Source: Sinomonas sp. P10A9
GTDB lineage: Bacteria > Actinomycetota > Actinomycetes > Actinomycetales > Micrococcaceae
Length of the DNA: 64,000 nucleotides
Assembly: GCF_041022165.1 (NCBI RefSeq)
Contig: NZ_CP163302.1
Coordinates: forward strand, 3,162,001-3,226,000
Direction: 5' to 3'
This document shows positions 1 through 64,000 of the stretch, one piece after another. Under the pieces are notes generated by a model, which saw nothing but the letters and a program-made list of their open reading frames with translations, was not told the origin of the DNA and did no database searches. The position numbers and the translations under genes were made by a program. Positions within the stretch are counted from its first letter, which is position 1. Each line of letters opens with the position of its first letter.

Positions 1-772
1 CGAACTCCAGGATCACCAACAGATCCGGCCACGCGAAGTCGGCCCGGAACAGTCCCTGGCTCGTGGAGATCTCGTATTGGAGAGTCGGAGCAGGTATGCC
101 CGCGGCAGCAAGCGCCAGGCGCGTCCGCGTCTCGCCCGCTGACTCGGATCTTGCATCCAAGACGGCCAGGACGTCCTCGACCCTGCGGGATCCTCGTACC
201 ACCCGGGTCCCCTCGGCAGCTGCCCGGATGCGCTCGATCGTCACCCCTCGCCGCAGTGCGCTGTCCCCGATGATCGCGGCGCGCTCGATGTCCAGAGTGC
301 GGGCACAGTCCGCGACCGCGCGTTCTACACCGACCGCTGTGGCGATGCGGCCCGGTGCGATCGCCACTCCTGCCAGGTCAACCTCGGGCACCGGGAGCGA
401 ATGTGCGACGACGTCGACTCCGTGGCTCGTCTTCGAGCCGGAGTACGGCACCGTGACGTGCACCTTCGGGCCGACGTCCCACGTGCTGAGCCCGTGAGCG
501 CGTGCGCCCGACGTATGGCTGTATACGGCGGAGCCACCGGTCGACAGCCAGTGCGCCTCGATCTTCAACCGGTCCTGTTCCCAAGGCTTGAGTGCCAGCC
601 ACGTAGTGCGGCGGACGTACACGCCGCGCCGTAGCCGGACAAGCTCCCGCCGCTTCACGGCCTCGGTGAGGACCCGGTGGTCAACGCCGCGCGCCGCGAG
701 TTCACGGGTCGACGCGACCGTCACGTCTGGCCATCGCTCATCGAAGAAGTTGGTCAGGGTCGGTGTGCTCAT
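1..772 (-). CDS. AbiEi-like / DUF559-type protein, C-terminus cut by window edge
   Basis: The reading frame stays open from an ATG at 772 to the window edge, giving 257 visible residues. The N-terminus (MSTPTLTNFF, then TRELAARGVDHRVLTEAV and RLRRGVYVRR) reads like the winged-helix AbiEi antitoxin N-terminal domain. The last visible residues (FRADFAWPDLLVILEF) resemble the PD-(D/E)XK nuclease-like DUF559 domain, truncated here. Proteins of this architecture are often annotated as type IV antitoxins, but no partner toxin is visible on the side present. Its function is unproven. A second protein of similar plan lies at 24767-25690. No strong Shine-Dalgarno precedes the ATG. Confidence 0.7.
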   Translation of the reverse strand, partial: MSTPTLTNFFDERWPDVTVASTRELAARGVDHRVLTEAVKRRELVRLRRGVYVRRTTWLALKPWEQDRLKIEAHWLSTGGSAVYSHTSGARAHGLSTWDVGPKVHVTVPYSGSKTSHGVDVVAHSLPVPEVDLAGVAIAPGRIATAVGVERAVADCARTLDIERAAIIGDSALRRGVTIERIRAAAEGTRVVRGSRRVEDVLAVLDARSESAGETRTRLALAAAGIPAPTLQYEISTSQGLFRADFAWPDLLVILEF

Positions 773-896
773 GGCGGCAGTCTCGCGCTCTGGGGCAAGC
801 CGCGTCGCCCTGCTGCCGAGCCATGTGGACAGAACCGTCCGAAGCGCCGAGTCCATTGGCAGGCCCGCGGCGGCATGGCAGGTGCTGGTGCGCGCC

Positions 897-991
897 TGCT
901 GTGCCGTTCAGGGCCTGCTGTCGCGCTCAGGACCTGCGGCGCTGGTGGGGGCCCGCTGTGCCGCTCGGGGTCCGATGTGGCGCTGGAGGCC
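897..991. repeat. degenerate 19-nt tandem array
   Basis: Five imperfect units start at 897, 916, 935, 954 and 974, with the approximate consensus TGCTGTGCCGCTCAGGGCC. They fill most of the 232-nt gap between the stop of the membrane-protein gene at 1005 and the start of the AbiEi-like gene. The array therefore lies just downstream of a gene end, as do most other arrays in this window. No coding frame explains it. A terminator-like or structural role is inference. Confidence 0.5.
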
Positions 992-1004
992 CGTCCGCGT
1001 GTCC

Positions 1005-1751
1005 TCAAGCCGCCGCGTCGTCCTCCGGCAGCGCGGAGCGCGAGGTGCCGAGGCCGAGGCCGAGGCCGAGGCGACCGAAGAGCATCCCCGCGCCGACCGT
1101 GTTCCCGACGAGATAGGCCGCACCTGCACCCGAGCCCACAAGGGCGATGAGCAGCACCGGGCCGCCGGCAACGTACGTGATGAGCGCGGCGAGGGCGCCC
1201 GCCACCATCGCGTTGAAGCAAGTGAGGAAGAACACGGTGCTGGAGATGGCGTGCAGCGGGATGGGCCTGCCCCGCCCGACGGAGGAGGTCGCGAACACGC
1301 CCTCGCGATCATCCGAGATGGAGGTGACGAAGACGTCCTCGATCCCGGGCACGAGATCGCGGTAGGCGCCGCGCAGCCGATTCATCCCCGCGATGAGCAG
1401 GTGGTCCTCCTCGCTGCCGATCGAGACGCGCAGCAGCGTCAGCGAGCCCAGGACCAGCAGCATCGACGTGAGCCCAATCGCCATGACCCAGAATCCGTTG
1501 CCGAACCCGGTCGCCTGCGCCACGAGGGCCAGGACTACAAGGGACGCCGATGAGACCGTGAGGTGGATGCTGATCCGGCTCATGAGCTCGTTCCACAGCA
1601 TGCCCCGCGTCCCGAGCAGACTCCAGTGCTCGGTGGCCAGGATCGTCGCGATCACTGCGGGCGGCACCGCATCGCCGGAGGCCTCGGGGGCAGGGGGCTG
1701 CTGCCCCGCGGACGTCGGAATCGGAGGCGCGGCGTGCGGTTCTGCGCTCAT
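1005..1751 (-). CDS. hypothetical four-helix membrane protein
   Basis: This is a 248-residue protein whose family I do not recognise. Four hydrophobic stretches can be seen: around SASLVVLALVAQATGF, GFWVMAIGLTSMLLVLGSL, STVFFLTCFNAMVAGALAAL and VLLIALVGSGAGAAYLVG. The first pair and second pair are separated by a soluble loop of about 60 residues. The N-terminus (about 30 residues) is proline/alanine rich. The C-terminal GLGLGLG is encoded by a hexanucleotide repeat (GAGGCC on the plus strand, about 1050-1075). ATG at 1751 is chosen because the open frame upstream of it has no membrane or family character. It has no clear operon partner. Confidence 0.65.
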   Translation of the reverse strand: MSAEPHAAPPIPTSAGQQPPAPEASGDAVPPAVIATILATEHWSLLGTRGMLWNELMSRISIHLTVSSASLVVLALVAQATGFGNGFWVMAIGLTSMLLVLGSLTLLRVSIGSEEDHLLIAGMNRLRGAYRDLVPGIEDVFVTSISDDREGVFATSSVGRGRPIPLHAISSTVFFLTCFNAMVAGALAALITYVAGGPVLLIALVGSGAGAAYLVGNTVGAGMLFGRLGLGLGLGTSRSALPEDDAAA

Positions 1752-1840
1752 GGTCCATGGTGGTCCAGGGCCGCGGACCGCGTAAAGGGACCGTGCGCGG
1801 GCCGAGGCGACGCACGACGCCCCCGGCCGGTGGAACGCCG

Positions 1841-2077
1841 TCAGGTGCCGGGCGGCGTCGTGCGCACCATCACCGAGGCGAGCCGCACGGCGGCGGAGGC
1901 CCGGACGATCGTCACGATCACGGCATTCTCGACGACCCCACGCACGAGGGTCTCGAGGTCCTCCGGCGCAGCGGCCCCGTGCAGGTCGTTGAACACACAC
2001 TTGGCGAGCGCGAGGTGCAGGAGGTGGCCGCCGGACGGGACGGCCAGGGAGACCTCCGCGCCGCCCGACTTGTGGTG
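1841..2077 (-). pseudogene. remnant of an OsmC-family protein
   Basis: Immediately after the universal stress protein stop, another frame reads GGAEVSLAVPSGGHLLHLAL followed by AKCVFNDLH, which looks like the central helix of OsmC/Ohr-fold thiol peroxidases with its conserved Cys. The frame continues APEDLETLV and ends SAAVRLASV, like the OsmC C-terminus. The N-terminal half and the stretch between the two segments are missing. Only about 79 codons remain where the family has about 140 residues, and no usable start lies outside the neighbouring gene. I read this as a decayed gene; the family assignment is from memory of the motif, not a search. Confidence 0.45.
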
Positions 2078-2078
2078 G

Positions 2079-2954
2079 CTATCCCAGTGGGTGGGACTCG
2101 GCACGCTCGTAGTCGCGCGGGACCACGACCATGGGCACGGGCAGGGAGCGCAGGACTTTGTTCGCGGTCGAGCCCAGGAACAGCTGGTTCTTCTGGGCGA
2201 GCCGGCTCGATCCGACGAGCACGAGTTCGCCGTCGAGCCAGTCGAGGCTGTCCACGGCCTCTTCGAACGTGCGCCCGTGCGCCACCTCGACACTCGCCTC
2301 ATGGCCGGGCGGGAGGCGGTGCGCGGCCTCCGTGAGGACGGTGTTCGCATGGCGGTGGGCGGCGTTGATGTTCTCGCCGAAGTCGTCGGCGCGCGCATCG
2401 AGCTCCACGAGGGAGACGAACCGCAGCGGCACGTTCCGCCGCCCGGCGGCGACCAGTGCGACGTCGACCGCGGCCTCTGACCCCTCGCGCCGGCCGATGA
2501 ACGCTGTGATGCGCTCGATCGGATCCATGCGGTGATAGCCACGCGGCGCGAGTGCGACCGGGATCGGCGAGGCGTGCAGGAGCGCGTTGGCGACGGAGCC
2601 GACCGTATACCGCTTGAAGAGTCCGTTGCTGGCGGCGCCGACCACGATGAGTGCGGCCTCGAACTCGACGCCGGCCTCGATCAGGGTCGCGGCGAACGAA
2701 TGGCCGTGCCGCACATGGAATGTCGCCTCGACGTCGGAAGGGACCAAAGCGAGGGCCTCGCGTTGGGCGGTGAGAGTCTGCTGCTCCTCGGGGTGGACCC
2801 GTTTGCCGTCCGGATTGGCCGCAACGTAGGGGGCGTCCTCCCCGATGACGAGCATGAGGTCCAACGAGGCGCCCTGGGCCCGCGCGATCGCGACGGCCAG
2901 AGCCACCGCATCCGCTCCCCGCTGGTCTGCCTGGTAACCGACGACGTAACGCAT
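2079..2954 (-). CDS. universal stress protein, two tandem Usp domains
   Basis: The 291-residue protein contains two UspA folds. Domain 1 (about 1-145) starts MRYVVGYQADQRGADAVALA and carries the nucleotide-binding-like segment VVGAASNGLFKRYTVGSVAN. Domain 2 (about 155-291) carries LVGSSRLAQKNQLFLGSTAN before PVPMVVVPRDY. Both keep the glycine/serine pattern of ATP-binding Usp proteins. Such proteins are cytosolic and linked to stress or dormancy survival. The ATG at 2954 has a purine-rich GAAGG just upstream. It lies downstream of gabT but a double hairpin separates them, so it is probably transcribed on its own. Confidence 0.88.
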   Translation of the reverse strand: MRYVVGYQADQRGADAVALAVAIARAQGASLDLMLVIGEDAPYVAANPDGKRVHPEEQQTLTAQREALALVPSDVEATFHVRHGHSFAATLIEAGVEFEAALIVVGAASNGLFKRYTVGSVANALLHASPIPVALAPRGYHRMDPIERITAFIGRREGSEAAVDVALVAAGRRNVPLRFVSLVELDARADDFGENINAAHRHANTVLTEAAHRLPPGHEASVEVAHGRTFEEAVDSLDWLDGELVLVGSSRLAQKNQLFLGSTANKVLRSLPVPMVVVPRDYERAESHPLG

Positions 2955-2991
2955 GGCCCACCCTTCCTTCAGGTCGAGTCACGGCAGACGG

Positions 2992-3049
2992 CGAGGGCGC
3001 CCGGGGTATCCGGGCGCCCTCGTCCCGGTCTGCGGCTGATACCGCAGAC
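2992..3049 (-). terminator. two adjacent hairpins downstream of gabT
   Basis: A perfect 13-bp stem (arms 2992-3004 and 3010-3022, 5-nt loop) is followed by a second perfect 8-bp stem (3028-3035 and 3042-3049, 6-nt loop). Both lie between the gabT stop at 3068 and the stress-protein start. There is no U-tract, as is common for high-GC actinobacterial terminators. They probably end the gabT transcript. Confidence 0.7.
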
Positions 3050-3067
3050 TCTACCGGGAAGTGATGC

Positions 3068-4426
3068 CTACGCGACGGCGCGGATCGCCGCCTCGAGCAC
3101 ATCGAGTCCGTCGTTGAGCAGCTCATCGTTGATCACGAGCGGAGGCAGGAGCCGGATCACGTTGCCGTAGGTGCCGCACGTGAGGATGATGACGCCTTCC
3201 TTGAGGCAGTAGTCGGCGATCGCCTTGGTCGTGGCGGCGTCCGGCTCCTTGGCCTGGGCGCTGCCGCGCTTGACGAACTCGAGCGCCAGCATGGCCCCGC
3301 GGCCGCGGATCTCCCCAATGATGCCGTTCTCGCCGAGCTCCGCCTGAAGCCTGCCGAAGCGCTCCTTGACGGTCGCCTCGATCTCGCGGGCGCGGCCGCG
3401 CAGGTCCTGGGAGTCCATGGTCTCGATCGCGGCGAGCGCGGCGGCGCAGGCCACCGGATTGCCGCCGTAGGTGCCGCCCAGACCGCCGCCGTGGACGGCG
3501 TCGAGCAGCTCGGCGCGGCCCGTGACCGCGGAGAGCGGCATGCCGCCCGCGATGCCCTTCGCCGTCGTGATGAGGTCCGGGACGACGCCCTCGTGCTGAA
3601 CGGCGAACCATTCGCCCGTGCGGGCGAAGCCGGACTGGACCTCGTCCGCGATGAAGACGATGCCGTTCTCCTTCGCGAACTCGGCGAGGCGCGGCAGGAA
3701 GCCCTCGGCCGGGACGATGAACCCACCCTCGCCCTGGATCGGCTCGATCACGATGGCCGCAATCTGGTCGGCGCCGATCTGCTTGCTCATGGTCAGGATG
3801 GCGCGCTCAGCGGCCTCCTTGCCTGTGATCTGCGCGTTCTCCTCGCGGAACGGGTAGCTCATGGGCGCGCGGTAGATCTCGCTGGCGAACGGTCCGAAGC
3901 CGTACTTGTACGGCATGGCCTTCGCCGTGAGGCCCATCGTGAGGTTCGTGCGGCCGTGGTAGGCGTGGTCGAAGGCGACGACGGCGCTGCGGCCCGTGGC
4001 GACTCGGGCGATCTTGATCGCGTTCTCGACGGCCTCGGCACCGGAGTTGAACAAGACCGTGCGCTTGGCGTGGTGGCCCGGGGTGAGCTCGTTGAGCTTC
4101 TCGGCGACGGCGACATAGCCCTCGTAGGGCGTGACCATGAAGCACGTGTGCGTGAAGTGCTCGACCTGCTCCTTCACGGCGCCCACCACCGCCGCATCGG
4201 ACGCGCCCACGGTCGTCACCGCGATGCCCGAGCCGAGGTCGATGAACGAGTTGCCGTCGACGTCATGGATGATGCCGCCGTCGGCGTCCGCGACGTACAC
4301 CGGCACGGACGAGGCGACGCCCGCGGCGACGGCCGCTGCGCGACGTGCGGTGAGCTCGAGGGACCGAGGCCCCGGGAAGTCCTTGAGGACCTTGCGCTTC
4401 TGCTCGAGGCGGTACTGGATGTCCAT
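3068..4426 (-). CDS. gabT: 4-aminobutyrate aminotransferase
   Basis: A 452-residue class-III PLP-dependent aminotransferase of normal length. It transfers the amino group of GABA to 2-oxoglutarate, giving succinate semialdehyde and glutamate in the cytosol. Visible signatures are VLFNSGAEAVENAIK (cofactor phosphate site), AFDHAYHGRTN, FIADEVQSGFARTG (the Asp that contacts the pyridine nitrogen) and the Schiff-base lysine in TTAKGIAGGMPLSAV. ATG at 4426 is preceded by AAAGGATTGC. It is divergent from a PucR-family regulator 124 nt away, the usual arrangement for a GABA-catabolism switch. Succinate-semialdehyde dehydrogenase is not adjacent. A related omega-aminotransferase specificity cannot be excluded. 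Confidence 0.92.
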   Translation of the reverse strand: MDIQYRLEQKRKVLKDFPGPRSLELTARRAAAVAAGVASSVPVYVADADGGIIHDVDGNSFIDLGSGIAVTTVGASDAAVVGAVKEQVEHFTHTCFMVTPYEGYVAVAEKLNELTPGHHAKRTVLFNSGAEAVENAIKIARVATGRSAVVAFDHAYHGRTNLTMGLTAKAMPYKYGFGPFASEIYRAPMSYPFREENAQITGKEAAERAILTMSKQIGADQIAAIVIEPIQGEGGFIVPAEGFLPRLAEFAKENGIVFIADEVQSGFARTGEWFAVQHEGVVPDLITTAKGIAGGMPLSAVTGRAELLDAVHGGGLGGTYGGNPVACAAALAAIETMDSQDLRGRAREIEATVKERFGRLQAELGENGIIGEIRGRGAMLALEFVKRGSAQAKEPDAATTKAIADYCLKEGVIILTCGTYGNVIRLLPPLVINDELLNDGLDVLEAAIRAVA

Positions 4427-4537
4427 GGATGCAATCCTTTCGTCGGTCCCAAGGTAATGCGAGGCAGGCCACAGCAGGAATGGCCGATCGCACGAGTCAC
4501 CCGGCGCAACGTAGTGCGATCAACCAGCGCCCTTGCC

Positions 4538-4543
4538 TATAGT
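4538..4543 (+). promoter_or_regulatory. -10 box of a leaderless promoter for the PucR regulator
   Basis: TATAGT ends 7 nt before the ATG at 4551 and no Shine-Dalgarno is present, so transcription probably begins at the start codon. No good -35 hexamer is evident. The TTG start further upstream (4533) would lie inside this box, which argues for the ATG. Confidence 0.5.
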
Positions 4544-4550
4544 TGAACGC

Positions 4551-5984
4551 ATGGCCCTCACCCTCGCCGAGCTCCTCAACCACGCCGATCTCGGCCTCCG
4601 GCTCGCGGGCTCCGCCACCGCCACGCTGCGCGAAGAGATCCGCTGGGTGGCCGTCACGGAGCTTGAGGATCCGGCGCAGTTCCTCACCGGCGGGGAACTC
4701 GTCCTCACCACCGGGGTCCGGCAGCGCACCGCCATCGAGCAGCGCCGGTTCGTGCGCGTGCTCCGGCGGGCCGGCGCCCTGGGCATCGGTTTCGGCGTAG
4801 GCCTCGGGCACGACGAGATCCCGCCTGCCCTCATCGCGGAGGCGAACCGCTGGGGCGTGCCGGTGATCGAGGTCCCGTACCGGACGCCGTTCATGGCCAT
4901 CGGGAAGCTCGTCGCCGATTCCCACTCGGCCGACCACTACGCGAGCCTCGAGCGCCTCATCGGCGCACACCAGGTGTTGGCCCGCTCGCTCCTGACGGGC
5001 GGCGGCCTCCACGAACTCCTCAAGCACCTCGGCACCATGCTGCACACCGAGATCATCCTGACCCAGTTCACGGCCCAGCTCTACGCCTCGGGACCCGAGG
5101 CCGGGACGCCCACCATGGACCGATGGGTCCCGTACCCCGTCCCAACCGGTCGCCGCGACGCGTGCACCCTGTGGGCCAAGAAGCCGTTCGAGGACACGGG
5201 GATCATCTCGTACGCGCAGAACCTCATCAGCATCGAGCTCAACAACCTCACGAAGCAGCGCCAATCCCAGCGGGCCCTCGCCGGGCAGGTGATCAACGAC
5301 GTCGTGCGCGGAACCCTCGAAGCCGAGGAGGCCTCGCGCCGGCTCGCCGCGATCGGGGTCAACTCGACGAAGCGCAACGTGGTGCTGCTCGCCGAATCCG
5401 CCGCACACCACAAGAACCTGCGCGGGGCCACGCTCCCCGCCGCGCTCGACGGCGCGGTGACCGCGATGCTCGACCGCGACCTCGCGGTGGTGGTGGAGGA
5501 CGACGGCGCCGCCGCGCCGAAGCTGGGCCGCCTCCTCTCCGACCACCTCACCGAGGCGGGGATCCACGCGACGATCGGTATAGGCGGTGCCTACACGAAG
5601 CCCAACGGCCTGCGCTGGAGCTACTTCGAGGCCAAGGACGCCGCCGCCCGGGGCCTTGAGGTCAACGAGCCCGAGCGCCTGAGCATCACCTCGCTCCTGC
5701 TCGCGAGCGAGGACGTTCCCCTCGCGGACATGGCCGGGGAGGCGATCGGCCCGCTCGCCCGGTTCGACCGGCAGCACGGCGCCGAGCTCGTGCACACGCT
5801 CGAGACCTACCTCACCCTCAACGGCTCGGTGGCACAGGTCGCCGAGCAGCTCAACCTGCACCGGAACACCGTCCGCTACCGGCTCGGGCAGATCGCCGAG
5901 CTCACCGGGTACGACCCCGCCGTCACCGCCGACCGCGTGCAGCTGTACCTGGCCCTCGCGGTGAGGAAGGTCGCGAAGGCGTAG
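4551..5984 (+). CDS. PucR-family transcriptional regulator, probable gabT regulator
   Basis: This 477-residue protein has the PucR layout. An N-terminal purine-catabolism-type domain (about 1-125) contains FLTGGELVLTTGVRQRT and GFGVGLGHDEIPPALIAEA. A central GGDEF-like/CdaR region follows, and a C-terminal helix-turn-helix lies at about 425-460 (LNGSVAQVAEQLNLHRNTVRYRL). Members act as transcriptional activators or repressors responding to small metabolites, and several govern amino-acid, GABA or purine catabolism. Its head-to-head position with gabT suggests GABA or a related amine as effector; that is inference. The start is chosen from the TATAGT box 7 nt upstream. Confidence 0.85.
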   Translation: MALTLAELLNHADLGLRLAGSATATLREEIRWVAVTELEDPAQFLTGGELVLTTGVRQRTAIEQRRFVRVLRRAGALGIGFGVGLGHDEIPPALIAEANRWGVPVIEVPYRTPFMAIGKLVADSHSADHYASLERLIGAHQVLARSLLTGGGLHELLKHLGTMLHTEIILTQFTAQLYASGPEAGTPTMDRWVPYPVPTGRRDACTLWAKKPFEDTGIISYAQNLISIELNNLTKQRQSQRALAGQVINDVVRGTLEAEEASRRLAAIGVNSTKRNVVLLAESAAHHKNLRGATLPAALDGAVTAMLDRDLAVVVEDDGAAAPKLGRLLSDHLTEAGIHATIGIGGAYTKPNGLRWSYFEAKDAAARGLEVNEPERLSITSLLLASEDVPLADMAGEAIGPLARFDRQHGAELVHTLETYLTLNGSVAQVAEQLNLHRNTVRYRLGQIAELTGYDPAVTADRVQLYLALAVRKVAKA

Positions 5985-5997
5985 GGACCGATCCCTC

Positions 5998-6103
5998 TCG
6001 CCGAGGTGGGGTCTGCGGCGCGACCTCAGCGTCACACGGGGTGACCTCGCCACCACACGGGGTGACCTCGGGCCCACACGGGGTGACCTCGGCGAAGGAG
6101 GAG
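5998..6103. repeat. intergenic 21-nt tandem array between convergent genes
   Basis: The core GTGACCTCG begins at 6041, 6062 and 6083, with a degenerate unit (GCGACCTCA) at 6020, an exact 21-nt period. Units 1 and 2 share the tail CACACGGGGTGAC. The outer ends TCGCCGAGGT (5998-6007) and ACCTCGGCGA (6086-6095) are inverted copies. The array fills the gap between the convergent PucR and FprA genes. The same unit is found in both orientations within the E2 gene at 54.3-54.9 kb. Confidence 0.8.
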
Positions 6104-6107
6104 TCAG

Positions 6108-7574
6108 TCAGCCTACGACCGGGGCGCCGTTCGAGATCTCGACCATGTCCTCGCGCGCGACGACCTTGACGCGCTCGCGCGCCACCGGGCCCTTGTGCGT
6201 CGGAGCCGGCTCCGCAGCGGCGCCCAGGGCCTTCTCATGCGCGTCGAGCGCGAGCCAGCCCTCCCACGTCGTGTACTCGATGCCGCGCTCGGCCAGCAGG
6301 TCCGTCACGGCGGCCTCGGCGGGGGCCTCGGCGGCGGGCAGGTCCTCGCGGGCATCGAGCAGGTGCCCGATGGTTTCGAGGGCATCGCCCTTCGTGTGCC
6401 CGATGAGGCCCACGGGCCCGCGCTTGATCCAGCCCGTGGTGTACACCCCCGGCACCGGCAAGCCGTCAGCGTCGAGGACGCGGCCGCCGTCGTTCACCAC
6501 CACACCGCGGCGATGGTCGAACTCCACGTCGGGCAGGGCCGAGCCGAAGTAGCCGATCGCCCGGTACACGGCCTGGACGGGGTAGTCGACGAACTCGCCG
6601 GTGCCCCGAACGGCGCCGGTCCCGTCGAGCTCCTGGCGCTCGAACCGGATCCCGGCCACGCGGCCGGGAGTCTCGGGCGAGTCGACGATCTCGACCGGGC
6701 TCTGCAGGAAGTGCAGGTGCAGGCGGCGCGAGGCGGTGAGCTCGGAGACATCCTCGGGCTGCTCGGCGATCCAGTTGGTCAGCGTGCCGACCATGGTCTT
6801 GACCTGGTTGTTGGTCTGGATCTCGCGGTCCGAGGCATCGTCGAACTCGAAGTCCTCGGGATAGAGCACGAGGTCGACGTCGTGCGAGTGGGACAGCTCG
6901 CGGAGCTCGAGCGGGGTGAACTTGACCTGTGCCGGGCCGCGGCGCCCGAACACGTGCACGTCGGTGACCGGGGACTCCTTGAGGATCCGGTAGACGTTGT
7001 CCGGGATCTCGGTGACGAGGAGCTCGTCGGCGTGCTTCGAGAGGACGCGGGCGACGTCGAGCGCGACGTTGCCGTTGCCGATCACCGCAACCTCGCGCGC
7101 TTCGAGCGGCCACTCGCGCGGCACGTCCGGGTGTCCGTCGTACCACGAGACGAAGTCGGCGCCGCCGAAGGAACCTTCGAGCTCGATGCCGGGGATGTTG
7201 AGGTCCGCGTCCTTGATCGCGCCGGTCGCGAAGACCACGGCATCGTAGTGCCGCTGCAGGTCAGCCAGCGAGAGGTCCGTGCCATAGTCCACGTTGCCGA
7301 AGAAGCGGATGTCGCCGCGGTCCAGGACCTTGTGCAGGGCGTTGACGATGCCCTTGATGCGCGGGTGGTCCGGAGCCACGCCGTACCGGATGAGCCCGTA
7401 GGGGGCCGGGTAGCGGTCGAACAGGTCGATGCTCAGCGTGAGCTCGCCCGAGGCAACGGGGGCGCTTTTCGTCAGCAGGTCCGCGGCGTACACGCCGGCG
7501 GGGCCGGAGCCGACGATGGCCACGCGAAGGGGACGCTGGGCGGTGCCCCGCGGGGCGGGGTTGAGGTTCGACAC
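6108..7574 (-). CDS. fprA: FprA-type ferredoxin--NADP+ reductase
   Basis: The 488-residue flavoprotein belongs to the adrenodoxin-reductase/FprA group. The FAD Rossmann motif is at the N-terminus (VAIVGSGPAGVYAADLL), followed by YGLIRYGVAPDHPRIKGI typical of this subfamily. The NADP-binding segment VAVIGNGNVALDVARVL with FGRRGPAQVKFT comes next, and the C-terminus carries GWIKRGPVGLIGHTKGDA. It moves electrons between NADPH and ferredoxin in the cytosol. It is the last gene of the SsuABC-type importer/cysG unit, 30 nt after cysG, so it could supply reduced ferredoxin to the sulfite reductase at 20.0-21.8 kb. The GTG at 7574 has AAGGA 9 nt upstream. Confidence 0.9.
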   Translation of the reverse strand: MSNLNPAPRGTAQRPLRVAIVGSGPAGVYAADLLTKSAPVASGELTLSIDLFDRYPAPYGLIRYGVAPDHPRIKGIVNALHKVLDRGDIRFFGNVDYGTDLSLADLQRHYDAVVFATGAIKDADLNIPGIELEGSFGGADFVSWYDGHPDVPREWPLEAREVAVIGNGNVALDVARVLSKHADELLVTEIPDNVYRILKESPVTDVHVFGRRGPAQVKFTPLELRELSHSHDVDLVLYPEDFEFDDASDREIQTNNQVKTMVGTLTNWIAEQPEDVSELTASRRLHLHFLQSPVEIVDSPETPGRVAGIRFERQELDGTGAVRGTGEFVDYPVQAVYRAIGYFGSALPDVEFDHRRGVVVNDGGRVLDADGLPVPGVYTTGWIKRGPVGLIGHTKGDALETIGHLLDAREDLPAAEAPAEAAVTDLLAERGIEYTTWEGWLALDAHEKALGAAAEPAPTHKGPVARERVKVVAREDMVEISNGAPVVG

Positions 7575-7604
7575 GGCTGTGTTCCTTCGGTTCGTTCTGA
7601 GGGT

Positions 7605-8906
7605 TCAGTGGAGTTGCGTGGTCAGGGATGCGCCGAGATCCGCGGTCGCGTAGGGGCTCACGCGCACGACGTCGCCGATCACGATCACCGCGGGGTTCGC
7701 GACTCCAACGGCGCGGGCACGGTCAACAATGGTACCCAGTGTCGCGATCGTGACGCGCTGATCGGGTGTCCAGCCGCGCTCGACGATGGCGACGGGCGTG
7801 TGCGCCGCGAGACCGCGCACACGCAGCACGGCGACGGACTCCGCGAGCCGGCGGACGCCCATGAGCAGGACGATCGTGTGGTCCGACCGGGCGGGAAGCT
7901 CGGCGAGCTCATCGTGGCCCGTCGCGACGCTAAAGCCCGTCGCGAGGCCGCGGTGTGTCACGGGGATGCCTGCGGCGGCAGGCACCGAGATGGCGCTCGT
8001 GACACCGGGGACCACCTCGACGTCGACGCCATGGCGCCGGCAGAACTCGGCCTCCTCGCCGCCGCGCCCCAGAACGTACGGGTCGCCGCCCTTGAGGCGC
8101 ACGACGACGTTTCCGGCCAGGGCCTCGCGCACGAGGATCTCGTTGATCTCGTCCTGCGTGGCTTGATGCGCGCCGGGGGCCTTGCCGACCTCGATGACGC
8201 GCGGACCGCCGGAGGCGGCATCCCCGAGCTCAGCGAGGAGCCCCCGCGGCCCGAGCCTGTCGGCCACGACGACGTCGGCCTCGGCCAGCAGCTGCCGGCC
8301 GCGGACCGTGATGAGCCCGGTATCGCCCGGACCGCCGCCCACGAGGGCGACCCGCCCGCCAAGGGACCGGCTGCCCGTGGGAGCCAGCCCCGCGCCGTCG
8401 TGCGCGTCCCGTCCGGGAGAGGTGCGGCGGTGCCGCCGCAGCGGCAGATTCCCGGTGCGCAGCGCCAGGACGATCGCGTCCTTGAGGGCCTTCGCGCGAC
8501 GCGGGTCTCCCCCGGCGTTCACGGCGACGGTGACGTCGTCGACCCGGGCGGTCGCGGGGGTCCAGGCGGCGGAGGCCTCGTGATCGGCGGCATTGACGCA
8601 CCAGATGCGCCGATCCTCGGCCTCTGCGGCCACCCGCGCGTCCAGCTCCGGCAGGCCCGTCGCGGTCTGGACGAACCACACGCGCTCCAGATCAGACGCC
8701 TCGTAGCCGCGGCGCACCCACGTGACGAGGCCAGCCTCCGCGAGGCGCACGACGTCGTGCCCCGCCTCGGGCGCCACGACGGTCACCTTCGCGCCGGCGT
8801 CGAGCAGGCCCCGGGCGCGGCGCGCAGCCACGGCGCCGCCGCCGACCACGAGCACATCCCGGCCGAGAAGCCGCAGCGAGGTGGGGTACAGGTCGATGCC
8901 GCTCAT
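7605..8906 (-). CDS. cysG: siroheme synthase: precorrin-2 dehydrogenase fused to uroporphyrinogen-III C-methyltransferase
   Basis: The 433-residue fusion has an N-terminal Met8/CysG-like dehydrogenase (about 1-150; [30 protein letters not shown]). A Ser/Arg-rich linker leads to a SAM-dependent uroporphyrinogen-III methyltransferase (about 175-425) with [47 protein letters not shown] and VVPGVTSAI. It would make precorrin-2 and sirohydrochlorin for siroheme. The ATG at 8906 overlaps the permease stop by 4 nt (ATGA). Iron insertion is probably done by the CbiX-like chelatase at 23.1-23.9 kb, so the two sulfur blocks complement each other. Confidence 0.9.
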
Positions 8907-9850
8907 CGCGTGCCTCCCGTGAGAAGTCCGCGGCGGGCGAGGATGCGCCGCTCGAGGGGTCCGAAAACAGCCAGCTCGATCGCAATGCCGACGGCCAGGA
9001 TCACAAGGATCGCGCTCATGACCACGCCCATGTCGCTCAGGGTCCGGCCCTGGTCGAGAAGGGATCCAAGCCCGTACCCGAGAGTCCCGCCCACGGCGAT
9101 GATCTCCGCGGCCATGAGCGAGCGCCACGAGAACGCCCACCCCTGCTTGAGCCCGGCCACATAGCCCGGAAGCGCCGCGGGGAGCACGATATGGAGCGCG
9201 AGCTCGGTCCGCGACGCGCCAAGGACCTTGCCGACGGACCGGTACTGCGGCGGGATCTGGTCGATCCCCGCAATGAGCCCGTTGATGATCGAGGGGATCG
9301 CACCCATGAGCACCACGAAGTACACGGTCGCATCGGTGAGTCCGAACCAGATGATCGCGGCCGGCACCCACGCGACGGACGGCAGGACCTGGAGGCCCGA
9401 GATGAGCGGGCCGAACGCGCGGCGGAGGGGCTTGACCTGGCCGAGGAGCAGTCCGAGCGGGGTCGCGACGAGCGCACTGACCGCGAAGCCCACGAGCCCG
9501 CGCTGGAGCGAGGTCCAGACCGCTTCCTGGGCCCGGCCCTCCTTCCACAGCTCGCCGAGCGACGCCGCCACGTCGAGCGGGCCGGGGACGAGGTCGCGGC
9601 GCTTGAGGCCGAGCGTCACATAGAGCTGCCAGACGAGGATTAGGACCACTACGGCGGCAAGCGGCAGGAGCGCCCGTGACCAGTCCCGGTGGCGCCTGAC
9701 GGTGTCCGACTGGAGCTGGTCGAGCCCTGATTCGAGGGCGCGGAGCTCCTCTCCGGTCGGCTCGCCGACGGTCGAGACGTTGGTGAGCGGCGGGAGGCCG
9801 CGGTCCTGGGAGGCCTGCGTGTCCTTTTCGAGCAGCGGATTACTTGGCAT
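8903..9850 (-). CDS. ABC transporter permease, SsuC/TauC family
   Basis: The 315-residue membrane protein has a polar N-terminal extension of about 55 residues. A first helix follows (LLPLAAVVVLILVWQLYV), then five or so further helices. The binding-protein-dependent permease loop with an EAA-like signature is near GKVLGASRTELALHIVLPAALPGYVAGL. It belongs to the sulfonate/nitrate/taurine importer family. It overlaps the upstream ATPase by 11 nt and the downstream cysG by 4 nt, so the genes are translationally coupled. Linkage to cysG, fprA and the nearby cys genes points to a sulfur substrate (sulfonate or sulfate); the exact ligand cannot be read from sequence. Confidence 0.88.
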   Translation of the reverse strand: MPSNPLLEKDTQASQDRGLPPLTNVSTVGEPTGEELRALESGLDQLQSDTVRRHRDWSRALLPLAAVVVLILVWQLYVTLGLKRRDLVPGPLDVAASLGELWKEGRAQEAVWTSLQRGLVGFAVSALVATPLGLLLGQVKPLRRAFGPLISGLQVLPSVAWVPAAIIWFGLTDATVYFVVLMGAIPSIINGLIAGIDQIPPQYRSVGKVLGASRTELALHIVLPAALPGYVAGLKQGWAFSWRSLMAAEIIAVGGTLGYGLGSLLDQGRTLSDMGVVMSAILVILAVGIAIELAVFGPLERRILARRGLLTGGTR

Positions 9851-10565
9851 GGCGGGCGATCTCCTGCCGCAGTCGGGAGGTGAGCTCGGCTGTCAGGGCG
9901 GCGGCCGCGGCGGCGTCATGCTTCGTGGCGTCCGGGACAGACCACTCGGCGACGACGCGCCCGGGCCGCGACGAGAGCAGCAGGACGCGCTGTCCGAGCC
10001 GCACAGCCTCGCGGACGTTGTGCGTGACGAAGATGATGGTCCGCCCGGTCTCCCGCCAGATCCGGGTGAGCTCCTCGTGGAGGAGGTCGCGCGTGATGGC
10101 GTCGAGGGCCGCGAACGGCTCATCCATGAGGAGGACCTGCCGGTCCTGCGAGAGCGCCCGGGCCAGGGCGACGCGCTGCCGCATGCCCCCCGAAAGCTCG
10201 TGCGGGCGCTTGTCCGCGGCCTCGCCGAGGTGAACGAGGTCGAGGAGTTCGACGGCGCGTGCCCGCCGCTCCGCCTTCGGCACCCCGCGGAGCTTGAGCG
10301 CGAGCTCGATGTTGGCCCGTGCCGTGAGCCACGGGTACAGTGCGGCGTCCTGGAACATGAACGCGGCACCGTCCGCCGGGACCTCGAGCGCGCCAGCGGT
10401 GGGCCGCTCGAGACCGGCGATGATGTTCAGGAGCGTGGACTTGCCGCAGCCCGAGGCACCCAGGAGTGCGACGAACTCGCCTTGGGCGATGGTTGCGTTG
10501 ACGCTGTCGAGCACGGGCGCGCCGGCGCCGAAGCGCTTGCCGAGGTTCTCGAGCACTACGGTCAT
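9840..10565 (-). CDS. ABC transporter ATP-binding protein, SsuB/TauB family
   Basis: The 241-residue ATPase has all motifs in order: Walker A GASGCGKSTL, Q-loop FMFQDAALYPWL, signature LSGGMRQRVALARAL, Walker B VLLMDEPFAALD, and switch FVTHNVREAV. These fit the SsuB/TauB/NrtD group. It energises the adjacent permease and substrate-binding protein. ATG at 10565 is chosen because the open frame upstream overlaps the preceding gene and lacks family similarity. It lies 20 nt downstream of the binding-protein stop. Confidence 0.9.
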   Translation of the reverse strand: MTVVLENLGKRFGAGAPVLDSVNATIAQGEFVALLGASGCGKSTLLNIIAGLERPTAGALEVPADGAAFMFQDAALYPWLTARANIELALKLRGVPKAERRARAVELLDLVHLGEAADKRPHELSGGMRQRVALARALSQDRQVLLMDEPFAALDAITRDLLHEELTRIWRETGRTIIFVTHNVREAVRLGQRVLLLSSRPGRVVAEWSVPDATKHDAAAAAALTAELTSRLRQEIARHAK

Positions 10566-10585
10566 GTCTTGGTCCTCTCGTCCCG

Positions 10586-11755
10586 TCAGTCCTGGCCCAG
10601 GCCAGCGGCGCTGACCTTCGCCTGGCCCGACAGTGCGTTCAGTGCGCGCAGGTCGAAGAGACCGTGGAGGTCCGCGGTCTTCGTGACCCCTGCGGTGACG
10701 CCGTCCGCAAGGAGCTTGGGGTAGGCGCCCGCGAGCGGATCCGTGGTGAACGTGATGTTGCCCAGGGCCCGCTCGATGACGTCCGCGGGCAGCTCGGACC
10801 CTGCCGCGGCCTTGAGCGCCGCGTTGACGGTGCTCGCCTTCTGGGCGGGGGTCGCGCGGCTGAGCCAGTCGACGGCGGCGACGTGGCCCTTCAGGAGGGC
10901 TTCGACCGTCTGAGGATGCTGTGCAGCGAACGTCTTGTTGACGATGAGGATCGTGGTCGGGAACTCGCCGGGCTTTCCCGTGCCGCTGCCGTCCCACAGG
11001 TCCTTCTCGTCAACGAGCACCTTGGCGCCGGCCTGGAGCACGAGGCGGGACGCCCACGGCTCGGGGAGCCACGCGCCGTCGAGCTTGCCGTCCTGGAAGA
11101 GCTTGAGGGTCTGCGCGTTCTCGGTCGGGTTGATGGTGACGTCACCGCCGCCGTTCGGGGTGGTCTTGAGGCCCTTCGACGCGAGGTACGCGCGGAGTGC
11201 CACGTCCTGGGTGCCGCCGAGCTGGGGTGTCGCGAGGACCTTGCCCTTGAGCTGCTCCGGTCCGGTGATGCCCGGCTGGACCACGAGCTGCGCGCCGCCG
11301 GCAGCTGCGCCCGCGATGACGGAGACCGACTCCCCGTGGCTCTGCACGAACGAGTTGATGGCCGGGTTCGGGCCGACGTATGCGGCGTCGATCGCGCCCG
11401 CGTTGAGCGCCTCGATCGCTGCCGGGCCCGCATTGAATACCTGCGTGGTGAGGCTGTTGGTGCCGGCATCCTTGAGGGTGCCCGCGATGAGACCGTTCTG
11501 CACTCCCACGAGGGCGGGGGCGTGGGTGACATTGCCGAAGTAGCCGAGCCGCAGCTGTGGTGCCGGGGTCCCGGTGGCGACGGACGACGTCGTGCGCTGC
11601 TCGCCGCTGTTCAGTGCTGTGGCGACCGCTGTGCCCGCACCGAGGAGGATCACGACGGCGGCCGCGATGCCGAGGGCGATCGCTCGCCCACGTTTCGGGG
11701 GACCCGAGTCGGCGGTGATGCGGATGGTTTCAGGGGTCTTGACGGTCTCGCTCAT
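10586..11755 (-). CDS. ABC transporter substrate-binding protein, SsuA/NMT1-like
   Basis: The 389-residue protein begins with a polar 25-residue tail, then one hydrophobic segment (GRAIALGIAAAVVILLGAGTAV). It appears membrane-anchored, since no lipobox cysteine follows. The mature part starts APQLRLGYFGNVTHAPALVG and contains VFNAGPAAIEALNAGAIDAAYVGP and ENAQTLKLFQDGKLDGAWLPEP, the pattern of aliphatic sulfonate/nitrate/taurine binding proteins. It is first in an operon continuing with ATPase, permease, cysG and fprA. GAGGAA lies about 7 nt before the ATG. Ligand identity is inferred from context only. Confidence 0.88.
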   Translation of the reverse strand: MSETVKTPETIRITADSGPPKRGRAIALGIAAAVVILLGAGTAVATALNSGEQRTTSSVATGTPAPQLRLGYFGNVTHAPALVGVQNGLIAGTLKDAGTNSLTTQVFNAGPAAIEALNAGAIDAAYVGPNPAINSFVQSHGESVSVIAGAAAGGAQLVVQPGITGPEQLKGKVLATPQLGGTQDVALRAYLASKGLKTTPNGGGDVTINPTENAQTLKLFQDGKLDGAWLPEPWASRLVLQAGAKVLVDEKDLWDGSGTGKPGEFPTTILIVNKTFAAQHPQTVEALLKGHVAAVDWLSRATPAQKASTVNAALKAAAGSELPADVIERALGNITFTTDPLAGAYPKLLADGVTAGVTKTADLHGLFDLRALNALSGQAKVSAAGLGQD

Positions 11756-12066
11756 GGGAGGTTCCTCGATCTCGCAGTGTCGTCAGGTCTCGGACGGGGC
11801 CTATCGACGGGCCCGACATCGGGGCATTCGACGCCCGGTCCGGGTGGTGCGCTGCGTGATCATGGGTTCCATGATGGAGGGACCCCGGGTGCGTGGCCAA
11901 GGGTCCGGTCACGGGCGTTCACGCTGCGTCACGAGACGTCACACGACGCAACGCCGATGCCCCGAGCTCACCCCGGATGCGGACTTCACCTCTGTGCGCC
12001 GTTCGCCGGGGTGGGCACGCCGCGTCGGGTGGTCGCCCGCCAGTGACGACGCGTACCGTTGCCTGA
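11756..12066. other. 311-nt divergent intergenic region
   Basis: This separates the minus-strand transporter operon from the plus-strand 616-aa gene and must hold both promoters. On the plus side TACCGT (12054-12059) ends 7 nt before the GTG at 12067, consistent with a leaderless start. On the minus side there is a candidate leader ORF at 11801-11872 and a short hairpin (GGGCC/GGCCC arms, about 11798-11815). I recognise no riboswitch. Confidence 0.4.
11801..11872 (-). CDS. candidate leader peptide upstream of the importer operon
   Basis: A 23-codon frame begins at ATG 11872 (second in-frame ATG at 11863) and ends GRRMPRCRARR with one Cys codon near its end. Its stop codon falls inside a small inverted repeat (GGGCC ... 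GGCCC). Short leader ORFs are known upstream of sulfur genes in actinobacteria, but this one is not Cys-rich and its Shine-Dalgarno is weak. It may be a chance ORF. Confidence 0.22.
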   Translation of the reverse strand: MEPMITQRTTRTGRRMPRCRARR

Positions 12067-13917
12067 GTGACATCGCCTTTCGAAGACCCGGAGTTCGTTT
12101 CGCGACTGGCCCGGATGGGCATTGTCCACACCCCTGGGATGGCCGCCCGGATGATGGACGAGCTCGCGCCGCTGCTCGCCGACGAAGGAATCGACCTCAA
12201 CGACCGCGATGGCGACAACGATCTCGGCGCGGTCAATGAAGCGCTCGCCCGCGCGACCGAGCGCCACAACCTCACGCTGTTCACTCCGGTCGGTGCGCGG
12301 CGGGCCGGGGCCCTCGCGGTCCTGAGGCTCTTCGCCGAGTCATTCTGCGAGGGTGATGAAGACCGTGCCGCCGCAGTGCTCGCAGGCGTAGAGAGCGAAC
12401 CGGCGGGCGACGCGCCAGCCATCTCGCACCTCGTCGGCGTGAGTCTCGGACTCCTCGACAGCTGGCACACCGACCCCGAACTGCGTGCCGCGCTCACGGC
12501 CACGCGTGTGCCGCGGTGGAACCGGGCCGCACGTGCCGCGGCCACTGATGTCCTCGCGCTCGCCCGCAAGGGGCGCGCGTTCGCATCGCTGGGGAGCCTG
12601 CACCGGCATGGGGGGCTGGCACTGTTCGAGGGATCCGTGCTTCTCGTTGCGGCATCTCTCAGCGCGCGCGCCGCGAGCGAGAAGACGTCCGTGCGCGACG
12701 TCGCCGGGCGGGTGCTCGTCGACGGCCCGTCGTCGGGGCCTCCGACGCCAAGCGCCCCGGTAGCGGCGTCCCCCCAAGCGCCGGGAAGCAGTTTCATGCG
12801 TCCCCTGGGAGCGCGCGGTGCGAAAGCGCAAGGCCCGGAAGCACCGGGGCGTCCCATGGGCCGGGACCTCCAGATTGCGGACCGTGCCCTGCGGCGAAAT
12901 TTCGGCACATGGCTCGAACGCGCCCCGTCGATCGCCGCTCCCACGGTGTCCGACGAGCTGTTGCTGACGCAGGCGCTGGTGGACATCGGGCGCGGCCACG
13001 GCCTTGATCTGCACCGGGCCCTCGACGTCGAACCTCTGATCGACCTGCTCTGGGAGGCCGACGGCGCCGATCACCCCGAGGTGCTCGAGACGCTGCACGA
13101 CTACGTGCACTTCCGCCTCGACGCCGGTCACGACCTCGGCGGGTGGGAGGAGGCGCACGAGGCTGTCGAGGATGCGCTCGACGAGTCCGGCGCCGGATCG
13201 GGGCCCCTCGGCGCGATGCTGGAACATGCAGAGCAGGTCAACCCCGATGTGCGCCGCGGCGCGCTCGCGCAGACGCCGCTTATCGCGGCGGTGAACGAGC
13301 TGCTTGAGTGGGTCGGCACCGGCAGGCCCGTCACGCAGACCGGTGGTGTGCGGCGTGCGGACATCAAGCACGTCGCGACGATGCTGGGCATCCGGGCGGT
13401 CGGGGTTGCGAAACGCGTCGGCATTGAACACGGCGAGGATGCGCCGGTTCAGGCGCTGTCGATGGCCGACGTTCCCGTGCTCGCGCAGTGGTGGGAGGCG
13501 CTATCGAGTGCGGAGGTGATCCGGACCACCTCGTCCAGCGTCCGCCCGGGCCCCGCAGCCGCTGAGTGGGCAGCCGAGGGGCTTCCACCGCTCGAGCTGG
13601 CCGAGATGGTCGCTGGAGTATTCGTCGCAGGGATTCTGACGCGCCCGATGGCCAAAGGCGCCTTCGGCCGTTTCATCATCAAGAAATCCATCGTCCAGCT
13701 GATGCGCGCCCTCGCACCCGAGGATCTCGACATAGAGGTGCCCGAGCTGGCGCTGATCGGCGGGGGTCCCGTGTGGACGGTGCGGAGCCTCGAAGCCGCT
13801 GGCCTCGTCACCGGCGCCCTCTCGGCCCATCCCGAGGTCCCCGACCCACTGCGGGCCGCCGTCGCCCGTGGGCTCCTCCTCGTCGTTGCGCTCCTCGCCG
13901 ACACCGACGAGGAGTAG
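12067..13917 (+). CDS. conserved-looking protein of unknown function, 616 aa
   Basis: I do not recognise the family. The soluble, largely helical protein starts MTSPFEDPEFVSRLARMGIV, has a Pro/Ala-rich linker near residues 215-255 and a C-terminal half rich in leucines. Residues about 412-433 (LLEWVGTGRPVTQTG, then RRADI) form a short motif that I recall from C-terminal extensions of some actinobacterial pRiA4b ORF-3-like proteins, but that domain itself is absent. No signal peptide or clear membrane segment is seen. Codon use is host-like. The GTG start sits 7 nt after TACCGT, suggesting a leaderless mRNA. It is convergent with katG, with a hairpin between the two genes. Confidence 0.7.
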   Translation: MTSPFEDPEFVSRLARMGIVHTPGMAARMMDELAPLLADEGIDLNDRDGDNDLGAVNEALARATERHNLTLFTPVGARRAGALAVLRLFAESFCEGDEDRAAAVLAGVESEPAGDAPAISHLVGVSLGLLDSWHTDPELRAALTATRVPRWNRAARAAATDVLALARKGRAFASLGSLHRHGGLALFEGSVLLVAASLSARAASEKTSVRDVAGRVLVDGPSSGPPTPSAPVAASPQAPGSSFMRPLGARGAKAQGPEAPGRPMGRDLQIADRALRRNFGTWLERAPSIAAPTVSDELLLTQALVDIGRGHGLDLHRALDVEPLIDLLWEADGADHPEVLETLHDYVHFRLDAGHDLGGWEEAHEAVEDALDESGAGSGPLGAMLEHAEQVNPDVRRGALAQTPLIAAVNELLEWVGTGRPVTQTGGVRRADIKHVATMLGIRAVGVAKRVGIEHGEDAPVQALSMADVPVLAQWWEALSSAEVIRTTSSSVRPGPAAAEWAAEGLPPLELAEMVAGVFVAGILTRPMAKGAFGRFIIKKSIVQLMRALAPEDLDIEVPELALIGGGPVWTVRSLEAAGLVTGALSAHPEVPDPLRAAVARGLLLVVALLADTDEE

Positions 13918-14006
13918 AACCTTCCCCTGCACACCGCCCGAGTAGCGGAGCTGCTGGGTCATCACGTGCGAGAGGTCACGTTCCCTTTCGTGGCCGGGGG
14001 CCACCG

Positions 14007-14052
14007 CGGACGGCTCCCCGCCGGCCGCGGATGGGCCAGCGGGGAGCGTCCG
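14007..14052. terminator. bidirectional hairpin between convergent genes
   Basis: Arms 14007-14021 and 14039-14052 pair over about 14 bp with one bulged base, around a 17-nt loop. It lies between the ends of the 616-aa gene and katG and could terminate both. Confidence 0.65.
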
Positions 14053-14059
14053 TTCGGTG

Positions 14060-16387
<2,328 letters not shown>

Positions 16388-16551
16388 TCACTGTGACAAG
16401 CACGACTGCCGGAACGCGCGGACTGCGGAAGGTGCGGCCACGGCGCCGTACTGTTCACTGCTGACGCTAGCAGTGTGAGGGACCCCACGCCCGTCCCCTG
16501 TCCATTCATCGGGCAGGCGGGGGTGGATCGCGCTGCGCGCCGGACACGCAC

Positions 16552-16589
16552 GACGGCGCCCCTGGCCTCGTGAGGTGAGGGGCACCGTC
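16552..16589. repeat. imperfect inverted repeat
   Basis: Arms GACGGCGCCCCT (16552-16563) and AGGGGCACCGTC (16578-16589) pair with one mismatch around a 14-nt loop. No T-tract follows. It lies about 230 nt upstream of katG. Confidence 0.5.
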
Positions 16590-16721
16590 GGCGGCAGAGG
16601 GACTGGTGGCCCGAGCTGCTCATGCCGACACGCGCTGGATCAGATCTGGCGGCGGCCTGGGGTGACGCGCATGTCAGGCTTCCCCACCAGCCCTGATGCC
16701 AGCACGCTCCGCAGCGCTGCT

Positions 16722-16760
16722 GTAGCGGACAAGTGCGCTTCGGTGGCACTTGTCCGCTAC
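16722..16760. repeat. perfect 15-bp inverted repeat
   Basis: GTAGCGGACAAGTGC (16722-16736) and GCACTTGTCCGCTAC (16746-16760) pair perfectly around a 9-nt loop. It lies about 160 nt downstream of the cysN stop, too far to be its obvious terminator. It resembles REP-type palindromic elements in size and spacing. Confidence 0.7.
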
Positions 16761-16923
16761 GGCGGCACTGCAGTGTTGAGCCGGTGCAGGATACCGGGCC
16801 CAGATGGGCGTCGCCCCCATCTCCAGGGCAAAGGCGCACAGCCGAAGCTTCGACGTGGCTTCGCTCCGCTCAGCCAGTGAGATTCGACTCCGGGCTTCGA
16901 CTTCGCTCAACCACCGGCGCCGG

Positions 16924-18288
16924 TCAGATCCAGTAGCGCTCGTCCTCGGTATCGCCGGGGTGCGTGCGGACCATGCCGGCGGCGAGGGTGTTGCCGTTCT
17001 GGGGATCGATGACGAGGAAGGCACCCGTGCGGCGGTGCGCCGCGTACGGCTCGAGCGGCAGCGGCGCGGCCAGGCGAACCTGAACCTCGCCGATGTCGTT
17101 GAGGTCGAGGCCCGACGCCGGCGCCACCTCGAAGCTGTCGAGGTCCAGCTTGCCGGTCACGGCACGCACCAGGCCGCGCACTGTCGAAGTGCCGTGCTTC
17201 ACGAGCACCTTGGCACCCTCACGAAGCGGCTTCGTCGAGAGCCAGGCGACGGACCCGTACAGATCGGCGGTGCTCTCCGGCAGCGTCCCCGCGGCCGCGA
17301 TCGTGTCGCCGCGCGCCACGTCGAACTCGTCCGCGAGCCGCAGGGCCACGGAGAGCGGCGCACCGGCCTCCTCAAGAGAACGGCCCGCGACGTCGATCCC
17401 CACCACGGTCGTCTCACGTGCCGTCTGGCCGGGGGTCACGACGGCGACGCGGTCGCCCACGCGCACGGTCCCCTCGGTGACCTGCCCGGCGTAGGCCCGG
17501 TAGTCGCGGAACTCGCCCTCGTCCAGGCCCGGCGCGAGCGCGCCCTGGGGCCGGATGACGGTCTGGACCGGGAAGCGGAAGGCCTCTCCCTCGTCAGACA
17601 GCTCATCGGTGCTCGGCAGCGACTCGAGCAGCTCGATCAGGGTCGGCCCTGAGTACCACGGCGTCCGGTCCGACCGGTCGACGACGTTGTCGCCGTCGAG
17701 CGCGGAGACCGGCACAGCCACCGCCTCGCGGAGGCCGAGCTCGGAAGCCACCCGCGCGACGTCGGCCGCGATCTGGGTGAACACAGGCTCCGAGAAGTCC
17801 ACGAGGTCGATCTTGTTCACTGCCACGACCACGTGCGGCACGCGCAGGAGCGCCGCGACGGACAGGTGCCGGCGGGTCTGCTCGAGCACGCCCTTGCGCG
17901 CGTCGATGAGCAGCACCACGGCGTCCGCGGTGGACGCCCCCGTGACCGTGTTCTTCGTGTACTGCACGTGGCCCGGGCAGTCGGCGAGGATGAACGTGCG
18001 GCGGTCGGTCGCGAAGTAGCGGTACGCGACGTCGATCGTGATGCCCTGCTCGCGCTCGGCCCGCAGGCCGTCCGTCAGGAGCGCTAGGTCCAGGCCGCCG
18101 CGCTCCCCACCGAAGCCTCGGTCCGCGGAGGTGCGGGCCACGGCGTCGAGCTGGTCGGCGAGGATCGCCTTCGAGTCGTGGAGGAGACGGCCCACGAGGG
18201 TGGACTTGCCGTCGTCGACGGAGCCGGCGGTCGCGAAGCGGAAGAGGGTGCCCTCGGAGAGCGTGGCAGGCTCAACCAGCGTGTTCAT
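16924..18288 (-). CDS. cysN: sulfate adenylyltransferase large subunit (GTPase)
   Basis: The 454-residue EF-Tu-like GTPase has P-loop AGSVDDGKSTL near residue 21, LADCPGHVQYTKN (DxxG) and VAVNKIDLVD (NKxD). With CysD it forms ATP sulfurylase, making APS from sulfate and ATP. It ends after the beta-barrel domains, with no fused CysC APS-kinase domain, consistent with a pathway that reduces APS directly. It is the last gene of the chelatase-MFS-sir-cysH-cysD-cysN operon and abuts the cysD stop with a 1-nt overlap. Confidence 0.94.
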   Translation of the reverse strand: MNTLVEPATLSEGTLFRFATAGSVDDGKSTLVGRLLHDSKAILADQLDAVARTSADRGFGGERGGLDLALLTDGLRAEREQGITIDVAYRYFATDRRTFILADCPGHVQYTKNTVTGASTADAVVLLIDARKGVLEQTRRHLSVAALLRVPHVVVAVNKIDLVDFSEPVFTQIAADVARVASELGLREAVAVPVSALDGDNVVDRSDRTPWYSGPTLIELLESLPSTDELSDEGEAFRFPVQTVIRPQGALAPGLDEGEFRDYRAYAGQVTEGTVRVGDRVAVVTPGQTARETTVVGIDVAGRSLEEAGAPLSVALRLADEFDVARGDTIAAAGTLPESTADLYGSVAWLSTKPLREGAKVLVKHGTSTVRGLVRAVTGKLDLDSFEVAPASGLDLNDIGEVQVRLAAPLPLEPYAAHRRTGAFLVIDPQNGNTLAAGMVRTHPGDTEDERYWI

Positions 18289-19229
18289 CAGAAGTACCCG
18301 TCCTTCTTGCGGTCTTCCATGGCCGCCTCGGAAATCCTGTCGTCGGCGCGGGTGGCCCCGCGCTCGGTGAGGGTCGAGGCCGCGACCTCGCGCACCACGT
18401 CAGCCACCGTGTAGGCGTCGGAGAGCACGGCGCCGGTGCAGGACATGTCTCCCACCGTCCGGTAGCGCACGGTACGCACGACGACGTCCTCCCCCTCGCG
18501 CGGGAGGCTCACCTCGCCGACGGCCCGCCACATGCCGTCACGCTCGAACACGTCGCGGTCATGGGCGTAGTAGATGCTCGGGAGCTCGATCTGCTCGCGC
18601 TCGATGTACCGCCAGATGTCCAGCTCGGTCCAGTTGCTGATGGGGAACGCGCGCACATGCTGGCCCACGGTGTGGCGCCCGTTGTACAGGTTCCACAGCT
18701 CTGGGCGCTGGTTGCGCGGGTCCCACTGGCCGAACTCGTCGCGCAGGGACAGGATGCGCTCCTTGGCGCGCGCCTTGTCCTCGTCGCGGCGGCCGCCGCC
18801 GAACACGGCGTCGAACTTGTTGCGCTCGATGGTGTCCAGGAGCGGGATGGTCTGGAGCGGGTTGCGCGTTCCGTCGGCGCGCTCGGCGAGCTCGCCGCGG
18901 TCGATGAACTCCTGGACGGAGCCGACCACGAGCTTGAGCCCGAGCCGCTGGACCGTGCGGTCGCGGAAGTCGAGCACCTCGGGGAAGTTGTGGCCCGTGT
19001 CAACATGCAGGACGGGAAACGGGATCTTCCCCGGCCAGAACGCCTTCGCGGCGAGGTGCAGCATGACTACGGAGTCCTTGCCGCCCGAGAACAGCATCGC
19101 GGGACGCTCGAACTCGGCGACGACCTCGCGGATGATGTGGATAGATTCGGCCTCGAGCGCGTCGAGGAGGGGCAGTGACGCCGCCTGGGCCGGGGCTGGC
19201 ACGGCGGTCTCGTCTAACTGAATGCTCAT
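18288..19229 (-). CDS. cysD: sulfate adenylyltransferase small subunit
   Basis: The 313-residue catalytic subunit of ATP sulfurylase has the PP-loop PAMLFSGGKDSVVMLHLA, HVDTGHNFPEVLDFRD, FGGGRRDEDKARAKERI and the typical C-terminal RYRTVGDMSCTGAV with terminal DRKKDGYF. ATG at 19229 overlaps the cysH stop by 4 nt, which fixes the start. It acts in the cytosol as a heterodimer with CysN. Confidence 0.94.
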   Translation of the reverse strand: MSIQLDETAVPAPAQAASLPLLDALEAESIHIIREVVAEFERPAMLFSGGKDSVVMLHLAAKAFWPGKIPFPVLHVDTGHNFPEVLDFRDRTVQRLGLKLVVGSVQEFIDRGELAERADGTRNPLQTIPLLDTIERNKFDAVFGGGRRDEDKARAKERILSLRDEFGQWDPRNQRPELWNLYNGRHTVGQHVRAFPISNWTELDIWRYIEREQIELPSIYYAHDRDVFERDGMWRAVGEVSLPREGEDVVVRTVRYRTVGDMSCTGAVLSDAYTVADVVREVAASTLTERGATRADDRISEAAMEDRKKDGYF

Positions 19230-20005
19230 GTGTGGAGTCCGCATTCTGTCTTGTCGGTGCCGGACCAGCGGCCGGCTCGGGGATCCTCTCCAGGGGCGAC
19301 GGGGCGCGTACACGGCGCGCAGCCGATGGATGGGAACCCCTGGGCAAGGAGGGGATTGACGGGCAGGAGGTTGTCCTCGGAGTACTGCACGAGCTGGTCG
19401 AAGGACCAGGCCGCGACGGGATTGACCTTGACGAGGCCGTTCTTCTCGTCCCACGTCACGAGCGGGGTATTCGTGCGGGTCGGGGACTCGTCGCGGCGCA
19501 CGCCCGTGAACCACAGCTCGTACCCGGCGAGCGAACGGCTCAGGGGCTCGACCTTGCGCAGCGCGCAGCAGCGGCCGGGATCGCGGGCGAAGAGATCCTT
19601 GCCCTCGGCGGCATCCTGCTCGGCGACGGTCTGCCTCGGCGTGACGTCGACGATGGTCACGCGCAGGTTCTCGGCAACGGCGTTCCGCGTCTGGTAGGTC
19701 TCCGGGAAGTGGTAGCCCGTGTCGAGGAAGAGCACGTCGACGCCCGGGAGCTGGTCGGCAACAAGTGCCGGCAGGACGGCGTCGGCCATCGAGCAGGCGA
19801 CGGCGGTCGCCTCGGTCCCGAAGTTCCTCGCCACCCAGCCGATCACCTCGTCCGCGGAGGCGTCCCAGCCGAGCTCGGCCGCGCCGGCCTCGGCGAGCGC
19901 CTTGAGCTCCTCCTTGGACCGCAGGTTTCGGCCCCGCTCACCCGCCGTCTGCTCAACGATCGTGGGCTCAGCCACCGTTTCCTCAGCCACTGTCGGATCG
20001 CTCAC
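19226..20005 (-). CDS. cysH: assimilatory adenylyl-sulfate (APS) reductase
   Basis: The 259-residue protein carries both cysteine pairs that ligate the [4Fe-4S] cluster of APS reductases: RCCALRKVEPL and GCAPCTRPV. The catalytic C-terminal Cys is in KTECGLHT. PAPS-specific enzymes lack the two pairs, so APS is the likely substrate, giving sulfite and AMP with thioredoxin. FLDTGYHFPETYQTR and the GVRRDESPTR motif are also family-typical. GTG at 20005 overlaps the sir stop (GTGA). The N-terminal 35 residues are variable and low in complexity. Confidence 0.92.
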   Translation of the reverse strand: MSDPTVAEETVAEPTIVEQTAGERGRNLRSKEELKALAEAGAAELGWDASADEVIGWVARNFGTEATAVACSMADAVLPALVADQLPGVDVLFLDTGYHFPETYQTRNAVAENLRVTIVDVTPRQTVAEQDAAEGKDLFARDPGRCCALRKVEPLSRSLAGYELWFTGVRRDESPTRTNTPLVTWDEKNGLVKVNPVAAWSFDQLVQYSEDNLLPVNPLLAQGFPSIGCAPCTRPVAPGEDPRAGRWSGTDKTECGLHT

Positions 20006-21759
20006 TGGAGGGCCTCCTCGTCTGCGGCGTGCGCCCACTCGGCAAAGGTCTGGTTGTCATCGGCGCGCTCGGCGAGGAACCGCCGCGTGACGCGCTCGAC
20101 GTAGTCGGGCAGATCGTCGGTCGTGACCTTGAGCCCCCGGACCGTGCGGCCCGTCCCGGCCTCCTCGCGCGAATCGGACGCGAGGCCTCCGCCGAGGTGC
20201 ACCTGGAAGCCGGGGGTCTGGCCGCCGTTACCGTCGGGCAGGAGCTGGCCCTTGAGTCCGATGTCCGCCGTCTGGATGCGCGCGCACGAGTTCGGACAGC
20301 CGTTCACGTGGAGGGTGAGCGGACGCAGGAGCTCGTTGGCACCGCCTGCGTCCGTGGTCCCCGCGGGGAAGCGCTTCTCGAGCTCGGCGATCGCCGAGGT
20401 GGCGGTGTCCTTCGTGTCCACGATCGCGAGCTTGCAGAACTCGATGCCCGTGCACGCGATGGTCGAGCGGCGCCACGGGCTCGGATTCGCGTAGAGGCCG
20501 AGCTCCTCGAGCCCTGCGACGAGGGAGTCGACGCGGTCCTGGTCAACGTCGAGCACCACGATCTTCTGGTGCGGCGTAGTGCGGAGGCGGGCCGAGCCGT
20601 GCGCCTCGATGAGGTCCGCGAGCTTGAGGAGGGTCTCGCCGGAGACGCGGCCCACGGTCGGCGTCGCGCCGATGTAGAAGCGCCCGTCCTTCTGGCGGTG
20701 CACGCCCACGTGGTCGCCCGGAGTCGTCGGCTTGACGGCCGCGGGACCGTCGGGGAGCGGCGCGGAGAGGTACTCGGTCTCGAGGACGTGCCGGAACTTC
20801 TCGGCGCCCCAGTCCGCCACGAGGTACTTGAGGCGCGCGCGGTTGCGCAGGCGCCGGTAGCCGTAGTCGCGGAAGATGCTCGTGACGCCGAACCACGCCT
20901 CGGCTGCCCGCGAGGGCTCGACGAACGCGCCCAAGCGGACGGCGAGGTGCGCTGATGTCGAGAGGCCGCCGCCCACCCACAGGTCATAGCCCGGGCCGAG
21001 CTCGGGGTGCACCACTCCGATGAGTGCGAAGTCGTTGATCTCGTGGACCACGTCCTGGCTCGGGTGGCCTGTGATGGCGGTCTTGTACTTGCGCGGGAGG
21101 TTGGCGAAGGACTCGTCGCCGATGTACCGGTCCGCGATCTCGCGGATCTGCGGCGTTGGGTCGAGGATCTCGTCCGCCGCGATGCCGGCCACGGGCGATC
21201 CGAGGATCACGCGGGGCACGTCGCCGCACGCCTCGGTGGTGTGCAGGCCTACCGCCTCGAGGCGGCGCCAGATCTCAGGCACGCTCTCGATCTCCACCCA
21301 GTGGAGCTGGATGTTCTGCCGGTCGGTGATGTCCGCAGTGCCGCGGGCGAAGTCGCGGGAGATGCCGCCGATGACGCGCAGCTGCTCGGTGGTGAGCGCG
21401 CCGCCGTCGATCCGCACGCGCATCATGAAGTAGCGGTCCTCGAGCTCCTCGGGCTCGAGCGTGGCGGTCTTGCCGCCGTCGATTCCGGGCTTGCGCTGCG
21501 TGTAGAGGCCCCACCAGCGGAAGCGGCCGTGCAGATCGGTCGAGTCGATCGAGTCGAAGCCGCCCTGAGCGTAGACCGTCTCGATGCGCTCGCGCACGCT
21601 GAGGCCGCCGTCCTCCTGCTTCCACACCTCGTTGGCATTGAGCGGAGCGGTGCCGTCCACCTTCCACTGGCCGTTGGGCTTGGCGGCGCGCGGCCGTGCG
21701 GGGCGGGCGCCCGCAGCGTCGGCTCCCCCAGTGCGCGGAGATACAGCGGTCTCTGTCAT
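20002..21759 (-). CDS. sir: ferredoxin-dependent sulfite reductase (siroheme, 4Fe-4S)
   Basis: The 585-residue enzyme has both halves of the nitrite/sulfite reductase ferredoxin-like and 4Fe-4S folds. The cluster/siroheme cysteines are in ACTGIEFCKLA and HVNGCPNSCARIQTADIGLKG. It also has DITDRQNIQLHW and RTTPHQKIVVLDVD. It reduces sulfite to sulfide with six electrons from ferredoxin. Homologues are sometimes annotated nitrite reductase (NirA). The cysHDN genes immediately downstream argue for sulfite here. ATG at 21759 overlaps the stop of a possible 24-codon leader ORF. Confidence 0.92.
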   Translation of the reverse strand: MTETAVSPRTGGADAAGARPARPRAAKPNGQWKVDGTAPLNANEVWKQEDGGLSVRERIETVYAQGGFDSIDSTDLHGRFRWWGLYTQRKPGIDGGKTATLEPEELEDRYFMMRVRIDGGALTTEQLRVIGGISRDFARGTADITDRQNIQLHWVEIESVPEIWRRLEAVGLHTTEACGDVPRVILGSPVAGIAADEILDPTPQIREIADRYIGDESFANLPRKYKTAITGHPSQDVVHEINDFALIGVVHPELGPGYDLWVGGGLSTSAHLAVRLGAFVEPSRAAEAWFGVTSIFRDYGYRRLRNRARLKYLVADWGAEKFRHVLETEYLSAPLPDGPAAVKPTTPGDHVGVHRQKDGRFYIGATPTVGRVSGETLLKLADLIEAHGSARLRTTPHQKIVVLDVDQDRVDSLVAGLEELGLYANPSPWRRSTIACTGIEFCKLAIVDTKDTATSAIAELEKRFPAGTTDAGGANELLRPLTLHVNGCPNSCARIQTADIGLKGQLLPDGNGGQTPGFQVHLGGGLASDSREEAGTGRTVRGLKVTTDDLPDYVERVTRRFLAERADDNQTFAEWAHAADEEALQ

Positions 21760-21830
21760 GGATTCGAGGGTACGGAGCAGGACGGGCGTGTCCCTAGGGC
21801 CCTGCAACGCACGGTCACGCGAGGACACAT
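21756..21830 (-). CDS. candidate Cys-containing leader peptide overlapping sir
   Basis: A 24-residue frame starts MCPRVTVRCRALGT, has Cys codons at positions 2, 9 and 18, and ends with a TGA that overlaps the sir ATG (ATGA). No strong Shine-Dalgarno precedes it. Leaderless Cys-rich small ORFs acting as cysteine-responsive attenuators are established in mycobacteria. This ORF has the right place and coupling but only three scattered Cys codons, so the proposal is tentative. Confidence 0.3.
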   Translation of the reverse strand: MCPRVTVRCRALGTRPSCSVPSNP

Positions 21831-21933
21831 TTCGTCGCACTCATGGACAGGATGGGGCCGGCCCTTGACGTCAGCGCATGGCGTCAGGACATGGCGTGCG
21901 CGAGGGTGTGGCGCACGACGACGCCCGCTCGCC

Positions 21934-23151
21934 TCAGTGCCCGAACGACGTCCACGGGTGGGTCGCCCCATACCGCCTGAGCCACAGGGCCAGCCCCGCG
22001 CACACGACGTAGCCGCCGCCCACGGTGAGCCACCCGACGTCGTACGCGCCGGTCGCATCCGCGAGGACGCCCATCAGGAGCGGCCCGAGCGCAAACCCCG
22101 TGTACATGCCCGCCGCGAGGACCCCGGAGGCAACACCGATGCGGTCCGGCGGGACCACCACGAGCGTGGCCGCATTCATGATGACGTTGGCGCCCAGCAC
22201 CGTTGCGCCGTGGAGCGCCACCCCGATCCACACGAGCCACGGCTGGTGCCACGCGCCCGCACCGAGCAGGCACAGCACCCCGACCACCGCGCCGAGCGCG
22301 AGCGCGAACAGGAGCACCGACGGCCGGGCGCCCTGCGCCATGCGGCGGCCCCAGATGATGCGCGAGGAGACACCCACGATCCCCGAGACGCCGGCCGCGG
22401 CGCCCGCGAGGACGAGTGGGAAGTCGAGGACCCGCACCGAGTAGAGCGGCAGGTACACGTTCGTGGCCTGCATCCCAAGGCCAGAGAAGAACGCGAACGC
22501 GGCGAAGAGCCACACCGAGAACGGCAGCGGGCCGCCGGAACCGTGGGCCGCAGCGGTGCGGGGCTTGGCGGGCTCGGCCGGCACCTGGGTGAACCCATAG
22601 GCGAGGAGCCCGAGCGCGACGACCGCGGCGAGGCCGAACGCGCCCTGCCAGCCGAGCCACAGGGCCACGGCCGGGAAGAACAGGCCGGAGAACAGCTGGC
22701 TCGCCTGCACGCCCGACTGCTTGATCCCTATCCACCCTGGACGCTTGTGCGGGGGCACCTGGGTGACGATTACGCGGTTCGTGGTGGGATTCGAGATCGA
22801 CTGGGCCGGGCCGGCGAGGATGACGGCGATGAGGAGCACCCAGAACGCGTGGGCGAGGGCCGCGATGAGGAGCGCGACGACGGTTCCACCGAAGATGAGG
22901 ACGAGCTGCGTGCGGATGCCCACGCGGTCGCTGAGTCGTCCCAGGGAGAAGCTGCTCACAGCCGCGGAGGCGAACACGGCTCCCGCGAGCAGGCCGAACT
23001 GGGACTGGCTGATTCCCAGGCTCGCGATGATGAGCGGGCTCACCGCGCTGAGGCCGTAGTTCAGCAACGGGCCGACGCCCATCGCCGCGACGAGGATGAC
23101 GAGCAGGCCGCGGTGCGGCGTGGGGGTCTTGGTGGGCATGCTCGGGGTCAT
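21934..23151 (-). CDS. MFS transporter in the sulfur-assimilation operon
   Basis: The 405-residue protein has about 12 hydrophobic segments and the MFS loop 2-3 signature LGRLSDRVGIRTQL. Loop 6-7 is central and short (PAEPAKPRTAAAHGSGG). Its ATG overlaps the upstream chelatase stop by 4 nt, and the sir gene follows 174 nt downstream. Location suggests a role in sulfur metabolism (sulfate, sulfite or thiol-compound transport), but no substrate motif is recognisable and a drug or sugar efflux role cannot be excluded. Confidence 0.85.
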   Translation of the reverse strand: MTPSMPTKTPTPHRGLLVILVAAMGVGPLLNYGLSAVSPLIIASLGISQSQFGLLAGAVFASAAVSSFSLGRLSDRVGIRTQLVLIFGGTVVALLIAALAHAFWVLLIAVILAGPAQSISNPTTNRVIVTQVPPHKRPGWIGIKQSGVQASQLFSGLFFPAVALWLGWQGAFGLAAVVALGLLAYGFTQVPAEPAKPRTAAAHGSGGPLPFSVWLFAAFAFFSGLGMQATNVYLPLYSVRVLDFPLVLAGAAAGVSGIVGVSSRIIWGRRMAQGARPSVLLFALALGAVVGVLCLLGAGAWHQPWLVWIGVALHGATVLGANVIMNAATLVVVPPDRIGVASGVLAAGMYTGFALGPLLMGVLADATGAYDVGWLTVGGGYVVCAGLALWLRRYGATHPWTSFGH

Positions 23152-23924
23152 GCGCGCGGAGCGGCCGGGGCGTCCGGGGCGCTGGTTTCCGCGGCGGCGA
23201 TGGCCTCGTCATAGCGGTCGAGGGCGATTTGGGCGATGACCGGCGCGGGGAGCAGCGGCGCCGTGACGGCGTCGGCCCCGGCCACGGCGAGCTGGTCGTG
23301 GAAGTAGCCCGGCGCGAGGAGGTAGGAGGCGACGACGACGCGCACGGCGTCGTCCGCTCCGTCCGTCTCCCCCAGCCCGCGGTCGGTGAGGGTCCGAGCC
23401 TCCTCGGCGCGGAACTCGGCGACGGCCTCGGGGACGGTCGGGACGGCGCTCGCGCCGTAGCCGGGGAGGATGCGGTTGGGGATCCGGTGGCGGAGCATGT
23501 CGGCGAGGCGTTCGACGTCGTGCGCCGCCTGCGGGTTCGACGAGCCAGCCGCGGCAAGCACCACGGCGTCCTCGGCCCCGAGCCCCGCCTCCCCGAGGCG
23601 GTCGGCCAGGAGGTCCGCGAGGCGCTCATCGGGGCCGAGCGGGCCCGCCGCGAGCGTGCCGGGCCGCAAGGCGGCGGCGCGGGCGATGTCCACCCTGACG
23701 TGGTAGCCGACGCTCAGCAGGAGGGGCACGACGACAGCACGCGCGTCAGCGGGCAGGCCCGCCACCACATCGGGCAGCTCGGGGCCATGGACGTCGACGT
23801 AGGCGTCCAGGACGGTCAGGCCCGGTCTGGCCGCACGGATCTGGTCCACGACGCCGAGGATCGCGGCCTTTCCCTCCGGATTGTTGGTTCCGTGGGCGCA
23901 CGCGACGAGGATCTCCGGGCTCAT
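23148..23924 (-). CDS. sirohydrochlorin chelatase, CbiX/SirB-like
   Basis: The 258-residue protein has the duplicated half-domain plan of CbiX-type chelatases. It starts ILVACAHGTNNPEGKAAI with the metal-site His (AHG), has VVVPLLLSVGYHVRVDI, and a second half with VVLAAAGSSNPQAAHDVERL and VASYLLAPGYFHDQLA. It would insert Fe2+ into sirohydrochlorin to make siroheme for the sulfite reductase. It is first in the operon. Cobalt insertion for cobalamin is the alternative, but no cob gene is near. Confidence 0.87.
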   Translation of the reverse strand: MSPEILVACAHGTNNPEGKAAILGVVDQIRAARPGLTVLDAYVDVHGPELPDVVAGLPADARAVVVPLLLSVGYHVRVDIARAAALRPGTLAAGPLGPDERLADLLADRLGEAGLGAEDAVVLAAAGSSNPQAAHDVERLADMLRHRIPNRILPGYGASAVPTVPEAVAEFRAEEARTLTDRGLGETDGADDAVRVVVASYLLAPGYFHDQLAVAGADAVTAPLLPAPVIAQIALDRYDEAIAAAETSAPDAPAAPRA

Positions 23925-23993
23925 GAGGCGAGCGTACCCGGCGCCTCTGGCGGCGGGAGAACCAGGGCCAGGCGCGCGGCTAGGATGAATCCC

Positions 23994-24431
23994 ATGAACG
24001 AGATGTTCCTGGAGCGATTCCGCGCGCTTGTCCCCAAGTACCTCGAGGATCCCTGGCAGCCCGAGGACGGCATCTCGGATCAGGAGCTCGACGCCGCCCT
24101 CGAGGAGCACGCGTTCACGATCCCCCAGGCGCTGCGCGAGTTCTACCTCGCGCTCGGCGGTTCGGAGCTCATGGAGGCCTACCACTTCTTCTGGGACCCC
24201 GAGGAACTCGAGATCGACGACGAGGGTTTCCTCATGTTCCTCGAGGACGAAGAGGAGCAGTTCACGTGGGGCTTCCGTTCCGGAGACCTCCGCGTTCCGG
24301 ACCCGATCGTGTACCGCAAGAACAACGCCCGCGGCGAGTGGGTGTCCGAGGACGGCACGTTCTCCGAGTTCACGTTCGACATGTTCGAGTGGGTCTTCAG
24401 CGAGGACGACGAGGCGGACGAAGAGGGCTGA
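23994..24431 (+). CDS. SMI1/KNR4 (SUKH)-like small protein
   Basis: The 145-residue acidic protein begins MNEMFLERFRALVPKYLEDP. Its core ALEEHAFTIPQALREFYLAL, followed by GGSELMEAYHFFWDPEEL, matches the SUKH fold, and the tail is strongly Asp/Glu-rich. SUKH proteins often serve as immunity proteins against polymorphic nuclease toxins, though many are orphans. No toxin gene is adjacent. TAGGAT ends 7 nt before this ATG, suggesting a leaderless start and favouring it over the ATG at 23985. Confidence 0.75.
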   Translation: MNEMFLERFRALVPKYLEDPWQPEDGISDQELDAALEEHAFTIPQALREFYLALGGSELMEAYHFFWDPEELEIDDEGFLMFLEDEEEQFTWGFRSGDLRVPDPIVYRKNNARGEWVSEDGTFSEFTFDMFEWVFSEDDEADEEG

Positions 24432-24545
24432 GTCGCCCCGGCGAATCTGATTTACCACTATCACTGGACAATTTACAGATCTGTCATATGCTTGTGAATG
24501 GGTTCACTTCTTAGCCTCCAGTGAATCCGGGTGCGAACGGAAAGC

Positions 24546-24578
24546 GGCCCCGAGACTCGTCAGCCGAGCCTCGGGGCC
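24546..24578 (+). terminator. hairpin downstream of the SUKH-like gene
   Basis: Perfect 9-bp arms GGCCCCGAG (24546-24554) and CTCGGGGCC (24570-24578) enclose a 15-nt loop about 115 nt after the stop. The stem is GC-rich with no T-run. Confidence 0.5.
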
Positions 24579-24597
24579 GGCCCCGTTAATGGGACCG

Positions 24598-24655
24598 TTG
24601 AGGGGTCGCTTCCCCATTGAGGGGTCACTTCCCCGACGAGGGGTCATATCCCGGG
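24598..24655. repeat. 19-nt tandem array upstream of the DUF559-like gene
   Basis: The core GGGGTC starts at 24602, 24621 and 24640, an exact 19-nt period, with consensus GGGGTCACTTCCCCATTGA. An inverted version of the same unit lies on the other side of the gene at 25706-25750. Confidence 0.75.
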
Positions 24656-24766
24656 CGGCGCTGCCACCCTGTGGAGGACATTTCCCATCCGCGAGATCAC
24701 GCGGGACGCCTCCCAGGCTGTGGATAACTCTGAACAGGGTCCGAGATTTCGTGTCACGATGCGGGC

Positions 24767-25690
24767 ATGGCAACGCCCACCGCTCTCGACCTCATGCTCG
24801 CCCATCCGTTCACCTCCGCCGAGGCCCGTCGGCTCGGCCTCGATTACGCCGACCTCGTCAAACAGGAAGTCACGCGCGTCAGCCGTGGAATCTATGTGCC
24901 GCGTGTCGGCGTGCCGACTCTGGCGGATCGGGCGCGCGCCACCCTCGCCGTGACGCAGGGGGCCTGGGCATCCCACCGGACGTCGACCGCCCTCAACGGT
25001 CTCTGGCTGCCCGACCCGTCATCGGACCATTCCCTCCTCCATTTGAGCAAACCGTCGCACCTTCCGCGGGTGCGGCGGGAGGGCGTCGTCGGCCATCGGG
25101 TCACCGCGCACCCCGGGGAAGTCATCGAACTCGAGCCGGGCATTATGGCCAGTTCACCCGCCCGATCATGGCTGGATCTGGGGCAGGAATTGGGTCCGGT
25201 GTCACTGGTTGCGCTCGGAGATCAGCTGATCCGCAAGCCGCGACCACAATTCGAAGGCAGATCCGAGTCCTACGCCACCATTGCGCAGCTGACGGAAATG
25301 ATTCGACTCCACCCGAAGATGAAGGGCGTCGCCAAATGCCGGGCCGCACTCGCGGACATGCGTGTTGGCGCCGATTCCATCCCGGAGACACTGCTCCGCC
25401 TCTGCCTCCTCGCCTACGGTTTCCCGGAGCCCGAACTTCAGATCGTCCTGCGCCCGTCGGACGCGTTCTCCCCGAGCGCCGACTTGGGCTATTTAGCCCT
25501 GAAGATCGCCATCCAGTACGACGGCGCGCATCACCTCGCCGACCAACAGCGCCTCCGCGATGCTCGCCGCGACGCAGCCTTCCGCGAAGCGGGCTGGACT
25601 GTCATCATCGTGACCGCGGCCGATCGCGAGGACGACTTCGGTCGTGTCCGCCACAAGCTCCGGTCGGCGCTTCGATCGCGAGCGGCGTAG
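24767..25690 (+). CDS. DUF559/AbiEi-like protein, complete
   Basis: The 307-residue protein has an N-terminal winged-helix region like AbiEi antitoxins (FTSAEARRLGLDYADLVKQ, then RVSRGIYVPRVG). A middle region follows, and its C-terminal nuclease-fold-like domain contains DLGYLALKIAIQYDGAHH, then RRDAAFREAGWTVIIVTAAD. The Asp...Gln-x-Asp-Gly pattern resembles the PD-(D/E)XK core, with Gln where many relatives have Glu. No partner toxin is adjacent. The gene is bracketed by inverted 19-nt repeat arrays and its function is unknown. It parallels the partial gene at 1-772. Confidence 0.72.
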   Translation: MATPTALDLMLAHPFTSAEARRLGLDYADLVKQEVTRVSRGIYVPRVGVPTLADRARATLAVTQGAWASHRTSTALNGLWLPDPSSDHSLLHLSKPSHLPRVRREGVVGHRVTAHPGEVIELEPGIMASSPARSWLDLGQELGPVSLVALGDQLIRKPRPQFEGRSESYATIAQLTEMIRLHPKMKGVAKCRAALADMRVGADSIPETLLRLCLLAYGFPEPELQIVLRPSDAFSPSADLGYLALKIAIQYDGAHHLADQQRLRDARRDAAFREAGWTVIIVTAADREDDFGRVRHKLRSALRSRAA

Positions 25691-25705
25691 GCACAGGGCC
25701 TTTCA

Positions 25706-25750
25706 ACCGGGAAATGACCCCTCACGGGGGAAATGACCCCTCAACCCGGT
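25706..25750. repeat. inverted 19-nt array between convergent genes
   Basis: TGACCCC starts at 25715 and 25734 (19-nt spacing) within units of the form AAATGACCCCTCACGGGGG. It is the reverse orientation of the array at 24598-24655 and fills the gap between the DUF559-like gene and the polyprenyl synthase gene. Confidence 0.7.
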
Positions 25751-25759
25751 CTCGGGCGG

Positions 25760-26863
25760 TCAGGCCTGGCGCTCTACCACCGCGTCGGCGAAGGCGGCAA
25801 GGGACTCCTTGACCACGCCCTCGGGCAGCGGTTCCAGAGCGGCCTTGGCCGCGTCGGCCCACTCGCGCGCCACGGCCCACGACTGATCGGTCACGGGATG
25901 CGCCGAGATCGCCGCGACGGCGGCGGCCAGCGCGTCGTCACCCGAAAGGTCCGCGTCCACGAGGGCGAGGACCCGCCGGGCGGAGGCATCGCCGTCGGCC
26001 GCGGCACGGCGCAGCAGGAGGACCGGGAGCGTCGGGACGCCCTCGCGCAGGTCGGTCCCGGCGATCTTGCCGGAGGTGACCTTGCCGCCGGTCACGTCGA
26101 TGACGTCGTCGGCAAGCTGGAACGCGACGCCGACCTTCTCGCCGTAGTCCACGAGCACGTCTTCGAACTCGGCGGGGGCGCCGGAGAAGATCACACCGAA
26201 CTGCCCGGAGGCCGCGATGAGGGAGCCCGTCTTGTCTGACAGCACGGAAATGTAGTGCTGGAGCGGGTCTTCGCCCTCGCTCGGGCCCACGGTCTCGTGG
26301 AGCTGGCCGAGGCAGAGCCGCTCGAACGTGCGGGCCTGGATGGCCAGGGCCCGGCCGCCGAGGTCGGAGACGAGGATCGAGGCCCGGGCGAAGATCAGGT
26401 CGCCTGCGAGGATCGCCACCGTGTTGCCCCACACCTCGTGGGCGGTCGGTGCGCCGCGGCGGTAGGGCGCGGAGTCCATCACGTCGTCGTGGTAGAGGGT
26501 CGCGAGGTGAGTGAGCTCGACGACGGCGGCAGCCTGGAGCACCGCGGCCCTGTCAGGATCCCCGAGGTGCGAGGCCAGGATGGTCAGCAGCGGGCGGATG
26601 CGCTTGCCGCCGGCCTCCATGAGGTGCCGGCTCGTCGCGTCCGCGAGCGGGTCCGAGTTGGAGATCGCCTCACGGAGCACACGCTCGACGCGCGCCATGC
26701 TCGTGGTGATCGCAGGGCCAAGCTCGGCGTCCTCGGCGATGGCAATGAAGCCGGCCGGGAGCTGCATGCCGACGGCGATCGCCGTGGTGGTCGGAGGGGG
26801 CTCGGCGGACTCGGGGCGGCCGTGCCCCGCGTGCGTCCAGCGGCTCTCTGCAGATTCAGTCAC
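25760..26863 (-). CDS. trans polyprenyl diphosphate synthase (menaquinone side chain)
   Basis: The protein has both aspartate-rich motifs of isoprenyl diphosphate synthases: LYHDDVMDSAPYRRG (first, DDxxD) and FQLADDVIDVTGG (second). EAGGKRIRPLL binds the diphosphate. It elongates prenyl diphosphate for the menaquinone tail (hepta- to nonaprenyl; length cannot be read). The GTG at 26863 gives 367 residues and overlaps the menJ stop by 4 nt. An ATG at MQLPAGFIAI, about 32 codons later, is an alternative. It lies last in the menG-menJ-synthase operon. Confidence 0.88.
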   Translation of the reverse strand: MTESAESRWTHAGHGRPESAEPPPTTTAIAVGMQLPAGFIAIAEDAELGPAITTSMARVERVLREAISNSDPLADATSRHLMEAGGKRIRPLLTILASHLGDPDRAAVLQAAAVVELTHLATLYHDDVMDSAPYRRGAPTAHEVWGNTVAILAGDLIFARASILVSDLGGRALAIQARTFERLCLGQLHETVGPSEGEDPLQHYISVLSDKTGSLIAASGQFGVIFSGAPAEFEDVLVDYGEKVGVAFQLADDVIDVTGGKVTSGKIAGTDLREGVPTLPVLLLRRAAADGDASARRVLALVDADLSGDDALAAAVAAISAHPVTDQSWAVAREWADAAKAALEPLPEGVVKESLAAFADAVVERQA

Positions 26864-28203
26864 GGTCTCAAGCCTAGCTTTCTCGGGCGCTCTACCGGCG
26901 CGGTGGGGGAATCGGTGTTGGACGTGGCGGGCACGAGCGACTCGAGGATGCGGATCGCGGCGTCCGGAAGACTCGTGCCGGGGCGGTCCGTGAGGTTGGC
27001 GAGGAGCCGCACCACGAGGCGCATGAGAGGGGGCACGGGCATGCCCGTCGCGAGCGCGGCCCGCATGACGGCCGGGTGCCCGATGAGAGAGGCGAAAGCG
27101 CGGCCCAGCGTGAAGTGGCTCCCCCACTCCCGCCGCACGCGGTCGGCATAGGCATTCAGGCGACGGTCGACGTCGGCGGCATCGGGCCGCGTCCGGCCCG
27201 CCGCGCGCTGGGCTGCTGCGGCGTCCACGAGGTACTGGGCCGCGAACCTGGCCGACTCCATGGCGTAGGAGATGCCCTCGCCGTTGAACGGGCTGACCAT
27301 TCCGCCGGCGTCGCCGAGGAGGGCCATGCCGGGGACCGTGTGCGGGGTGCGGTTGAAGCCCATAGGGAGCGCCGCGCCGCGGATGGGCCCGACCTGGTTG
27401 GCCTCGGTGAAGCCCCACCCCTCCGGCATCGCGGCCGTCCACTCGCGCAGCACCTGGCGGTAGTCGAGCCTGCCGAACTCCTTGGAGGAATTCAGGATGC
27501 CCAGACCCACGTTGCACGTGCCGTCGCCCACGCCGAACACCCAGCCGTACCCGGGCAGCGGCTTGCCGTCCGCACCGGGGAGCTCGAGCCAGCCCTCCAT
27601 CCAGTCATCCTCGTGGCGGGGGCTCGTGAAGTAGGTGCGGTAGGCCACCCCGAGCGGGCGGTCATCGCGCTTGGCGAGGCCGCGGGACACGGCCGCGCGG
27701 GTCGAGTTGCCGTCGGCGGCGAGCACGAAGTCGGCGTGGAACTCCCGAGTCTCCCCGGTCTTCTTGCCGGCCTCGTCCACGAGGTGCGCCCGGGCACCCA
27801 CCACGCGGCCGCCGTCGTCCGTGATCACCTCGGTGACCGAATGCCCCTCGAGGATCTGCGCGCCCGCCGCACGCGCGTGCTCAGCGAGGGCCTCGTCGAA
27901 GCCGAGCCGCGTGCGCACGAGGCCGTAGTCCGGGAAGTCGTCCAGGTCCGGCCACGGCAGCTCGAGGCTGCGGCCGCCCGCGATGAGCCGCAGGCCGCGG
28001 TTGCGGCGCCAGCCGTCCTCGGGCGCGTGCGGGAGGCCGAGGAGCTGGACCTCGCGGACGGCTCGGGGCGTGAGCCCGTCCCCGCAGACCTTCTCGCGGG
28101 GGAAGCGGGTCTTCTCGAGGACCGTGACGGGCACGCCGGAGCGCGCGAGGTAGTGGGCTGCGGTCGAGCCGGCGGGGCCGGCTCCGATGACGAGGACTTC
28201 CAT
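26860..28203 (-). CDS. menJ: geranylgeranyl-reductase-family flavoprotein, likely menaquinone reductase MenJ
   Basis: The 447-residue FAD protein begins MEVLVIGAGPAGSTAAHYLA and has FPREKVCGDGLTPRAV, DFVLAADGNSTRAAVSRG and MALLGDAGGMVSPFNGEGIS, the signature set of the geranylgeranyl reductase family. In actinobacteria MenJ saturates one isoprene unit of menaquinone. Its place between menG and the polyprenyl synthase supports that assignment. The start sits 20 nt after the menG stop. A role in archaeal-type lipid or chlorophyll reduction is not expected here. Confidence 0.85.
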   Translation of the reverse strand: MEVLVIGAGPAGSTAAHYLARSGVPVTVLEKTRFPREKVCGDGLTPRAVREVQLLGLPHAPEDGWRRNRGLRLIAGGRSLELPWPDLDDFPDYGLVRTRLGFDEALAEHARAAGAQILEGHSVTEVITDDGGRVVGARAHLVDEAGKKTGETREFHADFVLAADGNSTRAAVSRGLAKRDDRPLGVAYRTYFTSPRHEDDWMEGWLELPGADGKPLPGYGWVFGVGDGTCNVGLGILNSSKEFGRLDYRQVLREWTAAMPEGWGFTEANQVGPIRGAALPMGFNRTPHTVPGMALLGDAGGMVSPFNGEGISYAMESARFAAQYLVDAAAAQRAAGRTRPDAADVDRRLNAYADRVRREWGSHFTLGRAFASLIGHPAVMRAALATGMPVPPLMRLVVRLLANLTDRPGTSLPDAAIRILESLVPATSNTDSPTAPVERPRKLGLRP

Positions 28204-28222
28204 ACCGGACGTGGGCTGGCCG

Positions 28223-29014
28223 TCAGTACCCCGCCGTGCGGCGGGCACGGCGGAGCTTGGCAGGCAGCATTCCGCCCGGGGCGTGGGAAGGATCGTGTGC
28301 AGCGGGCTTGTGGGCCCGGTGCACGGCGACGATCCCGCCGGAGAGGTTGCGGTAGGTGACGTCGCCCCAGCCTGCGTCGGCGAGCCACGCGGCGAGGTTG
28401 TCCTGGTCCGGCCACGCGCGGATCGACTCGGCGAGGTACACATAGGCGTCCGGGTTCGAGGACGCACGGCGGGCCACCTCGGGGAGCGCGCGCATGAGGT
28501 ACTCGATGTACATGGTGCGCCAGAGCGGGTTGGTCGGCGTCGAGAACTCCGCGATGACGATGCGCCCGCCCGGCTTTGCCACGCGCAGCATCTCGCTCAG
28601 GGCCTTCTTCGGGTCGTTGACGTTGCGCAGGCCGAAGCTGATCGTGACGGCGTCGAAGGAGTTGTCCGCGAAGGGCAGGTTCGTCGCGTCCCCGGCGATG
28701 AAGTCGATGTCGGGACGGCGGCGCTTGCCCACACGCAGCATGCCTAGGGAGAAGTCGCACGCGACGACGTCCACACCCGCGTCGGCGTAGGGCTCGGACG
28801 AGGTTCCCGTCCCGGCGGCGAGGTCGAGGACGCGCTGTCCCGGGGCGGCGTCGACCGCGTCCAGCACGATCTTGCGCCACCGGCGCGTCTGGCCGAGCGA
28901 GAGGAGGTCATTCATGACGTCGTATCGGGGCGCCACCTCGTCGAACATGGTGGCGACCTCGTCGGGCCGCTTCTGGAGGGTTGCCCTCTTGCCTGCGCTG
29001 CTCACCCGCACCAT
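28223..29014 (-). CDS. menG: demethylmenaquinone methyltransferase
   Basis: The 263-residue UbiE/MenG-type class I methyltransferase has [25 protein letters not shown] motif [16 protein letters not shown], and [20 protein letters not shown]. It methylates demethylmenaquinone, the last step of menaquinone synthesis. ATG at 29014 fits the family N-terminus, with a GTG at 29005 possible. A basic Arg/Lys tail (AKLRRARR) ends the protein. It is divergent from menF and heads the menG-menJ-polyprenyl synthase operon. Confidence 0.92.
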
Positions 29015-29243
29015 TCTGCCAAACTTCAGAACCGCAGAAGGACCTTCGGCGCACCGAGCCGCGTCCTCCGCTGCGCGGAAGGCACCAGCCACCTCCTTGG
29101 CCGCAGAATTACCCACCAGCGACGGCCCGACGTCGGGGCCCGGGCCTGCACGGCATGCCCGGATGGCGTCCTGCCGTCTCCCGCGGCGCGCAAGCAGCGC
29201 ACGCCGTCGGCCACGTGTCCCGACCGCGTACTCTTGATCCATC

Positions 29244-30665
29244 ATGAAGCATCCCTTGCGCGCCCTCACGATCGATCTGGGCACGGTCGATCAGGGCACC
29301 GACGGTCTGGGCACCGCAGATCTGGGCACATGCCTCACCGCACCGGACGCGTACTGCTGGATTCGTCGCGGCGAGGGGCAGGTCGGATTCGGCGAGGCGG
29401 CCCGCTTCAGCGTCACCGGGCCTGAACGGTTCATCGAGGCCGAGGCGTGGTGGAAGCAGGTCACCCTCGACGCCTGCATCACCGATCCCGTGCAGCATCC
29501 CGGCACAGGCCTCCTCGCGTTCGGCAGCTTCGCGTTCTCCAAGACATCGCGCTACCTGTCGCGGCTCATCGTGCCGGAGCTCGTGATCGGCATCCGTGAT
29601 GGCCGCGGATGGGCCACGCTCGTGACCAACGACGGCCGCGAGCCCAGCGAACCCGAGGTGCGGGCCGCCGTCGTGCGCGTGCTCGCGTCCCGCACCGGCG
29701 CGGCGGGCCAGCTTTCCGGAGGCACGACGGCGCACGCGGGCTCCGCGGGCGACGGCGCGGTCCGCGGGGGCGCCGGACCTGAGACGGCTGCGGCCGGCCA
29801 GGGGTTCCCCGAGACGACCGTGCACGGGCCAGTCACGCTCGGCCCCGGCGCGCTCGGCGAGCAGCGGTGGATGGACGCGGTCTCCGCCGGGGTCGCGAGA
29901 ATCTCTGCGGGCGATCTCGAGAAGCTCGTGCTGGCGCGGGACATCGTCGTCACGCACGGAGCTCCCATTGAGCGGCACGAGGTGCTGCGGCGGCTCGGAT
30001 CGGCGTACTGGGACACGTGGGTGTATGGCGTCGACGGGCTGGTCGGCGCGACTCCGGAGATGCTCATCCAGGTCGAGGGTCGGACGGCGCAGGCCCGCGT
30101 GCTCGCGGGCACGCTCGACCGGCGCGAGGCCAACGGCAAGGGCGAGAACTACGCCGAACGCGTCCTGGCTGGCTCGCCCAAGCAGCGGCACGAGCACGAG
30201 ATCGCGATCCAGTCGCTCACCTCGGCCCTCGAACCGTTCTCGGAGGCCATGAACGCCCACGACGAGCCGTTCATCCTCGAGCTGCCCAACGTGTTCCACC
30301 TCGCCTCGGACGTCAAGGCGGAGCTCGCCGACGTCGAGGGGCATGTGCCGACCTCTCTCGCGCTCGTCAATGCGCTGCATCCCACCGCGGCCGTGTGCGG
30401 CACGCCGACCTCGGTCGCGGGGGCGCTGATCCGGGAGCTCGAGGCCATGGACCGCGGGCCGTATGCGGGGCCCGTGGGCTGGCTCGACGCCGCCGGGAAC
30501 GGAGAATGGGGCATCGCGCTGCGCGGCGGGGTCATCGAGTCGCCGACGGCGATGCGGCTGTACGCCGGGTGCGGGATCGTCGAGGGTTCCCAGCCCGCGG
30601 TGGAGCTCGCCGAGACGTGGGCCAAGTTCCGCCCGATGCTCGAGGCCCTCGGCATCGAGCGCTAG
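29244..30665 (+). CDS. menF: isochorismate synthase
   Basis: The 473-residue chorismate-binding enzyme converts chorismate to isochorismate, the entry to menaquinone synthesis. The C-terminal half has [52 protein letters not shown] and [16 protein letters not shown], matching MenF/EntC/DhbC. An alanine/glycine-rich insertion lies near 145-195. The N-terminus carries a 15-nt tandem repeat (29274-29333) encoding four DLGT-like pentapeptides. It is divergent from menG. Siderophore-type use of isochorismate is unlikely given the neighbours. Confidence 0.9.
29274..29333 (+). repeat. 15-nt tandem repeat in the menF N-terminus
   Basis: Four units start at 29274, 29289, 29304 and 29319, with consensus GATCTGGGCACCGNC. 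They encode [15 protein letters not shown] and DLGTC in frame just after the start codon. Confidence 0.75.
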
Positions 30666-30771
30666 CGCCAGAGACCCCGCAACCCGACGCCCCACAACCC
30701 GACGCCAGAGACCCCACAACGGATCAGTTCCGTTGCGGGGTCTCTGGCGAGCCGTTGCGGGGTCTCTGGTC
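30666..30771. terminator. hairpin-forming repeat cluster between convergent genes
   Basis: Copies of GAGACCCCRCAAC lie on one side and copies of GTTGCGGGGTCTCTGG on the other. The inner pair (30704-30723 and 30729-30748) forms a 20-bp stem with one mismatch and a 5-nt loop, a strong bidirectional terminator between menF and the amino-acid importer. A further right-hand copy starts at 30754, 22 nt after the first. Related units recur at 33.8 and 60.5 kb. Confidence 0.75.
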
Positions 30772-31578
30772 TTAGAGGACCTTGCTCAGGAACGCCTGGG
30801 TCCGCTCGTGCTGCGGATTGGCGATGACGTCGCGGGGGTTGCCCGACTCGACGACGACGCCGCCGTCCATGAAGGTCAGGGTGTCCCCGACCTCTCGGGC
30901 GAACCCGATCTCGTGCGTCACGACGATCATGGTCATACCAGACTTCGCGAGGTCCTTCATGACGTTGAGCACATCGCCGACGAGCTCGGGATCCAGGGCC
31001 GAGGTGGGCTCGTCGAAGAGCATGAGCTCGGGATCCATCGCCAGGGCCCGGGCGATCGCCACACGCTGCTGCTGGCCGCCGGAGAGCTGGGCCGGGTAGT
31101 GCCCGGCCCGCTCTGACAGACCGACCCGGTCGAGGAGCTCGAGGCCCCGCTTGCGGGCGGCAGCCCGGTCCTGGCCCTTGACCTGGATCGGGGCCTCGAT
31201 GACGTTCTCGAGGGCGGTCTTGTGGCCGAACAGATTGAAGCGCTGGAACACCATGCCGATGTTGCGTCGCTGGCGGGCGATGTCCTTGACCGTGAGCTCG
31301 TGGAGCTTGCCGCCGTGCTCGCGGTAGCCGATGAGCTCGCCGTCGACCGCAATCCGGCCGGCGCTGATCGTCTCGAGGTGGTTGATGCAGCGCAGGAGGG
31401 TGGACTTGCCGGACCCGGAGGGTCCGATGAGCACCGCCACCTCGCCGGACTTGACGCTCATGTCGATCCCGCGCAGCACGTGGTGCTGGCCGAAGTACTT
31501 GTGCACGCCCTCGATCCGGACGAGTTCCCTGGCCCCGGGACGGAGGCGTTTTGTGTTCTCGGGAGCTGGTGCGCTCAT
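30772..31578 (-). CDS. polar amino-acid ABC transporter ATP-binding protein
   Basis: The 268-residue ATPase has Walker [21 protein letters not shown] (the CINHLE extension is typical of GlnQ/HisP-type), Q-loop [18 protein letters not shown], signature [15 protein letters not shown], Walker [15 protein letters not shown] and switch [12 protein letters not shown]. It partners the permease whose stop overlaps its ATG by 4 nt. It is last in the binding-protein, permease, ATPase operon. Confidence 0.93.
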
Positions 31579-32585
31579 CGTCCGCTCTCCTCGATGTCCT
31601 TGCCGGCCACGGTCGGGCCGCCGGGCATGGTCTGCGATGCGGGACCCAAGCCTGCCCCGGCGGCCTTGGCCGCCGCCGCGTTGACCGGGGCCTGGGCGAG
31701 GTTGTCCACGCCCTTGCCGTAGTACTTCTCGATGTAGTGCTGGCCCACCATGAGAACGCTCGTGACCAGCAGGTACCAGAAGGCCGCAACGATGAGCAGT
31801 GGAATCGGCAGGTACGTGCGGTTGGCCAGGGTGTTCGAGACGAACGTCAGGTCCAGGGTGAACGGCACGGCCAGGACGAGGGAGGTCGTCTTGAGCATGC
31901 CGATCGTCTCGTTACCCGTCGGCGGCACGATGATGCGCATGGCCTGGGGAAGGATGATGCGCCACATGATCTTGCCGTTGCGCATCCCGAGGGCCTCGGC
32001 GGCCTCCATCTGGCCCTTGTCCACGGACTTCAGGCCGGCACGGAAGATCTCCGCCAGGTACGCGGACTCGTTGAGGCCCAAGCCCAGCACGGCCGCCCAG
32101 AACGCGTTCAGCAGGTCCTGCGTCGTGAAGGCGAACAGCTCTGGGCCGAACGGCACCCCAACGCTCAGCTTCGGGTAGAGCACCGAGACCAGGCCCCAGA
32201 AGATCAGCTGGGTGTACACCGGGGTGCCGCGGAAGAACCACACCCAGAACCAGGCAGACCAGCGGAAGATCGGGTTGTCCGACTGCCGCATGAACGCCAG
32301 AAGGATCGCCAGCACGATCGCAATCACCATCGACAGGACCGTCAGGAGCAGCGTCCAGCCCACGCCCCGGATGATGTTCACATCCAGGACGTACAGCGCG
32401 AACGTGTCCCAGTGGAAGTTCGGGTTCGTCGCAAGGCTCTGGACGGTCAGGGCCACGAGGATCAGGATGACGGCAGCGCCGACCCACCGCCACGGGTGGC
32501 GCACCGGGACAGCCTTGAGCAGCTCCGGCGCGCCGCCCTTCACGGCCTCAGGGGTTTCCATCCGATGTGTAGTCATGGTGGTCAC
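31575..32585 (-). CDS. polar amino-acid ABC transporter permease
   Basis: The 336-residue protein has a hydrophobic helix at about 35-52 ([17 protein letters not shown]), then the HisM/GlnP-type permease domain with [35 protein letters not shown] and the EAA-like loop [20 protein letters not shown]. It is a single permease gene, so it probably homodimerises. It starts at GTG 32585 overlapping the binding-protein stop, or at ATG 32576. The C-terminal 45 residues are Ala/Gly/Pro-rich and cytosolic. Confidence 0.92.
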
Positions 32586-33520
32586 GAGGAAACAGACGGG
32601 TTGACTTCAGACTTCGTGACGGCGCCGTCGGAGTTGTTCCACCCGTCGAGGATCTTCTTGTAGCTGCCGTCGGCGATGAGCTTGGTCATCGTCTTCTGGA
32701 TCAGGTCGGCCAGCGCGGTGTCGCCCTTGGCAACGGCAATGCCCTCAGGCGCGACCTCAGTGGTCTCGCCGACCTTCTCGAGCGAGCCGTTCGTCTGCTG
32801 GATGGCGTAGGCGACCACGGGCGAGTCTGCGGACATCGCGTCAATGGCGCCGTTGACGAGACGGGTGTTGAGGTCCGTCTGCTTATCGAGGGTCACGATG
32901 TTGATCGCCGTCTTGCCGCCGGCCGTGCACTTGTCACTGAGGGCCTTGACCTCGTCGGCCTCGGTGGTTCCGGTCTGGACGCCGATGGACTTCCCGCACA
33001 CGTCATCGGTCGAGAACTTCTTCGGGTTGCCCTTCTGGACGGCCCACGAGACGCCGGCGTTGAAGTAGCTCACGAAGTTGACCGCCTGAAGACGCTCCTT
33101 CGTGATCGTGAAGGAGCTGATGCCGAGGTCGTACTTCGGGCCGAGCGCCGGGAGGATGCCGGTGAACTCCGCAGTCTGGACGTCGGCCTTGAGGCCCAGC
33201 GTCGCGGCGATCGCCTTGGCGATGTCCACGTCGTAGCCCATCGCGGTGTGGTTGTCCGCACCGCCCAGGAACTCCGCCGGGGCATACGTCGTGTCGGAGC
33301 CGATCACGAGGGTGCCCTTGGACTTGATCGCGGCAGGGACCTGCGAAGCGAGCGAGTCGTCCTTGGCCACGCTGCTCGGGTCGAACGAGGCCGCCGCGGA
33401 GGACGTGCCTGAGGGCTTAGCGCCGCCGGTCTCGGAGGCGTTCGTGCAGGCGGTGAGTGCCAGAGCGCCGACAGCGAGGACGGTTGCGCCCTTGGCCGCG
33501 AGCTTCGCGGAGAAAGTCAT
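32582..33520 (-). CDS. amino-acid ABC transporter substrate-binding lipoprotein
   Basis: The 312-residue lipoprotein has a signal peptide with lipobox LTAC (Cys at about 25), then a Ser/Ala-rich linker. The SBP family 3 fold starts GTLVIGSDTTYAPAEF, with AMGYDVDIAKAIAATLGLK and YDLGISSFTITKERLQAVNFV. It binds a polar amino acid outside the membrane and delivers it to the permease. Ligand specificity is unknown. It is first in a three-gene operon. TTGACA lies about 20 nt upstream of the start on the coding strand, possibly part of the promoter. Confidence 0.92.
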   Translation of the reverse strand: MTFSAKLAAKGATVLAVGALALTACTNASETGGAKPSGTSSAAASFDPSSVAKDDSLASQVPAAIKSKGTLVIGSDTTYAPAEFLGGADNHTAMGYDVDIAKAIAATLGLKADVQTAEFTGILPALGPKYDLGISSFTITKERLQAVNFVSYFNAGVSWAVQKGNPKKFSTDDVCGKSIGVQTGTTEADEVKALSDKCTAGGKTAINIVTLDKQTDLNTRLVNGAIDAMSADSPVVAYAIQQTNGSLEKVGETTEVAPEGIAVAKGDTALADLIQKTMTKLIADGSYKKILDGWNNSDGAVTKSEVNPSVSS

Positions 33521-33866
33521 ATCTCTGCCTTTACTTGTGAGGTATATGTCAAGAGTGCTAGTGCGACGTCCAATCCTACCCCTGCCACCGGCCGGATGAG
33601 ATGTGCATCACAGGCAACTTCTGTTTCACTATTGGACAACATGCAGGCGAGGGAATCAAGCCCCGAAGGCCGGCGTGCCGTCCGGGATGACAGACGATGC
33701 CCCACACCTCCCACCAGACCCACCAGATGCAGGGTCACCTCCCTGCGATGCGGGGTCACCTTTCTAAAGCAGAGAACGCCCGTCCTAGACACGTGCCCCC
33801 GCAACATTGAGAAGTGACTCCGCAAGGTTGACACCTGACCCCGCAACGCCGAGAGGTGACCCCTCA
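33521..33866. repeat. 346-nt region with the importer promoter and a 21-nt array
   Basis: The half near 33521-33600 precedes the importer operon and should carry its promoter. From 33732 to menD a 21-nt period runs. GGGTCACC units start at 33732 and 33753; units of the form GACCCCGCAACRYTGAGA follow at 33795, 33816 and 33837, and a partial unit runs into the menD stop. The array joins the GGTGAC core of the 6.0 and 54-kb arrays to the CCCCGCAAC core of the 30.7 and 60.5-kb arrays. No gene is seen. Confidence 0.7.
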
Positions 33867-35561
33867 TCAGGAGGTGACGCCCACGGCGTCTGCCACCGCC
33901 GCGCGGATCCGGGCGTGCAATCCGCGCAGCCCGGTTCTGTCCACTCGCGCCTCGACGATCTCGCGCCCCGCCCGCCGGGGAGCCGACAGCGCGGCCGCGG
34001 CCTCCGCCGTCGTGCGCACGATCGTGTGCCGTATCCCGTACGCCGCGGCGAGCGCGCGGAGGTCGGCACGGTGGGGCGTGCCGAAGAGCCGTTCGACGGC
34101 GGCCGCCGCGCCCGGCCGGCCGGGCTCGCCGCCCACCCGTCCGTGTTCGAGGATGCCGAAGATCGCCCCGCCGGCGTCGTTGAGCACGACGACGCGCAGG
34201 TCGGGCTCCGCTTCCCCCTCGCCGAGGAGCAGCCCGCCGGCGTCGTGCAGGAGCGTGACGTCGCCGAGGAACACCGTGGTCTCGACGCGGCGGCCGAGCC
34301 AGAGTCCGGTGGCCGTGGACACCGTCCCGTCGATGCCGGCGAGGCCGCGGTTGGCGAACACGCGCGCCCAGGGCAGGGTGGGCGGGGCCGCGGCGAGGTC
34401 GGCGTCCCGGATCCCGTTGGAGGAACCGAGCATGAGCTGGCCCCTCGCACTCTGCCACACGAGCTGGGCCAGGCGCGGGCCGCTGAGCGCGGCGCCCGGG
34501 GCGCCGATGACGCGGTCCACCGCTTCCTGGGCCGCGGCACCGGCAAGCAGCCACGCGTCCAGCCAGCCCTCGGCGCCGCGGCCCGCGAAGTCGGAGAGGA
34601 CGTCGAGGTCTGCCACGAGGCGTTCGCGGCGGCGCCCCTCACGGAACCACGCCGCCGGGCGCGGGTGGTACAGGGCGGTCTGGACGCCCTCACGCGCCAG
34701 GAGCGCGGTGACCGGGCGGGAGAGCGTGGGCCGGCCGAACAGCACGACCCGCTCGATCACGTCCCCGGGCGACCCGTCCAGCAGGAGCCGGTAGGGGCCG
34801 ACGGCGTGCCCGCCGAAGCGGGCGTTGGAGCTGGGCTCGGCCAGGAGTGGAAGGCCATGCGCCGCGGCGAACGCCTCAGCGATCGGCCCGGCGGCGTGGC
34901 CCGCGAGGACCACCGTGCGCCGCGGCTCAAGCCCGCTGAGCGCCGCCACGGGCGGACGCCGGTACGCGTATTCCTGGACGGGCGGAGGGTCCCATCCGCC
35001 CAGCGGTGGCTCCCATCCGTCCTCGGGAACGAGCGGCTCGCGGAAGCACAGGTTGAGCTGGGCCGGTCCGGCGGGGACGCCCTCGAGCACCCCTGTCGCC
35101 GCGGAGACCGCCGTCCGGACGGAGGCCGACGGCGACGCGCCGGCCTCGACCGTCACGGCGAACCGCACGTGCTCGCCGAAGAGGTCGAACTGCTCCGTGG
35201 TCTGGTTGGCGCCGGTTCCGTGGAGTTCCTCGGGCCGGTCGGCGGAGAGCACGATGAGGGGGACCTCGGCATGGTTGGCCTCCATGACGGCGGGCAGGAG
35301 GTTCCCGACGGCCGAGCCGCTCGTGGTGACGACCGCCGTCGGCCGTCCCGAGGAGAGGGCCGCACCGAGAGCAGTGAAGCCGCCCGCACGCTCGTCGATC
35401 CGCACGACAAGCTCCAGATGGCCCCTCCCCTCGGCCTCTGCGAGCGCGTACGCGAGGGGTGCGCTCCGGGAGCCCGGGCACACAACAACACAGCGGACGC
35501 CGCCCGCGAGCAGTTCGGAGACTGCTTCGCGGGCGGCGTCGAGAGAACTGAGGGGACTCAC
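33867..35561 (-). CDS. menD: SEPHCHC synthase MenD
   Basis: The 564-residue ThDP enzyme joins isochorismate and 2-oxoglutarate for menaquinone synthesis. The N-terminus has VVVCPGSRSAPLAYAL and VVTTSGSAVGNLLPAVMEA, with SADRPEELHGTGANQTTEQ. The C-terminal ThDP-binding region has FLGDVTLLHDAGGLL and VVLNDAGGAIFGILEH. GTG at 35561 lies 6 nt after TACGAT on the coding strand, so the transcript is probably leaderless. Its last residues (GVTS) fall within the edge of the 21-nt repeat array. Confidence 0.92.
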   Translation of the reverse strand: MSPLSSLDAAREAVSELLAGGVRCVVVCPGSRSAPLAYALAEAEGRGHLELVVRIDERAGGFTALGAALSSGRPTAVVTTSGSAVGNLLPAVMEANHAEVPLIVLSADRPEELHGTGANQTTEQFDLFGEHVRFAVTVEAGASPSASVRTAVSAATGVLEGVPAGPAQLNLCFREPLVPEDGWEPPLGGWDPPPVQEYAYRRPPVAALSGLEPRRTVVLAGHAAGPIAEAFAAAHGLPLLAEPSSNARFGGHAVGPYRLLLDGSPGDVIERVVLFGRPTLSRPVTALLAREGVQTALYHPRPAAWFREGRRRERLVADLDVLSDFAGRGAEGWLDAWLLAGAAAQEAVDRVIGAPGAALSGPRLAQLVWQSARGQLMLGSSNGIRDADLAAAPPTLPWARVFANRGLAGIDGTVSTATGLWLGRRVETTVFLGDVTLLHDAGGLLLGEGEAEPDLRVVVLNDAGGAIFGILEHGRVGGEPGRPGAAAAVERLFGTPHRADLRALAAAYGIRHTIVRTTAEAAAALSAPRRAGREIVEARVDRTGLRGLHARIRAAVADAVGVTS

Positions 35562-35657
35562 CTCCCCATCGTAGGGACTTGCGGCCCTTCCGAGCCGCGC
35601 AGCACGACGATCCGGCGCGCTCCTTGGTCTGTCGGATGCTGCTGGCAGACTGGTCCC

Positions 35658-38447
35658 ATGACGCCGAGCGCAGGGCAGAGCCGAACCCGATCCGACCAGC
35701 CGACGCCCACCACCGCCGAGCACCGCCGCCTCTCAGAGTCGCCCGGCGACACCGATCCGTGGCGCCTCTGGGGCCCGTACCTGGCGGCCCGGCAATGGGG
35801 CACCGTCCGTGAGGACTACTCCCCCGACGGCGATGCGTGGGACTACTTCCCGTTCGACCACGCCCATCGCCGCGCGTACCGGTGGGGCGAGGACGGCATT
35901 GCTGGGCTCTGCGACCGGTTCGGGTTCCTCAACCTCGGCGTGGCCCTCTGGAACGGGCGGGACGACCGCCTCAAGGAACGCTGGTTCGGCCTCACCAACG
36001 GCCAGGGCAACCACGGCGAGGACGTCAAGGAGCACTGGTGGCACCTCGACGCAACCCCCACCCACTCGTGGGCGAAGACGCTCTACCGCTATCCGCAGGC
36101 CGCCTACCCGTACGAGGATCTCGTGCGCACCAACGGCTCGCTGCCCCGCACGGCCCAGGAGTACGAGCTCGCCGACACGGGCGTCCTGGCCGAGGACCGC
36201 TTCTTCGACGTCGAGACGGTGCACGCGAAGGCCTCCCCCGATGACATCTGCGTGACCATCACCGCGACCAACCGCGGCCCGGACCCCGCGCCCCTGGACC
36301 TCATCGCCCAACTGTGGTTCCGCAACACCTGGGGATGGGGCCGGGACACGCGGGTCCCGGCCCTCCGGAGGCTGCGCGCCCCGGAGCTCTCGCCACCGTC
36401 GGTCGTGGCCCTCGAGGCGACGCACGGATTCCTCGGCCGCTACCTCCTCGCCGCCGACGGTTCCGGACCCCTCGGCGCACCTGAGGCCCTCTTCTGCGAC
36501 AACGAGAGCAACAGCGCGGCACTCTTCGATGGCGGCGAGAACCGCTCGCCGCACCCGAAAGACGCCGTGGACGCCGCCGTCGTACGCGGCGACCGTTCCC
36601 TGCTCAACCCGGCCGAAACCGGGACCAAGGCCGCGCTGCGGTGGCATGCGGACGCCGTCGCGCCCGGGGCGAGCGTGACCGTGCGCCTGCGGCTCACCGG
36701 TGAGATCCTGCCCGCGGACCCGTTCGGCCAGGGGTTCGACGACGTCCTCGCCGACCGCGAGCGCGAGGCGGACGAGTTCTACGCGACCGTGATCCCGGCC
36801 CCAGCCAGTGCTGGGGGCACGGGCAGTGCTGGGGCCCCGAGCAGGCTCGCAGGACCCGAGAGCCGCGAAAGCACGACGGCGGGCGACGCCTTCGTGGCCC
36901 GGCGCGCCTTCGCGGGGCTCCTGTGGGGCAAACAGCACTACCGCTACTCGGTGCGCGAGTGGCTCGAGGGCGATCCGGCATTCCCTCCGCCGCCGGACGG
37001 GCGCCGTGGGCCATCGGGCCGGAACACGGGCTGGCGGAACCTGGCGCTCGCCGACGTCATCAGCATGCCGGACGAATGGGAGTACCCGTGGTTCGCCTCG
37101 TGGGACCTCGCGTTCCACTGCGTCGCGCTCGCGCACGTCGACCCGGAGTTCGCCAAGAACCAGCTCGTGCTGCTGTGCCGCGAGTGGGCCATGCACCCGG
37201 ATGGGCAGCTTCCGGCCTACGAATGGGCGTTCGGGGATGTGAACCCGCCCGTGCACGCGTGGGCCGCGTGGCAGGTGTACCTCCTCGACGGCGCGCGGGA
37301 CACGGACTTCCTCATGCGCGTCTTCGCGAAGCTGCTCCTGAACTTCTCGTGGTGGGTCAACCGGAAGGACGCGGATGGCTCCAACCTGTTCGAGGGCGGC
37401 TTCCTCGGCATGGACAACATCGGCCTGTTCGACCGATCGAAGGATCTCCCGGCGGGCCACCGGCTCGAGCAGTCGGACGCGACGAGCTGGATGGCGTTCT
37501 CGTGCCTGACCATGATGCGGATCGCGCTCGAGCTGGCCCGCGAGGACCGGGTCTGGGACGATCTGGCGACCAAGTTCCTCGAGCATTTCCTCGCCATCGC
37601 AGAGGCCATGGAGGCATTCGGCAGCTCGGAGGTGTCCCTGTGGGACGAGGCCGACGGCTTCTTCTACGACGTGCTCCTCGGCGAGGACGGCTCCCAGCAG
37701 CGACTCCCGGTGCGCTCGATGGTCGGGCTCCTCCCGCTCCTCGCAGTGGCGGTCGCGCCGGAAGCAATGACGTCCGCCCTGCCCGACTACGCGCAGAGCC
37801 TCCATTGGCTCCAGCGGCACCGGCCCGACGCGACGGACGCCCTCATCCGCAGCGGCGACGGCGGGACCACGCTCGCGATCCTGCACGGAGAAAGGCTCGA
37901 CCGCGTCCTGACGCGGCTGTTCGACGAGCAGGAGTTCCTCTCGCCCTTCGGCCTCCGATCGCTCTCCGCGGCCTACCGGGAGCCGTTCACGGTCGACGTC
38001 GCGGGGACACCGATGTCCATCGCCTACCTTCCGGGCGAATCGGACTCGGGTCTCTTCGGCGGGAACTCGAACTGGCGCGGACCCGTGTGGTTCCCCGTCA
38101 ATGTTCTTGTCGCGGACGCCCTGGCCGTGTATGCCCAGGGCGTCGGGCAGGGCCTCGAGGTCGAGTTCCCCACCGGCTCGGGCACGAGGATCCCGCTTGC
38201 CGCGGCCGCGCGCGACATTGAGGACCGCCTGATCCGGCTGTTCCGGCCGGGCGGCGGAGACCCCAGCAACAGTGGTGCGGACACCGGCCGGAGGCCCAGC
38301 ACCCCGCGCGCCCACCCCGCAGGCCCGCTCTGGGACGCCCACCCGACCTTCAGCGAGTACTTCCACGGCGACACCGGCGCGGGCCTCGGCGCGTCCCACC
38401 AGACCGGCTGGACGGCCCTCGTGGCCCATCTCATCTGCCGCCGCTGA
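35658..38447 (+). CDS. GH63-like glycoside hydrolase
   Basis: The 929-residue protein looks like the bacterial GH63/MGH1-like glucosidase group. An N-terminal domain starts RLWGPYLAARQWGTVREDYS and contains WGEDGIAGLCDRFGFLNLGV. A C-terminal (alpha/alpha)6 catalytic region has SMPDEWEYPWFASWDLAFH and the GH63 hallmark GGNSNWRGPVWFPVN. Such enzymes cleave alpha-glucosides or mannosylglycerate; specificity cannot be assigned. A low-complexity Gly/Ala linker lies near 375-400. There is no signal peptide, so it is probably cytosolic. ATG at 35658 is chosen for family fit. It sits between menD and menC as a plus-strand gene. Confidence 0.83.
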   Translation: MTPSAGQSRTRSDQPTPTTAEHRRLSESPGDTDPWRLWGPYLAARQWGTVREDYSPDGDAWDYFPFDHAHRRAYRWGEDGIAGLCDRFGFLNLGVALWNGRDDRLKERWFGLTNGQGNHGEDVKEHWWHLDATPTHSWAKTLYRYPQAAYPYEDLVRTNGSLPRTAQEYELADTGVLAEDRFFDVETVHAKASPDDICVTITATNRGPDPAPLDLIAQLWFRNTWGWGRDTRVPALRRLRAPELSPPSVVALEATHGFLGRYLLAADGSGPLGAPEALFCDNESNSAALFDGGENRSPHPKDAVDAAVVRGDRSLLNPAETGTKAALRWHADAVAPGASVTVRLRLTGEILPADPFGQGFDDVLADREREADEFYATVIPAPASAGGTGSAGAPSRLAGPESRESTTAGDAFVARRAFAGLLWGKQHYRYSVREWLEGDPAFPPPPDGRRGPSGRNTGWRNLALADVISMPDEWEYPWFASWDLAFHCVALAHVDPEFAKNQLVLLCREWAMHPDGQLPAYEWAFGDVNPPVHAWAAWQVYLLDGARDTDFLMRVFAKLLLNFSWWVNRKDADGSNLFEGGFLGMDNIGLFDRSKDLPAGHRLEQSDATSWMAFSCLTMMRIALELAREDRVWDDLATKFLEHFLAIAEAMEAFGSSEVSLWDEADGFFYDVLLGEDGSQQRLPVRSMVGLLPLLAVAVAPEAMTSALPDYAQSLHWLQRHRPDATDALIRSGDGGTTLAILHGERLDRVLTRLFDEQEFLSPFGLRSLSAAYREPFTVDVAGTPMSIAYLPGESDSGLFGGNSNWRGPVWFPVNVLVADALAVYAQGVGQGLEVEFPTGSGTRIPLAAAARDIEDRLIRLFRPGGGDPSNSGADTGRRPSTPRAHPAGPLWDAHPTFSEYFHGDTGAGLGASHQTGWTALVAHLICRR

Positions 38448-38508
38448 CCCGGCCCGGGACCCGGACGCCTCCCGAATCCGTCAGTGGGTGACCCCCAGAG
38501 GGCGACCC

Positions 38509-39540
38509 TCAGATGGCGGGGCGGGCAGCGGCGAGGACGGCGTGGCAGCGGCGGATGCGCTCGAGCCACCACTCACGCCGCTCGGCCGGCGCCGCGAAGC
38601 GCGCGAGAAGCTCGGGGTCCGGGGTGGCCCGCTCCATGAGACGGTCCGCCGAGATGAAGCCGCCGTCCGGCACCAGAGGCGAGCGCACGACGTCGTGCGC
38701 GAGGAGCGCCCCCGTGCCGAGCCCGCACGCGTGCGGCAGCGACGGAAGCGCCGCCGCGAGCGCGACGCCCGCGGCGAGGCCCACCGACGTGTCCAGCGCC
38801 GAGCTCACGACGGCGGGCAGCCCCGCCTCGCGCACGATCTCCAGGGCCCGACGCACCCCGCCGAGGGGCGCGGCCTTGACGATGATGAGGTCGGCGGCGC
38901 GGGCGCGGGCCACGCGGAGCGGGTCCTCGGCCTTGCGCACGGCCTCGTCGGCGGCGATCCGCACGGGCGTCCCGCGGGCCTCGAGCAGCGCACGCACCTC
39001 GGCGAGCCCATTGATCCCGGGCACGGGCTGTTCGGCATACTCGAGGCCGAACTCCCCGAGGAGGGTGAGCGCCTCGACGGCCTCGGCGACCGTCCAGCCG
39101 GCGTTGGCGTCGACGCGCAGGTCGGCCTCGGGAAGGGCCTCGCGCACGGCGGCGACCCGTGCGACGTCGTCGGCAAGGGACTGCCCGCGCTCGGCGACCT
39201 TCACCTTCACGGCGTCGACTGGGCCGAAGGCCGCGAGCACGTCCCGCACCTGCCCCGCAGGGACTGCGGGTACCGTGGCGTTGACCGGAACCCGCTCCCG
39301 GACTGGAGCTGGGAACCCCTCCCACGCGGCCTCGATGCCGGAGGCGAGCCAGCGGGAGGCCTCGGCGTCGTCGTACTCGAGGAATGGCGCGAACTCGCCC
39401 CACCCTGCCGGGCCCCGCAGGAGCAGCGCCTCGCGCTCGGTCACGCCTCTGAACTTCACGCGCATCGGCAGCCGGACGACGGCGGCACCGGCCTCAAGCT
39501 CCGAAAGGTCGGGCAATGTGGGGGGCCAGACAGCGCTCAT
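38509..39540 (-). CDS. menC: o-succinylbenzoate synthase
   Basis: The 343-residue enolase-superfamily enzyme dehydrates SHCHC to o-succinylbenzoate. Visible catalytic elements are the KxK motif in DAVKVKVAERG, metal ligands in LRVDANAGW, YAEQPV and IAADEAV, and the second-side Lys in LIIVKAAPLGG. Its start overlaps the membrane-protease-like gene by 4 nt (ATGA). Convergent with the GH63 gene. Confidence 0.92.
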   Translation of the reverse strand: MSAVWPPTLPDLSELEAGAAVVRLPMRVKFRGVTEREALLLRGPAGWGEFAPFLEYDDAEASRWLASGIEAAWEGFPAPVRERVPVNATVPAVPAGQVRDVLAAFGPVDAVKVKVAERGQSLADDVARVAAVREALPEADLRVDANAGWTVAEAVEALTLLGEFGLEYAEQPVPGINGLAEVRALLEARGTPVRIAADEAVRKAEDPLRVARARAADLIIVKAAPLGGVRRALEIVREAGLPAVVSSALDTSVGLAAGVALAAALPSLPHACGLGTGALLAHDVVRSPLVPDGGFISADRLMERATPDPELLARFAAPAERREWWLERIRRCHAVLAAARPAI

Positions 39541-40280
39541 GCGCCCACTGTAAGCACGGCGCCGGCCAGGACGGCCCACGAGGCAAGGCCTGCGAGCGCG
39601 ATGACAGTGGCGAACGCGAAGAGCCACACGGCCGAGGGAACCCCGGTCCTGCGGGACAGGATGTAGGCGTCCGAGCTGCCGAGCTCCCGGCGACGCGACG
39701 TGTGCACCGAGACGACGTTCCACCAGTCGCGCGCGGCGCCGACCACGAGCGCGAGTCCGACCGCGAGGGTCAGGTGACCCTGGACATCCGGCGGGACCGC
39801 CACGACGATCACGGCGACGGCGAGGATGGCTCCGGAGAGGATGAACACCCCGGCCATGTTCCTGATGAACAGGAACACGAGGACGAGGAGCACCATCGAG
39901 ACCGACAGCGCTGCCCGCCCGAACCCTGCCGCGGACGCCCAGACGAGCACCGCCCCCACCACGGCGGGCGACGGGTACCCCCAGAAGCCGAACCACACTG
40001 CCCGGCCTCGGCCCACACCGTGGGTCGTGCCGCCCTGGTCCAGGCGCAGCGTGATGCCCGTGACGCGCATTCCGGTCGCGAGCCCCGCGAACGCGTGCCC
40101 CAGCTCATGGACGATGGTCACGAACCGGCCGAAGAACTGCCACAGGACCGGGACCACGCACAGCGCGGCCGCCGCACCGAGAAGGAGCGCGAGCTCCGTG
40201 GGCGGCACCACGAGGGGATCCGTGCGGGCGAACCCCTGCACGAACCCGTTGACGAACTCCTGCCACCAGTCTTGGATCAC
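39537..40280 (-). CDS. M50B-family membrane metalloprotease-like protein
   Basis: The 247-residue polytopic membrane protein has the zinc motif HELGHAF near residues 58-64, following a helix (LALLLGAAAALCVVPVLW). Four or more hydrophobic segments follow. A second-ligand NPDG-type motif is not obvious, so activity as a site-2 protease is unproven. The GTG start at 40280 fits better than the upstream open frame, which has no membrane character. It is coupled to menC by a 4-nt overlap but has no evident role in menaquinone synthesis. It is divergent from lacI. Confidence 0.78.
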   Translation of the reverse strand: MIQDWWQEFVNGFVQGFARTDPLVVPPTELALLLGAAAALCVVPVLWQFFGRFVTIVHELGHAFAGLATGMRVTGITLRLDQGGTTHGVGRGRAVWFGFWGYPSPAVVGAVLVWASAAGFGRAALSVSMVLLVLVFLFIRNMAGVFILSGAILAVAVIVVAVPPDVQGHLTLAVGLALVVGAARDWWNVVSVHTSRRRELGSSDAYILSRRTGVPSAVWLFAFATVIALAGLASWAVLAGAVLTVGA

Positions 40281-40353
40281 GGTTCCCGAGGGTATCGGAG
40301 GCGGCTGTGAGGCGCGGCATCGGGGCGAGAGGCGCGGGCGCACAGCCAACCGC

Positions 40354-40371
40354 ACACGTGTCAGGTACACT
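40354..40371 (+). promoter_or_regulatory. LacI-type operator half-site and -10 box upstream of lacI
   Basis: ACACGTGTCAGG (from 40354) matches the operator copy at 47514-47529. TACACT (40366-40371) ends 6 nt before the lacI ATG. This suggests a leaderless, autoregulated lacI transcript. Confidence 0.5.
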
Positions 40372-40377
40372 GCGGCC

Positions 40378-41466
40378 ATGACCCGTAAGGCCACAGCACT
40401 CGACGTCGCGCACCGCGCGGGCGTGTCCCGCAGCGCCGTCTCGCTCGTGCTCAACGGGCGGGGGGATGGCAACGTCGCGAAGGAGGCCCAAGAGCGCATC
40501 CTCGCGGCGGCCGCGGAGCTGAGCTACACGCCCAATGCGATCGCGCGGAGCCTGCGCGACCGGCGCTCCCGCGTCATCGGACTCGTCTCCGACGAGGCTG
40601 TCACGAGCCCGTTCGACGGCGAGATCATCGCCGGCGCGGACGCGCTCGCCCGCAGCCACGGCTTCGTGACCCTCGCCACCGACACCGAGCAGGACGCGGG
40701 CCGCGACCTCGACGCCGTCCGCACGCTCCTGGACCGCCAGGTCGACGGGCTCATCTACGTCACGGTGGGCCTCCACGAGCTGCATGTGCCCCGTGGCATG
40801 CTCAGCGTCCCCTCGGCGCTCGCGAACTGCTACGCCGCCCCGGACTCCCCGGCGGGCGCGGCGGGCCTGCCGTCGATCCAGCCCGACGAGGTGCGGGGCG
40901 GGCACGACGCCGCCGCGCACCTCATCCGCCTCGGCCACCGTCGCATCGCCTTCCTCGGGGGCCTGTACTCCTCGCCCGCGGTCGCACTCCGCGAGGCCGG
41001 GTTCCGCGCCGCGATGGCCGAGGCGAGTCTCCCCGTGCGCGAGGAGTGGGTCATCGAGGCGGGCTGGGACTTCGCGCCGGGGCACCATGCCGCCACGGCA
41101 CTGCTCTCGGCGCCTCCCGAGGAGCGTCCCACCGCGCTCCTGGCGGGCAACGACCGCGCGGCGGTCGGCATGGTGCTCGCCGCCGCGCGCCTCGGGCTCG
41201 AGGTCCCCCGCGACGTCTCCATCATGGGCTACGACAACGAACGGCGTGTCGCCGAGGTCATGGTGCCTCCGCTCAGCACTGTCGCACTCCCCCTCCGGAC
41301 CATCGGCGAGGAGGCCATGCGGGCCGTCCTCGCGGCCCTCGACGCCGGGGGTCCACTGCCGCCACGCACGACGGCGGGCGGCGGCTCGGGCACGTCGCCT
41401 GCGGAGCCGCTGCTGGTCCCCTGCACGCTCGTGGCGCGCGAGTCGACCGGTCCAGCGGCAACGTAG
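40378..41466 (+). CDS. LacI-family transcriptional regulator
   Basis: The 362-residue protein has an N-terminal LacI helix-turn-helix (ATALDVAHRAGVSRSAVSLV) with hinge YTPNAIARSLRDRRSRVIGL. A periplasmic-binding-protein-like sensor follows (GYDN, PRDVSIMGYD). The ACACGTGTCA element upstream of it also occurs in the promoter of the sugar ABC/GH32 operon at 42.7-47.4 kb, so that operon is the probable target and a fructose- or sucrose-type sugar the probable inducer. A broken HEPN-like gene now separates regulator and operon. Confidence 0.9.
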   Translation: MTRKATALDVAHRAGVSRSAVSLVLNGRGDGNVAKEAQERILAAAAELSYTPNAIARSLRDRRSRVIGLVSDEAVTSPFDGEIIAGADALARSHGFVTLATDTEQDAGRDLDAVRTLLDRQVDGLIYVTVGLHELHVPRGMLSVPSALANCYAAPDSPAGAAGLPSIQPDEVRGGHDAAAHLIRLGHRRIAFLGGLYSSPAVALREAGFRAAMAEASLPVREEWVIEAGWDFAPGHHAATALLSAPPEERPTALLAGNDRAAVGMVLAAARLGLEVPRDVSIMGYDNERRVAEVMVPPLSTVALPLRTIGEEAMRAVLAALDAGGPLPPRTTAGGGSGTSPAEPLLVPCTLVARESTGPAAT

Positions 41467-41776
41467 GACCGGTGCTGGCACCGAAGCGGCACGGCGCAGG
41501 ACGCGCCTCTCACCCCACCTCCCCGGAACGTTGAGCGGCCTCCTCTTCCCCGTCCGCGGGGGCCGCACACGGGCAACCCTGCATGTTACGAACACACCGT
41601 GTCGGCTCGCTAACGAGGTGGCACCGCATGTCGGTGGCGCAGATGACCTCCGGCCTGCGGTAACTGTTTACCTGAAGCCTCGCGACTTGCGGGGCAGGTG
41701 GGGCTGCAATGGTCGGTGGCCCAAACCGAACGAGATGGGCTTCTGATCGCAGGCCGCAAAAGGTAAGGCGCAGTCC
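41467..41776. other. 310-nt intergenic region entering lower-GC DNA
   Basis: No gene is seen. A 9-bp inverted pair, CGGCCTGCG (41651-41659) and CGCAGGCCG (41748-41756), flanks an 88-nt segment. Base composition falls from about 41770 onward, coinciding with the HEPN-like gene. The short pair could be a structural or insertion trace; that is speculation. Confidence 0.35.
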
Positions 41777-42645
41777 GTGGAAAAAAGAACCACACGTGGA
41801 TACATATTCATCGGTACCGCTATTCGCTATCTCATGGATACCGGGGCTGGCGCTCCGATTTTTGGCAAAGGCAGAATTGCATTCAACGTTCGCGAACTTG
41901 ACGTCTTTTTGACCGTGTACGAGTTCCACGTATCCGCTCGTCTATTCAGGCGTATCACCACAATGGTCGATGATTGGGAGCAGCAGGCTGGCTTGCCGAA
42001 CAGTAGCCATTGGCAGTTGGGCGACCTCGTTGAAGCCGACGACCCGACCGAACCAGGAACTGAGGCTCTAGCTTTGGCTCCCGCAGTCTCCGAGAGGAAG
42101 ATGTCGACCGACAACTCACCGCTGATGAGGCGGCGGAGCTCGTTCAGGCTGCCGGGATGGTTCGGGAGGCGCTCCTTGCCGAGGCGGAGGGGACGGTCAA
42201 CTACGTCGCCTCGGACAAGAGGTATACGGTTCGCAAGCTCACGGAGGAGTTCACTAGCCTCATGGCTCACGGGGTCTATGACGCGCTTCCTGAGATTGCG
42301 CAGCGAGATTTCAGGGAGGCAGGCAAGTGCATCGCCTACGAGTTGCCCACATCTGCCGCCTTCCACCTGATGCGCGGGACAGAAGCAGTGCTGAGGCACT
42401 ATTACGAGCAGAAGGTGAGGAGAAGCAGGATCGGGGAACCTCGAATGTGGGGCCCTATTACTAACCACTTGAAGGACAAGAAGACGCCTTCAGGGTTAAT
42501 CGAGGCTCTGGACAACATCCGGAGGAACTATCGGAATCCCACTCAGCATCCTGATAAGATCTACGACTTGGATGAAGCTCAAGACTTGCTCTCGCTCAGC
42601 CTCGATGTGACAAACCGGATGATGCGTGACCTCTTGGTGCAATGA
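41777..42645 (+). pseudogene. frameshifted HEPN-like gene
   Basis: Two frames together look like one protein of about 290 residues. Frame A starts at GTG 41777 (VEKRTTRGYIFIGTAIRY) and reads sensibly to about 42105. Frame B takes over after a TGA at 42061 with LREEDVDRQLTADEAAEL and continues to 42645. The second part contains SAAFHLMRGTEAVLRHYYEQ and an R-x4-H motif in NYRNPTQHP, as in HEPN RNase domains. GC content (about 52-62% in sampled lines) is well below the neighbours, indicating transfer. Frame B alone from ATG 42157 (162 aa) could still be expressed. Confidence 0.6.
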
Positions 42646-42685
42646 GCAGGCGTGTTGTCTAGCCGAGAGCGTGAGGGTGTGAGTC

Positions 42686-44089
42686 CTACTTCCCGGGCAC
42701 CGCGAGGCGCCAGGCCCTCAAGGCGACGCCGGGGCCGAGGTCGAGCCAGTACGTCTCCTCGCCACGGGGATACGCGCGCAGGGTCGTCGGGACGCCGCCA
42801 GCCCGGTAGACCTCGATGATCGAGGCGTCGAGGAGCACGCGCACCTCGTCGCCCGCCGCGAGCTCGCCCTCCCAGACGAGCTGTTCGCCGAGCGGGTCCC
42901 CGGCCGCACCGAGCACGAGGCGCACAGCTCCCGAGCCGGTGAGCACCGCCTCGGCCTGATCCGGCAGCGGCAGGTGCGTGCCGCCGTCGTGCACGGAGCC
43001 CGTGACCGGCGCGATTTCCGCGGCTCGCAGCGCGGCGAGCTCGGACGCGGGGCGCACCTCGACGGCATCGCCGCGCACGGCCAGCTCCCGCGGGAAAGTG
43101 AGCGCGCCGGACCAGCCGACGGCGTCGCAGTCCTCCTGGCTCCGGCCCCGGACCCCGGCCGGCGCGGCCTCCTTGGCCCACCCCCACACGAGGACCCGCT
43201 TGGGCGCGCCTGCCGAGGCAGGGACCTGGACGGCCTGCGGCGCGTAGAACGAACTTCCCAGGTCCGTGAGGCCGGTGGCCCGGTGGGAGAACACGGGCAG
43301 CCCAGTGGCGGGGTCCTGCGCGAGCGATCCCACGAGGTGCCCCACACCGGTGAGCTGGTCGTCGCGCCACAGCGAGACCACGGCCGCCCAGGAGTCCCCC
43401 GAGTGGACGAGCTGCGGGCACTCCCAGATGTTCGCCTCGGGCAGTCCGGCCGCCACGGGGTCCTCCGACGTGAGCCACACGCCGTGGTATTCCCACGCGG
43501 ACAGGTCGTCGGCGCCGTACAGAAGCAGAGCAGCGTGCCCGGAGTCGAGGCCGGCGCCCTGGAGGGCCCACCGACGCCCGGCGAATTCGAAAACGAACGG
43601 GTCGCGGACCGCGACGACGCGCGGGTCGGCGGGCATCCCGGCGGCCACGGTACCGTCTTGCGTCCATGCCTCGAGGTCTACCGAGCCGCGGGCGAGCACC
43701 ACCTGCGAGCGACCGGAACCGTCCACAACACCCGAATACACAGCCGTCGGCACGCCGGCGTCGTGGGTGACGACGCCGGTCCAGCACCCGTAGGCGTCCG
43801 GCCCGCCCTCCTGCGGCGCGAGCGCCACAGGGTGGGCGTCCCAGCACACGAGGTCGGCCGAGCTCATGTGGCCCCAGTGGATGCGGTGGTGGCGCGCCGA
43901 CTCGGGGTTGTACTGGAAGAACACGTGCCAGCGCCCGTCGGCGAAGGCGACGCCGTTGGGGTCGTTGACCCAGCCCTGGTCGGGACGCGGGTGGAGGCGG
44001 GGGAAGGAGCGGTCCGGGTGCGCTGCCGACGCCGCCATGGAAGCTTGGACCGGCGCGACAGTAACGGGTGCGGGGTGCACGGAGGTCAT
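42686..44089 (-). CDS. GH32 beta-fructosidase
   Basis: The 467-residue enzyme has GH32 motifs in order: HPRPDQGWVNDPNGVAFADG (nucleophile Asp in WVNDPNG), WGHMSSADLVCWDAHPVAL, VAVRDPFVFEF (transition-state Asp in RDP) and NIWECPQLV (acid/base Glu in EC). A C-terminal beta-sandwich follows. It hydrolyses sucrose, fructo-oligosaccharides or levan fragments. Lacking a signal peptide, it is probably cytosolic and acts after import by the ABC transporter encoded upstream, 11 nt away. Confidence 0.92.
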   Translation of the reverse strand: MTSVHPAPVTVAPVQASMAASAAHPDRSFPRLHPRPDQGWVNDPNGVAFADGRWHVFFQYNPESARHHRIHWGHMSSADLVCWDAHPVALAPQEGGPDAYGCWTGVVTHDAGVPTAVYSGVVDGSGRSQVVLARGSVDLEAWTQDGTVAAGMPADPRVVAVRDPFVFEFAGRRWALQGAGLDSGHAALLLYGADDLSAWEYHGVWLTSEDPVAAGLPEANIWECPQLVHSGDSWAAVVSLWRDDQLTGVGHLVGSLAQDPATGLPVFSHRATGLTDLGSSFYAPQAVQVPASAGAPKRVLVWGWAKEAAPAGVRGRSQEDCDAVGWSGALTFPRELAVRGDAVEVRPASELAALRAAEIAPVTGSVHDGGTHLPLPDQAEAVLTGSGAVRLVLGAAGDPLGEQLVWEGELAAGDEVRVLLDASIIEVYRAGGVPTTLRAYPRGEETYWLDLGPGVALRAWRLAVPGK

Positions 44090-44100
44090 GGAGGTGCTTT

Positions 44101-45033
44101 CTACTTGCCGGCGCCGGCGGTGAGGCCGTCGCGGAGGGTGCGCTGGCCGACGAGGAAGACGATCAGCGCAGGGATCATGGACAGGACGACGCCGGCGAGG
44201 ACCACGGAGATGCTCCCAGTGCCCATGTTGCCCTGGAGGGACACGAGGCCGAGGGGCAGCGTGAAGTTCTGCTCGGAGATGGTCAGGATGAGGGGCCGGA
44301 AGAACTCGTTCCAGTGGAAGTTGAAGGCGAGGATCCCCACGATCGCGAGGCCCGGCATGGCCAGCGGCGCATAGACGGAGCGGAAGATGCGGAACGGGGA
44401 CGCGCCGTCGATCGCGGCGGCCTCGGCGAGCTCCGCGGGGAGCCCGAGGAAGTACTGCCGCATGAGGAACGTGCCGAACGCGGTGGGGATGGCCGGGAGG
44501 ATGAGCGCCAGGAGCGTGTCGGAGAGGCCCATGCCGCGGATGAGCATGAACACGGGCACGATCGTGACCTGGACCGGGACCATCATGGTCGCGAGGACGA
44601 GGGAGAAGAGGGCGCCCTTCCCCTTGAACTTCAGGAACGCGAACGCGTAGCCCGCGAGCGCCGCGGAGAACATCTGGCCGAGGGCGATGAGCCCCGTGAC
44701 GAGGGCGCTGTTTAGCACGAGCAGGGCCATGTCGACCTGCTTGAAGACCTGCGCGTAGGAGCTGAAGTCCGGGTTGAGGGGGAGGAATGCGGGCGGCAGC
44801 TTGAGCGAGTCCGCCGGGGGCCGCAGCGACGTCGACAGGGTCCACAGGACGGGTCCGAGCGTGAGCGCCGCGGCCAGGATGAGGACCGCGATGCGGCCGG
44901 CGAGGGACCAGTCGAGCGGGCGACGGCGGCGTGTCGCCCAGGGGCGCGGGCTGCGGTCCTGCTGCACGGGACTGCCAGAGCGGGCTCGCCGGTTCGAAGG
45001 GGTTGCGGGGACGGGGGTCGCGGTGGTGGTCAT
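44101..45033 (-). CDS. sugar ABC transporter permease, MalG family
   Basis: The 310-residue permease has a basic N-terminus of about 45 residues and six hydrophobic segments. The EAA loop reads ELAEAAAIDGASPFRIFRSVYAPLA, and the C-terminal region has FNFHWNEFFRPLILT. It is the second permease of a carbohydrate importer (CUT1 class). No ATPase gene is in the operon, so a shared MsiK-type ATPase encoded elsewhere is likely; that is inference from family practice. ATG at 45033 lies 8 nt past the upstream permease stop. Confidence 0.9.
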   Translation of the reverse strand: MTTTATPVPATPSNRRARSGSPVQQDRSPRPWATRRRRPLDWSLAGRIAVLILAAALTLGPVLWTLSTSLRPPADSLKLPPAFLPLNPDFSSYAQVFKQVDMALLVLNSALVTGLIALGQMFSAALAGYAFAFLKFKGKGALFSLVLATMMVPVQVTIVPVFMLIRGMGLSDTLLALILPAIPTAFGTFLMRQYFLGLPAELAEAAAIDGASPFRIFRSVYAPLAMPGLAIVGILAFNFHWNEFFRPLILTISEQNFTLPLGLVSLQGNMGTGSISVVLAGVVLSMIPALIVFLVGQRTLRDGLTAGAGK

Positions 45034-45041
45034 GGTGGGCC

Positions 45042-46010
45042 TCACTGGTAGAAGACGAAGCGCTTGCTGAGCCGGAACTGAAGGGCCGTGACGGCCATGA
45101 TGACGAGCATGAGGACCACGCCGATCGCGGAGGCCTTGCCGAACTGGAGCTGCTGGAACGCCGTCTCGAAGATCACCATGACGGCCGTGCGGGTCGAGTC
45201 GCCGGGGCCGCCGCGGGTGAGCACGTAGGGCTGGTCGAAGACCTGGAGGGCGTTGATGATCGCCATGACGGAGGCCACGAGCGTGGTGGGGCTGATGAGC
45301 GGGAGCGTCACGTAGCGGTGCTTGCGCCACCCGGTCGCGCCGTCTAGGGACGCCGCCTCGTAGGTCTCCTGGGGGATCGCTGACAGCGCGCCGAGGAAGA
45401 GCAGGAACGAGAACCCGAAGTTCTGCCACACGTAGACGAGCGCCACCACGCACGCCGAGCCGAACGGCGTCGTGAGCCACGGGACCGCCGGGATGCCGAC
45501 CGTGCCGAGGAGCCAGTTGACCACGCCGAACTGCTCGTTGAAGAGGTACTTCATGAAGATCGAGACGCTCGCGGCGGAGAGGATGAGCGGGAAGAAGAAC
45601 GCGGAGCGGAAGAAGACGCGCAGCCAGTTCGGCAGCCGGTCCTGGATGAGGACGGCGAGGCCGAGCGCCACGCCCAGCTGGAGCACGACGGCGACGACCA
45701 CGAACGCGAGCGTGTTGCCGAATGCCACCCGCACCGTGGGGTCCGTGGCCATCTCCGCGAAGTTGTCCAGGCCCGCGAACTGGGGGGCGCTGAGGATGTC
45801 CCAGCGGAAGAAGGCGAGCAGCACGGAGGCGACGATGGGGACGAGGGTGAACACCCCCATGCCCACGATCGTGGGGGCGAGGAAGAGCCAGGCCATCGCG
45901 CGGGAGTCGCGCGATGCGCTGGGCACGGCGCCCGGGGCGGCTGCGGGGGCGCCCCGGTTCGAGGCCCCGCGGATGCGGGAGGTGCGGGGGCGGGCGGCCA
46001 TGGTGCTCAT
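45042..46010 (-). CDS. sugar ABC transporter permease, MalF/UgpA family
   Basis: The 322-residue protein has a Ser/Arg/Ala-rich N-terminus, then six hydrophobic segments starting AMAWLFLAPTIVGMGVFTLV. The EAA loop is ETYEAASLDGATGWRKHRYVTLPLI, and YVLTRGGPGDSTRT is typical of CUT1 permeases. It pairs with the MalG-type permease. Its ATG overlaps the binding-protein stop by 4 nt. Confidence 0.9.
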   Translation of the reverse strand: MSTMAARPRTSRIRGASNRGAPAAAPGAVPSASRDSRAMAWLFLAPTIVGMGVFTLVPIVASVLLAFFRWDILSAPQFAGLDNFAEMATDPTVRVAFGNTLAFVVVAVVLQLGVALGLAVLIQDRLPNWLRVFFRSAFFFPLILSAASVSIFMKYLFNEQFGVVNWLLGTVGIPAVPWLTTPFGSACVVALVYVWQNFGFSFLLFLGALSAIPQETYEAASLDGATGWRKHRYVTLPLISPTTLVASVMAIINALQVFDQPYVLTRGGPGDSTRTAVMVIFETAFQQLQFGKASAIGVVLMLVIMAVTALQFRLSKRFVFYQ

Positions 46011-47440
46011 GCGGTCCTCCTGAGGGCCAGCTCGAGGTCGCTCTGCAGGGAAGCGAGCGCGCTCTTGAGCTGCTGCTCGTCCCCGCTCACGGCGAGCGAG
46101 ACATTCTTGATGAGTGCGGTTTCGACGGCGGCCTGCTGGGGCGGCGCGGGGATGGGACCGGTCGCCGGGAACCGGTCCAAGGTGTCGTAGAAGACCTTCC
46201 AGTGGGCTGGACCCTTGCCCGAGTAGAGGGCCTCGTTGACCATCGAGCGGCGGGCCGGGGTTGTGGTCGGAGTGGAGAAGATGAGCTCCATCGCCTCGCG
46301 GGAGGAGCTGAACTTGATCCACTCCCACGCGGCGTCCTTGTCCTTCGCGGTCTTCATGATCGCGTAGCCGGCGGTGCCGAACTGGTGGCGCTGGGCGGCA
46401 GCGCCGGGGCCGCTCGCCCAGCGGGGGAAGAACGAGACGTCGAAGTCGCCCGGGCCCATTCCCGCTTGGGAGAGGCCCTGGACCCAGTAGCCGCCGGCCG
46501 GCGTCGCACCGATGCGACCGGAGGCGAAGAGCCCGACGAGCGAGTTGCCGCCGCCTTCCTCGGGGCGGACTCCGAGGCCGTCCTTGACGAGTCCGCGGAG
46601 GAAGTCGAAGGTCTCGAAGACGCGCGGATCATCGGCGTTGGGCGTCTGCCAGAGGTACCCGCCGGAGCGGGAGGCGCGGGAGGGGTCCGTGCCGTAGAAG
46701 CGGTCCCAGAGCCAGTCGCCACCGGTGGCGCGCTCCTCGGCGAGGAAGGAGGTGCCGTTCGCGTAGAGCCACGGGACCACGCCGCCGAAGAGCCGGTTGG
46801 TCCAGTAGTAGGGGGTGAAGCTACTCGGGTTGGCGCGGCGCATGGCCGCGAGCGAGGAGCGGAAGTCGAGGTGGGTCCAGTCGTCGGCCGGGCGGGAGAG
46901 CCCAGAGTCGGCGAACACCTTCGTGTTGTAGTACATGTCCGCCGCGTTCCAGTCCATCGGGAGCTGGTAGAGGCTCCCCCGGTACATGAACGCCTCGACA
47001 AGGCTCGGGTGGACATCGGCGAAGTACTCGGCCATGACAGACGCGTCGCGGCGGAGGTACTCGTCGAGCGGGTGCGCGAGCTTCTCGGCGAAGAGCTGCG
47101 CGCCCTCGGTGGCCACGTAGACGACGTCCGGTGGGTTGCCGGCGGCGACCATGGTGAGGATCTTGCTGAAGAAGTCCTTCCAGTCCACTGCCTGGATGGC
47201 CTGGACGCGGACCTTGATCTCGGGGTGGAGGCGCCGGAACGCGTCGACGGCCTTCTGGCGGGCCGCAGCGTCCGCCGCCGTGCCGAGGATCGCGATGCTG
47301 AGGCTTCCGTCGTTGCGTCCGGGGATGTCGGTGCCGGTCAAGCGGGGCCACGAGGCCACCGTGGCTCCGAGGATCCCAGCGCCGAGGGCCCCGAGCGCGG
47401 TGCGCCGCGAGATCTCGCGCAGAGTGAGCGAGTCGCCCAT
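46007..47440 (-). CDS. sugar ABC transporter substrate-binding protein with Tat-like signal
   Basis: The 477-residue protein begins with a twin-arginine signal (ISRRTALGALGAGILGATVA) and has no lipobox Cys, so it is probably exported by Tat. The mature domain is SBP family 1: FRRLHPEIKVRVQAI, AAGNPPDVVYVATEGAQLF and YQLPMDWNAADMYYNTKVF. The ligand is likely a fructose-containing oligosaccharide given the GH32 gene in the operon. AAGGAG lies 5 nt before the ATG. The promoter is overlapped by two LacI-type operators. Confidence 0.9.
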   Translation of the reverse strand: MGDSLTLREISRRTALGALGAGILGATVASWPRLTGTDIPGRNDGSLSIAILGTAADAAARQKAVDAFRRLHPEIKVRVQAIQAVDWKDFFSKILTMVAAGNPPDVVYVATEGAQLFAEKLAHPLDEYLRRDASVMAEYFADVHPSLVEAFMYRGSLYQLPMDWNAADMYYNTKVFADSGLSRPADDWTHLDFRSSLAAMRRANPSSFTPYYWTNRLFGGVVPWLYANGTSFLAEERATGGDWLWDRFYGTDPSRASRSGGYLWQTPNADDPRVFETFDFLRGLVKDGLGVRPEEGGGNSLVGLFASGRIGATPAGGYWVQGLSQAGMGPGDFDVSFFPRWASGPGAAAQRHQFGTAGYAIMKTAKDKDAAWEWIKFSSSREAMELIFSTPTTTPARRSMVNEALYSGKGPAHWKVFYDTLDRFPATGPIPAPPQQAAVETALIKNVSLAVSGDEQQLKSALASLQSDLELALRRTA

Positions 47441-47481
47441 GACTCTCCTTTTGAGGGGGTTGTGCGGTCTTTTGGACCGCG

Positions 47482-47529
47482 CCTAACACGTGTTAGGAAT
47501 CGTAGATGTGACACCTAACACGTGTCAAG
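47482..47529 (-). promoter_or_regulatory. promoter with two LacI-type operators for the sugar operon
   Basis: On the minus strand TTGACA (47523-47528) and TACGAT (47499-47504) are 18 nt apart. The perfect palindrome CCTAACACGTGTTAGG (47482-47497) lies just downstream of the -10. The imperfect copy CCTAACACGTGTCAAG (47514-47529) covers the -35. Centres are 32 bp apart, about three helical turns. Repression by LacI binding is the natural reading. Confidence 0.8.
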
Positions 47530-47598
47530 TGCTCGATGTCACGTGCATCACAGCAGGCCCATCGGCGGACGTACAGGACGGCATGACAGGCTGGTTCC

Positions 47599-48471
47599 AT
47601 GGCCTCTCCGAGCCCCGTGCGCCCGGGGCCCTTCCTGCTCGCCTCGCTGGCGGCCGCGGCCGGATTCGCCGCGGTCTACCTCGTCTTCGTCCGCACGAAC
47701 GCCGGCCAGAACCTGGACGAGCGCGGGCTCCTCGAATCCGCCGCCATGTTCGGCGCCTGGTCCAGGACCGCCCTCGCCTTCCTCAATGGCATGCCTGCCT
47801 TCTCGGTGGTGCTCGCTGCGGCGGCGCTGTGCTGGGCCGCGCTCATACGACGCCGATGGGTCGCCTCCGCGATCGCTCTCGCCTCGGCCCTCACGGCCAA
47901 CGCAGCCACCTACGTCCTTAAGCAGTACGTCCTTGACCGTCCCGACCTCGGCCACAACGCGCTCGGCGGCAATTCGATGCCCTCGGGCCATGCAACGCTC
48001 GCGGCCTCCGCCGCAGCAGCCGTCTACCTCGCAGTCACGCCGCGCTACCGCCCGCTTGCGGCGTTCGCTGGGACCACGTACGCCGTGCTGGCCGGCGTCG
48101 TCATGCTCGTCAACCAGTGGCATCTCGCGGCGGACGTCGTGGCGGCCTTCATGCTCGTGGCCGCCATCGCGGCACCCGCCACATGGCTCGCGCTGCGGAC
48201 GGAACGCGCCCCCGGCACTCCCCCACAGCTGCGGATCCGTTGGGAACGGGTGTCCCTGCGCATCGCCCTCGGCGCGGCCGTCGTCGCCGCCCTTGCACTC
48301 ATGCTCGTCCTCGTGGTGCCCCCCGAGGGCCGGCGCGTGGGCACCGTTCCCCAGTTCTTCGCGGCCGGCGCCGCAGCCATCACGGCCAGCGGATACGCGT
48401 GCTCGGCCGCGGCGTGCCGCCTCGTCACCCGGGCGGCGCGCCGGTCGCACACGGCCAGCGCACGCCCCTGA
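47599..48471 (+). CDS. PAP2-superfamily membrane phosphatase, paralogue 1
   Basis: The 290-residue polytopic protein carries the PAP2 motifs: KQYVLDRPD (K-x6-RP), MPSGHAT (PSGH) and NQWHLAADV, which supplies the third-motif His without the usual SR. These enzymes dephosphorylate lipid phosphates at the membrane. C-terminal extra helices (ALMLVLVVPP and AAAITASGYACS) extend past the usual domain. The next gene is a close paralogue, so the pair looks like a tandem duplication. Confidence 0.85.
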   Translation: MASPSPVRPGPFLLASLAAAAGFAAVYLVFVRTNAGQNLDERGLLESAAMFGAWSRTALAFLNGMPAFSVVLAAAALCWAALIRRRWVASAIALASALTANAATYVLKQYVLDRPDLGHNALGGNSMPSGHATLAASAAAAVYLAVTPRYRPLAAFAGTTYAVLAGVVMLVNQWHLAADVVAAFMLVAAIAAPATWLALRTERAPGTPPQLRIRWERVSLRIALGAAVVAALALMLVLVVPPEGRRVGTVPQFFAAGAAAITASGYACSAAACRLVTRAARRSHTASARP

Positions 48472-48533
48472 CCGCCGCGCCCCTCCCAGCTCCGCTTGGG
48501 CGCTCCTCAGATGCGTGTGGGAGGGTAGACCGC

Positions 48534-49466
48534 ATGCCCGTCAAGAGCAACGCGAGAGAGACGACCCAGGCAGCACGCCACGCGACGCCGACCGAGGACC
48601 CCGAACCGATGCGTTCCCGGCGCCCGCCGATCGGCCCGTTCCTGCTCGCAGCCCTCGCGGCCGTGGCCGGCCTCATCGGAACCTATCTGTTCTTCGTGCG
48701 CACCACCACGGGCCAGTTCATCGACGAGTCGGCGCTCGTGGAGGCGACCGAGCTGTACGGAACCGCGGTCAAGGCCTCCCTGCGATTCCTTGACTTCCTG
48801 CCCGCAATCTCCGCCGCCCTGGGAGCGGGCGCGCTCGGCTACGCCGCGATCGTGCGACGCCGGTGGGCTGCCTCCCTCACGGCCCTCGCCGCCGCGGGGG
48901 CCGCCAACCTTGCGACGCAGGTGCTCAAGAACGACGTGTTCACGAGGCCCTACCGCGGCATCGAGACCTTCACCGAGAACTCCCTTCCTTCCGGGCACAC
49001 GACCCTCGCAGCCTCGGCCGCCGCGGCGATCTTCCTCGTGTCCTCGCCGCGCTGGCGGCCGTTCGTCGCGTTCGCCGGCGCCACGTACGCCGTCGCTACC
49101 GGCATCGCAACCCTCGTGAACCAGTGGCACCGCCCGGCGGATATCGTGGCCGCGTTCCTCGTCGTCGCGGTCTTCATGGCCCCCGCGGCGTGGATCGTGC
49201 TGATCACCGGGCGGAGCTGGAACGCCTGGGAGGGCTTCGGAAGCCACCCGGGCTCCTCGCGCCTCTGGGTCGCCCTGCCCACGCTCGCGGGTCTGGGTGC
49301 CGCCGCAGTGGCGGTCGTGGCACTCGTGCGCATCGCGCCCCTGCCCGGCCAGGAGGCGAGCACCACGAACTACTTCTGGGCGGGCTGCGCGTTCGTCGCG
49401 ATCAGCGGATACCTCGTCTCTGTGGCGGCCTCCTGGCTCGTGAGCGCGGCCGCGCGCCGCACCTGA
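48534..49466 (+). CDS. PAP2-superfamily membrane phosphatase, paralogue 2
   Basis: The 310-residue protein parallels its neighbour along its length: RRPPIGPFLLAALAAVAGL, KNDVFTRPYR (K-x6-RP), LPSGHTT and NQWHRPADI (third-motif His). It also shares the extra C-terminal helices. ATG at 48534 follows GAGGG. It is 63 nt after paralogue 1 and may be co-transcribed. Substrate is unknown; undecaprenyl pyrophosphate or phosphatidate are options known for the superfamily. Confidence 0.85.
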   Translation: MPVKSNARETTQAARHATPTEDPEPMRSRRPPIGPFLLAALAAVAGLIGTYLFFVRTTTGQFIDESALVEATELYGTAVKASLRFLDFLPAISAALGAGALGYAAIVRRRWAASLTALAAAGAANLATQVLKNDVFTRPYRGIETFTENSLPSGHTTLAASAAAAIFLVSSPRWRPFVAFAGATYAVATGIATLVNQWHRPADIVAAFLVVAVFMAPAAWIVLITGRSWNAWEGFGSHPGSSRLWVALPTLAGLGAAAVAVVALVRIAPLPGQEASTTNYFWAGCAFVAISGYLVSVAASWLVSAAARRT

Positions 49467-49568
49467 ACCGCGGGGCCTCTCGGTTCTCAGAGCTGCCGGG
49501 CTGCCTGAACCGCGGAACCCGGCCGCGCGCCGTCGTGCGCGGCCACCCGTGCCCCACGGGGGCGCGCC

Positions 49569-50765
49569 TCACGCGCGCGGGCCCGCCTGCGCCCTCGGGA
49601 CGCTCCACGCGAGCACGGCTGCTGCCAGCAGCCCGAGCCCACCTGTCGCGGCCACGCCGACGCCGAGAGTTGCAGCGGCGGTGACGGCCGAGAGGAGGAT
49701 AGGCCCCACGGTGCTCCCGGTGTCCGCCATGAGACGCCACAGCCCGAGGAATTGTGCCCGTCCGTGGGCGGGAGAGAAGTCGGCGCCGAGGGTCATGATC
49801 ATTCCGGACCCGATCCCGTTGCCGAGGCCCAAGAGGCACGAGACCCCCAGGAACGGCCAGAACGAGGACGTGGACGGCATGGAGATGAGGGCCAGGCCCA
49901 TGATGGTCATCGAAGGGATCGCGACCGCGAGCCGGCCGCGCAGGTCCATCAGCCGGCCGCCGGGATAGAAGAGGATGAGGTCCACGCCTCCGGCGATTCC
50001 GTAGACGAGAGAGGCAGCCTGGGCATCCAGGCCGAGGTGCTCGGCCCACAGCGGGATGACCACCTGCCGAGACTGCCGGACGGCAGAGATGAACAGCACC
50101 CCGAGCCCCACGGTGGTGAGGACCCTCCAGTGCGCGGCCGCGACCCGGCCGAGGCGCGGCTGGGGAGCCCGCGAGGGCCCGGCGACGTCGTCCTCGAGAT
50201 CAGGCATGAACAGCGCGACCGCGGCCGCGCCCACGAACACGACGGCTCCGACCCAGTACGCGCCGCGGAGGCCCCCCACGGAGATCGCGGCGGCTCCGAG
50301 GAACGGTCCGAGGAACAGCCCGATCCGCAGCGTCCCCCCGAGCGTCGAGAGGGCGCGGGCGCGGAACTGCGCCGGCACCGCCTCGGTGAGGTACTTCTGC
50401 CGGGCCAGGTTCGTGACGCTGGACGCCATTCCGAGCACCACCAGCGCGGGCATGAACTGCCACAGCTGGGTCGCTAGGGCCGCGGTCACGAGGGCGATGG
50501 CCCCCGTGGCCTGCGCCCCGACGATCGCCCAGCGCTCGCCGAACCGGACCGTGAGGAGCGAGGCCGGGAGGTTGAAGACGAGCGATCCGAGGCCGATCAG
50601 CGTCACGGTGAGGGCGGCAACCGCCACGGAACCGCCGAGGTCACGCGCGGAGAGCGCCACGACCGGAAGCACCGCGCCCTCGCCGAGGGAGAAGAGCACC
50701 GACGGGCCGAAGGCCGGAACGGCGATCGAGAGGAGGGAGAACCGCTCGTTGCCTGATCGAACCAC
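49569..50765 (-). CDS. MFS transporter
   Basis: The 398-residue protein has about 12 hydrophobic segments with LLTVRFGERWAIVGAQ in the loop 2-3 position and an acidic central loop (FMPDLEDDVAGPSRAPQ). It resembles drug/sugar efflux carriers; substrate unknown. GTG at 50765 sits 6 nt after TAGAGT on the coding strand, so it is probably leaderless. A 13-bp palindrome (50836-50848) lies about 70 nt upstream and may be an operator. Confidence 0.85.
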   Translation of the reverse strand: MVRSGNERFSLLSIAVPAFGPSVLFSLGEGAVLPVVALSARDLGGSVAVAALTVTLIGLGSLVFNLPASLLTVRFGERWAIVGAQATGAIALVTAALATQLWQFMPALVVLGMASSVTNLARQKYLTEAVPAQFRARALSTLGGTLRIGLFLGPFLGAAAISVGGLRGAYWVGAVVFVGAAAVALFMPDLEDDVAGPSRAPQPRLGRVAAAHWRVLTTVGLGVLFISAVRQSRQVVIPLWAEHLGLDAQAASLVYGIAGGVDLILFYPGGRLMDLRGRLAVAIPSMTIMGLALISMPSTSSFWPFLGVSCLLGLGNGIGSGMIMTLGADFSPAHGRAQFLGLWRLMADTGSTVGPILLSAVTAAATLGVGVAATGGLGLLAAAVLAWSVPRAQAGPRA

Positions 50766-50835
50766 TCCCCCACTCTAGGCGAGCAGACTGGGCCCAAATC
50801 CCCTTGTTTGTCGCCGTGGCCGCGGGTATCTTAAG

Positions 50836-50848
50836 TCCAGTGTCTGGA
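50836..50848 (-). promoter_or_regulatory. palindrome upstream of the MFS gene
   Basis: TCCAG-TGT-CTGGA on the plus strand is a perfect 5-bp inverted repeat with a 3-nt centre, in the 225-nt gap upstream of the MFS gene. It could bind a regulator, though none is encoded next to it. Confidence 0.3.
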
Positions 50849-50933
50849 TAAACCATTCGCGAAGAACCGTGCGGGTGCGTGAGCGCCCTGTTCGGTGCTG
50901 TGCGGACGTCATGGGGGCAGCACTGAGAAGGGA

Positions 50934-50959
50934 CACGGCCGCTATTGGGGGCGGCCGTG
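50934..50959 (-). terminator. hairpin downstream of the MinD-like gene
   Basis: Arms CACGGCCGC (50934-50942) and GCGGCCGTG (50951-50959) are perfect, with an 8-nt loop, about 30 nt after the stop at 50991. No U-tract is present. Confidence 0.55.
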
Positions 50960-50990
50960 CTCCTCCTGCCTTCTGGCCCCTCTCGCGGCT

Positions 50991-52673
50991 CTAGGCCTGG
51001 GGACCCTGCCGCTGGTAGCCCGAGACAATCGCCGCCGCGATCTCCCGGTACGCCTCGCGCGTCGCGGGGCGCAGGCGGTCAAGGTCCACGAGATCGCCAT
51101 CCGCCATCGACCGGTCGTGCGGCACGGTGACGAGCGCGCGGCACATCCCGGAGAGCGTCGCCTCGATCGCACTCTTGTCCACCCGGGCCGAAACGTCATC
51201 CTTGTCGGTGACGACGACGATCGCGCTTTGGGCGAGGCGATCGTAGCCGTGCGCGGACAGCCACCGCAGGGTGTCCCGCGCTCGCTTCGCACCGCTGACC
51301 GCATATCCGGCCACGACCACGATGTTGTCCGCGTCCTCGAGGATCCCGCGCATCGCGGGGCGGCTCACTCCCGTCCCGCAGTCGGTGAGCGTCACGGTGA
51401 AGTGCCTCTTCACGAGTGCGTGCACGCGGCGGTAGTCCTCGGGCGTGAGGGAATCGGACAGCTCCGGGTCCTGCTCCCCCGCGAGCAGGTGCAGGCTTCC
51501 GGCGTGGTGGAGGTACTTCACGAGGTCCGCCCGCGAGTTCACGGTGTCGAAGTCCCTCAGGAGGCTCGTGATCGAGTGCCGCCGCTCGGACTCGTAGGAG
51601 CCCTCGCCGAGGGCCCGCTCCACGAGATCGCCGGCATCCGGGTTCGCGTCGATCGCGCACGGAGGCTCGGGCCTCAGCTCTGCCAGTGTCAGGCCTACGC
51701 CCACCGTCGTGGATGTCTTGCCGATCCCGCCCTTGAGCGAGAGGAAAGCTGTGTTCCAGTTCCCCTCCAGGCGACGCGAGATCTGCTTCTGGACGAGTTC
51801 GTCCTGACGCGCACGCTCCGACTGGCCGAGGTTCAGCGCCCCGCCCGTGACCCGGTACAGGAAGCCGCGGAGCCCCCCGGGCGGCGGAACGGGAACCGAA
51901 CGGATGAACCCCGCCGGCGCCTCGACGGGCTCCTGCGTGGGGGCGACGGAGCGTTCGCGGACGGTGGCGACGGTGGGCTCGGCCGGCCTCTCGGCGTGCC
52001 GGCTCGTCGGTGGGACGGGTGCCGGTCGTTCGGGCGTTGGAGCGGCCGGAACGACGGGCGCCGCGACGGAAGGTTCGGGTGTCTGAATAACGGGGGCTGG
52101 CGCGGTGGGGGACGGGCCCGACCCCACAGCGGGCGCAACCCGCGGCGCCAACGGCCTTGCCTCGGGAGCCGCCCGAGTCTGGGGAGCCGCCGTCGGCCGC
52201 TCGGGAGGTTTTGCCGCCTGCTGTATCGGCGGGGCCTGCGGTCGGGGAGGGACGCCGCCCGCACCGAGCGGGACGGCCGACGGCGCGGCCTGCCCCTCGC
52301 CTGCGGGTTCCCCGCCGCCTGCGGCTTCCCGTTGCTGCTCGCGCCCCACTGCGCCGGTGCGATCCCGATCGTCGGAAGGCATTTCGGGAGAAGGCGTTTC
52401 GGGAGCCGAACCGGCCCGCTCCGGCGAGCGGTCGTCGTGCGCCGCCTCCGTCTGGGGCTCAACCGTGCGCCCTCCGGTGGCAGGCGCCTCGTCAGGAGGC
52501 GTCTCGCCAGGAGCCCCATCCGCAACCGGATCAACCGTGGGTTCAGCCTGCCCGCCGCCGGACTGCCCGCGCGACGTCTGGCGTTCCGCCTCCTCCGCTT
52601 CGCGCAGGCGCCGGGCCTCGCGGCGGGTCATCGGAACCGGTGGCGGAGTCTGCTCCCCAGCTGACATCTCCAT
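50991..52673 (-). CDS. MinD/ParA-like ATPase with long proline-rich N-terminus
   Basis: Of 560 residues, the first ~270 are Pro/Ala/Glu-rich and low in complexity after TRREARRLREAEEAERQ. The C-terminal half is a MinD/ParA-type ATPase with deviant Walker A LKGGIGKTST near residue 313, DANPDAGDL and a later VVAGYAVSGAKRA. The layout recalls actinobacterial ATPases such as EspI, which are linked to type VII secretion or polar localisation, but no such genes are nearby. No ParB is adjacent. GAGAGGGGCAGC precedes the ATG at 52673. Confidence 0.8.
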   Translation of the reverse strand: MEMSAGEQTPPPVPMTRREARRLREAEEAERQTSRGQSGGGQAEPTVDPVADGAPGETPPDEAPATGGRTVEPQTEAAHDDRSPERAGSAPETPSPEMPSDDRDRTGAVGREQQREAAGGGEPAGEGQAAPSAVPLGAGGVPPRPQAPPIQQAAKPPERPTAAPQTRAAPEARPLAPRVAPAVGSGPSPTAPAPVIQTPEPSVAAPVVPAAPTPERPAPVPPTSRHAERPAEPTVATVRERSVAPTQEPVEAPAGFIRSVPVPPPGGLRGFLYRVTGGALNLGQSERARQDELVQKQISRRLEGNWNTAFLSLKGGIGKTSTTVGVGLTLAELRPEPPCAIDANPDAGDLVERALGEGSYESERRHSITSLLRDFDTVNSRADLVKYLHHAGSLHLLAGEQDPELSDSLTPEDYRRVHALVKRHFTVTLTDCGTGVSRPAMRGILEDADNIVVVAGYAVSGAKRARDTLRWLSAHGYDRLAQSAIVVVTDKDDVSARVDKSAIEATLSGMCRALVTVPHDRSMADGDLVDLDRLRPATREAYREIAAAIVSGYQRQGPQA

Positions 52674-52712
52674 CGTGCTGCCCCTCTCGTCGGCGTGCCT
52701 GGCGAAAGCGGT

Positions 52713-53525
52713 TCAGCTCAGGCTGGCAGCCTTGAGCCGCCGGATGAACAGCCGCGACTGCTCCGGTCCGTATGGGAGGATCGGGACTGCCTTGGTGGCG
52801 TCGTCAGGCGTCTCCCGCGTGGCCTGGATGGCCGAGCGCACCGCCGTCGCCATAGTATCGGCCATTGTCCGCACGAACGCGTCGCTGCACAGCCGGCCGT
52901 GCCCCGGCACGAGCGACTGGTACCGGTTGCGCAGTGCCGAGATGTGGCGCAGCACGTCCGCCCACTCTTCCGGGAACGAGTCCCCGAATTCCGGATAGGC
53001 GCCCTCCTCGACGAGGTCACCGGCGAACAGCGTCGACGCCGTGCCCACGAGCAGGTCGCCGTCCGTGTGCCCGCGGCCCAGGTGGAACAGCGTGACCGAA
53101 GCGCCGCCGAGGTCCACGAGCACTGGCTGGTCCCGCACGATCCCCGTGGGAACGACGATCTCCGTGTTCTCGCCCTCACCAGCGGCCATCGCGGGCTCCG
53201 CCTCGGCCACGGCCGGGCGGTGTGCCTCGCCGTTCTGGGCGATCTCGGCGACAGCGTTCTCGTGCGCGTAGAACTCCGTGGCCCCGGCGGCCGCGAACAC
53301 GGCGTTGCCGAAGTAGTGGTCGTAGTGCGCGTGGGTATTCACGACGACGAGCGGCAGCTCCGTCTTCTCGCGCACCGCCGCGAGGATGTCGGCGCCCTGG
53401 CGGGGCCCGTGGCCCGTATCCACCACGAGCGCACGCTCCTCGCCGACCACGAGGCCAATGTTGAGCCGGAGCGGCTCCGTGGCCAGGACGTAGGTGTTCG
53501 CTCCGAGATCCTGCCATCCAGCCAC
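52713..53525 (-). CDS. metallo-beta-lactamase-fold hydrolase
   Basis: The 270-residue protein has the dinuclear-zinc motif NTHAHYDHYFGN near residues 62-73, HLGRGHTDGD (third His), TLFAGDLVEEGAYPE (bridging Asp) and LVPGHGR (last His). The fold covers lactonases, glyoxalase II-like and RNase enzymes, and the substrate cannot be told. GTG at 53525 with AAAGGAAGG upstream is chosen; an in-frame ATG about 22 codons upstream is possible. It lies between the E2 gene and the MinD-like gene and may be read through from the bkd operon. Confidence 0.85.
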   Translation of the reverse strand: MAGWQDLGANTYVLATEPLRLNIGLVVGEERALVVDTGHGPRQGADILAAVREKTELPLVVVNTHAHYDHYFGNAVFAAAGATEFYAHENAVAEIAQNGEAHRPAVAEAEPAMAAGEGENTEIVVPTGIVRDQPVLVDLGGASVTLFHLGRGHTDGDLLVGTASTLFAGDLVEEGAYPEFGDSFPEEWADVLRHISALRNRYQSLVPGHGRLCSDAFVRTMADTMATAVRSAIQATRETPDDATKAVPILPYGPEQSRLFIRRLKAASLS

Positions 53526-53580
53526 TTGTGTGCCGTCCTTCCTTTGGCGCTCAGGGTTGTCCCCGATTCTGCCATGCACC

Positions 53581-55131
53581 CTACAGGTCCGCGAGGACGC
53601 TGCCGGGCTGCTCGACCGCGTCGGCGACGAAGCGGAGGAATCCGCCCGCCGTCCCACCGTCGCACACGCGGTGGTCGAACACGAGCGTGAGCTGCACGAC
53701 CTTCCGGACCGCGAGCTCGCCGTCCACGGCCCAGGGCCGGTCGATGATCCTGCCGATCCCGAGGATCGCGGCCTCGGGGTGGTTGATGATCGCGGCACTG
53801 CCGTCCACGCCGAACACGCCGTAGTTGTTGAGTGTGAACGTTCCGCCCGTGAGGTCTGCCGGAGATGCCTTGCCGTCCCTTGCCAGACCGGTGAGGCGGC
53901 GGAGCTCGGCGTCGATCTGGCGTGCGCTCAGGCGGTGGGCGCCGCGGATGGCGGGGACCATGAGGCCCCGGTCGGTCTGGGCCGCGAAGCCCAGATTGAT
54001 GCCATCGAACCGGACGATCTCCTGCGCGCCCTCTGCCGTCTCCTCGAGTCGGGTGTTGAGCTCGGGGTACTTCACGAGGCCCGCGAGCACGAACCGGGCG
54101 ATGAATGCGAGGAGGCTCGGCGTGGTGTCCGGGTCGCGGCGTTTGAGGTCGCTGCGGAGCTTCACGAGTTCCGTCGCGTCCGCGTCGACCCAGACCGTGG
54201 CCTCCGGGATCTCCGTGCGGGAGCGGACCATGGCCTGCGCCACGGCCTTGCGGACGCCCGTGACGGGGGTGCGGGAGGCGATGCCGAGGCCCGTCTTCGC
54301 GTCCGTCTCCCCCGCCGAGGTCACCCCCTGTGGCGCCGAAGTCACCCCGTGTGTCGCCGAAGTCACCCCCTGCGGAGGTGAAGTCACCCCCTGCGGTGCC
54401 GAAGTCACCGCCTGCTGAGGTGAAGTCACCCCCTGCGGTGCCGAAGTCACCCCGGCGGACTCGACGTCACGGCGCATGATGAGCCCATCGGGGCCTGATC
54501 CGGAAATCGATCCGAGCGTGATGCCCAGGTCCGCGGCGAGCTTGCGGACGATCGGCGAGACGACCCGCACGGCCCGGCCCGGCGCCGTCGTGCGCGATGG
54601 TTCCGCGGCAGGCGTGGCGGACGACGGCGGGGCCCCCTTGCGTCGCCGGGTGCGGCCGCCTACCGTTCCCCCCGCGGTGCCGTAGCCGATGAGGACGTTG
54701 CCGGAGCCGGAGTCTTCAGGACGCCCCCGCGAACCGGCTCGCTCTTCGGTGCGATAGATCTCATCGGGGGACGGGGTGACCTCGGCGCCAGAGGGCGTGA
54801 CCTCGGCGCCACCAAGGGTGACCTCAGCACCACCAGAGGTGACCTCGGCACCAGAGGGGGTGACCTCGGCGACGGTGATGAGGGGCGCGCCGACGTCGAG
54901 CGTCGATCCCGGCTCGCCGTGCAGCACGGCAACGGTGCCTCCGAACGGGGTCGGGACCTCGACAATCGCCTTGGCCGTCTCGACCTCGGCGATCGGCTGG
55001 TCCACGGCCACGGTGTCCCCCACGGCCACAAGCCAGCGCACGAGTTCAGCCTCGGTGAGGCCCTCCCCGAGGTCGGGCAGCAGGAACGTCTTCTGCGCGG
55101 CGGTGCCGTGCGCAGTCACTGTCGTTGGCAT
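53581..55131 (-). CDS. 2-oxoacid dehydrogenase E2 component with repeat-derived linkers
   Basis: The 516-residue acyltransferase has a lipoyl domain (about 1-85; lipoylated Lys in EVETAKAIVEV), a peripheral subunit-binding domain (about 188-222; VSPIVRKLAADLGITLGSIS) and a C-terminal catalytic domain with HRVCDGG near 490. Both linkers are low-complexity heptad repeats. Residues about 85-120 repeat AEVTPSG-like units and residues about 220-272 repeat GVTSAPQ-like units, encoded by a 21-nt DNA repeat read on opposite strands. It is third in the E1alpha-E1beta-E2 operon, most likely the branched-chain 2-oxoacid dehydrogenase complex. Confidence 0.92.
   Translation of the reverse strand: MPTTVTAHGTAAQKTFLLPDLGEGLTEAELVRWLVAVGDTVAVDQPIAEVETAKAIVEVPTPFGGTVAVLHGEPGSTLDVGAPLITVAEVTPSGAEVTSGGAEVTLGGAEVTPSGAEVTPSPDEIYRTEERAGSRGRPEDSGSGNVLIGYGTAGGTVGGRTRRRKGAPPSSATPAAEPSRTTAPGRAVRVVSPIVRKLAADLGITLGSISGSGPDGLIMRRDVESAGVTSAPQGVTSPQQAVTSAPQGVTSPPQGVTSATHGVTSAPQGVTSAGETDAKTGLGIASRTPVTGVRKAVAQAMVRSRTEIPEATVWVDADATELVKLRSDLKRRDPDTTPSLLAFIARFVLAGLVKYPELNTRLEETAEGAQEIVRFDGINLGFAAQTDRGLMVPAIRGAHRLSARQIDAELRRLTGLARDGKASPADLTGGTFTLNNYGVFGVDGSAAIINHPEAAILGIGRIIDRPWAVDGELAVRKVVQLTLVFDHRVCDGGTAGGFLRFVADAVEQPGSVLADL
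54314..54470. repeat. 21-nt tandem array A inside the E2 gene
   Basis: GTCACC starts at 54320, 54341, 54362, 54383, 54404, 54425 and 54446 on the plus strand, seven units at an exact 21-nt period. On the coding strand each unit reads like GGGGTGACTTCGGCACCGC and encodes GVTSAPQ. One unit has CACACGGGGTGAC, identical to the intergenic array at 6.0 kb. Confidence 0.9.
54770..54875. repeat. 21-nt tandem array B inside the E2 gene, opposite orientation
   Basis: GTGACC starts at 54776, 54797, 54818, 54839 and 54860 on the plus strand, five units at 21 nt. Orientation is reversed relative to array A, so the coding strand reads GCCGAGGTCACC and encodes AEVTPSG-like units. It lies between the lipoyl and subunit-binding domains. 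Confidence 0.9.
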
Positions 55132-55132
55132 G

Positions 55133-56203
55133 TCAGTCCTCCCACTGCAGGTCGTCGAGGGCGTCGAGGATGCGGTCCACGCTCGGCAGGTAGTAGTGCT
55201 CGAGCTTGGGCGGCGGGAACGGGATGTCGAACCCCGTCACGCGCCGCACGGGCGCGGCGAGCGAGTGGAAGCAGCGCTCCTGGACTCGCGCCACGATCTC
55301 GGACGCGACAGAGGCGAAGCCCGCTGCCTCCGCGACCACGACGGCGCGCCCGGTCTTGCGCACGGAGGCGCACACGGTCTCGTCGTCGAACGGGACGATC
55401 GTGCGCACGTCGATGACCTCGACCGAGCGGCCCTCGGCCTCGGCCGCCTCGGCCGCAGCCAGGGCGGTCGGGACGCTCGGCCCGTACGCGATGAGCGTCG
55501 CGTCGGTTCCGGCGCGGGCAACGACGGCTGCGCCATCGACGCTCAGCCGCCGCGCGCCGCCGTGCCCGGCACCCGCAAACTCAGCGCGGAGCGCCTCGAG
55601 GTCCACGAGGTCCTTGGACCAGTATTGCTTCTTGGGCTCGAGGAACACGACGGGATCGTCGCTCGCAATGGCCTCGCGGAGCATCCGGTAGGCGTCCGGG
55701 ACGGTGGCGGGCGCGAAGACCTTGAGGCCCGGAGTGTGGGCGTAGTACGCCTCGGACGAGTCGCAGTGGTGCTCAACGCCGCCGATCCCGCCGGCATACG
55801 GGATGCGGATCACGAGCGGGAGCCGGACCGCGCCCCGAGTGCGGTTGTGCATCTTCGCGATGTGGCTCGCGATCTGCTCGAAGGCGGGGTAGGCGAAGGC
55901 GTCGAACTGCATCTCGATCACGGGGCGGAGCCCGTTCATGGCCATGCCGAGGGCCATCCCCGCAATCCCTGACTCGGCCAGCGGCGTGTCGAAGCAGCGC
56001 TCGGCCCCGAATTCCTTCTGCAGGCCGTCGGTGATGCGGAAGACCCCGCCGAGCGTGCCGACGTCCTCGCCGAACACGACGACGTTCGCATCCGTGCGCA
56101 GGGCGTCCGCCATCGCGGTGGTCAGGGCCTTGGCAAAGGTGAGGGCCTCGGGGCCCGCCGTCGCAGTAGCTCGGGCCTGCGCGGCCTCAGCAACCGTGCT
56201 CAT
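55133..56203 (-). CDS. 2-oxoacid dehydrogenase E1 beta subunit
   Basis: The 356-residue protein has VVFGEDVGTLGGVFRITDGL, DTPLAESGIAGMALGMAMNG and EMQFDAFAYPAFEQI, then VIDVRTIVPFDDETV in the C-terminal domain. These are typical of branched-chain 2-oxoacid dehydrogenase beta subunits. With E1alpha it decarboxylates the 2-oxoacids derived from Val, Leu and Ile and acylates the E2 lipoyl group. It lies 2 nt after the E1alpha stop and 1 nt before the E2 start. Confidence 0.92.
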   Translation of the reverse strand: MSTVAEAAQARATATAGPEALTFAKALTTAMADALRTDANVVVFGEDVGTLGGVFRITDGLQKEFGAERCFDTPLAESGIAGMALGMAMNGLRPVIEMQFDAFAYPAFEQIASHIAKMHNRTRGAVRLPLVIRIPYAGGIGGVEHHCDSSEAYYAHTPGLKVFAPATVPDAYRMLREAIASDDPVVFLEPKKQYWSKDLVDLEALRAEFAGAGHGGARRLSVDGAAVVARAGTDATLIAYGPSVPTALAAAEAAEAEGRSVEVIDVRTIVPFDDETVCASVRKTGRAVVVAEAAGFASVASEIVARVQERCFHSLAAPVRRVTGFDIPFPPPKLEHYYLPSVDRILDALDDLQWED

Positions 56204-56205
56204 GC

Positions 56206-57369
56206 TCAGCGCTCCTCTCGGGAAAGCTCGTCGGCCAGCTGGGCGGCCTGCTCGCGCAGCTGGGGGGTCGGTTCGGTGTAGACGAAGCGGAAGAGGTCCT
56301 GGGGATCCACGTCCGTGTCGGCGCCCAAGCCGTCGCGGAGCTGGCGTGCCACGTCCTCGGCGTCCGCGGCGAAGGAGGCCTCGGTCGCCTCCGTGAGGGC
56401 GCCCACCGCGCGCAGGTACTCGCGCATCCGCACGAGCGGGTCCTTGGCCGCCCAGGCTTGGACCTCGGCGTCGTTGCGGTAGCGGGTCGCGTCGTCAGCG
56501 TTGGTGTGGGCCTGCATCCGGTACGTGTAGGCCTCGACGAGGAGGGGCCCCGAGCCGGCGCGTGCCAGGCGCACGGCTCGGTCGAGGACGGCGAGGAGGG
56601 CCACGGCGTCGTTCCCGTCCACGCGCTCCCCCGCCATGCCGTAGCCGACCGCCTTGTGTGCGAGCGACGGCGCGGCGGTCTGGTGCGCGAGCGGCACGGA
56701 GATCGCGTACTGGTTGTTCTGGACGAAGAAGACCACGGGCAGGTTGAAGACCGCTGCGAAGTTGAGGGCCTCATGGAAGTCACCCTCGCTCGTTGCGCCA
56801 TCGCCGCACATCGCCAGGACAACGGTGTCCTCACCGCGCAGCTTCGCGGCGTGCGCGACGCCCACGGCGTGCAGCAGCTGGGTGGTCAGCGGCGTGGACT
56901 GGATGCCCACCCTGTGCTCGTGGCAGTCGTATCCACCGTGCCAGTCGCCGCGGAACAGGGTCATGGTCTCCACGGGGTCCACGCCGCGGGTCATGACGGC
57001 GACCGAGTCGCGGTAGGTGGGGAACATCCAGTCGCCGTCCGCGAGGCACAGCGCGGCGGCGACCTGGCAGGCCTCCTGGCCATGGCTGGAGGGATAGACG
57101 GCCATGCGGCCCTGGCGCACGAGCGCGGAGTTCTGGTCATTGACGCGGCGGCCGATCACGAGCCGGCGGTACGCCTCGAGGAGCTCGCCCGCGGCTGGGA
57201 TCGGGTACTCGTGGCCGGGGGCCGAGCCGCGCTCATCCTCGGGGCGGAGGGTACCGTGCTCGTCGAGAATCTGGATCTGGGGCACGCGGCCGTGCACCGG
57301 GAGCATGTAGTCCTCGATGCTGATCCCGAAGCTGCGGATGGCCTCCTGTGCCTCGGTTGGGACGGTCAT
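56206..57369 (-). CDS. 2-oxoacid dehydrogenase E1 alpha subunit
   Basis: The 387-residue ThDP-dependent subunit has the ThDP motif CGDGATSEGDFHEALNFA ending at the NN in VQNNQYAIS. YPSSHGQEACQVAAALCL and a TYRMQAHTNADDATRYR phosphorylation-loop-like segment point to the branched-chain type. It is first in the E1alpha-E1beta-E2 operon. An Lrp/AsnC-type regulator is divergent, 150 nt away, as in known bkd loci. No E3 (lipoamide dehydrogenase) is present; a shared E3 elsewhere is expected. Confidence 0.92.
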   Translation of the reverse strand: MTVPTEAQEAIRSFGISIEDYMLPVHGRVPQIQILDEHGTLRPEDERGSAPGHEYPIPAAGELLEAYRRLVIGRRVNDQNSALVRQGRMAVYPSSHGQEACQVAAALCLADGDWMFPTYRDSVAVMTRGVDPVETMTLFRGDWHGGYDCHEHRVGIQSTPLTTQLLHAVGVAHAAKLRGEDTVVLAMCGDGATSEGDFHEALNFAAVFNLPVVFFVQNNQYAISVPLAHQTAAPSLAHKAVGYGMAGERVDGNDAVALLAVLDRAVRLARAGSGPLLVEAYTYRMQAHTNADDATRYRNDAEVQAWAAKDPLVRMREYLRAVGALTEATEASFAADAEDVARQLRDGLGADTDVDPQDLFRFVYTEPTPQLREQAAQLADELSREER

Positions 57370-57519
57370 GGCTCCTCCTTGTACGACGCCGGACTTTCCT
57401 CAAGTATCCGCTTCGGTGGCTATTCGTATGCGCAAGGAGGGTAGATCATGGAAGAGTGGTGCTGAGAGAGTCGATTTCGTAGACATCCAGTCACCATGAC
57501 GTGGATCACAGGAGGTTCC

Positions 57520-58005
57520 ATGGACGATCTGCACGCGAGTCAGGAGGCTCCCCGGCGACCTGCCGAGCCGAAGCCGCTCGACGACGTCGACCGCGCGATC
57601 CTTGCCCAGCTCACCGCGGACGCGCGGCGGTCTGTCACGACCATCGCGGAGAACGTGCACGTCTCCCGCGCCCACGCCTACAACCGGATCGCGAGGCTCC
57701 AGGCGGACGGGGTCATCACGAAGTACACGACGCTCGTCGATCCGCTCAAGGCGGGGCTGCGGTCAAGCGCCTACGTGACGCTCAAGGTCCGCCAGCAGTC
57801 CTGGCGCGAGCTCCGCGAACGCCTGCGGACCATCCCCGAGGTGCAGCACATCGCGCTCGTCGGCGGGGACTTCGACGTCATCATCCTGGTCCGCGCACTG
57901 GACAACACCGACCTGCGCCGCGTGGTCTTCGACCAGTTGCAGGACATGCCGGGGGTTCTGGACACGCAGACCTTCCTCATCTTCGAGGACCTCGACACGC
58001 GCTGA
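57520..58005 (+). CDS. Lrp/AsnC-family regulator divergent from the bkd operon
   Basis: The 161-residue protein has an N-terminal helix-turn-helix (LDDVDRAILAQLTADARRSV, then HVSRAHAYNRIARLQADGVI) and a C-terminal RAM ligand domain (YVTLKVRQQ; HIALVGGDFDVIILVRAL). ATG at 57520 is selected because AGGAGG lies 5 nt upstream; the earlier ATG at 57496 has no such site. It probably controls the divergent 2-oxoacid dehydrogenase genes in response to branched-chain amino acids, as BkdR does elsewhere. Confidence 0.88.
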   Translation: MDDLHASQEAPRRPAEPKPLDDVDRAILAQLTADARRSVTTIAENVHVSRAHAYNRIARLQADGVITKYTTLVDPLKAGLRSSAYVTLKVRQQSWRELRERLRTIPEVQHIALVGGDFDVIILVRALDNTDLRRVVFDQLQDMPGVLDTQTFLIFEDLDTR

Positions 58006-58018
58006 CGCCTGCTCGGAT

Positions 58019-58043
58019 CCGTACCCGAAACGACTCGGGACGG
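58019..58043. terminator. hairpin between convergent lrp-like and gad genes
   Basis: CCGTACCCGA (58019-58028) pairs with TCGGGACGG (58035-58043) with one bulge and a 6-nt loop, in the 43-nt gap between the two stops. Confidence 0.55.
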
Positions 58044-58048
58044 CCGGG

Positions 58049-59482
58049 TCAGTGGTGGAAGGCGCCCGAGTGGCCCGGGTCCGGGAACGGAGTTTCGGCG
58101 GCGTCGAGGAAGGCCACGGCAGAGCGCAGGTCGTCGAGGAAGCTCGACGCCAGGTCGCGCGTGAAGCCGTTGCGCACCACGATCCGCTGCACCGTGAGGT
58201 CGGCGAGCCCGTCCGGCATGGGGTACGCCGGAACGAGCCACCCGTTCATGCGCAACCGGTCCGAGAGGTGGTGCAGGTTCCATGTGTCCTGGCGCCCGGG
58301 CCGGAGGCTCCACGCGAAGACCGGGATGTCGGAGCCGTCGTTCCACAGCTCGAACGCATCCATGGCGCCGATCTCGCGGGCGAGGTACTCGGCGACGTCG
58401 CGGGACGCCGCGTGCACGGCCCGGTAGCCCTCGAATCCGAGCCGCAGGAACAGGTAGTACTGCAGGAGCACCTGGGCCCCGGGCCGCGAGAAGTTGAGCG
58501 CGAACGTGGGCATGTCGCCGCCGAGGTAGCTCACGTGGAACACGAGATCGTCCGGCAACGCCGACAAGTCCCGCCACACGACCCACCCGAGACCCGGGTA
58601 CACGAGCCCGTACTTGTGGCCCGACGTGTTGATCGAGGCGACGCGCGGCAGGCGGAAGTCCCACACGAGCTCGGGCGTGAGGAAGGGCGCGATCATGGCG
58701 CCTGAGGCACCGTCCACGTGGATCGGGATATCGAGCCCCGTGGAGGCCTGGATCTCGTCGAGGGCCTGCGAGATCTCGGCGACCGGCTCGTACATGCCCG
58801 TGTACGTGACGCCCATGATCGCGACGACGCCGATCGTGTTCTCATCGACGTACTCGGAGAGCCCGTACCCGTCGAGGACCCGGTGCTCCTGCGAGATGGG
58901 CACGTAACGCGGCTCGACATCCCAGTAGTTGCAGAACTTCTCCCAGCACACCTGGACGGCAGAGCTCATCACCAGGTTGGGCCTGTCCGAGGGCTTGCCG
59001 GCGGCCCGCCGGGCGTGCTGCCAGCGGCGCTTGAGCGCGAGCCCAGCGAGCATGGACGCCTCGGACGAGCCGATCGTGGACGTGCCGACGGCGTGCGCCG
59101 GATCGGGGGCATTCCAGAGGTCTGCGAGCATGCGCCAGCAGCGGTGCTCGATCTCGGCCGTCTTGGGGTACTCGTCCTTGTCGATCATGTTCTTGTCGAC
59201 GGTCTCGGCGTAGAGCCGAGCAGCCTCTGGCTCCATCCACGTGCCCACGAAGGTCGCGAGGTTGAGCCGGGCATTGCCGTCGAGCATCGCGTCGTCGTGG
59301 ACTACCTGGTACGCCGTGCCCGGGAGGCTCTCCCCCTCGGGAAGCGTGAACCGCGGGAACTCGGTGGCCTCTCCGGCCCGGCTGAACAGTGGGTTCAGCT
59401 CGACGTTCGACTCAGGCTCCGGACGCGAGCCGGCGACGTGCCTGCGGGAGGATGGCTGGAAGGAAGAGCGTGTGGCGGACAC
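58049..59482 (-). CDS. gadB: glutamate decarboxylase
   Basis: The 477-residue PLP enzyme decarboxylates glutamate to GABA, consuming a proton. Signatures are TSTIGSSEASMLAGLALKRRW, IHVDGASGAMIAPFL and the PLP lysine in SINTSGHKYGLVYPGLGW. FHVSYLGGDMPTFALNFSRP is also GAD-specific. GTG at 59482 has AGGAG 7 nt upstream. No glutamate/GABA antiporter is adjacent, so it may feed GabT (3.1-4.4 kb) rather than a classical acid-resistance pair; that is inference. Confidence 0.92.
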   Translation of the reverse strand: MSATRSSFQPSSRRHVAGSRPEPESNVELNPLFSRAGEATEFPRFTLPEGESLPGTAYQVVHDDAMLDGNARLNLATFVGTWMEPEAARLYAETVDKNMIDKDEYPKTAEIEHRCWRMLADLWNAPDPAHAVGTSTIGSSEASMLAGLALKRRWQHARRAAGKPSDRPNLVMSSAVQVCWEKFCNYWDVEPRYVPISQEHRVLDGYGLSEYVDENTIGVVAIMGVTYTGMYEPVAEISQALDEIQASTGLDIPIHVDGASGAMIAPFLTPELVWDFRLPRVASINTSGHKYGLVYPGLGWVVWRDLSALPDDLVFHVSYLGGDMPTFALNFSRPGAQVLLQYYLFLRLGFEGYRAVHAASRDVAEYLAREIGAMDAFELWNDGSDIPVFAWSLRPGRQDTWNLHHLSDRLRMNGWLVPAYPMPDGLADLTVQRIVVRNGFTRDLASSFLDDLRSAVAFLDAAETPFPDPGHSGAFHH

Positions 59483-59636
59483 GGTGGGACTCCTGTGGGT
59501 CGCGTCAAGGGTCACTGCTCGCCACGGCTGGCGGCGGCCGGCCGGACAGCCCCACGCTACCTGTGCCCGCGGGGGACGTCGAGCTGGCGCCCGGCGTGGG
59601 ATGGTTGGATCAGGCACGCACGCGTGAGGAGGGCCG

Positions 59637-60398
59637 ATGACGACCGACAGCGGGGCCGCGACTCGGCGCCCACCATGGGTGTGGCTCCTCATGGCCGCGT
59701 GCGTCCTCGTGGGCGTCGGGGTGATCGTGGCTGTCGCGGGACTCTTCATGGCGCCGTCCTCGCGGCCGCCCGCGACGCAGCCGACGCCATCCGCGGGAGC
59801 CAGCCCCGCGGCGTCGTCCGCGCCGGCCGTACCCGTCACCGCGTATGGGCTCTCCGATGCGCTCCCACTGATGGTACCGCCGGTCTGGCACGCCGAACCG
59901 GGCGCCGACTACATGCTCACCGCAGCCGCCGACTCGCTGACTTACGCGTCCGCCTCAGACTCCTGCCTCCTCACGTTCGGCGTCGGGCCGTTGCGCCCGG
60001 TGCCGAGCGCGTCGGCAGGACGCACGACGCCAGCCCCCTCCTCCGTGCCCACGGCGCCGGCGCTATCCGGTCCGGACTCGGAGACCGCGGCGACTCGCGC
60101 GGCCCTCGCGGGCGCCGTTGAGTCGCGCCGGAGTTCCGCGGCACGGGTGAGCGTCACCGCACAGGACTTGACGGTCGTGACGACCCTCGACTCGCTCAGC
60201 GGCCCCCTCGTGGACATGGCCGGAGCCGATCTCCGGGTGGCACACGCCGACGGCACGGTCACATACGTCCGTCTGGCCGTACGCGCCGTGCCGTCGGCGA
60301 CGTCCGCCGTGTCGATCAGCGCCGAGTGCCCCTCCGCTGAAGCGGCCGCGACGGCCATGAACCACGCGAGCGTGCGCGCCTATCTCACCGGAAATTGA
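59637..60398 (+). CDS. single-pass membrane protein of unknown function
   Basis: The 253-residue protein has one N-terminal hydrophobic segment (VWLLMAACVLVGVGVIVAVA) after a short cytosolic tail. A Ser/Pro/Ala-rich stretch and an extracytoplasmic domain with two Cys residues (about 107 and 231), possibly a disulfide, follow. I do not recognise a family. GAGGAGGG precedes the ATG. A 22-nt repeat array follows the stop. Confidence 0.65.
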   Translation: MTTDSGAATRRPPWVWLLMAACVLVGVGVIVAVAGLFMAPSSRPPATQPTPSAGASPAASSAPAVPVTAYGLSDALPLMVPPVWHAEPGADYMLTAAADSLTYASASDSCLLTFGVGPLRPVPSASAGRTTPAPSSVPTAPALSGPDSETAATRAALAGAVESRRSSAARVSVTAQDLTVVTTLDSLSGPLVDMAGADLRVAHADGTVTYVRLAVRAVPSATSAVSISAECPSAEAAATAMNHASVRAYLTGN

Positions 60399-60419
60399 GG
60401 GGACCCCGTAACCCACGGC

Positions 60420-60562
60420 CAGAGACCCCGCAATCCACCGCCAGAGACCCCACAACGTTGCGGGGTCTCTGGCGCGTCGTTGCGGGGTCTCTGGCGCGTC
60501 ATTGCGGGGTCTCTGGCGCGTCATTGCGGGGTCTCTGGCGCGTCGTTACGGGGTCTCTGGCG
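60420..60562. repeat. 22-nt tandem array between convergent genes
   Basis: CAAY cores at 60431 and 60453 are followed by inverted GTTG/ATTG/GTTA cores at 60457, 60479, 60501, 60523 and 60545, all spaced 22 nt within each orientation. Each right-hand unit reads GTTGCGGGGTCTCTGGC or a close variant. The two orientations meet at 60456/60457 as a 34-bp palindrome with one mismatch. It sits between converging genes and could terminate both. Confidence 0.8.
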
Positions 60563-60566
60563 CGCG

Positions 60567-61349
60567 TCAGCGCCCGGAGAACACCGGCTTGCGCTTCTCC
60601 TGGAAGGCCTTGAAGCCCTCGGCGTAGTCCTCGGAGGCGCAGAGGGAGGCCTGCGCCTTGTTCTCGGAGTCCATGGACTCCCACAGCCCGAGCCTGCGGT
60701 CGCGGATCTGCGCGACGAGCTCCTTCGACGCCACGAACGCCCCGGTAGCCCCGGCGGCCACTCCGGCGACGATCGCGCGGGCCCGCCCGAGCAGTTCCTC
60801 GGCAGGGAAGGCCCGGGAGAACATCCCGGACCGCACGGCATCGGCGCCGCTCATGAGCTCGGCCGTGTACACGAGGTCGAGGGCCCGGTGCATGCCCAGG
60901 CGTTCGGTGAAGTACCAGTGGCCACCCGAGTCGAGCGTGGCCCCGAGATTCGCGAACGGAGAGCCGATCTTGGCGTTCTCCGCGACGTACACGACGTCCG
61001 TCGCGAGCAGGAGGCCGAGGCCCACGCCGAGCGTCGCCCCCTGCGCAGCGGCGAAGGTGGGCGCCGGGAAGGCTGCCATCTTCTGCATGAGCGGCGTCAC
61101 GAGCCCGCCGAGGTAGCCGAGCACGTCGTCGTCGGCCGGGTTCACGCCCGAGATGTCGCGGCCTGCGCAGAACGCGCGCCCCTCGCCGCGCAGGAGCAGC
61201 GCCCGGACCTCACCGCGGGAGGCGGCGGCAGCGGCGTCGTCGTACGCGGCCGAGAGCTCGGCGAGCGCGGCCTCGTCCAGGGAGTTGAGGTTGGCGGGCG
61301 CGTCGAGGATAACCTCGGCGACGCCGTCGGCGATGGACAGGGTGATCAT
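60567..61349 (-). CDS. enoyl-CoA hydratase/isomerase, PaaF/PaaG-like
   Basis: The 260-residue crotonase-fold protein has the oxyanion-hole segments LLLRGEGRAFCAGRDISG and AAAQGATLGVGLGLLLATDVV, followed by GSPFANLGATLDSGGHWYF. Its last 20 residues (EGFKAFQEKRKPVFSGR) are typical of the family. Position 8 nt after paaE suggests PaaG (ring-epoxide isomerase) or PaaF (hydratase) in phenylacetate breakdown; sequence alone does not choose. It is the last gene of the paa operon in view. Confidence 0.85.
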   Translation of the reverse strand: MITLSIADGVAEVILDAPANLNSLDEAALAELSAAYDDAAAAASRGEVRALLLRGEGRAFCAGRDISGVNPADDDVLGYLGGLVTPLMQKMAAFPAPTFAAAQGATLGVGLGLLLATDVVYVAENAKIGSPFANLGATLDSGGHWYFTERLGMHRALDLVYTAELMSGADAVRSGMFSRAFPAEELLGRARAIVAGVAAGATGAFVASKELVAQIRDRRLGLWESMDSENKAQASLCASEDYAEGFKAFQEKRKPVFSGR

Positions 61350-61357
61350 TCAGGCTC

Positions 61358-62617
61358 CTACGCGTCGAAGTCCACGGACACACAGTCCGAGGTCGGGCGG
61401 GACTGGCATGTGAGGACGAAGCCGCGCTCGACCTCATCCGCCTCGAGCGCGTAGTTCTCCGCCATGTCCACGGTGCCCGTGACGAGCTTCGCGCGGCACG
61501 TTCCGCAGACGCCTCCGGCGCACGCGAACGGCACGTCGGGGCGGACGCGCAGGGCCGCGTTGAGGATCGTCTCGTTCGCGGAGACCGGGGACTTCACAGA
61601 GCCGGACAGCCCGTCGAGCCGGAACTCGATCTCGAAGTTCTTCCCACTCGGGTCCTCGACCACTGGCCGGCCGATGTTGCCCTCGAGGTTGGTCGGCGTT
61701 CCGGTCGTGAAGAGCTCGTAGCGGACCTTCTCGGGCTCGACGCCGCGCCCGGAGAGCGTGTCCCGGACGAGCTGGACGAGCTCGAACGGGCCGCACAGGA
61801 ACCACTCGTCGACGTCGTCGGCGTGTATCACGGTGTTGAGCAGCGTGGTGAGCTTCTCGGCATCGACCCGGCCCGAGAGCAGGGGCGAGATGCGCTGCTC
61901 GCGCGAGAGGACGTGGTGGAGGGCGAACCGCGAGGGGTAGCGGTCCTTGATGTCGGCGAGCTCCTCGACGAACATGACGTCCATCGCGGCCTTGTTCGCG
62001 TAGACGAGGTCGAAGCGGACGTTCTCGTTCGCAGCCAGGACGGTGCGGGCGATCGCCATGATCGGCGTGATGCCGGAACCGGCGGCGACGGCCACGAACG
62101 TGTGCTCGGCCTCGGTGTCGATGCTGCTCGGATCGTTCAGGCCCGTCATCCTGTGCTTCGAGATGAACGCGCCGGCGGGGCTCATGACGTCGAGGGTCGC
62201 TCCGGCCTCGAGGCTCTCGTTGGCCCACGTCGAGAAGACGCCCCCGAGGTCGCGCTTGATCGCGACCTTGATCTCGCTGGACCCGTCGTCGAAGCGCTGC
62301 GGAGCGGCGCAGATCGAGTAGGAGCGGCGGACCTCACGCGGCGTGCCCTCGTCTCCATCCGCGGGGTCCGCAAGCTGGGCGCGGAGAGCCACGTACTGGC
62401 CGGGGATGTAGTCGTACTCGTCGGCGAGCACGGGCGGGACGGCGAACGTCACCTCGATCGAATCGTTGGTGAGCCTTCGGACCTCGCTCACCTCGAGCGT
62501 GTGGAAGGACGCACGACGGCGCGCGGTCCCCTCGGTCCCGCCCGTCTCGTCGTCGACCGGGTTGGCGTCCGCGGGTTCTGCGGCTGCTTCTGCGGCCGCA
62601 TTCAGCTGTTCAGTCAT
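61358..62617 (-). CDS. paaE: phenylacetyl-CoA epoxidase reductase PaaE
   Basis: The 419-residue protein has an FAD/NADPH reductase module (RRSYSICAAP; AAGSGITPIMAI; FLCGPFELVQLV) followed by a C-terminal plant-type [2Fe-2S] ferredoxin domain with CAGGVCGTCRAKL and a final Cys in VLTCQSRP. It passes electrons from NADPH to the diiron PaaABC monooxygenase. An N-terminal extension of about 35 polar residues precedes SFHTLEVSEV. TAG of paaD directly abuts its ATG. Confidence 0.93.
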   Translation of the reverse strand: MTEQLNAAAEAAAEPADANPVDDETGGTEGTARRRASFHTLEVSEVRRLTNDSIEVTFAVPPVLADEYDYIPGQYVALRAQLADPADGDEGTPREVRRSYSICAAPQRFDDGSSEIKVAIKRDLGGVFSTWANESLEAGATLDVMSPAGAFISKHRMTGLNDPSSIDTEAEHTFVAVAAGSGITPIMAIARTVLAANENVRFDLVYANKAAMDVMFVEELADIKDRYPSRFALHHVLSREQRISPLLSGRVDAEKLTTLLNTVIHADDVDEWFLCGPFELVQLVRDTLSGRGVEPEKVRYELFTTGTPTNLEGNIGRPVVEDPSGKNFEIEFRLDGLSGSVKSPVSANETILNAALRVRPDVPFACAGGVCGTCRAKLVTGTVDMAENYALEADEVERGFVLTCQSRPTSDCVSVDFDA

Positions 62618-63103
62618 CTAGAGCACCTTGAAGTAGTCGAAGGTTTCGTGGCAGTCCTGGCAGACATAAAGCGCCTTGCAGGACGTTGAGCCGAAGCGGG
62701 ACATCTCGCGGGTGTTGAGCGAGTGGCACTGGGGGCACTTGACGGTCAGGCCGAGCTTGATGGGACCGCCGTGGGCCTTCCCCGTCGGAGGGGCGATCCC
62801 GTACTCCTCGAGCTTCGCCTTCCCCTCTTCGCTCATCCAGTCCGTGGTCCACGCCGGCGAGAGCACGAGGTCGACCTGGACCTTGTCGTGCCCCGCCATG
62901 GCGAACACCGTGGCGAGGTCCGCGCGGATCGTGTCCATCGCGGGGCAGCCCGAGTACGTCGGGGTGATGGTGAGTCGCACGGTGCCGTCCGGCTCGATCC
63001 GGCCGTCGCGGAGGATCCCGAGATCGGCGATCGAGAGCACGGGGATCTCCGGGTCGGTCACAGTGGCGGCAAGCGCGCGGACCTCGTCATCGGTGGTGAT
63101 CAT
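62618..63103 (-). CDS. paaD: phenylacetyl-CoA epoxidase accessory protein PaaD
   Basis: The 161-residue protein combines a DUF59/MIP18-like domain (VTDPEIPVLSIADLGILRD; TPTYSGCPAMDTIRADL) with a C-terminal zinc ribbon (KCPQCHSLN ... YVCQDCHETF). PaaD assists maturation of the PaaABCE complex, probably in Fe-S or diiron assembly. It lies 17 nt after paaC in the operon. Confidence 0.93.
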   Translation of the reverse strand: MITTDDEVRALAATVTDPEIPVLSIADLGILRDGRIEPDGTVRLTITPTYSGCPAMDTIRADLATVFAMAGHDKVQVDLVLSPAWTTDWMSEEGKAKLEEYGIAPPTGKAHGGPIKLGLTVKCPQCHSLNTREMSRFGSTSCKALYVCQDCHETFDYFKVL

Positions 63104-63120
63104 GTGGGTTGCCTGCTGCC

Positions 63121-63996
63121 TTACCAGGTGGCCCCGGGGTGCTTGCGCGCGAGGACCTGCATCTCGGCGAGGATGTAGCCGAGGTGCTCGGTGTGCTCGC
63201 CGCGGCGGCCGCCGCCGGTGGCGCGGGGGACGGTGGGGAGGGTGAGGGTGGCCTCGTCGAGGACCTCGGCGAGGTGCTTGTCGAAGGTCTCTCGCAGGGT
63301 CGAGGGGCGCACGCCCGCGTCGCCGACGGCGTCGATGAGCTCGTCGTCGTCGAACAGCTCATCGACGTACGGCCAGACGAGCTCGAGCGCGGCCTGCATG
63401 CGCCGGTGCGACTCCTCGGTCCCGTCGCCGAGGCGTATGGTCCACTGGATCGCGTGGTCGCGGTGGTAGTCGACCTCCTTGATCGCCTTCGCGACGATCG
63501 CGGCGAGCGTCTTGTCGCTCGAGTCCAGCAGCTCCGTGTAGAGGAGGTACTGGAAGATCGAGACGACCAGCTGGCGGGCGATCGTCACCCCGAAATCGCC
63601 GTTGGGCTGCTCGACGAGCCACGTGGAGCGGAACTCCTCTTCCTCGCGCCAGTAGGCGAGGTCGTCCTCCGTCTTGCCCCACGCGTGGCCCGCATAGGAG
63701 AGGAACGAGCGCGCATGGCCGAGCGTGTCGAGCGCGATGTTGCCGAGGGCGATGTCCTCCTCGAGCTCCGGGGCGCGCGAGATCCAGTGGCCCAGCCGCT
63801 GAGCGAGGATGAGGGCGTCGTCGCCCAGGCGCAGCGCGTACTGCGCGACCTCCTCGCTGGGCTTCTCCGGCGCGATCGCGATGTCCTCGGGGCGCAGCGC
63901 GTTGCCCGGGGTCACGCGGGTGGCCGAGGCCGCGGCGTCGCCGAAGGAGTCGAGGGAGTGGTCAGTGGCAGGGTGTGCAGGAGAGGACTGGCTCAC
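63121..63996 (-). CDS. paaC: phenylacetyl-CoA epoxidase subunit PaaC
   Basis: The 291-residue helical protein has ferritin-like PaaC features: QYALRLGDDALILAQRLGHW, EEDIALGNIALDTLGHARSF and KEVDYHRDHAIQWTIRLGDG. PaaC is the non-catalytic partner of the diiron subunit PaaA. The GTG at 63996 is 4 nt from the window edge; its ribosome-binding site is outside, so the start is provisional. PaaA and PaaB are expected just beyond. Confidence 0.9.
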   Translation of the reverse strand: MSQSSPAHPATDHSLDSFGDAAASATRVTPGNALRPEDIAIAPEKPSEEVAQYALRLGDDALILAQRLGHWISRAPELEEDIALGNIALDTLGHARSFLSYAGHAWGKTEDDLAYWREEEEFRSTWLVEQPNGDFGVTIARQLVVSIFQYLLYTELLDSSDKTLAAIVAKAIKEVDYHRDHAIQWTIRLGDGTEESHRRMQAALELVWPYVDELFDDDELIDAVGDAGVRPSTLRETFDKHLAEVLDEATLTLPTVPRATGGGRRGEHTEHLGYILAEMQVLARKHPGATW

Positions 63997-64000
63997 AGGT

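Follow-up and report, generated by a model that had tools for sequence, protein, structure and literature searches.

Both linkers of the E2 acyltransferase of Sinomonas sp. P10A9 carry a dispersed, REP-like 21-bp tandem repeat

The two repeat arrays found in the linkers of the E2 dihydrolipoyl acyltransferase of the soil bacterium Sinomonas sp. P10A9, named A and B below, belong to a Sinomonas family of REP-like 21-bp tandem repeats. We consider it probable that this genus-specific family lives as DNA and is tolerated and homogenised in the linkers, by a mode of spread that we infer. The gene was studied in a window of 64,000 nucleotides (NZ_CP163302.1, positions 3,162,001 to 3,226,000), which is the whole stretch of DNA analysed and to which the coordinates given without a locus label refer.

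The E2 gene, the domains of its product and the arrays are listed in Table 1. It is adjoined by genes at 55133-56203 and 56206-57369, which we take from their translations to be E1beta-like and E1alpha-like, respectively. The frame of 516 aa spans both arrays, array A corresponding to residues 228-276 (GVTSAPQ-type) and array B to residues 88-119 (AEVTPSG-type), and it is free of internal stops in all of the 15 genomes of the genus. An earlier note on this DNA had claimed two tandem arrays of a 21-nt unit, with seven copies in A and five in B and a common core borne on opposite strands, giving a different peptide in each array; inspection of the arrays confirmed both points, and Tandem Repeats Finder independently detects arrays A and B with 6.7 and 4.7 copies, respectively, at a period of 21. 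The exact GTGACYTCGGC is present in five of the seven units of array A and GTGACYTC in all seven, the corresponding numbers for array B being four of five for the exact motif and five of five for GTGACCTC. On the core strand, most of the units start with GGGGTGACYTCGGC and the remainder is variable. The same note had both arrays flanking the subunit-binding domain, which is right for array A, located close behind this domain, and wrong for array B, which directly follows the lipoyl domain with about 70 more linker residues before the subunit-binding domain. The E2 linkers of 2-oxoacid dehydrogenases are Ala/Pro-rich, flexible and disordered. Those described here are alike in position, flexibility and composition but differ in that their DNA is the dispersed repeat of the genome, which is not the same from one species to another. 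A scan of 53000-56500 for promoters and terminators gave nothing, and a distant blastn of the E2 linker region against a plasmid collection gave no match.

Table 1. Features of the E2 gene and one intergenic array in the window.
Feature	Positions	Strand	Basis or remark
E2 dihydrolipoyl acyltransferase gene, 516 aa	53581..55131	-	ORF and Pfam lipoyl, E3_binding and 2-oxoacid_dh domains
Lipoyl domain, residues 15-86	54874..55089	-	Pfam PF00364, E 3.9e-17
Array B, five 21-nt units, core GTGACCTC, AEVTPxG in linker 1	54776..54880	core on +	
Peripheral subunit-binding (E3-binding) domain, residues 191-224	54460..54561	-	Pfam PF02817, E 3.9e-12
Array A, seven 21-nt units, core GTGACYTC, GVTSAPQ in linker 2	54304..54450	core on -	
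Acyltransferase catalytic domain, residues 286-513	53593..54276	-	Pfam PF00198, E 7.3e-73
Intergenic array of the same family, 3 units by the GTGACNTC rule	6041..6103	+	between two convergent genes, beside the minus-strand gene at 6108, on its 3' side

The repeat is abundant outside E2. The exact GTGACYTCGGC occurs 145 times in the 4.29-Mb genome versus three times for the same pattern read backwards, and cores spaced by 21 nt form 101 tandem pairs genome-wide versus none for the reversed pattern, which bears out the expected presence of copies over the whole genome. Within the window, 22 core matches (at most one mismatch) were counted, whereas 100 dinucleotide shuffles averaged 5.5 and never reached 22. 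The fetched loci of this genome (G000) contain 43 arrays with two or more units, of which 29 are intergenic and 14 in-frame in 11 genes, in agreement with the earlier proposal of a dispersed DNA repeat tolerated in coding linkers; these counts are lower bounds, the search pattern having missed at least one in-gene array (locus L275 of genome G011), and the genes were called with a simple codon model. At the level of the family, at least 30 matches to the TCGGC triple pattern were found in 8 of the 15 genomes of the genus, and none of the 280 family genomes outside the genus had more than 15.

The arrangement of the arrays was compared between G000, G011 and G006, the arrays of the last being taken from about 100 of its 132 places, those listed first. 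A gene 3' end is the nearest gene end for 23 of the 29 intergenic arrays in G000, 18 of 22 in G011 and 26 of 33 in G006 (among the places listed), and the core runs opposite to that gene in 21/23, 18/18 and, again among the places listed, 21/26 cases, respectively, some of the arrays beginning a few bases past the stop codon. Opposed neighbouring arrays face outward (left on minus, right on plus) in 52 of 53 cases: 12/12 in G000, 10/10 in G011, 12/13 in G006 (among the places listed) and 18/18 in G009, G007 and G012 combined, no pair being present in G005. Since G011 is of the same species as G000, the count can also be given without it, as 42 of 43. Outward pairs are also found within single genes and between genes of the same direction, and thus are not merely a consequence of convergent genes. 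The period is 21 in 236 of the 243 spacings of intergenic arrays in the three genomes. The earlier remark that 21 is a multiple of three holds insofar as the reading frame is kept; the identical intergenic period indicates that the length is not an adaptation to coding. By eye, recurring CACGACGGCG stretches and their complement, full or partial, were seen between or beside opposed arrays (L107 around 5010-5110, L108 around 5225-5290 and L111 around 6555-6620), and are perhaps a repeated terminator hairpin. Rfam, run on four sources, returned only an unrelated ZMP/ZTP riboswitch (RF01750), above its gathering score, at L107:7355-7441.

Within genes, arrays are hosted by E2, DNA polymerase III gamma/tau (dnaX), a DeaD-type RNA helicase and an HrpA-like helicase, and further by LUD-domain, DsbD/thioredoxin-like, aldehyde dehydrogenase (at the C-terminus), PRTase_2/StiP and DUF4194 proteins, two other hosts having no Pfam match; the LUD-domain protein is presumably LutC-like and is so called below. 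The proteins that carry it are a minority, and the repeat lies in their linkers and termini. Three main frames account for 38 of the 39 in-gene arrays of G000, G011 and the listed part of G006 (AEVTPxG in 16, GDLGATx in 12, xVTSAPx in 10 and another frame in 1). One of the frames of the unit is closed by TGA, three of the five open ones give flexible peptides rich in Ala, Thr, Ser, Pro and Gly, and the open frames beyond the three main ones are nearly unused. A further in-gene tandem array in G011 (L275:9865-9985) is readable as A-H-G-V-T-S-G with a variant second half; its host gene, judged from the downstream sequence, presumably resembles an aminodeoxychorismate/anthranilate synthase gene.

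Each unit has two parts, a conserved core of 11 bp (GTGACYTCGGC here) and a half of 10 bp that varies. Variability was scored in arrays identified by TCGG[CT] alone, repeated at 21-nt steps, positions 6-10 being still ascertained by this search pattern. The five bases before NTCGGC showed in G000 and G006 (the latter as listed) a mean variability of 0.07 in genes and 0.06 between genes, and the last ten bases 0.35 and 0.34, respectively. The values in and between genes were 0.08 and 0.09 for the core and 0.27 and 0.36 for the other half in G009, 0.07 and 0.09 for the core and 0.36 and 0.39 for the other half in G007, and 0.06 and 0.13 for the core and 0.26 and 0.37 for the other half in G012 and G005 together. 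Base index 2, at which two of the three main frames have their third codon position, was invariant in 186 in-gene pairs of G000 and G006 and varied slightly in genes in the other groups (0.05-0.13). The synonymous fraction of the unit differences was similar in and between genes (0.30/0.28, 0.34/0.29, 0.27/0.17 and, for one array, 0.33/0.18), in a test based on the GTGACNTC rule, which fixes those positions, and now superseded by the TCGG[CT]-based variability. The DNA unit, and not the heptad, thus appears to be propagated and homogenised.

The nearest named relatives of the E2 are from Sinomonas, and the E2 linkers of G012 and G004 are identical to those of L072 (strain ASV322) and L024 (S. 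atrocyanea), respectively; by inference from sequence, the genus of the compared genomes would be Sinomonas. The consensus core is GTGACCTCGGC in G000, G011 and G006, and also in G003 among the matches listed, CCCATCTCGGC in G009, CCGACCTCGGC in G007 and G012, and CCGATCTCGGC in G005. Both E2 linkers hold arrays, antisense in linker 1 and sense in linker 2, in nine genomes (G000, G011, G003, G006, G010, G005, G009, G012 and G007), and congeners with another core carry that core at the same two places and in the same orientations. When scored with profiles from which the E2 loci had been left out, the E2 units of G009 (10), G007 (3), G012 (10) and G005 (4) matched their own genome best among seven, with small margins for G012 and G007 and with the LutC locus still included in the G007 profile; those of G000, G011 and G006, which have one core in common, all matched the G006 profile best. 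In four genomes where the triple pattern is hit 4-9 times genome-wide (G001, G008, G013 and G014), the E2 lacks a TCGGC-type array; G002 and G004 fall in between. Arrays are scarce in G010 (3 tandem pairs, and 6 triple hits, none resembling the unit), and its E2 and LutC-like proteins (loci L125 and L204) still have short GTGAC-type arrays: coding arrays may persist longer than the genomic family, or may be retained for the sake of the protein.

In the LutC-like protein, the E2 pattern recurs in part, with AEVTPGG-, AEVGALT- and AEVGSGG-type arrays in the GTGAC, G005 and G007 genomes. The arrays are remnants in G002 and G004; G009, G012 and G014 have other repeats there, and G001, G008 and G013 have none. 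In G001, G008, G013 and G014, the E2 and LutC orthologues lack TCGGC-type arrays and the sites have diverged, a single insertion event not being traceable. A small tree places G005 among the GTGAC species with a weak support of 0.18-0.31. Between G000 and G011, 21 of the 28 sites were matched by their flanking genes, and 15 of these 21 differ in unit count by the GTGACNTC rule, a reading of the site listing in which point changes of the motif are also counted; between G000 and G006, 13 of the 28 were matched among the G006 places listed, one match resting on a single gene and a few being loose. The alignment of relatives proposed earlier gives an E2 with 7 + 5 units in both G000 and G011, which differ by three bases located within array B or at its border, and a constant orientation of both arrays in the nine genomes. 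Their position is equally constant, and the sites therefore look old, with their inner sequence replaced. The E2 arrays look old rather than freshly invasive, and the invasion of E2 suggested by the earlier note is not borne out, its interpretation being partly supported as a whole.

According to the explanation that we favor, a seed copy present in a disordered linker would grow and shrink by whole units, through replication slippage or unequal recombination, and repeated re-seeding or non-allelic gene conversion would keep the array in step with the others of the genome. The linkers would tolerate the unit because 21 is divisible by three, which preserves the frame, and because the peptides read in three of the five open frames are flexible; the product would then act as an ordinary swinging-arm linker, its heptads having no further function of their own. 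The opposite order of events, in which the heptads arose by local slippage in E2 as good Ala/Pro/Thr/Ser-rich swinging-arm linkers and the intergenic resemblance is secondary, would agree with the low-complexity and variable E2 linkers of the relatives, some of which have other local repeats, with the skew of frame use to flexible peptides and with the E2 and LutC arrays kept in G010 despite few genomic copies. This order is nevertheless very improbable and largely refuted by the two different peptides that one DNA yields on opposite strands, the presence of the repeat in 29 intergenic arrays and 10 other genes, a core conservation between genes close to that inside genes, and a linker unit type that changes with the repeat family of the genome. 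It is also improbable, if slightly less so, that the arrays are kept for a structure of RNA or a cruciform, the E2 mRNA pairing into a long stem that encloses the subunit-binding domain, and the intergenic pairs acting as 3' hairpins. The E2 segment folds at a z of -8.2 (100 shuffles), opposed arrays are common, and both E2 arms differ together between species; however, of 14 species only four have a strong fold of the E2 linkers (G009 -9.2, G000 -6.5, G006 -5.5 and G012 -3.9, z with 30 shuffles each), the other carriers of both arrays giving -2.3 (G010), -1.3 (G003), -0.9 (G005) and -0.8 (G007) and the rest -1.2 to +1.7, so that a conserved stem in the E2 mRNA need not be invoked. Furthermore, inward pairs fold equally well, so that pairing leaves the outward bias unexplained.

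Among known systems, the repeat is closest in several traits to the REP/BIME/REPIN elements (GTAG and CGTC families), described in PMC3733652 as short high-copy repeats, mostly intergenic and often at most 20 bp from gene 3' ends, with opposed partners and some copies in-frame in replication and RNA-helicase genes. The Sinomonas repeat likewise is high-copy, mainly intergenic, near gene 3' ends and present in replication and helicase genes. The gene 3'-end placement, the opposed partners and the copies in replication and helicase genes would all suit a REP/REPIN family in the strict sense, mobilised by a RAYT, excised and re-inserted as hairpin units, which we regard as highly improbable. Indeed, the consensus GTGACCTCGGCGCCACACGGG has neither a GTAG nor a CGTC tag, the consensus unit alone is a weak hairpin (-3.3 to -5.3 kcal/mol, four to five pairs), and the Y1 transposase (PF01797, Y1_Tnp), RAYT being expected for GTAG families, has no match in G000, the one genome of the genus searched, in a search that was positive in 5 of 14 control genomes. 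The Sinomonas unit also differs from REP/BIME by its 21-bp head-to-tail tandem order with a non-palindromic core, by opposed partners that are whole arrays and nearly always outward, and by a core that turns over between species of one genus.

Slippage alone leaves the better conservation of one half of the unit unexplained, and this leads to an unlikely but possible addition to the reading of a DNA repeat tolerated in linkers: the 11-bp core may be the recognition site of a putative DNA-binding or recombination protein of the genus, whose specificity would drift between species, all arrays, including those in essential proteins, being re-written to follow. The sites would lie every two helical turns, on one helix face. 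The core variants concerned are GTGAC, CCGAC, CCGAT, CCCAT and CCCAC before NTCGGC. If this were true, protein linkers would be edited by a DNA recogniser, and the two linkers of E2 would co-vary across species for that reason alone.

The RPE, reported in a Science paper in 2000, is said to be a palindrome of about 150 bp with a conserved encoded peptide, inserted in-frame in unrelated proteins. The Sinomonas repeat resembles it in being both intergenic and in-frame in unrelated genes, but it is built of 21-bp units in tandem, the number of which varies, and both orientations and three main frames are in use. It is distinguished from coding minisatellites and VNTRs by its dispersal over dozens of loci and by a unit common to coding and non-coding sites. 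For prokaryote satellites, PMC6749651 states that genome-wide transposition of non-coding ones is rare. The Sinomonas repeat is a variant of the REP/RPE kind. From one species to the next, the same two linkers of a central enzyme hold the short repeat of the respective genome, a natural series that makes testable the long-standing question of how far disordered protein regions are moulded by drive acting on DNA versus selection on the protein; part of E2 seems to be written at the DNA level and not by what the protein needs. A core similarly kept in and out of genes and changing between species points to some factor or homogenising process. For annotators and structural biologists, it is a caution that conserved-looking linker heptads can be genome repeats.

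Relatives without the Sinomonas unit also have local repeats in their E2 linkers, for example of the GQSGQL or APVPRS types. VEPVET is encoded in 8 of the 79 E2 loci with a readable frame. When GGTTKCGACNRGCTCRACCA was searched in six of these eight VEPVET genomes and in six controls hand-picked from the remainder, 4-42 copies, some of them the E2 copies, were found in 6/6 VEPVET genomes, and no copy in any of the six controls. This dispersed repeat, unrelated to the Sinomonas unit, thus behaves likewise in Arthrobacter-type E2. The 15-mers of E2 linkers were not enriched in their own 3-kb flanks (71 of 80 loci; 21/22997 and 6/11786 versus 76/38204 for the catalytic part), and the flanks alone therefore show nothing. 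No description of the 21-nt repeat was found among the papers listed by the literature searches, fragments of both repeats being looked for as text in open-access PMC papers. A DDAAPAPSPDGIAASSMPSGSDRPDATPGAASSAPA-like stretch, whole or partial, is present in E2 linker 1 of several Arthrobacter-type genomes (L028, L033, L039, L043, L045, L052, L060, L075, L076 and L092) and may be another dispersed repeat.

Other tandem families were observed in the window. A 22-nt array in two opposed orientations (GACCCCGCAACCCACCGCCAGA and CGTTGCGGGGTCTCTGGCGCGT) at 60402-60564 fills the gap between convergent genes called at 59679-60398 and 60567-61349. The 21-nt family GTGACCCCGCAACGTTGAGAA at 33793-33863 directly adjoins the gene at 33867 on its 3' side, and the 19-nt family TTGAGGGGTCACTTCCCCA at 24598-24646 is not beside a called gene end. 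GGGGTCAC is also present in the LutC repeats of G009 and G012.
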